From a virus: a DNA stretch of 27,748 nt. The notes under the pieces were generated by a model. It had not been told where the DNA came from and did no database searches. It saw only the letters and a program-made list of their open reading frames with translations. A program made the translations under genes and the position numbers. Numbering within the stretch: the stretch's first letter is position 1; each line of letters opens with the position of its first letter. Where the stretch lies: the IMG/VR virus record IMGVR_UViG_3300011271_000095, positions 1-27,748 of that record; one strand, given 5' to 3'. Shown here one piece after another: positions 1-27,748 of this stretch.

Positions 1-333
1 AGCCCGAATCGCCTGTGCCGATGACCCGTCATCTTGTGCGGCAACATGTCTCGGCGCGTGAGAAGCGAACGGCTTGAGCGACTCGCGCAACCGGGCCGCC
101 TCGCGCTCGTGATACGCGATTTGAGAGGTCACCACAGCATAGACTTTCTGCACGGCGGCGATCAGAGCGGCGGAGGACGTGTCGGGGCGTGGAGCGGCGT
201 TCGGCCTGATGATCGCCGGCAATTCCTCGACCGGGGCAGAGCCGTTCAAGACAGCCGCAGGCGGCGCCTCATACGTGCCTTCTTTCTTGTACACCGGCAC
301 ACGCGGCTTAATCGCTGCCCCAGAATCCGTCAT
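1..333 (-). CDS. Partial conserved phage protein, C-terminus beyond left edge
   Basis: An open minus-strand frame starts at ATG 333 (MTDSGAAIKPRVPVYKKEG) and runs 111 codons without a stop to base 1, so the gene is cut by the window. It begins inside the last codons of the gene at 308..535, overlapping it by 26 bases, as expected for translational coupling here. The N-terminal part is Pro/Ala rich and probably flexible. The part after residue 60 (AALIAAVQKVYAVVTSQIAY) looks helical, with charged residues after it. I do not recognise the family. A plus-strand frame covers the same bases but is Arg-rich and lacks a ribosome site. Confidence 0.6.
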   Translation of the reverse strand, partial: MTDSGAAIKPRVPVYKKEGTYEAPPAAVLNGSAPVEELPAIIRPNAAPRPDTSSAALIAAVQKVYAVVTSQIAYHEREAARLRESLKPFASHAPRHVAAQDDGSSAQAIRA

Positions 334-535
334 CGTCACCACCAATTCTGTTCTGCACCACAATAAACTTGATCGCATTAGCAATCACGGCATTTTTTTC
401 CTTCGGCTCCAAACTCATTTTCAGCAATGTCTCGATTTCCCTTCGGACCAGCGAAGTAAATCCCTCCTCGGCCTCGGTTTCCTTTTTGATCTCGTCTTTT
501 TTCAGGGCACGAAGGCTATTAGGACTCGGCCTCAT
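308..535 (-). CDS. Small charged helical protein, unknown function
   Basis: The 75-residue product starts MRPSPNSLRALKKDEIKK and ends DDDGFWGSD with a TAA stop. I prefer ATG 535 because GGAGG lies five bases upstream; a longer start at 562 has no clear ribosome site. The middle (SLVRREIETLLKMSLEPKEK) is rich in Lys, Glu and Leu and likely helical, and the tail is acidic. It follows the KTSC gene after a hairpin-containing gap and overlaps the next gene. No family recognised. Confidence 0.6.
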   Translation of the reverse strand: MRPSPNSLRALKKDEIKKETEAEEGFTSLVRREIETLLKMSLEPKEKNAVIANAIKFIVVQNRIGGDDDGFWGSD

Positions 536-573
536 CCTTGCCTCCAAATCGCGCACAAACATTTGTTAAGGTA

Positions 574-620
574 GCGCCGTGGGAAACTAGCGCGGGCCAC
601 GGCGCGTAGCGCTTTTTTTT
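574..620 (+). terminator. Hairpin followed by T8, possible plus-strand terminator
   Basis: A 9-bp perfect stem (574-582 with 597-605) is followed after seven bases by eight T at 613-620. An alternative five-pair stem (589-593 with 609-613) abuts the T run. Read on the minus strand there is no U tract after the stem, so it is not a canonical terminator for the flanking minus-strand genes. It may stop antisense transcription or act as an RNA processing element. Confidence 0.35.
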
Positions 621-627
621 GGGGAAG

Positions 628-1005
628 TCAACCCCACTTCCCGCGCACCTCTGCATTGTAGAAGCGCCCGATTGATCTGTAGGCGCTGGATTTGGCGTTA
701 ATGAATCGGAGAAAATTGATCATCGACACCGGAGGATAGGGATAGAGCGACCCGTCCGTGAACTCCACGGCCATTGCGCCGGTTCGAATGTTGTACGCAA
801 GCGACCTGATACACGTTGAGTCGATGTCGATGCTCACGGTTCCCGCGCGATCGGCGAGCGCAAGAAGTTCTTGAGCCCGTAGGACGGCGCCGGATGCGAG
901 TGCGGCTAGAGCAGCGGCAGCCGCCGCACCCGCACCACCGGCCGCCTCCGGAGCGGGGCGAAGCTGTTGGAAGTTGCGATCTTGTAGATCGTCGTCATCG
1001 GCCAT
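628..1005 (-). CDS. KTSC domain protein
   Basis: The product is 125 residues from ATG 1005 (MADDDDLQDRNFQQL); a GTG four codons upstream is an alternative. Residues about 20-50 are an Ala-rich helix-forming linker. Residues about 60-125 match the KTSC domain pattern: a Ser/Thr-containing strand (DIDSTCIRSLAYN), an aromatic Tyr-Pro-Tyr strand (VEFTDGSLYPYPPV), then a helix and a Gly-Arg-Phe-Tyr-Asn end leading to a basic tail. KTSC domains are known from phage proteins and from the C-terminus of some lysyl-tRNA synthetases and are thought to bind nucleic acid. The role here is not known. The stop is TGA. Confidence 0.75.
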   Translation of the reverse strand: MADDDDLQDRNFQQLRPAPEAAGGAGAAAAAALAALASGAVLRAQELLALADRAGTVSIDIDSTCIRSLAYNIRTGAMAVEFTDGSLYPYPPVSMINFLRFINAKSSAYRSIGRFYNAEVRGKWG

Positions 1006-1042
1006 TCTATGAATCACTCATTTTAATTCATCGACTATCTGT

Positions 1043-1225
1043 CTAGTGTCCATTCAAAAAATCCCTCAGAGGCTTGGCACCTTGAGCATAAATAGAATCA
1101 AACTTGGCCCGCACTTCTGGGGCCATATTATAAAATATGGAACGCAGTCTGCTATCAGAGATAGCGCCATCAAACCAATATGGGTCGCTTTTAACGTCGG
1201 TTAAAAAATCTTCTAGTGTCATCAT
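1043..1225 (-). CDS. Small acidic protein, unknown function
   Basis: Sixty residues from ATG 1225 (MMTLEDFLTDVKSDPYWFDG) to a TAG stop. An AGGAG ribosome site lies six bases upstream of the first ATG, just after the stop of the 489-aa gene. The protein is mixed charge and probably all-helical (DSRLRSIFYNMAPEVRAKF), with no membrane segment. In-frame codons after the TAG end at a TGA four codons later, so readthrough would add little. Family not recognised. It sits between a candidate ejection protein and the KTSC gene. Confidence 0.6.
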   Translation of the reverse strand: MMTLEDFLTDVKSDPYWFDGAISDSRLRSIFYNMAPEVRAKFDSIYAQGAKPLRDFLNGH

Positions 1226-1237
1226 CAGAGTCTCCTA

Positions 1238-2707
1238 TCAAGCAAGCGGGTCACCAAAGCCGGCCGCGAGCGGGTCGAGGTCGGAGCGCTTCATCGGATT
1301 GCGCTTGCGCGGTGCCTTTGGCGGTTCGGGAAAGGCCAACTCGGTAGGCGACGGCATGTTAATAATTGCGGTCGGAGTTGATGGTGGCGGTTCGGAAAGT
1401 TTGTGCTCTCTAGATTCCGCGCGCTTAGCCGCAGTTTCTGCACGTTTGGCTTCCTCGGCTGCGCTTGCCGCCTCGCGCTTATCGTACGTTCCAAGGATAC
1501 CTTTTGCACGCTGTCGCTCAACCCCACGATGGCTAGCCACAGCGCCGCCCCCACCGCCGGCGATGGAAAAAAGCAGTCCTTCAAGCAGCGCCCGTTCAGC
1601 GGATTCAGGGTCGCCTATTTTTGCCCATGCACGATCGGCCTTTTCTTTTGAAACCGGGTCGTCATTTAACCGTCCCAACATAACATCAATAATATTAGGT
1701 CCGAAAGTTCCCATGGTATAGGCAATTCCCGTTCCTACAACCATCTCACGCGGATCAACTCCTATATCAAATGGGTCCCAGAATGATTTTTTCGATTGTT
1801 CTCTCAAAATATTAGCAGACATATCTGCGGCAGCGGCCCGCCCTTTAGAAGCCCGTGTTCCTGGACCATAAGCCGAGGCGAAATCGCTCTCTGCCTTCGT
1901 CGATGCTTCAGACAAAGCTCTGGTGCGGCCAACTTGACTTCGAAACGGAAGTGCAGCGGCACCGACTACGCCAAGCCCTTCAAGGCCCAGCATCGCTTCA
2001 GGATAACGCTCTGAAAGTGTCATTCCCGCTTGTCGGCGCGCCTCCATGCCGCGATCGAACATCGCTTGCGCCTCTGGAAGCGAGCCGGCCGCGTTAATCT
2101 GTTGTTGCCATTCTGGTTTCAGGCCCTTAATTGCCTCAGCGTTGGACGTTAGCCAATCCTGTCGTTGTTTTTGCGTTTGTCCTCTCGCCTCTGTTTCCCG
2201 AGCAGTAGCGCGTTGTTCCTCTGCAACTTTTCCCTGTTCGACATTGAATTGAGCTAGAATTTCGCGCTGGCCTTTGGGGCCAGCTTCCTTGTATTGGGCT
2301 TCCAGTGCCTTGCGTTTTCTTGGGTCGGGCTCAGCGTCGAACATACCGCCGGCCGTGGCGCTCGGAGCAAACAGCGTCGCCGCTCCAGCGCCGGCAGCTT
2401 TTGCGGTTGGGGCGAGACGGCCAACCCCGAACGGGAGCGCGGACATGGCGGCCTCTCCCGCCGCTTCGCTGAACTCGCCGCCCATGGCAGACTTTGCTGC
2501 GCCCAATCCGGGAACGAGAAGATTTTCGACTTGTCCCGTGAACTCGCTTTCGCCGCGACCGCCGCTCGGACGCACCGCTTGACGCTGGCGCATAGCCGCA
2601 ATCTCGCCGGGCTCACGTTCCTCCGCGGTGCGGAAAGCTTCCTCTGGCGAGGCGCCCTCGCCGTAATAATTGACGCCTTCTGGGGATGTGAATTGAAATA
2701 CTGGCAT
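1238..2707 (-). CDS. Candidate internal virion (ejection-type) protein, 489 aa
   Basis: Starts MPVFQFTSPEGVNYYGEG. The first 20 residues are a short beta/aromatic element seen at the N-terminus of many phage virion proteins. Hydrophobic Gly/Ala stretches follow near residues 65-120 and 240-255 (LGLEGLGVVGAAALPFRSQ), and another near 375-390 (LLFSIAGGGGGAVASH). A long charged Gln/Glu/Lys region (about 130-230) may form coiled coil. The C-terminus is Pro/Lys rich. Alternating membrane-prone and coiled regions, its size, and position after the tail genes suggest a protein carried in the capsid and ejected with DNA. This is inference; no enzymatic motif was found. The start lies two bases after the stop of the 545-aa gene. 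Confidence 0.65.
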   Translation of the reverse strand: MPVFQFTSPEGVNYYGEGASPEEAFRTAEEREPGEIAAMRQRQAVRPSGGRGESEFTGQVENLLVPGLGAAKSAMGGEFSEAAGEAAMSALPFGVGRLAPTAKAAGAGAATLFAPSATAGGMFDAEPDPRKRKALEAQYKEAGPKGQREILAQFNVEQGKVAEEQRATARETEARGQTQKQRQDWLTSNAEAIKGLKPEWQQQINAAGSLPEAQAMFDRGMEARRQAGMTLSERYPEAMLGLEGLGVVGAAALPFRSQVGRTRALSEASTKAESDFASAYGPGTRASKGRAAAADMSANILREQSKKSFWDPFDIGVDPREMVVGTGIAYTMGTFGPNIIDVMLGRLNDDPVSKEKADRAWAKIGDPESAERALLEGLLFSIAGGGGGAVASHRGVERQRAKGILGTYDKREAASAAEEAKRAETAAKRAESREHKLSEPPPSTPTAIINMPSPTELAFPEPPKAPRKRNPMKRSDLDPLAAGFGDPLA

Positions 2708-2709
2708 TG

Positions 2710-4347
2710 TCAGTTACTCAACAAAGGTAGCTGCTTCACGTCCCATCCCTGCTTATTAAGCTCAAGCTGAAACGGAGTGGAAGCACCTGGTTGGCTCGGC
2801 GCTATGCGTAACGGAGGTTTGAAGCCAACGCCCATTCCAACGCGGTTCGGAAGTCCAGAGCCTTCGGCGGCTTGGCCTGCCCGCTCAAGAGTTTTGCTCG
2901 TAAGCTCCGGAACGGATGCTCGGCGATTAGTGCTGATCGGTGGAATATTGATAGGTTCCGCCTGCTCACCCCTTCGAAGTCTGCGAATATTCTCCGCCTC
3001 TCGCTCAGCAAGTCTCTGAATATTGTGAAGTACAGCTTGATAGGCTTCCGGTCCGTCCGCCGCAATGATCAAATCACGCGCATGTTCATATGCGCTTACT
3101 GTAATGACTGAGCTGCGCGGATTGTTCACCGCTGCTAACAAACCAGCTAATTCTTCGTTTGCCAGTTTGAAATTTCGAACAGCAGGGTCGCTGATTTCTT
3201 CTGCCGCCATTTGATATATTTGGTTGATACGCTTAAACTCTGTAGCTGGCACTGCATTGGCCGCTTCCGCTGCATTCGTCAGCACCGGCCCTGCCCTGCT
3301 CAAAACTATCTCTGTATTAGCTCCAGCCGTATTAAAGGTCCGCGCCGCCGCTGTTTGTCCGGCTCTCTCTACAGAGGCAGGAATCGTTGACCTTGCTTTC
3401 TTATCAAACCATTCCTTGATGTCGTAATTTGGATTTACCTGATGAACCAAACTCATAACTGCCGTGCCGCGCGGGCCGGTTTGTGGCGCTTCATCGTATC
3501 TTGCTATCGCCCGAATGTATTCGCTTTCTTGTCCAGGCGTTACGCCAAGCGCGCGCATTTGCGCGATGGCCATTTTATTACGCTCGCGCTCTTGCGACAG
3601 TTCGTAGCTCTGAAACAGGCGATCTGATGTCGTCTTCATTTGCTCAAGAGCCTGAAACTGCTTGTCGTGAAGCTGGGCGATGTTCAGAAAGTTTTTAGTT
3701 TTCGCCGCTGTCTGCATAGCGCGGTCATCGTGCTTTGCCGCCGCAAGCTGCAACTCTACAGACATTTGTTCTATAGATAGTTTGCGGTTTTCGAGGATAC
3801 CTCGATACTCACTGAGAGCGTTTTGATTGGCCTCCTGTGCGCGCTTGTTCTCAGCGTTCCAGATTTGCATGTTCTCATCAAATTTCTGGCGCGATCCTTC
3901 CTGATATCCTTGCATCGCGCCGCTGAATGCAGCAAGTGCATTGGTTGCATGGCCGCGAGTCAGTCCGCCGGCAAGAGCGCCGAGGAGACCGGCAGCAAAC
4001 AGCCAGTTTTCGTCATCGTGCTGGTTTTGCCGCTGCGGAGCTGGCGGCGACTCTTTCGCCTTCGGCGGTTGCGGAATAGGTTGCCGCGCCATTTCCATCT
4101 GGCGTTCTCGTAATGGCGTAAGCTCTCGTTCTCGTGCCGCCGCGTTGCGTTCCTCTAGGGCCATCGAGCGCTCGGCGGCGTCGATCGCGGCCTGAGAGAG
4201 CCGGCCAGATTCGTCTATGCGTGGCTGTAGGTCCGCAGCGGCGCGCGCGGCGGCAACGGGCGGTGGCCCTCCTGCATCCGTGGCAGTAAGAAAAGGTGAC
4301 GACGGATTGAAACTCAGAACGTCGTCTTGCGCGAGAACGTCAGGCAT
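2710..4347 (-). CDS. Candidate internal virion (ejection-type) protein, 545 aa
   Basis: Starts MPDVLAQDDVLSFNPSSPF, with a Pro-rich N-terminus. Residues about 60-110 are highly charged. A Gly/Ala hydrophobic segment lies near residues 114-135 (NWLFAAGLLGALAGGLTRG), followed by a long Gln/Glu/Lys coiled-coil region to about 270. The C-terminal half is helical (FKRINQIYQMAAEEISDP) and ends in a Pro-rich tail. This pattern, one glycine-zipper-like membrane segment next to coiled coil, fits the internal/ejection proteins of short-tailed phages, and it pairs with the 489-aa gene downstream. No peptidase or lytic transglycosylase motif was found, so the role is inferred from architecture and position. 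Confidence 0.65.
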   Translation of the reverse strand: MPDVLAQDDVLSFNPSSPFLTATDAGGPPPVAAARAAADLQPRIDESGRLSQAAIDAAERSMALEERNAAARERELTPLRERQMEMARQPIPQPPKAKESPPAPQRQNQHDDENWLFAAGLLGALAGGLTRGHATNALAAFSGAMQGYQEGSRQKFDENMQIWNAENKRAQEANQNALSEYRGILENRKLSIEQMSVELQLAAAKHDDRAMQTAAKTKNFLNIAQLHDKQFQALEQMKTTSDRLFQSYELSQERERNKMAIAQMRALGVTPGQESEYIRAIARYDEAPQTGPRGTAVMSLVHQVNPNYDIKEWFDKKARSTIPASVERAGQTAAARTFNTAGANTEIVLSRAGPVLTNAAEAANAVPATEFKRINQIYQMAAEEISDPAVRNFKLANEELAGLLAAVNNPRSSVITVSAYEHARDLIIAADGPEAYQAVLHNIQRLAEREAENIRRLRRGEQAEPINIPPISTNRRASVPELTSKTLERAGQAAEGSGLPNRVGMGVGFKPPLRIAPSQPGASTPFQLELNKQGWDVKQLPLLSN

Positions 4348-4351
4348 TGAT

Positions 4352-4603
4352 TTACCCTAGATGAAGAAATTGCCCAATCGTCTCGTCAAGCGACTTCAAT
4401 CTTGAGGAGTCCGGTGTAATCGCAGCGCGCCCCAGCAAATCAGCCAAGCGTGCCGCTTCGCGGTCGCCAGTCACCGACATCTTGCGTACGTACTCGGCGC
4501 ATGCCTTGTATGCGATCAGCTTTACGTGACACACCGAATGTGACGATCCGGCTGCGCCGAGAATCAACTCCGGATCGTTCCTATACTCGAAAGAGTCGCT
4601 CAT
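4352..4603 (-). CDS. Small conserved-type phage protein, unknown function
   Basis: Eighty-three residues starting MSDSFEYRNDPELILGAAGS and ending in TAA. A GGAGG motif lies about ten bases upstream of the ATG, inside the end of the preceding gene. It contains a helical middle (CHVKLIAYKACAEYVRKM) with two Cys, then REAARLADLLGRAAI. There is no membrane segment or known motif. It sits between the HExxH protein and the 545-aa protein in a run with 3-6 base gaps, so it is very likely co-expressed with them. Confidence 0.6.
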   Translation of the reverse strand: MSDSFEYRNDPELILGAAGSSHSVCHVKLIAYKACAEYVRKMSVTGDREAARLADLLGRAAITPDSSRLKSLDETIGQFLHLG

Positions 4604-4606
4604 GTT

Positions 4607-4927
4607 TCAATGCCCTCCCGGATGATCCGCCGGCCAACCCGAACAGTGTGCGAGTTCGTGCCTTCTCACCCTATTGTCGTCAATGTACCAAATTTCGCAT
4701 ATATAAGTGGTGCCCCAAAAACCCGGCAGCGAACAGCCGCGAAAGTGCGTAGACGCTTCCGGCCAACGTGGGTCTGGTGGTGGTGATGCAAGCCCGGTGC
4801 TTTTAAAATAGAGCACGCCGCATGTTTTATTAATCTCGTCTTGACTCATCACATGCTCGATCACCGGGACCGGCGGAGCCACATCATACTGCGGCGGCGG
4901 CTGCAAAGGCACTACGGTTGCCGCCAT
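4607..4927 (-). CDS. Small HExxH-motif protein, possible metallopeptidase
   Basis: The chosen start ATG 4927 (MAATVVPLQPPPQYDV) has GGAGG five bases upstream; a longer frame to 4969 lacks this. The product is 106 residues: Pro-rich N-terminus, then a compact domain with an aromatic core (GTTYICEIWYIDD) and the motif RRHELAHCSGWPADHPGG, residues 88-105. H90-E91-x-x-H94 is the zinc-metallopeptidase signature, and the whole C-terminal motif recurs in small conserved phage proteins of Proteobacteria. Whether it has peptidase or cell-wall activity is unproven; it is short for a free-standing enzyme. Its neighbour at 4912..5043 is a membrane protein overlapping it by 16 bases, so a lysis role is conceivable. 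Confidence 0.65.
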   Translation of the reverse strand: MAATVVPLQPPPQYDVAPPVPVIEHVMSQDEINKTCGVLYFKSTGLASPPPDPRWPEASTHFRGCSLPGFWGTTYICEIWYIDDNRVRRHELAHCSGWPADHPGGH

Positions 4928-5043
4928 AGCTTCCTCCACAATTTCAGGGCAAGCCAAACGGCACACCAAATCAACGCGCCGTTGCCGCCAACAACTCCAG
5001 AGGCGACGAAGTACACCATATGCTCATAAAGCCAACTGATCAT
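4912..5043 (-). CDS. Small membrane protein, holin-like candidate
   Basis: This 43-codon frame starts at ATG 5043 (MISWLYEHMVYFVASG) and ends in TAG. One long hydrophobic segment covers about residues 9-33 (ending ALIWCAVWLALKL) and is followed by a basic tail (WRKLWRQP), the charge pattern expected for a cytosolic C-terminus. The size, single membrane segment and basic tail resemble small class III or pinholin-like proteins, but such peptides are hard to assign. It is linked to the gene upstream by a six-codon relay ORF whose TAA overlaps this ATG, and it overlaps the HExxH gene downstream. Confidence 0.45.
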   Translation of the reverse strand: MISWLYEHMVYFVASGVVGGNGALIWCAVWLALKLWRKLWRQP

Positions 5044-5063
5044 TAGCATATACCAGCGATCAT
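5043..5063 (-). other. Six-codon relay ORF (MIAGIC)
   Basis: ATG 5063 overlaps the TGA of the 226-aa gene as ATGA. The six codons end in TAA, which overlaps the ATG of the small membrane protein as TAATG. The peptide is unlikely to be functional. The double overlap would let a terminating ribosome step from one gene to the next across an otherwise untranslated gap. Confidence 0.3.
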
Positions 5064-5740
5064 GCTACCGGAAGTAAAGACATTGTAGAGTCGTATTGTC
5101 TTTTCAAGGAACGTTCGCCGGCATGTCCATCCTGCACGGCCAGTTCTTGCAATAACGGCAACCCGCTATTGATAGATTGCAACACCTCTTCGCGAGTCGC
5201 TGATCGCCCGTGCGCGAACCACAAAGTTTCTTCCGGATCACCCAGTCGGAATAAAACACCATCTCCGCCAACACCGGGGCGAAACGGGCGATAGCTCCTA
5301 GTGATCCAGACGCAAACGCAACCTGGATTTCGCTTTAAGCCGAATCCAGCGGGTGGAACACCGTAGAGATTTTTTTCGTTGCGCTTCATGCGCGGTTGAC
5401 TCAGGAATGGGCACGATGTTGCGCCGAATATCGCGCAATCGCGGTGCGATGGCGGTTCCGAAACGACGCGATTAATCGCACACATTGGCCCAATCACGAA
5501 AGCATGGTGTACGCCAAGTTTATCGCCGCAAACCCAGCAACGTTTTTGATTTATGGCGATGTTGATCTTTGGCGTGTCGATGACGCGAAAGTCTGGCGTT
5601 CCCCTACCGCTTTCGCAGGGCTCTCCGTTTTCGAACCATGCCACAAACCACGGCACCGGAAATCCTGTTGGAGATATCGGCAATCGTTGCATTCGTCTTG
5701 GAATATCAACCGCAAGCATACGTTCATTAAGTTGGTTCAT
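5060..5740 (-). CDS. Conserved cysteine-rich phage protein, 226 aa
   Basis: Start ATG 5740 (MNQLNERMLAVDIPRRMQRL) follows the stop of the 396-aa gene; a longer frame from 5809 would overlap that gene heavily. Residues 25-60 form a beta-rich opening (FPVPWFVAWFENGEP). The core is RCWVCG (C68, C71), AFVIGPMCAINR (C87), EPPSHRDCA (H99, C102) and CPFLS (C110), a candidate zinc-binding arrangement. I recognise this Cys-Trp-Val-Cys / GPMCAxNR / SHRDCA / CPFL pattern from conserved proteins of unknown function in many actinobacterial and proteobacterial phages and genomes. Function is unknown; nucleic-acid or protein binding is possible. Confidence 0.75.
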   Translation of the reverse strand: MNQLNERMLAVDIPRRMQRLPISPTGFPVPWFVAWFENGEPCESGRGTPDFRVIDTPKINIAINQKRCWVCGDKLGVHHAFVIGPMCAINRVVSEPPSHRDCAIFGATSCPFLSQPRMKRNEKNLYGVPPAGFGLKRNPGCVCVWITRSYRPFRPGVGGDGVLFRLGDPEETLWFAHGRSATREEVLQSINSGLPLLQELAVQDGHAGERSLKRQYDSTMSLLPVA

Positions 5741-5741
5741 G

Positions 5742-6932
5742 TCATGCCCCGATCGTGATCTTTGCACCGCTCGACAGACCAGCAGCAAGGCCAAGCGACT
5801 TCGTGGCATTGATCAAATTGTTCGTGAATTGCTGGTCAGAACTCAACTGCATCTGAGCAATCGAGTTCAATGCTGCCGACGCTTGCCCGGTCTCAGCAAG
5901 TGCGTTGGTCATATTCTGTTGAATCATCGTTGCGGTTTGCTGAGTCACCTGCGAATCGATCACAGCTTCGATTTGCGGCCAACGGGTATCCTTCGTCGGG
6001 TCCTGCACACCCTGATCAAAGAGCGCTTGCCGCCACTTATTGGTCAGGTCTTGCTTCATCTGCCCGAGAACTGCAGTCTGGCCTGCGTTGAGGTTGCCGG
6101 CCCGCGCGCTGGCTAGGTCCGCCTGCCCTTGCTGTGACAGCGCTGTCGCCTGCCCCTGCAACTGTTGCGCCGACGATGGTAGTTGTGCCGGTCCCATGCC
6201 CAACGCGAGCGCTAGCGGTGCGCCCGCTAGCGCCCATTTGCCGATGTTGCCCCATCCGCCCAATGTATTGACAATGCCGCCTCCACCGCCTGCGGCATTC
6301 GGGCCGGCGCCAGTCAAACCAGCCCATTCTTCGCCCTGGGTAAACGATGGCGCCGCGGTGCCTGTAGTAGCGCCAGCCCCGGTCGGCGCCACTCCAGCGC
6401 CACTAGACGCAGACGGCGCGGCAAAGCCGGCGTCCGCACCCGTAATACCGGCAGAGGTGCCGCTGATGTCCGCCGCCCCGGCGCCGAAAGTGTCAAAGTT
6501 GGCAATGCCTGGGGCGCTCAGGACATCGGACCCGAGCCCGGCCCCGGTGATATCGAAAGCCGAAGGAGCGAACGACAGGGCGTCGGCTCCCAACTCCGGA
6601 GCGAACGAAAGCGCGCCACCGGCAAGATCGGCGCCGCCAAGCGCCAGAGCGTCGCCCCCGATCAATCCGCCGGCCGCGTCGAAGCCAATGCCGACGCCGG
6701 GTGCGAGTTCCGCTCCAGCAAAAGCCGCGTCCGCCCCAAGGCCGCCGGCCAACTCGGCGCCGCCAAGCGCCGCGCCAATTTCCGGCAGCACGAAGGGGGC
6801 TGCAATCGCCCCTAAACCTAGGCCAAGTTCAAGTTGCTCCTGTGGATGGGCGAGGAAAGACGACGGGGCGTGACTGAAGTCAGTCCCAAGGTTGGACCAG
6901 TTTCCCTCAAAGAAATCAGTAAGAACACTCAC
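5742..6932 (-). CDS. Ala/Gly-rich virion-type protein with conserved C-terminal motif
   Basis: The start is GTG 6932 (MSVLTDFFEGNWSNLGTD), two bases after the preceding stop. An N-terminal amphipathic element is followed by a long low-complexity Gly/Ala region (about residues 35-235) with membrane-prone pieces. The C-terminal 110 residues are well ordered and Gln rich (QMKQDLTNKWRQALFDQG, TRWPQIEAVI at 316-325, then QQTATMIQQNMTNALAE). The motif D-x-RWPQ-hydrophobic also occurs in the 481-aa protein at 7358..8803. Architecture and position after the tail spike suggest an internal or tail-associated virion protein; this is inference. Base composition is GC rich over the repeat region. Confidence 0.6.
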   Translation of the reverse strand: MSVLTDFFEGNWSNLGTDFSHAPSSFLAHPQEQLELGLGLGAIAAPFVLPEIGAALGGAELAGGLGADAAFAGAELAPGVGIGFDAAGGLIGGDALALGGADLAGGALSFAPELGADALSFAPSAFDITGAGLGSDVLSAPGIANFDTFGAGAADISGTSAGITGADAGFAAPSASSGAGVAPTGAGATTGTAAPSFTQGEEWAGLTGAGPNAAGGGGGIVNTLGGWGNIGKWALAGAPLALALGMGPAQLPSSAQQLQGQATALSQQGQADLASARAGNLNAGQTAVLGQMKQDLTNKWRQALFDQGVQDPTKDTRWPQIEAVIDSQVTQQTATMIQQNMTNALAETGQASAALNSIAQMQLSSDQQFTNNLINATKSLGLAAGLSSGAKITIGA

Positions 6933-6933
6933 T

Positions 6934-7167
6934 TTATACTTCCATTAGCAGTTTTTCGATCTCGTCAGCGTAAACAAATCCTTCATCTTTCAATATATTC
7001 CGCGCGTTTTTTAATGCCGACAAAAACTTGCCGTAGGTTTCGCAAATATCAGTTGCGTGCGGCTCTCCTATGCATTCGCAGGAAACAACAGAGCCATCCA
7101 ACAACGTGAAGAATAATTTACCGTCAACGACAGATGGCCCAAAAAAATTTCTTCGAGATAGATTCAA
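6934..7167 (-). CDS. Small protein, unknown function, TTG start
   Basis: I place the start at TTG 7167 because AAGGAG lies eight bases upstream and the TTG overlaps the preceding stop as TTGA. A GTG three codons earlier (7176) would sit on top of that ribosome site. The product is about 77 residues: a beta-type N-terminal half (GPSVVDGKLFFTLLDGSVVS, then CEC) and a helical C-terminal half (YGKFLSALKNARNILKDEG) ending EKLLMEV-TAA. No family recognised. It sits between the small HTH protein and the Ala/Gly-rich virion protein. Confidence 0.55.
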   Translation of the reverse strand: MNLSRRNFFGPSVVDGKLFFTLLDGSVVSCECIGEPHATDICETYGKFLSALKNARNILKDEGFVYADEIEKLLMEV

Positions 7168-7358
7168 TATTCGCACTCCTTAACGCATTCTTCCGTTTCA
7201 TATTCAGGATCAAGTTTTTGTAATGTTCCTTTCGGCCATCTATTGTTTTTTTCCCATCGACGATAAGTGCTTACGCTGACGTGGCATAGTTCCGCACATT
7301 GCTTGAATGTGAGTTTTTTGACTACGCGAGCGACCTCTAGCGCTGTTATTTTGCCCAT
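7164..7358 (-). CDS. Small helix-turn-helix protein
   Basis: Start ATG 7358 (MGKITALEVARVVKKLTFKQ) overlaps the TAA of the 481-aa gene as TAATG; an in-frame extension to 7466 is an artefact of that gene. Residues about 16-38 (FKQCAELCHVSVSTYRRWEK) form a clear HTH of the Xre/MerR-like class, with the recognition helix at VSVSTYRRWEK. The tail is acidic with two Cys (ECVKECEY). At 64 residues it could be a DNA-binding regulator or a small terminase-like/packaging accessory. Lying among virion genes rather than in a regulatory region is unusual. Confidence 0.65.
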   Translation of the reverse strand: MGKITALEVARVVKKLTFKQCAELCHVSVSTYRRWEKNNRWPKGTLQKLDPEYETEECVKECEY

Positions 7359-8803
7359 TACGCCGCCAATGCTGGTTGCCCGCTCACTTGCTGCATCGCC
7401 TGTTGATTCACGAGCGCCACAACTTGCGGCCATCGCGGGTCCGTCTCTGGTATGACCTGTGCCCATTGAGAGAGCAAGGCCGTTTGAGCATTGCTGAACG
7501 CAACGATCTGCTCTGAGGACATGGCTTGGCCACCCCCCATCAAGTCGGAGGCGCCGATCGGAACCACCTCGCCGGTTGCTTCCAACACGCCGCCGTGTTG
7601 CCCCGCAGCGCCGGGGCCGAGAATGTTACCGAGCGGGCCGCCGCCGTCTAATATTCCATGCGAGAGCAAGTCGCCGCCACCCAATCCAGCGACCGAACCG
7701 GGGTCAGATGGCACGGTTCCTATGCCTGTATCGGTCGTGGATGGTATGCCAGGCGTGCTCGGCGTCTCTACGGGGCCGGGTGAGGTGACGCCGGGTCCGG
7801 GGCTGATGTCAGTCGGGTGGCCCGGGGGGGCGGCGGTATCGGGCGGATTGCCGATGAAAGCTTCAGTTGCGGGAATGCCGGTGACCTGATCGGTTGGAAC
7901 ACCAACAGTAGGCGCGGCAACTGGGGCTGGAGCGCCAGTTACCGAAATTGTTGTTACCGGCGCTGCGTCAGGAGTGGCAGCCCCGGGAAAAAGTCCACCC
8001 GGCGGCGCTGTTGCGGGCGCGCCCAAATCAACAAAAGCGTTGTTGACGATGCTCGCCGGGGTATCAGGAAAGCCCGCCGTAAGCGGGCCGGGTTCCGGTG
8101 CACCCACACCTATCGGTCCGCCTGTCGTGCTGAAAAATCCAGGGCCGCCGATGTCTTCGAATGCTCCCGGCCCAACCACGCCACTCGGATCGGCACCAAA
8201 GGTGCCGGGCGTATCACCTATTACGCCGCTGTCGGGCGCGTCACCAAAACCTCCGAGCGAGGCTCCAGGTGCGCCTCCGCCCCAGCTAGCCCCTCCCGTA
8301 AAGCCGCTGCTCGCCTGTGCTGCGCCCCCGAACGCATCCCCACCGCCCATCGGGCCGGCTCCGGACACACCACTAAGCCCGGCATCGGTGCCGATGCCAG
8401 TAGCGGCTTCCCCGGTTACCCCTCCGGCCGCGCTGCCCGCATCCGTCGCGCCAGAGCCAAAACCGCCGCTGCCACTCTGATCGCCAGCGCCAGTGGCGCC
8501 GCCTTCGCTTCCCGCCCCGGCAGTGCTACCCTCACCCGTCGTGCTGCCGCCCTCGCCGCCGGTTGACCCGCCCGCGCCACCATCTCCGCTAACCCCTCCA
8601 GATTCGCCAGACGTACCGCCGGATTCCCCGCCATCCCCGGATGAGCCACCAGTGCCACCCCCGTCGCCGCCGGATTCCCCACCACCAGAGCCGTCGCCGC
8701 TTGAACCACCGCCGTCGCCGCCTCCCCCATCACCACCGCCGCCGTCGCCAAAGTTGGCGTTGCGGATGAGTCTCCACACCCAGCGTGGGAAGTCGTTAGT
8801 CAT
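7358..8803 (-). CDS. Gly/Ser/Pro-rich collagen-like protein with conserved ends
   Basis: Start ATG 8803 (MTNDFPRWVWRLIRNANFGD) has GGAAGG about ten bases upstream. The first 18 residues are ordered and aromatic. Residues about 18-165 are almost only Gly, Asp, Ser and Thr in imperfect GGDGG and SGG repeats, and 165-420 are Gly/Pro/Thr/Ala rich. The last 55 residues are ordered (MSSEQIVAFSNAQTALLSQW) and contain DPRWPQVVALV at about 455-465, shared with the 396-aa protein at 5742..6932. This is a flexible linker between two short ordered ends, typical of a virion-associated anchor or fibre-like protein, but no function is established. GC is very high in the repeat DNA. Confidence 0.6.
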   Translation of the reverse strand: MTNDFPRWVWRLIRNANFGDGGGGDGGGGDGGGSSGDGSGGGESGGDGGGTGGSSGDGGESGGTSGESGGVSGDGGAGGSTGGEGGSTTGEGSTAGAGSEGGATGAGDQSGSGGFGSGATDAGSAAGGVTGEAATGIGTDAGLSGVSGAGPMGGGDAFGGAAQASSGFTGGASWGGGAPGASLGGFGDAPDSGVIGDTPGTFGADPSGVVGPGAFEDIGGPGFFSTTGGPIGVGAPEPGPLTAGFPDTPASIVNNAFVDLGAPATAPPGGLFPGAATPDAAPVTTISVTGAPAPVAAPTVGVPTDQVTGIPATEAFIGNPPDTAAPPGHPTDISPGPGVTSPGPVETPSTPGIPSTTDTGIGTVPSDPGSVAGLGGGDLLSHGILDGGGPLGNILGPGAAGQHGGVLEATGEVVPIGASDLMGGGQAMSSEQIVAFSNAQTALLSQWAQVIPETDPRWPQVVALVNQQAMQQVSGQPALAA

Positions 8804-8806
8804 GAT

Positions 8807-8899
8807 TTATAACCACCTTCCGCAGACAAGTCGGTGATCTATAGAAAAGACCACAAAGATCGCCACATATAACAAAATTATCCAGTCTCCACCGTTCAT
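8807..8899 (-). CDS. Thirty-residue single-pass membrane peptide
   Basis: ATG 8899 overlaps the stop of the 49-aa gene as ATGA. The peptide starts MNGGDWIILLYVAIFVVFSI and ends with a short polar tail DHRLVCGRWL-TAA. Residues 6-20 are strongly hydrophobic, so it should insert in the membrane. The GGAAGG ribosome site of the next gene lies in its last codons. It could be a small holin or antiholin-type peptide, but position alone cannot decide. Too short for confident calling; the coupled start supports it. Confidence 0.45.
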   Translation of the reverse strand: MNGGDWIILLYVAIFVVFSIDHRLVCGRWL

Positions 8900-9045
8900 C
8901 TTAGCCTCTGAACGTAATAGTGAAAAGCTGACCAAGCCAACAAGCGTATTTGATCCAATGACATTCTATCCCAACCGAATGCCTTAGCTACAACCTGCAA
9001 AGCATCATTTTGATCTTTTGTAAGAATCAAAGTGTCTTTTTCCAT
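8896..9045 (-). CDS. Small helical protein, 49 aa
   Basis: The frame starts at ATG 9045 inside the last codons of the GNAT gene (19-base overlap) and ends in TGA, overlapping the ATG of the membrane peptide. The product MEKDTLILTKDQNDALQVVA continues with a Trp-rich helical segment (WDRMSLDQIRLLAWSAFHYY) and ends VQRLR. It may form a small helical bundle. No family recognised. The two precise overlaps are the main support. Confidence 0.5.
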   Translation of the reverse strand: MEKDTLILTKDQNDALQVVAKAFGWDRMSLDQIRLLAWSAFHYYVQRLR

Positions 9046-9494
9046 CTAAGTCCCCACGGCTCAAATCCAAGATCATCCATCAAACCAGGGTGATTGTACG
9101 CGCTGCGAATCGTGTCGTAAACACGGACAACGCCTTGCTTTTTCAGTTCGTCGTGGCACATGATCTTGAGCTTTTCCCCGACGCCGCGATCGCGAAAATC
9201 CTTGCGCACGAACCAAAGATCATCCGTCGCCACGCGCTCGTTGAAATGCAGGTCGCGATACCAGAACGAACAGGCATAGCCGATCGGCTGATTGGTCTTG
9301 TCGCGCGCAACGATCCACACGAGTCGTTTTTCCAACTCGATGATCTGGTACCGCTTGAAATCAAGATCAAACGGCTTGCCGCGAACCTCCATGCCGTGGT
9401 CGTGAAACAGCGTCTTGAATTCGCTTTTAGGAATCGGGAATAACTCTTTCCCGTATGTCACAAACTCCAAATCAGTGGTGGTCTTAAGCAACAT
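9027..9494 (-). CDS. GNAT-family N-acetyltransferase
   Basis: The 155-residue product starts MLLKTTTDLEFVTYGKELF and overlaps the end of the 117-aa gene by 11 bases. The GNAT fold is visible: beta strand at 57-63 (RLVWIVA), strand IGYACSFWY (71-79), strand TDDLWFV (90-96), acetyl-CoA-binding motif A RDRGVGEKL (101-109), helix KIMCHDELKKQ, strand VRVYDT, and the terminal GFEPWGLRW. Members transfer an acetyl group from acetyl-CoA to an amine. Phage-encoded GNATs are found beside tail fibre genes and may modify virion or host surface components. The substrate here is unknown. The stop is TGA. Confidence 0.85.
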   Translation of the reverse strand: MLLKTTTDLEFVTYGKELFPIPKSEFKTLFHDHGMEVRGKPFDLDFKRYQIIELEKRLVWIVARDKTNQPIGYACSFWYRDLHFNERVATDDLWFVRKDFRDRGVGEKLKIMCHDELKKQGVVRVYDTIRSAYNHPGLMDDLGFEPWGLRWKKTL

Positions 9495-9837
9495 TGAACA
9501 CCCGATCTAACAAGGCATGTTCCGAATTGTGCGCGTCCATCCAGGCGTAAAAATCCGCCTCATTGTCCATATCGACTTCCGCCAAATCTATCCCGGTTAC
9601 GTTCGCGAGAGGCCGCAACAATTGGTGCCAGTTAGCGTGCTGCTCCAGCCATGATCTACGGCCGATCTTTCCGCCCTCGACGGTGAGAATGGGGAACTCT
9701 GGGAGAACGATCGGATTCGCGCCAGCGGACAGTTTGGCATTGTATTGCAAATGGTTGCGGAAATGCCCTACGAGCCACTCACCGTTCCCGGCGGCGTCTC
9801 CAAATGCGAATGTGTTGAGAGTGAATTCCGTGCTCAT
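9484..9837 (-). CDS. Conserved-type phage protein next to tail spike
   Basis: ATG 9837 overlaps the TAA of the tail spike gene as TAATG. The 117 residues start MSTEFTLNTFAFGDAAGNGE and include EWLVGHFRNHLQYNAKL, SWLEQHANWHQLLRPLANV and an acidic DMDNEADFYAWMDAHNSEH. This is a predicted all-helical cytosolic protein with no enzyme motif I can name. Similar small proteins lie between the tail fibre and late genes in phages. It may be a spike chaperone or tail-associated protein, by position only. Confidence 0.6.
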   Translation of the reverse strand: MSTEFTLNTFAFGDAAGNGEWLVGHFRNHLQYNAKLSAGANPIVLPEFPILTVEGGKIGRRSWLEQHANWHQLLRPLANVTGIDLAEVDMDNEADFYAWMDAHNSEHALLDRVFNVA

Positions 9838-11369
9838 TATTGGTTTTCATAAACGCCACTCAAGATTACTCTCGATGTGCCGGTCAAGGGGCTGCTAGAA
9901 GAACAAGAGCCAGTCGCCGTTCCTGTCCCAATAAAACAAGTTATATTCCCGCCTGTGCTCACCGAATCGCGCCCAACTAAGCCACCACCCGAATTCGCTG
10001 TATTTGGGAGAGAAAAGAAGAACACAGACGTACAAGTACCTAATGTTGCAATTGTGAAATCAAGTTGAGCAGTCGTTGTCTTTTGCAAGCTCGTGTTGGC
10101 TTTAGCCGAATTGACCGTGAAAGTCGCAGACCCGCACGCCAACCCTGGCGTGTAAGCTTTCCACGCTCCGCCAACCACGTTAGTTGTGAATTGCGAGTAA
10201 TCGCCCAGGACATTGAGCCCGGTCAAGGTGCCGGTATAGTCAGTCAATATGGTATGGCCGCTAGTCCCGATCCAATGATTTCCGTAACTGAAAAGGGCGA
10301 CGCCGGCGGCGAGATTCACCCCGTTTGAAATGTTGTTGTTGGTCTGCTCAAAGTACGCATTGCCGAGCATGGTGTAAGGAGCGGTAGCGGTGCCGGAAAG
10401 ATCATAGGCGGCCCTACCGCTCGCAATCGGCCCCTCTACCTCGTTTCCGATAAGGCGAATCTGGCCAGATGTAAGCTGAAGCCCGTTTTGCAATCCACCT
10501 TGGGTAATGCCGTTATAAACGTGCATCCTGTCAAAGATGCCATCAAAGTAATTCCCTTGAATTCCAATACTTGTACCGACGATTTCGCAACCTTCAAACC
10601 GAGAATCTGCCGCGCCTACGACGCTGTTGGGGTCAGTGAAAATTCCGTAGTTGCCGCTGACAACTGTTGGTACAACGCTAATGTAATTGCGTAGAGTGCA
10701 GTTCGTGATGTGGATTTCCAGCGAGTTGGCGGTACTTGCCGCTCCGAGACGAATGAATCCACCGATCGATCCATTACCGGTGTGTCCGTTGCATCCATAC
10801 ATCCGGAAATCGCGAAGATGAATTCCCTGAAAGTCGGGGAGTGCAAAACCGGAATCGGTGACGTTGGCATTGCAATCCCATTGTCCGCCGATCAGCGACA
10901 GGTCGATAAGGGAATTTGATAGGCCGACGTTGCCCCTGAGCATCGTAGTAAGAGAGACGTTGGCCTGGATATAGGCATCAGGATCAGCCCATATGCTGCA
11001 ACCTGGCGACCAGACTAAACCTGTCGCGCCGATCTTATAAAAACCAGGCGGAATGAATACCGTACCGTTATTGGCAATCCCAAGAGGTCCACCGGCTCGA
11101 CAGGCCGTCATTGCGGCGTTAAAGGCTGCTCCAAAATTGGCGTTGACCCCTGTAGGGTCGGCGTTAAATGGTGACCTCGTTACGTTGAATAATTGAGCGG
11201 AAGGGATGTTTTGAACAAATGCTGTTGATGCGGCACGACCATCATTCGTGCCAGCCGGCGCCGTTGGAACGATGCAATTCGGATTCGACGGCCAGCAACC
11301 TTGAGCGAACGCGTGATCCGTAAATCCAAAAAACGCCAACGCCGTTGAGGCTAGTAGAAATCTCTTCAT
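9837..11369 (-). CDS. Tail spike, pectate-lyase-like beta-helix, with signal peptide
   Basis: The start ATG 11369 overlaps the previous stop as ATGA and gives 510 residues; a GTG three codons upstream is less likely. Residues 1-23 (MKRFLLASTALAFFGF then TDHAFA) form a typical Sec signal peptide with AFA before Gln. Next comes NCIVPTAPAGTNDGRAASTA, an N-terminal motif seen in phage tail fibres. Residues about 45-110 match the start of the pectin-lyase fold (FNADPTGVNANFGAAFNAA, then GTVFIPPGFYKIG), and the middle shows beta-helix rungs rich in Asn, Gly and Ile. The C-terminus after about 410 is a Thr/Ser-rich beta domain. It probably binds or degrades a surface polysaccharide. The signal peptide is odd for a virion protein. 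Confidence 0.75.
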   Translation of the reverse strand: MKRFLLASTALAFFGFTDHAFAQGCWPSNPNCIVPTAPAGTNDGRAASTAFVQNIPSAQLFNVTRSPFNADPTGVNANFGAAFNAAMTACRAGGPLGIANNGTVFIPPGFYKIGATGLVWSPGCSIWADPDAYIQANVSLTTMLRGNVGLSNSLIDLSLIGGQWDCNANVTDSGFALPDFQGIHLRDFRMYGCNGHTGNGSIGGFIRLGAASTANSLEIHITNCTLRNYISVVPTVVSGNYGIFTDPNSVVGAADSRFEGCEIVGTSIGIQGNYFDGIFDRMHVYNGITQGGLQNGLQLTSGQIRLIGNEVEGPIASGRAAYDLSGTATAPYTMLGNAYFEQTNNNISNGVNLAAGVALFSYGNHWIGTSGHTILTDYTGTLTGLNVLGDYSQFTTNVVGGAWKAYTPGLACGSATFTVNSAKANTSLQKTTTAQLDFTIATLGTCTSVFFFSLPNTANSGGGLVGRDSVSTGGNITCFIGTGTATGSCSSSSPLTGTSRVILSGVYENQ

Positions 11370-11653
11370 GCCGGCCACTCCAAGATCGAAATATCACCCG
11401 TGCCGGTGACCATGTGCGCATTCCAGGCGCACGTTGCCGCTTGCGGGAAATTGAACTGAACCATCGCGCCGGGAAACAGCACTATCGACCCTGCGTTTCC
11501 GGCCACAAACGGAGCCGGAGCAATTTCGATGTTGTTGACCGTGCCCCGATTGTGGAACCACAACGCCTGTCGCGTAGCATTCTGCCCGATCACCTGTATC
11601 GAGGCCGTGGTGAGGGCGATTCCAGCTCCAATCGGTTGAATCAACGTAGTCAT
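11366..11653 (-). CDS. Small beta-rich virion decoration-like protein
   Basis: ATG 11653 overlaps the stop of the 595-aa gene as ATGA, so I reject the longer frame from 11668. The 95 residues start MTTLIQPIGAGIALTTASIQ. They continue as a beta-rich domain with the order asparagine-arginine strand (NATRQALWFHNRGTVNN), PGAMVQFNF, AWNAHMVTGTG and a terminal LEW. This is the pattern of small phage proteins found before tail fibres and thought to be capsid or tail decoration proteins. It is followed directly by the tail spike with an ATGA overlap. Confidence 0.6.
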   Translation of the reverse strand: MTTLIQPIGAGIALTTASIQVIGQNATRQALWFHNRGTVNNIEIAPAPFVAGNAGSIVLFPGAMVQFNFPQAATCAWNAHMVTGTGDISILEWPA

Positions 11654-13437
11654 GGCAGTTCTCCCCACAAATCTTCATCATTGTATTCATTAACGATCGC
11701 GTTTATGGCCAAATTCATCACGGTTCCGGTGACCGTGTTGCCGATGAATTTGCCGTATCCCTCAGTGCTCGTTTTCGGGAAGCGGAAGCCGCCTGTTATG
11801 AAATTTACGTTTTGCAGAGAATTGTTTTGGAATTGGACGATCTGACCAAGGTTGTTGACCCAATTGACGATGGACGCGGCGGAGAACTGATAACTATTAC
11901 TGCCGTTCTCAGTATCAACTGTCATCGTGAGAAATTGAGCGGTCTGTGTCGTTACCGCAATTCCGGATCGAATCAATTTTTTCGCCGTCACAATGTTGCC
12001 GTTCGGCGTGAGAGACGTAATCAACTTGACCGGAACAGAAACCGCCTTGTTCTGGAGCAACTGCGTTACGTCGCTACCGCTTGATCCGAACGTCTCTACC
12101 TGTGTCGTGGAGGCGAGCGCGACAGAGCAAATGGCCAGCAACGAACCTTGCGAAACCACGAACCATTTATTTTGCTGATAGATAACTAATATAGACCGTG
12201 AACCAACAACCGGGTCAAGGTACTTGAGCAACATCACATAGCAATGGATGTTGTTGAGGTCGTTTAGGGCAGATGACGGAGGTTGCGAGAAATCAGTCAA
12301 CTGGAAAATACCGTCAAGATCATCGCTGATCTTCTGAACTGTCGCGCCAAAAACACCGTAAACGCCTTGCTTGTTGGCGAACAACACCAAACGATTATAG
12401 CTTTGGATTGTCATCAAGAACGATGTTCCGATGTCGGACGCAAGCGTGATAATCGTGAACAGCGTAATTGACGATGAAACAGTAATAGAACCGATTTGCT
12501 TGATGCTCTGATCGCCGAAGATATAAAGGAAGTTGTTCATCGCCCTGATGGCAGTAATGCCATGCACGAGGTCCCGATCTGCGATCGTCGTGGAGCCGGC
12601 CGCATTCGCCGGATTTGTATCGTCAAACCCCGCGGTGCCGGTGAAGTTGAGAACGCGAAACTGCCCGGAAGAATTGGCAGAAGCCCACCACACCCGGCCG
12701 GCAAACACGTCAATGGTGTTGCCCTTTACCTGCGGCCACACAACAACGGTAGCCGTTGCAGGCGTTGTGTTAGCGCCCGTAAATACAACCGTGATCGCCG
12801 CACCGGCAGCGTTGCCTGTCCCCGGATTTGTCAGAGTTACCGATGCGACGAACTGCGCCGAGCCGGAGCCACCCATGACCGCCGTCGCCGTCGCGCCGCC
12901 GGCATTGCCACCGGCCCCTCCCGTGAAGCTCACAGCGGGGGCGGCTGAATATCCACTACCGCCGTTCGTCACCACAATATTTGGTGAAATCCCGCCGGAC
13001 CCTACGAATAACGTCCCGTCCCATGTAGCGTACCCCTTGGTAGGGTCCATGATCAGGATACGCTGCGAACCGAATACCGTCATGTCCGGGGTTGTCGAGA
13101 ACGTTGCCGCTGCCGCGACCGTGGTCTGCGCTCCGGTGTTGGCATTGACAGCAATGCATGATCCGTCAGTATTGAACTGGATTACGTAATCGACTGCGCC
13201 GATGTTCGCCGGGAACTCTCTCGCAACCGTTTTTCCCGCCAATGTCGCGATCGACGCCGCTGCTCCCGGAACCGCCTGTAAATCGTTGGCCGCGATCGGT
13301 TGCAGATTTTCCATCCATGAGGATTGATTCGCCGGAAGGTTCTGCCGAGCAACCTTCGTGTTCATCTTTTCGAACGCGTCGAAAATGACGAACTGAGAAT
13401 TACCGATTTGGGATACAGTTGCAGGTGCGAGGGCCAC
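11650..13437 (-). CDS. P22 gp10-like tail protein with inserted beta-repeat
   Basis: GTG 13437 start (MALAPATVSQIGNSQFVIFD), four bases after the preceding stop. The 595 residues have propeller-like strands: DYVIQFNTDGSCIAVNAN, GSQRILIMDPTKGYATWDGT, IRAMNNFLYIFGDQSIKQIG and QSYNRLVLFANKQGVYGVFG. This resembles P22 gp10-type tail/DNA-stabilising proteins, which cap the connector. Residues about 152-235 are a Gly-rich beta domain (VVTNGGSGYSAAPAVSF) that looks inserted between propeller strands and is related to segments of the 309-aa and 396-aa proteins. The C-terminus is beta rich. I am fairly sure it is a tail protein; the gp10 assignment is by eye. Confidence 0.65.
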   Translation of the reverse strand: MALAPATVSQIGNSQFVIFDAFEKMNTKVARQNLPANQSSWMENLQPIAANDLQAVPGAAASIATLAGKTVAREFPANIGAVDYVIQFNTDGSCIAVNANTGAQTTVAAAATFSTTPDMTVFGSQRILIMDPTKGYATWDGTLFVGSGGISPNIVVTNGGSGYSAAPAVSFTGGAGGNAGGATATAVMGGSGSAQFVASVTLTNPGTGNAAGAAITVVFTGANTTPATATVVVWPQVKGNTIDVFAGRVWWASANSSGQFRVLNFTGTAGFDDTNPANAAGSTTIADRDLVHGITAIRAMNNFLYIFGDQSIKQIGSITVSSSITLFTIITLASDIGTSFLMTIQSYNRLVLFANKQGVYGVFGATVQKISDDLDGIFQLTDFSQPPSSALNDLNNIHCYVMLLKYLDPVVGSRSILVIYQQNKWFVVSQGSLLAICSVALASTTQVETFGSSGSDVTQLLQNKAVSVPVKLITSLTPNGNIVTAKKLIRSGIAVTTQTAQFLTMTVDTENGSNSYQFSAASIVNWVNNLGQIVQFQNNSLQNVNFITGGFRFPKTSTEGYGKFIGNTVTGTVMNLAINAIVNEYNDEDLWGELP

Positions 13438-13440
13438 AGA

Positions 13441-14370
13441 TCACCCCACGGCCCTGGCGACGCGACGTTGCAGCGTTATGTGATACGGGTTTGGAAATCT
13501 AATACCTCCCGCCGTCGTGATGATGCGAGGAACCAAAGTATCGTATTTAACTTCCAACTGTTGCGCTTGCGCGAAGTTTTGGTGCTTGTACAGCAACAAA
13601 GACGCGGCCTTCCATTGCACCGCACGCGCCCATGGGTCGATTATCTGCGTGTCAACGTCGGTAGTCGCAACGAGTGGGGCCGGCATGAAAATGGTATCGA
13701 ACTCAGCGAGGTAAACTTGATCGGGTGGACGTTGAATATAGATTTGCTGCCCTTGCTGGTGATGCGTGAAAACATTTGGCGGCCCTTGGAATCCTATCAC
13801 GTTCCACATGCGCGGATACGCTTGGAATAGCGTGAAATCCAGATAGCTCATAGACTGCCGCCGCCCGTTCCACGTAAACGACAGCGGCATCACGGCCAGC
13901 GGATTGCCGATCGTTGTCGAGAGCGGATTTGATTGGAACAACGGCACAGCGGTTGCGGCGGCTCCAGAACCGACGCCGCCGACCGTGATCGTCGGGACTC
14001 CGGTGTAACCCTGTCCCCATCGGGTCAGGGTTATTGACGTAAGCGAGCCGGACAGAAGGTTGCCAACCCCGAGTGCCGTTACCCCGCCCGCCGGGGCCGC
14101 TGAGAACGTCACCGGGACGGTTGCGCCGGTCCCGTAGTTAGAACCGCCCGCAGTGACCGTAGCGCCAACCACGGCCCCGTTAAGACCGTAAATCTCCACA
14201 CCCGGCAACAGCTGCACGCCGGTGACGTTTTGCCGCACGCACCACATATCCCGCGCCGCGTCCAGGCGCGCGTCGTTGATCCGGGAAATCACACGCGACA
14301 GAGGCCAGCAACTCGCGGTAGAGTCGTGGATGATTTCCTGAACGTCGGCGATGTAGTCGGAGAGCAACAT
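13441..14370 (-). CDS. Head-tail adaptor-like protein with Gly-rich beta domain
   Basis: I choose ATG 14370 (MLLSDYIADVQEIIHDSTAS); the frame extends seven codons upstream without a better ribosome site. Residues 1-45 are helical (WPLSRVISRINDARLDAARD), the typical opening of phage adaptor proteins that sit under the portal. Residues about 66-145 are the beta repeat (GSNYGTGATVPVTFSAAP, then GQGYTGVPTITVGGVG). The C-terminal half has SYLDFTLFQAYPRMWN, QIYIQRPPDQVYLAEFDTIF and a helical end (VQWKAASLLLYKHQNFAQAQ). Location between capsid and gp10-like genes fits a connector protein. Stop is TGA. Total 309 residues. Confidence 0.65.
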   Translation of the reverse strand: MLLSDYIADVQEIIHDSTASCWPLSRVISRINDARLDAARDMWCVRQNVTGVQLLPGVEIYGLNGAVVGATVTAGGSNYGTGATVPVTFSAAPAGGVTALGVGNLLSGSLTSITLTRWGQGYTGVPTITVGGVGSGAAATAVPLFQSNPLSTTIGNPLAVMPLSFTWNGRRQSMSYLDFTLFQAYPRMWNVIGFQGPPNVFTHHQQGQQIYIQRPPDQVYLAEFDTIFMPAPLVATTDVDTQIIDPWARAVQWKAASLLLYKHQNFAQAQQLEVKYDTLVPRIITTAGGIRFPNPYHITLQRRVARAVG

Positions 14371-14583
14371 GAAGCACCACTTTGATGACAAATACGGTCA
14401 ATGGGGCTCAGCCTTACATCATGGAGTTTACGTTGAACCGATTGGTAAATCTAGGAGTCGTCGCAATTGTCACTGCGGATGCAAAAAACGCTCAACGCAC
14501 CGCGCTATGGCTAACGGAGTGTGCCTATCTTCCAGTTGCGAAATGGAAATGTGGAGATTTGCACGTAAATTTGGCTCCACGTC
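14371..14583 (-). other. Intergenic gap of about 210 bases
   Basis: No well-supported gene. On the minus strand a 36-codon frame from GTG 14578 ends at TGA and lacks a ribosome site. On the plus strand a frame beginning at ATG 14421 (MEFTLNRLVNLGVV) runs into the minus-strand gene and is probably chance. The gap is long for this tightly packed region, so it may carry a promoter for the tail genes. I could not find a convincing -35/-10 pair. Confidence 0.35.
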
Positions 14584-15087
14584 TTAGCGCGACCCGAGTC
14601 GCACTCCTTCGCGATCGCCAGCGCTGGCCCGCCCGCGCTTCACCGGGGCCTTGTTTCGTCGCTTGCGGCCGGACTTCGTGAGGTCAGCCGGGGCCGTGAC
14701 CACCGGCCTGTCGGATTCCTCATCCCCCAGATCAACAGGTATTGGATCGTTCGGATTGCGCTTCACCAAATCGTAATAAACCGGTGTAATCACTATCTTT
14801 TCCGCCAGCTTGTGATAGCGCGGAACGTCGTCGGCCGGTCCCTCTGGTCTGAGGTAATCCTTGCCGCTCCAGCCGAACCGCCGCGCCATGTGGAGGGCAC
14901 GGTCAATCATCTCGCCAGGCCACCCGAACAGGTGCGCGCAAATTTGCGGCGTGCAATCTACCGGTTTTCCCGGTTCAAACTTCACCGGAACTCCGTCGAA
15001 CATGTCACTGATGGTAAAGTCATTATTGTTGGTCACCTCAAGCATGGTGACGGCCGCCACGGGCTGATCGGCTTGCGGATCGGTCAA
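14584..15087 (-). CDS. Phage head-region protein with basic tail, unknown function
   Basis: The start is TTG 15087, overlapping the previous TGA as TTGA; the product MTDPQADQPVAAVTMLEVTN is 167 residues. Residues 16-60 form a beta-type domain (NDFTISDMFDGVPVKFEPG, then VDCTPQICAHLFGW). A helix MIDRALHMARRFGW follows, and the last 50 residues are very basic (TKSGRKRRNKAPVKRGRAS). The N-terminal pattern, a small strand-rich domain referring to a fill-in value and a helix, occurs in phage head-region proteins near the capsid gene. The basic tail could touch DNA. Stop is TAA. Confidence 0.6.
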   Translation of the reverse strand: MTDPQADQPVAAVTMLEVTNNNDFTISDMFDGVPVKFEPGKPVDCTPQICAHLFGWPGEMIDRALHMARRFGWSGKDYLRPEGPADDVPRYHKLAEKIVITPVYYDLVKRNPNDPIPVDLGDEESDRPVVTAPADLTKSGRKRRNKAPVKRGRASAGDREGVRLGSR

Positions 15088-15452
15088 AGGCCGGTTCCCT
15101 GTCCAGTGGGCCGCCGTGGCGATGTGCCGTCAGGTCGAGGCTGAGAAGATGCTGGAGACGTTGACTGGCCAGACGGAGACGGGCGTCCGGTCAACGGCTT
15201 CGTCTCCCCACGGGGCTCAAGAACGCCGTCCGCACGATCGTCATCCTCGGGGTGATCCTTGATCCAGTCCGACCATCGTGCGTGCGCCTCCGCATAAATG
15301 CGATGCTCGCGCGGGGAGGCCAGCGGCCCATGGCCGGGCTTCTCGTGCAGCTCATCACGGAACGCGGCCCGCTCGGCCGGCTCCATTTTCGCGAAATCTA
15401 GCGCGTACAGATCGGCGCTCGTCATATCCTTGATCAGGGGTCGATCCATCAT
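15084..15452 (-). CDS. Small phage protein with disordered C-terminus
   Basis: ATG 15452 overlaps the stop of the 52-aa gene as ATGATG. The product is 122 residues: MMDRPLIKDMTSADLYALDF, a helical acidic segment (KMEPAERAAFRDELHE), another helix (REHRIYAEAHARWSDWIKDH), then a Pro/Ser/Gly-rich disordered tail from about residue 75. No family recognised. It is translationally coupled at both ends (ATGA and TTGA). The tail composition may reflect a flexible virion or assembly protein. Confidence 0.55.
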   Translation of the reverse strand: MMDRPLIKDMTSADLYALDFAKMEPAERAAFRDELHEKPGHGPLASPREHRIYAEAHARWSDWIKDHPEDDDRADGVLEPRGETKPLTGRPSPSGQSTSPASSQPRPDGTSPRRPTGQGTGL

Positions 15453-15607
15453 TGCACCAAATTCGGTTCGAATTTCATCACAGCAAATCCTTTAGATCGG
15501 TCCCAAAGTAAGGCCAAACGTCCGACCAATAAACACCACGCATTGCGGTTTCCCTCAAAGATTAGAGGACCGCATTTTAAGCGTTTTCCGTAAGGCGTGG
15601 TGACCAT
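15449..15607 (-). CDS. Small protein (52 aa), coupled to beta-repeat gene
   Basis: ATG 15607 overlaps the stop of the 396-aa gene as TGATG, and its own TGA overlaps the next ATG. The product is MVTTPYGKRLKCGPLIFEGN, then an aliphatic and Trp-containing stretch (AWCLLVGRLALLWDRSKGF) and MKFEPNLVQ. The middle might be a short membrane or buried helix. An overlapping 21-codon frame (MRGVYWSDVWPYFG) in another register has a GAGG ribosome site, so the region could encode that instead. The double overlap favours the 52-codon frame. Confidence 0.5.
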   Translation of the reverse strand: MVTTPYGKRLKCGPLIFEGNRNAWCLLVGRLALLWDRSKGFAVMKFEPNLVQ

Positions 15608-16797
15608 CACTGCACCATCGGCTGGAGAATTGAAGTGTCAACCCGGCCGCCCAAGCCTGTGTTCGTAGCGGTGATAGCTGTTGTACCGGCCCCGCTAATG
15701 AAAACAGTTCCGCCTTGTATGCCGAAGCCGGGGTCCTCAACGCTCATATTACCTGCAGCGCTAGTGATCAAACCACGAATCGGTCGAGGGAAAAATGTGT
15801 TGTTGTTGTTCGTTCCGACGATCAAGCCGAGCGAGGTAATCGCCGGGTCGTTAACAACGGCAGCGGTTCCGCCGGTGCCGGTGATGGTCGCGCCGGTCGC
15901 GCAGAACGACATAATCGCTGTCGCCGCCGCAGCGCCGAGCGAGGTGCCGCCGAAGGTGATGGCAGGGACGGTGTTGCCGGCATAGCCATTGCCGAAATAC
16001 GTCATCACGATCGCGGTCAGCGTGCCGGAACCGGTCAGTGCTACGCCAGTGAGCAGAGCGCCGGTGGTTCCGCTCTGAATATTGGGCTGATACGGTGAAC
16101 CGGTCCAAACGTTGTTCGGGTGGATGAGGCCAGGCGCCGGTACGGTCTGCGGCGTGTCGCCGGTGAACCTGATCGCCCCCTGATAGAACATCGGTTCCGG
16201 GATGATGTAGAACTGCGGAATCGACGTATAGCCGGCGCCGGGATTGGACTGAACGACGGTACTCAGCACGCCAGCCGCCGTAATCGTACTCGTGAATGTT
16301 GCCTGCACGCCGCCGGGCGGGGGAGGATCACAGCAAATCGCGGGCGGGACAAGGAATCCGGAACCGCCTTGCGTGACCGTAGGAGCGGGAACCGTTCCGC
16401 CGACGACGACATAGCCTTGCGCCGTAGCGGTCACACCGCCGGCCGCTGGCGCTGCAAAAGAGACCGTTGACCCGGTCTGATTCGGGCCGATGCCGTTGGT
16501 ACCGCCGGAACCTGCGTTGGTGATGTTGCCGCCGACGACAACACCTGACAGATTCACCAAGCGATAGTTTGTTCCATCAGCTGAAATCTGCTCCCATGTA
16601 TTGGGGCCGGCATAGTTTCTCCAAATCGCGTTGGTGGGGTCCCACCATTCGAGCACGGTCTGAGAACCTGTCGTGACTAAAAACTCTCCGGACGGCGGAT
16701 AATATATTCCACCTGACGCCAATGTGACAACTTGCGGCGCTTGGGTGTTTTGAGGAGAACCGGACGGAAGCGGAAATACACCACGAATCTGTGCCAT
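15607..16797 (-). CDS. Gly-rich beta-repeat virion protein next to capsid gene
   Basis: Start ATG 16797 (MAQIRGVFPLPSGSPQNTQA), ten bases after the capsid stop. Residues about 25-85 form a beta domain (GGIYYPPSGEFLVTTGSQTV; LEWWDPTNAIWRNY) resembling phage head-fibre or decoration proteins. Several Gly-rich repeats follow at about 86-200 and 247-300, including QGGSGFLVPPAI, NPGAGYTSIPQF and YFGNGYAGNTVPAITFGG. The C-terminal 70 residues are Thr/Gly rich. The same repeat occurs in the next two large tail genes. Position directly after the capsid suggests a capsid decoration or head fibre. No enzyme motif. Confidence 0.6.
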   Translation of the reverse strand: MAQIRGVFPLPSGSPQNTQAPQVVTLASGGIYYPPSGEFLVTTGSQTVLEWWDPTNAIWRNYAGPNTWEQISADGTNYRLVNLSGVVVGGNITNAGSGGTNGIGPNQTGSTVSFAAPAAGGVTATAQGYVVVGGTVPAPTVTQGGSGFLVPPAICCDPPPPGGVQATFTSTITAAGVLSTVVQSNPGAGYTSIPQFYIIPEPMFYQGAIRFTGDTPQTVPAPGLIHPNNVWTGSPYQPNIQSGTTGALLTGVALTGSGTLTAIVMTYFGNGYAGNTVPAITFGGTSLGAAAATAIMSFCATGATITGTGGTAAVVNDPAITSLGLIVGTNNNNTFFPRPIRGLITSAAGNMSVEDPGFGIQGGTVFISGAGTTAITATNTGLGGRVDTSILQPMVQ

Positions 16798-16806
16798 GTG
16801 AGAATC

Positions 16807-17820
16807 TCAAATTGGAAGGAATTGAAGACCGGCGAACTTGCCGTGACACTTGGGTTTTACGTTGACCAACTCCATCAAACTCAAAATGGCGCTGATCCAG
16901 CCGAATTGGTTGTTCGGGAGAGTCGATTCAAATCCGCTGAACGAAAAAGCCGCCCTTTCATGCAAAAACAGATTCAGATAACTCGTGTTGATGAGGTAAA
17001 TAGTTCCCTCTGGGCAATACACATCGGCATAAAACGGTATGCCGGCAATGTCGAGAGATTGAAAAGAGGAATGTCCGACGAAGTTTCCGGAATCAAGTTT
17101 GTCGGACGGATTGATCGTATACCGCTCTTGCGGTACGAAGTCCTCCGCTAGCAACGCCCACGATCCGGCTCCCATAATGCCGATTGTAGGAAGTTCTCCG
17201 GTCGTTTTCGTAACCTGTGCGATATACTGAATCATCAGGTTACGAGTAGGAATAACGTTGCCGGTGTTGTTGACGAACGTCGATTTCCAAAACGTATTTG
17301 TGAGGCGAGGAATGCCTCCGTAGGAGTTTAGAAAAGTGCCGTCGTCAACTGCCCCTGGGAGCCCAACTAACTGTTGCGTGTTGGCGATGTTGTTGAACAA
17401 CGATGTCGCGAAAGCATCGATACTGACGTTTGTTGCGTCGTTAAACCTAGCATCGATCAGCGGCACGACACCATAATCGACCTGCACAAGTCCCTCGAAG
17501 CCAAGAAACGGAATCGGAGTCACGAATGCCTTCAAGTTGAATTCAGCGTTCTGAATTCCAGGGGTGGCGCCGGGTTGCTGGAATGTGCCGCTGTAGTCGG
17601 TCCATTGCCCCGAGACCATCGGAGCGCCCTGCACTGGCGCGGTGATCGGGGAGAGGCCACCGCTCGCAACTTGCGCAGCAGACAACAGCGCACAAATCAG
17701 CGGCGCCGCTTTCCAAATCTGCACATACACGCGGGGCATGATGGCGCGACGAACGACCGCCGTTAATTCTGCGGCTATGGGACCTTGAGCCGGGACGATT
17801 CCGGAGCCGTACTGCGGCAT
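16807..17820 (-). CDS. Major capsid protein (HK97-fold type)
   Basis: The 337-residue product starts MPQYGSGIVPAQGPIAAELT. AGGAG lies eight bases before ATG 17820, overlapping the TAG stop of the scaffold-like gene. Characteristic capsid features are the N-terminal arm (AVVRRAIMPRVYVQIWKAAP), the basic/hydrophobic core GVVPLIDARFNDATNVSIDA, and a later domain (GSWALLAEDFVPQERYTINP). It follows a scaffold-like gene and precedes beta-repeat and connector genes, the expected order. The length is in the normal range for HK97-fold coat proteins. The upstream scaffold gene ends with TAG in the same frame as this ATG. Stop is TGA. Confidence 0.85.
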   Translation of the reverse strand: MPQYGSGIVPAQGPIAAELTAVVRRAIMPRVYVQIWKAAPLICALLSAAQVASGGLSPITAPVQGAPMVSGQWTDYSGTFQQPGATPGIQNAEFNLKAFVTPIPFLGFEGLVQVDYGVVPLIDARFNDATNVSIDAFATSLFNNIANTQQLVGLPGAVDDGTFLNSYGGIPRLTNTFWKSTFVNNTGNVIPTRNLMIQYIAQVTKTTGELPTIGIMGAGSWALLAEDFVPQERYTINPSDKLDSGNFVGHSSFQSLDIAGIPFYADVYCPEGTIYLINTSYLNLFLHERAAFSFSGFESTLPNNQFGWISAILSLMELVNVKPKCHGKFAGLQFLPI

Positions 17821-17832
17821 TTTGTCACACTC

Positions 17833-18414
17833 CTATTGTGCGTGAAACGCGCCCGGCAACCGGGTGCGCTTAAACTCTGTGATGACCTGAATCGCTGCGT
17901 TGCGTGATGCGCCCTGCGGATTCTTCCGAAAATCATCGAACGACAGCATCTTGCCGTCCTTGCCGGGAACGGTCGGGAATTCCCAGGTCGCGCCGCCGTG
18001 CTCGATTTCTGGAGGCGGCTTCATGTTCGGATCGTCTGGAGGATTTCTCTGCGCGTAAATATCGGCCGCGGCTTCCCAATCGTTGACGCCGTAATGCGTC
18101 ATCAGAGTTTCGACTTGCTTGACCTGATCGTCGCTGAATCCGCGCCGCTTGATCACGTCGCTTTTCTGAGTTTCGCGCGACTGTTGGGCGCGCTCCATTT
18201 TCTCGGCAAGTCGCTCGTTTTCGAATTTCTGCGTAAATGCGTTGAACTTTTGCTCTAAAAACACATCCTTGAACGCGCCGGCAGTTGTTGGGTCCACCTC
18301 TTTGACAAGATTTGCGAACTGCGATCTCGTCTTTTCGTTGTGAGACAGATTGAACGCTAGGCGAGACAGCCTGTCCATATCTTGCGGGGAGAGTCGAACG
18401 AGCGGAGCCGTCAT
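17833..18414 (-). CDS. Scaffold-like capsid assembly protein
   Basis: ATG 18414 overlaps the previous stop as ATGA. The 193 residues (MTAPLVRLSPQDMDRLSRLA) are charged and highly helical: LSHNEKTRSQFANLVKEVD, KFNAFTQKFENERLAEKMER, AQQSRETQKSDVIKRRGFSD, then a second helical unit (VKQVETLMTHYGVNDWEAA) and a C-terminal basic segment (ITEFKRTRLPGAFHAQ). Coiled-coil helices with a basic end directly upstream of the capsid gene is the scaffold signature. Homology was not tested. The TAG stop at 17833-17835 is followed four codons later, in frame, by the capsid ATG. Confidence 0.65.
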   Translation of the reverse strand: MTAPLVRLSPQDMDRLSRLAFNLSHNEKTRSQFANLVKEVDPTTAGAFKDVFLEQKFNAFTQKFENERLAEKMERAQQSRETQKSDVIKRRGFSDDQVKQVETLMTHYGVNDWEAAADIYAQRNPPDDPNMKPPPEIEHGGATWEFPTVPGKDGKMLSFDDFRKNPQGASRNAAIQVITEFKRTRLPGAFHAQ

Positions 18415-18674
18415 TTCACCGGCCTGTTTGGAATCGCAAGACCGTCGCCAAAACCGCGCAGGTGGCGCAAGTCTTTGCGGTCATAATCTCCGGACCAACC
18501 ATTGCTGCCGTAGGTCCTGATTGTCTTTGGAGGCGAGGTGTCGCGGCCGAAGGAATGGACGCGCGCGTAATGCTCGGAACCGGGCGGATTGACAAACATG
18601 ACCTTCTCGGTGCGAGCTTTGAACAGACCCTCATCACTTAAGCCGGCCGGTTTTGCGAGCGGGCGATCGGTCAT
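18411..18674 (-). CDS. Small basic phage protein, unknown function
   Basis: ATG 18674 overlaps the stop of the 41-aa gene, and its TGA overlaps the scaffold start. The 87 residues start MTDRPLAKPAGLSDEGLFKA and are Gly/Arg/Asp rich with many turns (SFGRDTSPPKTIRTYGSNGW, KDLRHLRGFGDG). No membrane segment or enzyme motif. It is flanked on both sides by four-base overlaps in the head operon, so it is probably an assembly-related virion protein. Family not recognised. Confidence 0.55.
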   Translation of the reverse strand: MTDRPLAKPAGLSDEGLFKARTEKVMFVNPPGSEHYARVHSFGRDTSPPKTIRTYGSNGWSGDYDRKDLRHLRGFGDGLAIPNRPVK

Positions 18675-18796
18675 TCACGCTGCCCCATATGGTAGGTTTT
18701 GACGAAGCGGCACGCGCCAGCCAACGCCGATCCTGGCCCAAGTCCGTATCGACGGTACAAACGATATTGTTCAATCAGCTTCACGATAACTCGCAT
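18671..18796 (-). CDS. Small basic protein (41 aa)
   Basis: ATG 18796 overlaps the stop of the 64-aa gene as TGATG, and the TGA overlaps ATG 18674. The product MRVIVKLIEQYRLYRRYGLG continues GPGSALAGACRFVKTYHMGQ then RE. A basic amphipathic helix (LIEQYRLYRRYGLG) followed by Ala-rich residues is a pattern shared by tiny phage proteins beside capsid genes. Function unknown. It is too short for homology to be convincing; the double overlap is the main support. Confidence 0.5.
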   Translation of the reverse strand: MRVIVKLIEQYRLYRRYGLGPGSALAGACRFVKTYHMGQRE

Positions 18797-18990
18797 CAGA
18801 TCGGATTCCGCCCAGCCTGCGGCCCCTTCGGTAGCGTCATCTTGTTCTTGTCGAACTCGAATTTTGACGCAGACGAACCGCCGCCGTACTTCATGTACAT
18901 CGGCGGATTACGAAATTGCCCGTCCTCCATCAGGCGACGGTCAAGACTGGCGAGATCAACGCCTTTGGGTTTGAGAAAGTCACCTGCCAT
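18796..18990 (-). CDS. Small protein in head operon (64 aa)
   Basis: ATG 18990 has AGGAG six bases upstream, overlapping the TAG stop of the Acb2-like gene. The product starts MAGDFLKPKGVDLASLDRRL, then EDGQFRNPPMYMKYGGGSSA, and ends KGPQAGRNPI with TGA. The segment NPPMYMKYGGGSSASKFEFD suggests a turn-rich structural protein. No family recognised. The frame is the same as that of the upstream Acb2-like and Pro/Gly-rich genes, separated from them only by TAG codons. Confidence 0.6.
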   Translation of the reverse strand: MAGDFLKPKGVDLASLDRRLMEDGQFRNPPMYMKYGGGSSASKFEFDKNKMTLPKGPQAGRNPI

Positions 18991-18999
18991 CGTCGACTC

Positions 19000-19224
19000 C
19001 TACTTGAATAGTTGAGCGCGAACAGCGCAGTCTTTGGCTTCGAGCAACTTGCGAAGCGCCGTAGTTCTCTCCGGATTTCGCGGCAAAGTTTCCACGATCC
19101 AGGTTGCCATATCCCCGAACGTCTTACTGATCGTCTGCAACTCTGGCGAGAGATGCGCATAAACAAAGAACTGAATCAGCGGTTCCGCATTTCGCGTGGT
19201 TAAATCAGGATGCACGTCTGTCAC
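19000..19224 (-). CDS. Acb2/Tad1-hairpin-like small protein, candidate CBASS antagonist
   Basis: GTG 19224 start has AGGA seven bases upstream; the 74 residues are MTDVHPDLTTRNAEPLIQFF, VYAHLSPELQTISKTFGDMA, TWIVETLPRNPERTTALRKL, LEAKDCAVRAQLFK. The two-helix pattern with HLSPELQTISKTFG and LPRNPERTTALRKLLEAKDC resembles a phage family that I believe carries the Acb2/Tad1 hairpin domain. Acb2 sequesters the cyclic nucleotide signals of CBASS (and Tad1 relatives those of Thoeris) and so blocks host immunity. Assignment here is by pattern only, with no structure or search, and activity is not shown. It lies in the capsid operon, so it would be made late. Stop is TAG. Confidence 0.5.
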   Translation of the reverse strand: MTDVHPDLTTRNAEPLIQFFVYAHLSPELQTISKTFGDMATWIVETLPRNPERTTALRKLLEAKDCAVRAQLFK

Positions 19225-19233
19225 TGTCTTTTC

Positions 19234-19671
19234 CTATGCTTCTGGCGCGATCGGGGGGGGGCCGCCCGGCGGCATCCCTCCAAGAGGTGGCCCGCCTCCC
19301 GGACTCGGAATGCCAGATGGCGGACCGCTAAGGCCGCCTAGGCCACCGCCGGGCATGGTTGGCGGTACAGGCAAGGGTTTGGGCTCCGGTTCCTTTTTGG
19401 CCGCTGTGAACACCCCGTTGAGCGCGCTGATTGCCCTCGAAATGGCGTTCCACTCGCCGCCGTCCTTGGGAAAGCCGGCGCCGATCTCCAAAAGCTGATC
19501 AATGACCTTGGAGACACGCTGCTTGCCTTGCGCCTGCATCCCCGCGCCCGTGCCGGGCGAGACCATGGGCGAGGCGCCGGGGCCGCTCGGGCCGCCGATC
19601 GGGGACTTCATCATTCCGGGGGGGCCGCCACCGGGAAGTGGGCCGGGAGCCGCGCCGGGCATTAGCGCCAT
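19234..19671 (-). CDS. Pro/Gly-rich head-module protein with helical core
   Basis: ATG 19671 (MALMPGAAPGPLPGGGPPGM) is the first codon of the head module; an upstream TGA rules out a longer frame. The N-terminal 45 residues are Pro/Gly rich. Residues about 50-95 form a helical core (QRVSKVIDQLLEIGAGFPKD, then AISRAISALNGVFTAAKKEP), and the C-terminal 50 are again Pro/Gly rich. The 145 residues end in TAG. Proteins of this style between portal and scaffold are common in podovirus-like genomes; they may be assembly or head-completion factors. No family recognised. The first gene after the control node, so its expression may be set there. Confidence 0.6.
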   Translation of the reverse strand: MALMPGAAPGPLPGGGPPGMMKSPIGGPSGPGASPMVSPGTGAGMQAQGKQRVSKVIDQLLEIGAGFPKDGGEWNAISRAISALNGVFTAAKKEPEPKPLPVPPTMPGGGLGGLSGPPSGIPSPGGGPPLGGMPPGGPPPIAPEA

Positions 19672-19685
19672 GGATCACCAATCTA

Positions 19686-19700
19686 GCATGTCAGACATGC
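19686..19700. promoter_or_regulatory. Perfect 15-nt palindrome, operator-like
   Basis: GCATGTC-A-GACATGC has seven-base arms and a one-base centre. It lies 15 bases upstream of ATG 19671 and just downstream of a weak promoter-like pair (-35 TTGACC at 19727-19732, -10 TACCAA at 19704-19709, minus strand). It could bind a dimeric repressor or activator, or fold in RNA near the ribosome site. No such binding site family is recognised. Confidence 0.4.
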
Positions 19701-19918
19701 AAATTGGTATGACTCAAATGGACTTAGGTCAAGCACCTAACACAATTCTATCGCCACCTCCGCCAAGGCCAACGATACCACTCAATTCCACATCCAATCT
19801 CAATCCACGCGAGGAGAGCTATCAAGGCGATACTCGCGAAGGAAAGGGCAAGAAGATACGGCGCAACAGACGCACTCTACGCAAGTCTAGGCCCGCCCAC
19901 CGAGCGGGTGTCGTACAA

Positions 19919-19953
19919 GGCTCCAGCGGATTTCTCCCTGCTGGAGCCTTTTT
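19919..19953 (+). terminator. Rho-independent terminator, plus strand
   Basis: GGCTCCAGC (19919-19927) pairs perfectly with GCTGGAGCC (19940-19948), a nine-pair stem with a 12-base loop, followed by TTTTT at 19949-19953. It is canonical for plus-strand transcripts, yet no plus-strand gene is recognised upstream of it. The minus strand shows no U tract after the stem. Confidence 0.65.
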
Positions 19954-19965
19954 CCTTTCTAGCAC

Positions 19966-19995
19966 AAAAAAAGAGCGGCGCCACTTGGACGCCGC
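19966..19995 (-). terminator. Rho-independent terminator, minus strand
   Basis: On the minus strand GCGGCG (19995-19990) pairs with CGCCGC (19980-19975), loop nine bases, then TC and seven T (19972-19966). This should end the packaging operon that begins near 26.4 kb. It is only 13 bases from the opposed plus-strand terminator. Confidence 0.6.
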
Positions 19996-20067
19996 CCTGG
20001 CGAGCTTAGCAGTCTGGCGATTGAGGGCCAACCGCAATGCTCTTTCGGGCTCGGCAGGCCTTGGAAT

Positions 20068-20136
20068 CTATCGCCGGCCGCGCCGCTTGTGTCGCCTGCC
20101 GCGCCGGTTGTGGACGTTCGAATCGGTGTACGTCAT
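20068..20136 (-). CDS. Arg-rich 22-residue peptide gene
   Basis: ATG 20136 has GGAG about nine bases upstream and overlaps the TGA of the amber-interrupted gene as ATGA. The peptide MTYTDSNVHNRRGRRHKRRG then RR ends in TAG and carries eight Arg, one Lys and two His in its last 14 residues. Such a basic peptide could bind nucleic acid or may simply be a leader. It lies about 70 bases before the minus-strand terminator. Too short for certainty. Confidence 0.4.
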   Translation of the reverse strand: MTYTDSNVHNRRGRRHKRRGRR

Positions 20137-20291
20137 GATTTCTTCTCCGTTGCTCTTTCCTGCCCGGTGCGGGCAAAATTCTCCTAAAAACGATCGATAA
20201 AACGTTGCATTTCCACTAACCGCTAGAAAGAGCTTGGTCCAAACAAGCGGTTGATGATCGTCTCGCTAGTCTTCATCTCTCTAGTCTTCAT
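20133..20291 (-). pseudogene. 52-codon gene with two in-frame amber codons
   Basis: ATG 20291 overlaps the stop of the 63-aa gene as ATGA. The frame reads MKTREMKTSETIINRLFGPS then SF, TAG (20223-20225), RLVEMQRFIDRF, TAG (20184-20186), ENFARTGQERATEKKS and TGA, which overlaps ATG 20136. Apart from the ambers it is an ordinary charged, helix-like product and is coupled at both ends like its neighbours. Either it has recently decayed, or the TAG codons are read through (or suppressed), or the resemblance is chance. A 6-bp stem-loop begins eight bases after the second TAG. Confidence 0.4.
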
Positions 20292-20295
20292 CTTT
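20266..20295. repeat. 15-bp tandem duplication
   Basis: CTAGTCTTCATCTCT (20266-20280) is followed by CTAGTCTTCATCTTT (20281-20295), 14 of 15 identical. On the minus strand it encodes two nearly identical five-residue units (MKTRE, MKTSE) at the start of the amber-interrupted gene. A slippage-type duplication is the simplest reading. Confidence 0.75.
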
Positions 20296-20479
20296 CGTGC
20301 TCTCGCCCGATGGCGGGGGTTGAGCGGGGACGATGGTATCCCTGAGAGACGATTCCAGTCAATAGCCTATCCAACACCTGTTGACGATCCGCACTCAAAT
20401 TGCCGTTGCAGAGATAAAAGGTGTCCGGAGGCAGAGATTCATCAAAGACGATGGGAATCCCCATAAATGTCATGTCCAT
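20288..20479 (-). CDS. Small phage protein after portal (63 aa)
   Basis: ATG 20479 overlaps the portal stop as TGATG; a GTG just upstream is less likely. The product starts MDMTFMGIPIVFDESLPPDT, then FYLCNGNLSADRQQVLDRLL, ending IGREHER with TGA. The N-terminal hydrophobic strand and DESLPPDTFYLC turn resemble small conserved phage proteins of unknown function. Coupled at both ends. No membrane helix. Confidence 0.6.
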   Translation of the reverse strand: MDMTFMGIPIVFDESLPPDTFYLCNGNLSADRQQVLDRLLTGIVSQGYHRPRSTPAIGREHER

Positions 20480-22233
20480 CACTTCTTTTTGCCTCCGTGC
20501 TGACCGCCCGCAATCATCTTGGCCGCCAACTCAGGATGTTGTGCCAGCGTCTTCTTTTGCTGCCGGCGTCTCTTGCGCAGCGAGTGCAGCAACGTGTCAC
20601 GCGACGGCGGATTCGTCATGCGGATGAAGTCCTCGTCGTCTATCGTCCCAAATTTGCGGTAGAGGACCGCCAATTCGCGCGCCTCATCGCCGAACAACGG
20701 ACTGTGCGAGTGGCCATCAACCCGCATCCTCACGTCCTTCACGTCGCACGGCAGAAACTCATGAGTCTTATCGTTCTCATCCGGTGTAGTTCGCATCTTG
20801 TCGCTGTCGTGCGCCATTTTAAGCTTAAGAGCCACGTCACCTATTTTATTCAACGGGTCTTCAATGCACAACGCAGCCTTTTTGATCCGCCCGGACCCGC
20901 TCTTTTTGAGGTCATGAGAGTGCTGATGCGACCGCACACCCTTTTCGCTGCGTCCCGAAATCACTTCTGTAAGTCCAGACGCCTCCAGAAACATGCCCTC
21001 GAATTTTTCGTATTCGTGGAATAGATCGGCTGGCATGTCAGGCTTCATTTCCTCGACTTTGGCCTGCGGTAATTGATCGAATAAATACGTTCCGGCGCCG
21101 CCGAAAGCGGCCATCTTTTCCTCCGACAGGCCCATGAAACCGGAACCAACCTTAGCCGGATCGGCTTGTCTGTCGAGAATATCGTCTATCTGATCTAGCC
21201 TAACCAACAATTTTTCCTGCAATGGAATCAGCGTATCTATGTGAGCCTTGCCCCAAAAATAGTTATACTTACCGTATGGCTGTATTTTGGAAAATGGGTG
21301 ATCTCCTGGAAAGAACGGATTGCTGTCCGATGTTTTCTTTCCCATTTTTTCGAGTCGGCCGAACAAATCAACCACGTTTTGCGTGGCCTTTTTGTATGCT
21401 GCGATGGTGCGAGCACTATCACCAACAAGTATGTTTGGCTCAATCAGATGAAACACACGATAATCCACGTTCGTATCATCCCATGCCCATAGTTCCGACC
21501 ATCGAACCATCGGAACCTCACTTTTGGGCTGATATGTAGCATTCGGAGAGTAATCAGGATTGACTTGACCGAACAAAGTTCCTGATAGGCTTGACCCGGT
21601 AGACCCGGCAATGATCATACGTTGCAGCATTTCCGGGAACGGCGACATGGATGAAGAATGTTGTACCTTTATTTGAGGTATATTGTCGACGTGACCGGCT
21701 AGTATCAGTTTTCCGACCGCCTTCTGATATTCGATGAAATACGTGTGACAAAAGCAACTTTGTGAATCCAGGTCTGATACACTTTCGTCATAAACTCCGA
21801 AATTGTGCGGAGGAACCAATTCTAAAAACAATTCCTCACGGTCACGATTCCAACCGACCTTCGGAATCATGGTATCGTAAACAATCGACCATGGTATTGA
21901 TTCCATTACCGCTGAAGACATTCCGCAAGATTGGAAATCATCGTTGAAATCATCCTGCAAAGCTATGGATTTTTGCACTTCCAGTTCATCGGCGTTGGCT
22001 GATGCGGAAATATGGTAAAAAGCGTGATCAGGAGCGTACAAAAAAGAACTAACTAGGTCCACATGGCTTTCCAACTTGTTGATCGGAGCCTTTTCATAAC
22101 GATTTGTTCCGAAAAGATAATATTTTTCCCTCCACTGGTATATTTTGTCTCGATCTTCACGAGTCGAAAGGCAGCGCTCGACGAGGTACGTAACGCGCTT
22201 AGCTAGTTCGTCCTCGTCGGTCGGGAAGATCAT
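20479..22233 (-). CDS. Portal protein
   Basis: The 584 residues start MIFPTDEDELAKRVTYLVER and are charged and mostly helical with few Cys. Typical portal features are an N-terminal region with NRYEKAPINKLESHVDLVSS, a central PHNFGVYDESVSDLDSQ beta part, a long wing/stem helix region (TLIPLQEKLLVRLDQIDDIL) and a C-terminal part with GMFLEASGLTEVISGRSEKG and SHQHSHDLKKSGSGRIKKAA. It ends in a basic tail (GGQHGGKKK). The portal forms the dodecameric ring at one capsid vertex through which DNA is packed and ejected. Its place between terminase and head genes and its size fit. No frameshift seen. Confidence 0.8.
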   Translation of the reverse strand: MIFPTDEDELAKRVTYLVERCLSTREDRDKIYQWREKYYLFGTNRYEKAPINKLESHVDLVSSFLYAPDHAFYHISASANADELEVQKSIALQDDFNDDFQSCGMSSAVMESIPWSIVYDTMIPKVGWNRDREELFLELVPPHNFGVYDESVSDLDSQSCFCHTYFIEYQKAVGKLILAGHVDNIPQIKVQHSSSMSPFPEMLQRMIIAGSTGSSLSGTLFGQVNPDYSPNATYQPKSEVPMVRWSELWAWDDTNVDYRVFHLIEPNILVGDSARTIAAYKKATQNVVDLFGRLEKMGKKTSDSNPFFPGDHPFSKIQPYGKYNYFWGKAHIDTLIPLQEKLLVRLDQIDDILDRQADPAKVGSGFMGLSEEKMAAFGGAGTYLFDQLPQAKVEEMKPDMPADLFHEYEKFEGMFLEASGLTEVISGRSEKGVRSHQHSHDLKKSGSGRIKKAALCIEDPLNKIGDVALKLKMAHDSDKMRTTPDENDKTHEFLPCDVKDVRMRVDGHSHSPLFGDEARELAVLYRKFGTIDDEDFIRMTNPPSRDTLLHSLRKRRRQQKKTLAQHPELAAKMIAGGQHGGKKK

Positions 22234-22376
22234 TTTTCTACCGGTTCATATCTAACAACTTCATCGCGAATCATTTCCCTGCACCGCTTAACAGCCTCCG
22301 GAAAGCTTAGGTTGTATTTCAACTGCAGCGCAATCACGATCGGAAAATATGGCCGAGTTATTTTGATGATCATCAT
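22230..22376 (-). CDS. Small protein before portal (48 aa)
   Basis: ATG 22376 overlaps the stop of the zinc-ribbon gene as ATGA, and its own TGA overlaps the portal ATG. The product MMIIKITRPYFPIVIALQLK continues YNLSFPEAVKRCREMIRDEV then VRYEPVEK. A short hydrophobic strand or helix (PYFPIVIALQL) is followed by a charged helix. Function unknown. The double overlap supports it. Confidence 0.5.
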   Translation of the reverse strand: MMIIKITRPYFPIVIALQLKYNLSFPEAVKRCREMIRDEVVRYEPVEK

Positions 22377-22843
22377 TTGATCGGCCTATCCGGACGGTGC
22401 CTAGCCTCAACGATGGCGTTTGCGCTCGGCCCCGGTATGGATGACGACGGATCGCGCGCCACGCCGATCGCCACCTTACCACGAAGGTTGACTTGAGAGG
22501 AACTAGGGACGCAAATCGGCCCGTGCTCGCTCACCGGAGCGCTGAACCCTGGGGCGAAGTGTACAGTCCCGAGATGCGGAGAGACCGGCGGTACGTCGAG
22601 TCGAGGCGCGGCCCGGTTGAGGCGCGACGGCGAGGGGGAATTGAGGTTGGTCATGCCGTGCTGATCGGCGATGCTACGCAGGCGCGCATCCATACGTGGG
22701 GCGACAGCCATGATGTGCCCGCCAGCGGGAACCCAATCGACGCGCACGCAGCCGCACTCTGGGCAAGGCGGGTTGGCCTTCTCGAAGCTGTGGAAAACAA
22801 ACCCGCAACCTCCGTTGAGACAGCGCCAGTCACGCGAGATCAT
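22373..22843 (-). CDS. Zinc-ribbon protein between terminase and portal
   Basis: ATG 22843 overlaps the stop of the 69-aa gene as ATGA. Residues 1-35 hold a zinc ribbon: C8, C13 (RCLNGGC) and C27, C30 (CPECGC), close to the CxxC / CPxC ribbons seen in phage head-packaging neighbours. The rest of the 156 residues is Pro/Ser/Arg rich and probably flexible (SPSRLNRAAPRLDVPPVSPH, ending RHRPDRPIK). Small zinc-ribbon proteins next to terminase are known in many phages, and a role in DNA or RNA binding is plausible but unproven. Confidence 0.7.
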   Translation of the reverse strand: MISRDWRCLNGGCGFVFHSFEKANPPCPECGCVRVDWVPAGGHIMAVAPRMDARLRSIADQHGMTNLNSPSPSRLNRAAPRLDVPPVSPHLGTVHFAPGFSAPVSEHGPICVPSSSQVNLRGKVAIGVARDPSSSIPGPSANAIVEARHRPDRPIK

Positions 22844-23049
22844 CGAGTCATGCTTTCACGCACCGGATATACTACATAGTTAGTAAACAAAGTAATACCA
22901 CCTACAGTAAAATGAACAACAGGGCTTTTTCCATCTGGCCACCATAAATACTGACCTGTACGATAGTGTCTATCAACCCAATTACGGTCCATGATGGAAA
23001 CCAGTCCACGTGTTAATTCACTCAATTGATTTGCCATTGTTGTTGTCAT
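22840..23049 (-). CDS. Small protein after terminase (69 aa)
   Basis: ATG 23049 has AAGGTGA six bases upstream. The product starts MTTTMANQLSELTRGLVSIM, then RNWVDRHYRTGQYLWWPDGK and HFTVGGITLFTNYVVYPVRE, ending SMTR with TGA. The aromatic strand-rich middle (QYLWWPDGKSPVVHFTVGG) suggests a small beta fold. It overlaps the next gene by four bases. Family unknown. A ten-codon relay ORF links it to the terminase stop. Confidence 0.6.
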   Translation of the reverse strand: MTTTMANQLSELTRGLVSIMDRNWVDRHYRTGQYLWWPDGKSPVVHFTVGGITLFTNYVVYPVRESMTR

Positions 23050-23053
23050 GATT

Positions 23054-23086
23054 TCACCTTGCGTTTTTCTCCGCCGTGTTTCCCAT
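23054..23086 (-). other. Ten-codon relay ORF after terminase
   Basis: ATG 23086 overlaps the terminase TGA as TGATG. Ten codons (MGNTAEKNAR) end in TGA only four bases before ATG 23049. The peptide itself is probably not functional. The arrangement would carry ribosomes from the terminase to the next gene. Confidence 0.3.
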
Positions 23087-24936
23087 CACTGACCCGGTAC
23101 AAGAATGTTCGATTTTCGGAGGTAATTTAATACCAACAGGTCGATCGGCTGATCTCCGCCGCGCCGGTCTATCTCCATCGCCTTCTCGCGCGTCATTCTC
23201 ATCCCGATCAGCATCGGCTGCAACCACTTTCGCCAGCACTCATGCGCCATCGCGGCCGTGACCGCACGGTCATCATTGCCGCCGCCGTCCGCCGAGATGG
23301 ACCCCTCGTTGTTCACGAGCCGGCGCATTTCCTCGATCAAAGGCAGCGACCTAATATGCATCCTACCAAGCTCCACAGCGTCTTTGAAGCGCGCCATCAA
23401 CATACGCTTGATGTCGTCAGTCGTGACGATATGGTAGGCGAGATCGCCGCTCATCGTATCGATGCGTTGATAGTAGAAATCACGCATGTTCTTGAGGCAG
23501 TTCCGTAGCTCAAAATTGTCGCTGGTTGGCGACATCTGGTTGAGGCGATCGCGAACATGCTGCAACTCTGAGAATACCGACTTGCCGGGTCCGTTCAATT
23601 CGAGGATGACGCGTGAATCCTTTTGACCATAAAATCCAGCCAAATGGGCAAGCGCCCACGCGGTCTGGTACGTGGAGAACTCGCTTGTGCAATATTCGGC
23701 AACTTGAACCACACACTCAGAGAACGCTCTCCAAACCTGAATGCAATTATTGTCGGCTTGATCCGAAGATCCAAAGGCTGGGTCACAAGCCACGACATAG
23801 TAACCGAATTTTGACGAATGTTCCCACACACGTAACTCTGCTCGAAGGTCGGTAACATTGTAGACTTCTGTGTCTTCCCATCTGCGAGTGAACTTGTACT
23901 TGTATGTCTGAAACGGTTTCCGGTGTGCGTCACGGGTGATCTGAGTCAGAACCGGAGCGGTGAAGTATTTTGATCCGGTAGATTGAAATGCATCTTCCTC
24001 CGTAAACGGAAACTCTTGATCCATTATTGTTTGATCGTTGGCGAATTCATCCTCAAGCTTCCAGCGATACCAAGATATTTGCTGGAGGCTGATTTCAAAA
24101 CCGTACTGTTGACGTACTGCTCTAACTCGCTCTCGCTCCAGAGGCGACAAGCGATTGTTCGGCGCGAATGCTTGGAATCTGGTATCATCCACATGGAACG
24201 CGTTTCGTTCGTCTCGCCACCATCCGGAGAAGATGAATCGGACGGTTTTTGACTTCTTGGCATCTTGGCACCTATCATAGAAATGGTTGAAAGCGTTGGC
24301 AGTGCTTTCTTCTATTTGTAGACGGTGAGGATAGATTGAAGAAAGAGACGAACGGAACGCTTTGAGGTCATCTGGATTGGCGTAAAACGCAACCTCAGTG
24401 CCGTGAGTATAGTTAGATGCTCCCGACCGACCCAATCCGCCGCCGCTGTTCTCAGCAACGCCTCCGATTAGGTATGCGAAACTTGAGCCATTGCTGAAAA
24501 GCAAGAGGTCGCGATTGTGTTTGACAATGTTAGGTCTGAATTTTCGTCGCTTGCCGTTGACCTTGATCGACGGCGGCATTGACTCAAGCATCATTTCAAT
24601 CAGAGCGCGCCACTTACCGAGCGCCTTTTCTTCGTGCAATATGAAGGTACCAAGCAATCCTGGATAATTGAGGGCATAGAAAAAATCTATCGCCATGAAC
24701 AAGGTGGTCGAGCCTTGTTGGCGACCCTTTAGTATGATGAAAGTAGTGATACCTTCGTCTAAACCTCTGCAAATCTCATTTAATATGTATTTCTGAGACC
24801 CAAGCAAGTTGAAAGAAACTCGCCCATAGTCCTTTGACATGATTTTTATGTAGGAAAGAAACTTTCTGAACTTAGCAATCGGAAACGGAGCAACCTTCGC
24901 TGACTGTGGTGCAAAATTTAGTGCTGACTTAGCCAT
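23086..24936 (-). CDS. terL: Terminase large subunit
   Basis: The 616-residue product starts MAKSALNFAPQSAKVAPFPI. ATPase part: LKGRQQGSTT (residues 69-78) is a terminase-type Walker A, with THGTEVAF (177-184) in the Walker B/motor region and RLQIEEST (205-212) as coupling motif. QEFPFTEEDAFQSTG (307-321) marks the linker. Nuclease part: YYVVACDPAFGSSDQADN (379-396) begins the RNase H-like fold, and DDRAVTAAMAHECW near residue 550 supplies a later acidic site. It packages DNA into the prohead through the portal and cuts the concatemer. The start overlaps the upstream secreted-protein gene by 19 bases, and the stop starts a relay ORF. Confidence 0.92.
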   Translation of the reverse strand: MAKSALNFAPQSAKVAPFPIAKFRKFLSYIKIMSKDYGRVSFNLLGSQKYILNEICRGLDEGITTFIILKGRQQGSTTLFMAIDFFYALNYPGLLGTFILHEEKALGKWRALIEMMLESMPPSIKVNGKRRKFRPNIVKHNRDLLLFSNGSSFAYLIGGVAENSGGGLGRSGASNYTHGTEVAFYANPDDLKAFRSSLSSIYPHRLQIEESTANAFNHFYDRCQDAKKSKTVRFIFSGWWRDERNAFHVDDTRFQAFAPNNRLSPLERERVRAVRQQYGFEISLQQISWYRWKLEDEFANDQTIMDQEFPFTEEDAFQSTGSKYFTAPVLTQITRDAHRKPFQTYKYKFTRRWEDTEVYNVTDLRAELRVWEHSSKFGYYVVACDPAFGSSDQADNNCIQVWRAFSECVVQVAEYCTSEFSTYQTAWALAHLAGFYGQKDSRVILELNGPGKSVFSELQHVRDRLNQMSPTSDNFELRNCLKNMRDFYYQRIDTMSGDLAYHIVTTDDIKRMLMARFKDAVELGRMHIRSLPLIEEMRRLVNNEGSISADGGGNDDRAVTAAMAHECWRKWLQPMLIGMRMTREKAMEIDRRGGDQPIDLLVLNYLRKSNILVPGQ

Positions 24937-25382
24937 GCCGTGTATCGCTCATCCCACACCGCCGCACGTACGCGATACGGCAACAGCCGATCCATTGACG
25001 CCAATGTATTGAACGAATCCCACAGGCGCAAGCAGTCGTCATCGCAGGTCACCGTTTTGATTGACACAACTTCGATGTTTTGAGTGGTGGCCCCCGTCGC
25101 GGGAATTAAGCCCTCTGTTCGGCCGGGCCTCACGGACGAAGTGCGAGGCAGGCGGCTCTGCTCAGCAGCACGGGGATTATGCTTTCCTACCATCCAACAC
25201 TTGCTACCTTTAACGTTACGCCACGTTGACCAAGCGGTTGTGCCGTGAGCGGCGCGCACCTGCGCGGCCGACGACAGGCACTCGGCCATGGCGCAACGCC
25301 CGAAACCAACGACCAGGATTATATCGATTGCCGCGAGGGTCCAGAACCAACGGCGGGCGGCTTTTCCAAGTAATACACCCAA
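24918..25382 (-). CDS. Secreted small Cys protein, Bradyrhizobium-like
   Basis: TTG 25382 start with GGAG seven bases upstream, inside the end of the winged-helix gene (64-base overlap); ends TAA within the start of terL. The 154 residues open with a signal peptide: charged GKAARR, hydrophobic FWTLAAIDIILVVGFG, then CAMA before Glu. The mature part has CLSSAAQVRAAHG and WSTWRNVKGSKCWMVG, a pattern I recognise from small exported proteins common in Bradyrhizobium and relatives. The C-terminus holds TVTCDDDCLRLWDSFNTLAS. It may act in the periplasm, for example in exclusion or envelope change, but no function is known. Its position between packaging genes is unexpected. Confidence 0.6.
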   Translation of the reverse strand: MGVLLGKAARRWFWTLAAIDIILVVGFGRCAMAECLSSAAQVRAAHGTTAWSTWRNVKGSKCWMVGKHNPRAAEQSRLPRTSSVRPGRTEGLIPATGATTQNIEVVSIKTVTCDDDCLRLWDSFNTLASMDRLLPYRVRAAVWDERYTAWLSQH

Positions 25383-25648
25383 TACAGTTCTCCGTCGTTG
25401 CGGTATTTATTGATCCGGTACCCAGTTCCGGCAAACAAATCGTTTAGCTGTGACACGTAGACGTGAATCGTTTTCCTGTGCGTATCCGGCTTGATGTGGC
25501 GGAACCTCTCTAGCACTAAACAGGAGTCTATACCGTCAGGATTACCCTCGATGATGTCGAAAACCAACGCCTGTAGAGGCGTAACCTGGATATCAAGCCT
25601 CTTTTCAGATCGTGGTTTGCCACATAACGGACATTTGCGTCGTATCAT
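25319..25648 (-). CDS. Zinc-knuckle plus winged-helix protein
   Basis: ATG 25648 overlaps the RyR-like gene stop as TGATG. The 109 residues open with MIRRKCPLCGKPRSEKR, a CPxC knuckle (C6, C9). Then follows a PhoB/OmpR-type winged helix: TPLQALVFDIIEGNPDGI (23-40), recognition helix RKTIHVYVSQLNDLF (58-72) and wing GYRINKYRNDGELYWVYYL (76-94). Such proteins bind DNA; here it could be a small terminase-like recognition protein or a late regulator, given its place just upstream of terL. No small terminase is otherwise obvious. Stop TAA. Confidence 0.7.
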   Translation of the reverse strand: MIRRKCPLCGKPRSEKRLDIQVTPLQALVFDIIEGNPDGIDSCLVLERFRHIKPDTHRKTIHVYVSQLNDLFAGTGYRINKYRNDGELYWVYYLEKPPAVGSGPSRQSI

Positions 25649-26019
25649 CCCAACACCGCGAAAATGATGTGACGCCAGAGGCGCGCTTTCATCTGCTGTG
25701 AAAACAGCAAGTCATCGAACGACACCATGTTCGGGTGCGATTTGGTCGTGTTGTCTTTGTCTCCTAACTGCCAACCGTCTCCAGCCATCCTTGCCCGCCA
25801 AGCGTCGTGTTGCGCGGCAACACTTGAGGTCGGGTGCTCGATAATCCATCGCACAGAGTCAACGATGGCGACCTTTTGGCCTGGAGAAAGAAGGCTCCAA
25901 TCCGGCTTTGGTTGCTCGCCGATAATGCGCTCCCAGGCGATGTGTGATTGCCAGCCAAGTTCGGCAATCACATCCAAACTTTTGAAATTCGACTCTGTCT
26001 CGATTGCTTCTTCGTTCAT
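25645..26019 (-). CDS. RyR-domain-like phage protein
   Basis: AAGGA lies seven bases before ATG 26019. The N-terminal 65 residues are helical (MNEEAIETESNFKSLDVIAE). Residues about 70-122 follow the RyR repeat pattern: H-x-x-W (HDAWRARMAGDGWQLG), DKDNTTKSHPNM, FDDLL and a C-terminal helix (KARLWRHIIFAVLG). RyR domains are found in ryanodine receptors and in bacterial and phage proteins, and are thought to bind small ligands; in bacteria they have been linked to conflict systems. The ligand here is unknown. Ends TGA overlapping the next ATG. Confidence 0.6.
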   Translation of the reverse strand: MNEEAIETESNFKSLDVIAELGWQSHIAWERIIGEQPKPDWSLLSPGQKVAIVDSVRWIIEHPTSSVAAQHDAWRARMAGDGWQLGDKDNTTKSHPNMVSFDDLLFSQQMKARLWRHIIFAVLG

Positions 26020-26028
26020 GTCAATTCC

Positions 26029-26193
26029 TTAAAAATAAGAGTCATCAATAGCATTCATAATCTTATTAACTGCAGTGTTGACCTCTTCATCCATTGGCGT
26101 CGGATAGCAAGAATTGATGTGAAATATCCGCAATTCATCTGCTATCTTATCTTTAAGAATTCTTTGTTTTTCATTCCGGCTGACAACGGTCAT
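26029..26193 (-). CDS. Small helical protein (54 aa)
   Basis: ATG 26193 overlaps the preceding TGA as TGATG. The product MTVVSRNEKQRILKDKIADE continues LRIFHINSCYPTPMDEEVNT then AVNKIMNAIDDSYF with TAA. Two charged helices flank a Ser-Cys-Tyr-Pro turn. No family recognised. The RyR-like gene starts ten bases further on. It is below the usual length cutoff; coupling is the main support. Confidence 0.5.
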   Translation of the reverse strand: MTVVSRNEKQRILKDKIADELRIFHINSCYPTPMDEEVNTAVNKIMNAIDDSYF

Positions 26194-26420
26194 AGTTCAC
26201 CCTTCGCCATTTTTTCGAGGTCCGCGCGGATCGTCTTGAACGGCATAGGCGCCGTTCCCTCAGCTCCAGCCTGCCGCCGGCTGATCATCTCCAGCAACAT
26301 CGCTTCTTCGCTAAGGACACGCTGGCGTCGCGCGATATCTCTCTTGTGACGCTTCATCAGCTTGTCGTATGGCGAAGAATCTAACCCAGCCATCTGGCGC
26401 AGAATACGATTGGCGCGCAT
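26190..26420 (-). CDS. Small basic protein, possible packaging accessory
   Basis: I choose ATG 26420 (MRANRILRQMAGLDSSPYDK) because AGAGGG lies eight bases upstream; a GTG eleven codons earlier is an alternative. The 76 residues are basic and helical (MKRHKRDIARRQRVLSEEAM, then LLEMISRRQAGAEG) with a C-terminal helix ending EKMAKGEL. It is the first gene of the packaging operon. Position and charge fit a small DNA-binding protein such as a small terminase accessory, but no motif proves it. Stop TGA overlaps the next ATG. Confidence 0.55.
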   Translation of the reverse strand: MRANRILRQMAGLDSSPYDKLMKRHKRDIARRQRVLSEEAMLLEMISRRQAGAEGTAPMPFKTIRADLEKMAKGEL

Positions 26421-26444
26421 GTACGTTGCCCTCTGACTGAGGTT

Positions 26445-26472
26445 ATGGTACACATTAAGGTAATGCTGTCAA
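26445..26472 (-). promoter_or_regulatory. Sigma70-like promoter candidate for packaging operon
   Basis: On the minus strand, TTGACA (26472-26467) is followed after 16 bases by TACCAT (26450-26445). The -35 is perfect and the -10 weak, with 4 of 6 matching. It lies about 25 bases before ATG 26420 in the divergent gap between the minus-strand operon and the plus-strand pair. It overlaps one possible upstream start (ATG 26445) of the plus-strand gene. Confidence 0.4.
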
Positions 26473-26486
26473 ACGGAAACCTCAAA

Positions 26487-26738
26487 ATGAGTAACCAGAA
26501 TGATTTTGCCAATCTCGCTTACGGATTTTTATGGCTCGGTGAAACCGATGATAGGCGCCTCCATGAGGCGCGACAGCTCTTGCTTGCTGTGATTGGCCGG
26601 GAAGGGCAGATGCACGGCATCACTCAAGCCCGCCTTATGATGGGCATCAACAAGCCCAACGATCACGGATTGCAATTACGCGAACCTTATCCGGATGACG
26701 TGAAAAACGCGCTGATCGACACATCACTGCATTCCTGA
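26487..26738 (+). CDS. Plus-strand small protein, unknown function
   Basis: ATG 26487 gives 83 residues (MSNQNDFANLAYGFLWLGET) ending HS with a stop; an in-frame ATG at 26445 is possible but its ribosome site is too close. The product looks helical (DRRLHEARQLLLAVIGREGQ, then MHGITQARLMMGINKPNDHG). The next gene also starts MSNQ, which favours this start. It is one of only two plus-strand genes and lies in a divergent position, so it may be an early regulator or accessory gene. No family recognised. Confidence 0.5.
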   Translation: MSNQNDFANLAYGFLWLGETDDRRLHEARQLLLAVIGREGQMHGITQARLMMGINKPNDHGLQLREPYPDDVKNALIDTSLHS

Positions 26739-26760
26739 AAATATTTCGAGGAAAAAACTC

Positions 26761-26955
26761 GTGAGCAACCAGCACATCATCAAGGGCCGTCACAAGCGCG
26801 AGATAGACTGTAAAAGGCCACCAATAGAAATAAAGGGTTACTGCCATAAAACTGTTCCATGCTTCGGACATAGGTTATACTACGTAATAACCATGCCTAA
26901 ATTAAATCCATCATGTTATAAAAACCTAACAGAAACCATTAGGTTAATTCTCTGA
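26761..26955 (+). CDS. Plus-strand small basic protein
   Basis: GTG 26761 has GAGG about nine bases upstream and lies 22 bases after the previous stop. The 64 residues MSNQHIIKGRHKREIDCKRP continue PIEIKGYCHKTVPCFGHRLY then YVITMPKLNPSCYKNLTETI, ending RLIL. Four Cys (C17, C28, C34, C52) and many Lys/Arg suggest a metal- or nucleic-acid-binding protein. It begins with the same MSNQ as its neighbour. AT-rich compared with the surrounding minus-strand genes. Confidence 0.5.
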   Translation: MSNQHIIKGRHKREIDCKRPPIEIKGYCHKTVPCFGHRLYYVITMPKLNPSCYKNLTETIRLIL

Positions 26956-26960
26956 CATTA

Positions 26961-27194
26961 CTAATCCGTCAGTTCGCGTCCATCTCCACTGGTTTTTACC
27001 GGAGGTGGAGTTTTTTCAAATGGAGGATACAATTCCGTCGCTGCATAGATTGCGGTTTTCATTATATCGTAAGTCTCAAAATTAGGGTATGCCTACTTGA
27101 TGCCTGCAATAGCTGTTGCAAACCCTTTCATGTACGCTACGAACTCAGATCGCGTTCCGTCGTCAGGTGGTGGATTTGGTAATTTAAGTACCAT
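26961..27194 (-). pseudogene. 77-codon gene interrupted by one in-frame amber
   Basis: ATG 27194 overlaps the stop of the 157-aa gene as TGATG, a normal coupling site here. The first 33 codons (MVLKLPNPPPDDGTRSEFVA, then YMKGFATAIAGIK) end at TAG (27093-27095). The same frame then continues 43 codons (AYPNFETYDIMKTAIYAATE, LYPPFEKTPPPVKTSGDGRE, LTD) to a terminal TAG. Both halves look like one helical protein with a Pro-rich end, so the TAG is a late nonsense change, a readthrough site, or a sequencing error. The second half lacks a good ribosome site of its own. Family unknown. Confidence 0.5.
26984..27016 (+). terminator. Rho-independent terminator-like hairpin, plus strand
   Basis: CTCCAC (26984-26989) pairs with GTGGAG (27005-27010), and TTTTTT follows directly at 27011-27016. 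It lies 29 bases after the last plus-strand gene and should end that transcript. It is inside the coding end of the convergent amber-interrupted gene, so part of its symmetry could be coincidental. Confidence 0.5.
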
Positions 27195-27667
27195 CACACG
27201 TCGAATCTGAGTTGGCTCTTGTCGCGCACCTTAGTTTTTTTTGCGTTCTCGAAAACTAGGCGCACATCCGTAACAACATTTTCGATGCGATCGAAAATCT
27301 TGTTGTGCTGGTCTTGCGTCCAGTCGTAGGTGTTAGTGTTGGCGAGGTTTTTCAGTACGTCCAGTGCTGTCAGTATTTTTGTTACGCGCTTGTCGCAGAG
27401 GCGCTTGAAATTCGCCCGCTTGATCGCCAATCGGTCGCTCTGTCCGACTAGGTTTGCGGCTGATTGCGCATCATCCGCAGCATCATCAGCGACGCCTACA
27501 TCGGTTCCGGCCTGGGCAGCGACGTATTCTTTATTTTTAGAATAGTCAGCGACACCAGGCCCATGTCCGCTTTCCGTCTCGGCCTGACCTATATCATGGT
27601 GGCCATTGCGATCAGTCTCGATCAGATCACTTTCTGTGCCATCAGGAGTGCTTTTCCTTCGCGCCAT
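27194..27667 (-). CDS. Protein with disordered N-terminus and conserved helical C-terminus
   Basis: ATG 27667 (MARRKSTPDGTESDLIETDR) gives 157 residues; GGAG lies about nine bases upstream. Residues 1-80 are acidic and disordered. The C-terminal part (FKRLCDKRVTKILTALDVLK, NLANTNTYDWTQDQHNKIFD, RIENVVTDVRLVFENAK) resembles a small conserved family in bacteria and phages with the pattern RV-x-x-x-L-x-x-L-x-x-I-x-N-L, followed by Asn-Tyr/Thr-Tyr. Function of that family is unknown to me. It follows a strong promoter, so it is probably the first gene of its transcript. Confidence 0.65.
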   Translation of the reverse strand: MARRKSTPDGTESDLIETDRNGHHDIGQAETESGHGPGVADYSKNKEYVAAQAGTDVGVADDAADDAQSAANLVGQSDRLAIKRANFKRLCDKRVTKILTALDVLKNLANTNTYDWTQDQHNKIFDRIENVVTDVRLVFENAKKTKVRDKSQLRFDV

Positions 27668-27701
27668 TGCCTTGCTCCATCTCTATTTCCATGTCTGTGA
27701 C

Positions 27702-27729
27702 ACTATATCTGCCATTCCACGTGTGTCAA
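27702..27729 (-). promoter_or_regulatory. Strong sigma70-like promoter before first gene
   Basis: On the minus strand TTGACA (27729-27724) is followed after 16 bases by TATAGT (27707-27702), 6/6 and 5/6 matches. It lies about 35 bases before ATG 27667. TGTC-TGT-GACA (27692-27702), an inverted repeat just downstream of the -10, could be an operator. The spacing is slightly shorter than the optimum of 17. Confidence 0.6.
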
Positions 27730-27748
27730 TTCTCATTCCTTCACGCAG

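Follow-up and report, generated by a model that had tools for sequence, protein, structure and literature searches.

Sponge proteins are the phages' way of silencing CBASS, Thoeris and related alarms, and the known sponges also trigger Panoptes. The closest described systems to the locus presented here are the hexamers Acb2 and Tad1, which are represented in the Protein Data Bank by T4 Acb2 (Vs.4, 7uq2), the PaMx33-type Acb2 (p26, 8h2j/8ixz) and several Tad1 entries (7uav, 8kbe and others). The C-terminal helical hairpin of Tad1 is related to the Pfam family PF24729 (Acb2_Tad1_hairpin), small members of which, from Paenibacillus, Mycobacterium, Gordonia and Streptomyces phages, make up phrog_1454. 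Mutagenesis of T4 Acb2 has shown that Y8A is binding-deficient and that T68M lowers affinity (PMC12657230). Tad1 also carries an N-terminal β-sheet domain (PMC12043709), which is missing from the 74-residue protein described below, whose model is all-helical.

The window analysed here is a whole virus record of 27,748 bases, and the gene for this protein lies on its minus strand at 19000..19224. It starts with GTG, in the context CATAGGAAAAGACA-GTG, and an AGGA Shine-Dalgarno-like site (19232..19235, minus strand) is found 7 nt 5′ of the start. As this site overlaps the stop codon of the upstream gene, translational coupling between the two is likely. Both motifs quoted in a preliminary description of the sequence are present in the protein, HLSPELQTISKTFG at residues 24–37 and LPRNPERTTALRKLLEAKDC at residues 47–66. 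Comparison with the three nearest relatives, the sister contigs L001–L003, gives a dN of 0.07–0.12 and a dS of 0.8–1.6, and the resulting dN/dS of about 0.06–0.09 indicates purifying selection. Relatives are also present in 307 phage records (tblastn, E≤0.01; best 1e-22) and encoded in at least 417 viral-contig stretches, and together with the low dN/dS this demonstrates that the reading frame is an intact, conserved and selected gene rather than a product of chance.

The preliminary description had placed the gene inside a capsid operon, which is borne out by a tight minus-strand run of genes that extends from the terminase and portal genes to that of the major capsid protein. The large terminase subunit, TerL (23086..24936; phrog_2 terminase large subunit, E 6.7e-10), is followed by the portal protein (20479..22233; phrog_1216 portal protein, E 2.8e-4), a Pro/Gly-rich protein of 145 residues (19234..19671), the 74-residue protein, proteins of 64 (18796..18990), 87 (18411..18674) and 193 residues (17833..18414), and the major capsid protein (16807..17820; phrog_9953 major head protein, E 8.9e-23), which shares 49% identity with the annotated major capsid protein of MW202825.1. 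All are encoded on the minus strand, and the order around the 74-residue gene, portal gene included, is preserved in all three sister contigs. The Pro/Gly-rich protein is conserved there and has no family; the 64-residue protein, also without a family, is 81–83% identical. The 193-residue protein is encoded directly before the major capsid gene, in what would be the position of a scaffold. The 87-residue protein belongs to no family and is fast-evolving, with 40–43% identity to its syntenic counterparts in L001–L003 compared with 72–98% for nearly all neighbours. For a further 64-residue reading frame (20288–20482, minus strand), between the portal and Pro/Gly-rich genes, no counterpart was found in these contigs. 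Two neighbouring proteins of the structural module (15607–16797 and 13441–14391, minus strand) have Gly-rich repeats in common (for example AGGSNYGTGATVPVTFSAAPAGGVTA and NAGSGGTNGIGPNQTGSTVSFAAPAAGGVTA), as though a single such module had multiplied within the operon.

Searches against PHROG profiles matched the 74-residue protein to phrog_1761 (E 1.4e-24), phrog_5120 (7e-19) and phrog_1454 (0.0035). Judged by its sequence, it is a member of the large unnamed family formed by the first two, neither of which has an assigned function; in the phrog_1761 profile about 76 extra positions precede the part matched here. The 307 phage records are mostly of Vibrio, Erwinia, Acinetobacter, Brevibacterium and Gordonia phages, and relatives also occur in 24 plasmid-collection records. 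Bacterial genome contigs contain a further 195 stretches; they come from many phyla, with Alphaproteobacteria, Streptomyces, Bacteroidota and Acidobacteria among the sources. The hosts of the phages or prophages that carry the family include Proteobacteria, Actinobacteria and Bacteroidota, among others. No paper on phrog_1761/phrog_5120 was found in the literature that was searched, and hundreds of phages carry this gene of roughly 60–75 codons as a 'hypothetical protein'. Across 161 members E52, R58, L60 and E62 are invariant and K59, K64, D65 and R69 are conserved at 99%, a level of conservation far above that found among PF24729-type proteins. Some relatives are longer: in the contig L127 (hairpin match at 6001–6180) a zinc-ribbon-like stretch, CTMCDGTGYKDYAGFGMDPCDH, precedes the hairpin, and a 122-residue relative in Ochrobactrum phage vB_OspP_OH is named Anti-TRAP domain protein in BFVD.

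The protein had been likened by eye to the Acb2/Tad1 hairpin family, and in its literal form this assignment did not hold. The proposed profile search gave no match of the 74-residue protein to PF24729 at E≤1 or ≤10, and the positive control, T4 Vs.4, matched with an E of 7e-20 and 71.4 bits, against a curated cut-off of 27 bits. Relatives come closer, with matches in the right register for AGM1 (E 0.011) and martha 12B12 (E 0.057), although the best score, 16.4 bits, is again below the cut-off. Direct searches of Pfam, PADLOC and NCBIfam with the 74-residue protein returned nothing useful; archaeal Dps matches in NCBIfam (E 0.006–0.012) fell far under the cut-off and were judged to be chance helix similarity.

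It is at the level of profiles that homology over the hairpin becomes apparent, both in PHROG cross-matches and in hhalign. AGM1 gp27, a relative of the 74-residue protein, matches phrog_1454 with an E of 3.9e-6, the PHROG to which bona fide PF24729 proteins such as the Tripp-type protein of L188 (3e-31) and NoodlelyBoi gp26 (8e-23) belong. In the reverse direction, Sunfish gp10, which is annotated 'cyclic nucleotide sequestering protein', matches phrog_1761 at 7.7e-5. Alignment of the 161 family members with 85 PF24729-type members by hhalign gave a probability of 82.5, an E of 1e-5 and a score of 34.7, compared with 19.9 for the best of 100 column shuffles and 12.3 for the reversed family. 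With smaller sets included, scores over 67 columns ranged from 31.6 to 34.7 (probability 77–83%) against shuffle maxima of 18.5–19.9. The PF24729-type profile in turn retrieves T4 Vs.4, Acb2 homolog 43, the PaMx33-type p26 and Tad1 from the Protein Data Bank, which closes the chain to the characterised sponges. The same sequence search with the phrog_1761/5120 profile produced chance-level matches only, Acb2 homolog 43 (E 1.2) among them.

The AlphaFold2 model of the 74-residue protein (pLDDT 88, pTM 0.73) places helices at residues 6–13, 15–20, 27–46 and 51–72, and the predicted protomer therefore consists of a short N-terminal helical part followed by two long helices that run antiparallel and are connected through an LP..E turn. 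The helical hairpin anticipated in the preliminary description is thus present in the prediction, and its layout matches that reported for Acb2 (PMC10419184). When this model was compared with BFVD using Foldseek, its own family came first and 9 of the 14 entries at ranks 7–20 were named Acb2/Tad1 hairpin proteins; these names presumably derive from PF24729 and so are not independent evidence of function. The corresponding search of the Protein Data Bank gave generic helical proteins, with Acb2 and Tad1 absent from the best 50. As a calibration, the model of a true PF24729 protein did rank T4 Vs.4 (7uq2) first, but only at E 0.82; the test is therefore insensitive, and the absence of Acb2 carries little weight, if slightly unfavourable.

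Taken together, the sub-threshold PF24729 matches, the reciprocal PHROG cross-matches, the profile–profile alignment and the AlphaFold hairpin with its BFVD neighbours make a distant sister relationship between the phrog_1761/5120 family and the Acb2/Tad1 hairpins highly probable. The 74-residue protein is accordingly Acb2/Tad1-like in kind and not a PF24729 member by the curated test, so that the earlier likeness survives as kinship between families. That it is instead a generic short helical hairpin, resembling Acb2/Tad1 by chance and sharing no descent with them, would agree with the missing curated Pfam match and the generic helical proteins of the fold search. We consider this very unlikely, given a profile–profile score far above shuffled and reversed controls, PHROG cross-matches in both directions and landmarks that align over the whole length.

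These landmarks follow the same order in PF24729/phrog_1454 proteins and in the 74-residue protein (F-x-aromatic, LA, LP..E(R/K)(S/T), A-x-x-x-L). The two groups also share their size, the predicted layout of two long helices and occurrence in unrelated tailed phages, often near packaging genes. They differ in the N-terminal loop, which is several residues shorter in the 74-residue protein, and in the stretch that reads REKSLAMT.LE..MWAN in the PF24729 proteins and PERT.ALRKLLEAKDCAVRA in its place here. Compared with Vs.4, in which the first long helix and loop are longer, stepwise alignments suggest that E72, A73, A77 and R79 would be equivalent to E62, A63, A67 and R69.

The ligand-stacking Tyr of T4 Acb2, Y8, aligns with residue 22, which is Tyr in the 74-residue protein and Tyr, Phe or Trp in 94% of the 161 members, a match that depends on a loop of different length. 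The ligand Thr, T68 in T4, is not kept: found in 98% of PF24729-type proteins at the equivalent position, it aligns with Arg58, which is Arg in 161 of 161 members. Within the ligand-site region, T51, W59 and N61 of PF24729-type proteins (98, 98 and 92% conserved) are replaced by R58, C66 and V68. The Arg of the REKS motif, which corresponds to R67 of the PaMx33-type Acb2, a residue that helps to hold cyclic trinucleotides, becomes Pro51. Retention of the fold and of one ligand position, with another changed in a fixed way, points to either a different specificity or a different partner.

In the first case the ligand specificity would probably differ from that of the T4 and PaMx33 Acb2 proteins. 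We see about an even chance that the 74-residue protein works on its own as an oligomeric sponge that soaks up a nucleotide-type immune signal, perhaps with such an altered specificity. A more specific form of this proposal, possible but doubtful, is that phrog_1761/5120 constitutes a second sponge branch, capturing a signal missed by the known Acb2 and Tad1 proteins with an invariant Arg/Glu/Asp/Arg stripe standing in for the Thr/Trp/Asn site. In the second case the family would be a sister of Acb2/Tad1 by descent with another job, its hairpin oligomer binding a housekeeping nucleotide or some protein of the host or phage, and not an immune signal. The loss of the Thr/Trp/Asn site is in keeping with this, as are the hints of partner binding in the zinc-ribbon-like fusion of L127 and the Anti-TRAP name. 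The sequence is also very strongly conserved in phages of many phyla, as could be the case with a conserved partner in the host or the virion, and a fixed partner would be expected to constrain the family more than the PF24729-type proteins are. Conservation does not discriminate, however, since the ligand of a sponge is also a constant partner, and the aromatic ligand position is kept in nearly all members; we regard a different job as rather unlikely.

We envisage the putative sponge as working in the following way. Protomers would assemble through the hairpin into an oligomer, in the manner of the Acb2 and Tad1 hexamers, and the N-terminal aromatic together with the conserved charged residues that line the last helix (R58, E62, D65, R69) would bind a negatively charged nucleotide-type signal that the host makes during infection. 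Capture of this immune signal would leave the host's suicide effector untriggered. Being encoded in a late operon, the protein would act as capsid proteins are being produced. Should it prove to be a sponge, a single assay of this small protein would give a large family its annotation and might reveal an undescribed signal; should it not, the existence of one constant partner across phages with such different hosts would itself be a discovery.

The position of the gene between the portal and capsid genes, in an order conserved in L001–L003, could also be taken to mean that it encodes a minor head structural or assembly protein, such as a chaperone, scaffold cofactor, decoration protein or packaging adaptor, that is a hairpin by coincidence. 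In other phages, the large genes close to family members indeed often encode terminase, a major head protein, a head protease or tail fibres. Against this, other members occupy many unrelated modules, adjoining a holin gene, between minor tail protein genes or beside replication genes in the T4-like phage ZZ1, and of 150 loci at most 4 share any one immediate-neighbour family. Such varied surroundings are more in line with a self-sufficient gene that travels between modules than with a component dedicated to the head. The same scan of PF24729-type genes likewise gave terminase and portal, and neighbourhood was therefore rejected as evidence for an assembly role. Neither neighbourhood result is strong, since large phage genes are mostly structural anyway; overall, we think a head protein quite unlikely.

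The same comparison weakens a concern raised in the preliminary description, that late expression with capsid proteins would be unusual timing for an anti-defence protein. The T4 vs.4 gene belongs to a non-structural cluster, in contrast to the head operon seen here, but the vicinity of packaging genes is a location of bona fide PF24729 genes too, and NoodlelyBoi gp26 sits between the capsid protease and capsid genes, so that a capsid-operon position is not odd. The link between CBASS and the capsid, which had been invoked to explain this timing, is a published observation (PMC10419184) that says nothing about the 74-residue gene.

Some phages carry a second hairpin gene. In that of one relative (G014, locus L022) a PF24729-positive gene (33.3 bits) lies about 1.1 kb upstream. 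Among 54 records this is the one case above the cut-off, with three more below it (G030, G037 and G043), and such co-occurrence, taken without a base rate, is suggestive only. In the phage contig L270 a PF24729-positive hairpin gene and a family member lie on the same strand about 1 kb apart (1438–1692 and 2549–2944). Small GPDKT proteins are encoded in viruses that also carry the phrog_1761/5120 family (L272:1477–1689 and L271:1453–1629, both minus strand), and by eye they look intermediate between that family and PF24729; the L272 protein has GPDKT..IR followed by AMWVN (R..R..AMWVNVAVTR), which brings together the family's Arg and the MW.N of PF24729. Finally, in Curtobacterium phage Daddyjeff the gene for gp61 (L105:181–690), whose annotation is cyclic nucleotide sequestering protein, has a nicotinate ribosyltransferase gene immediately after it, and the two may form an NAD-related counter-defence pair.
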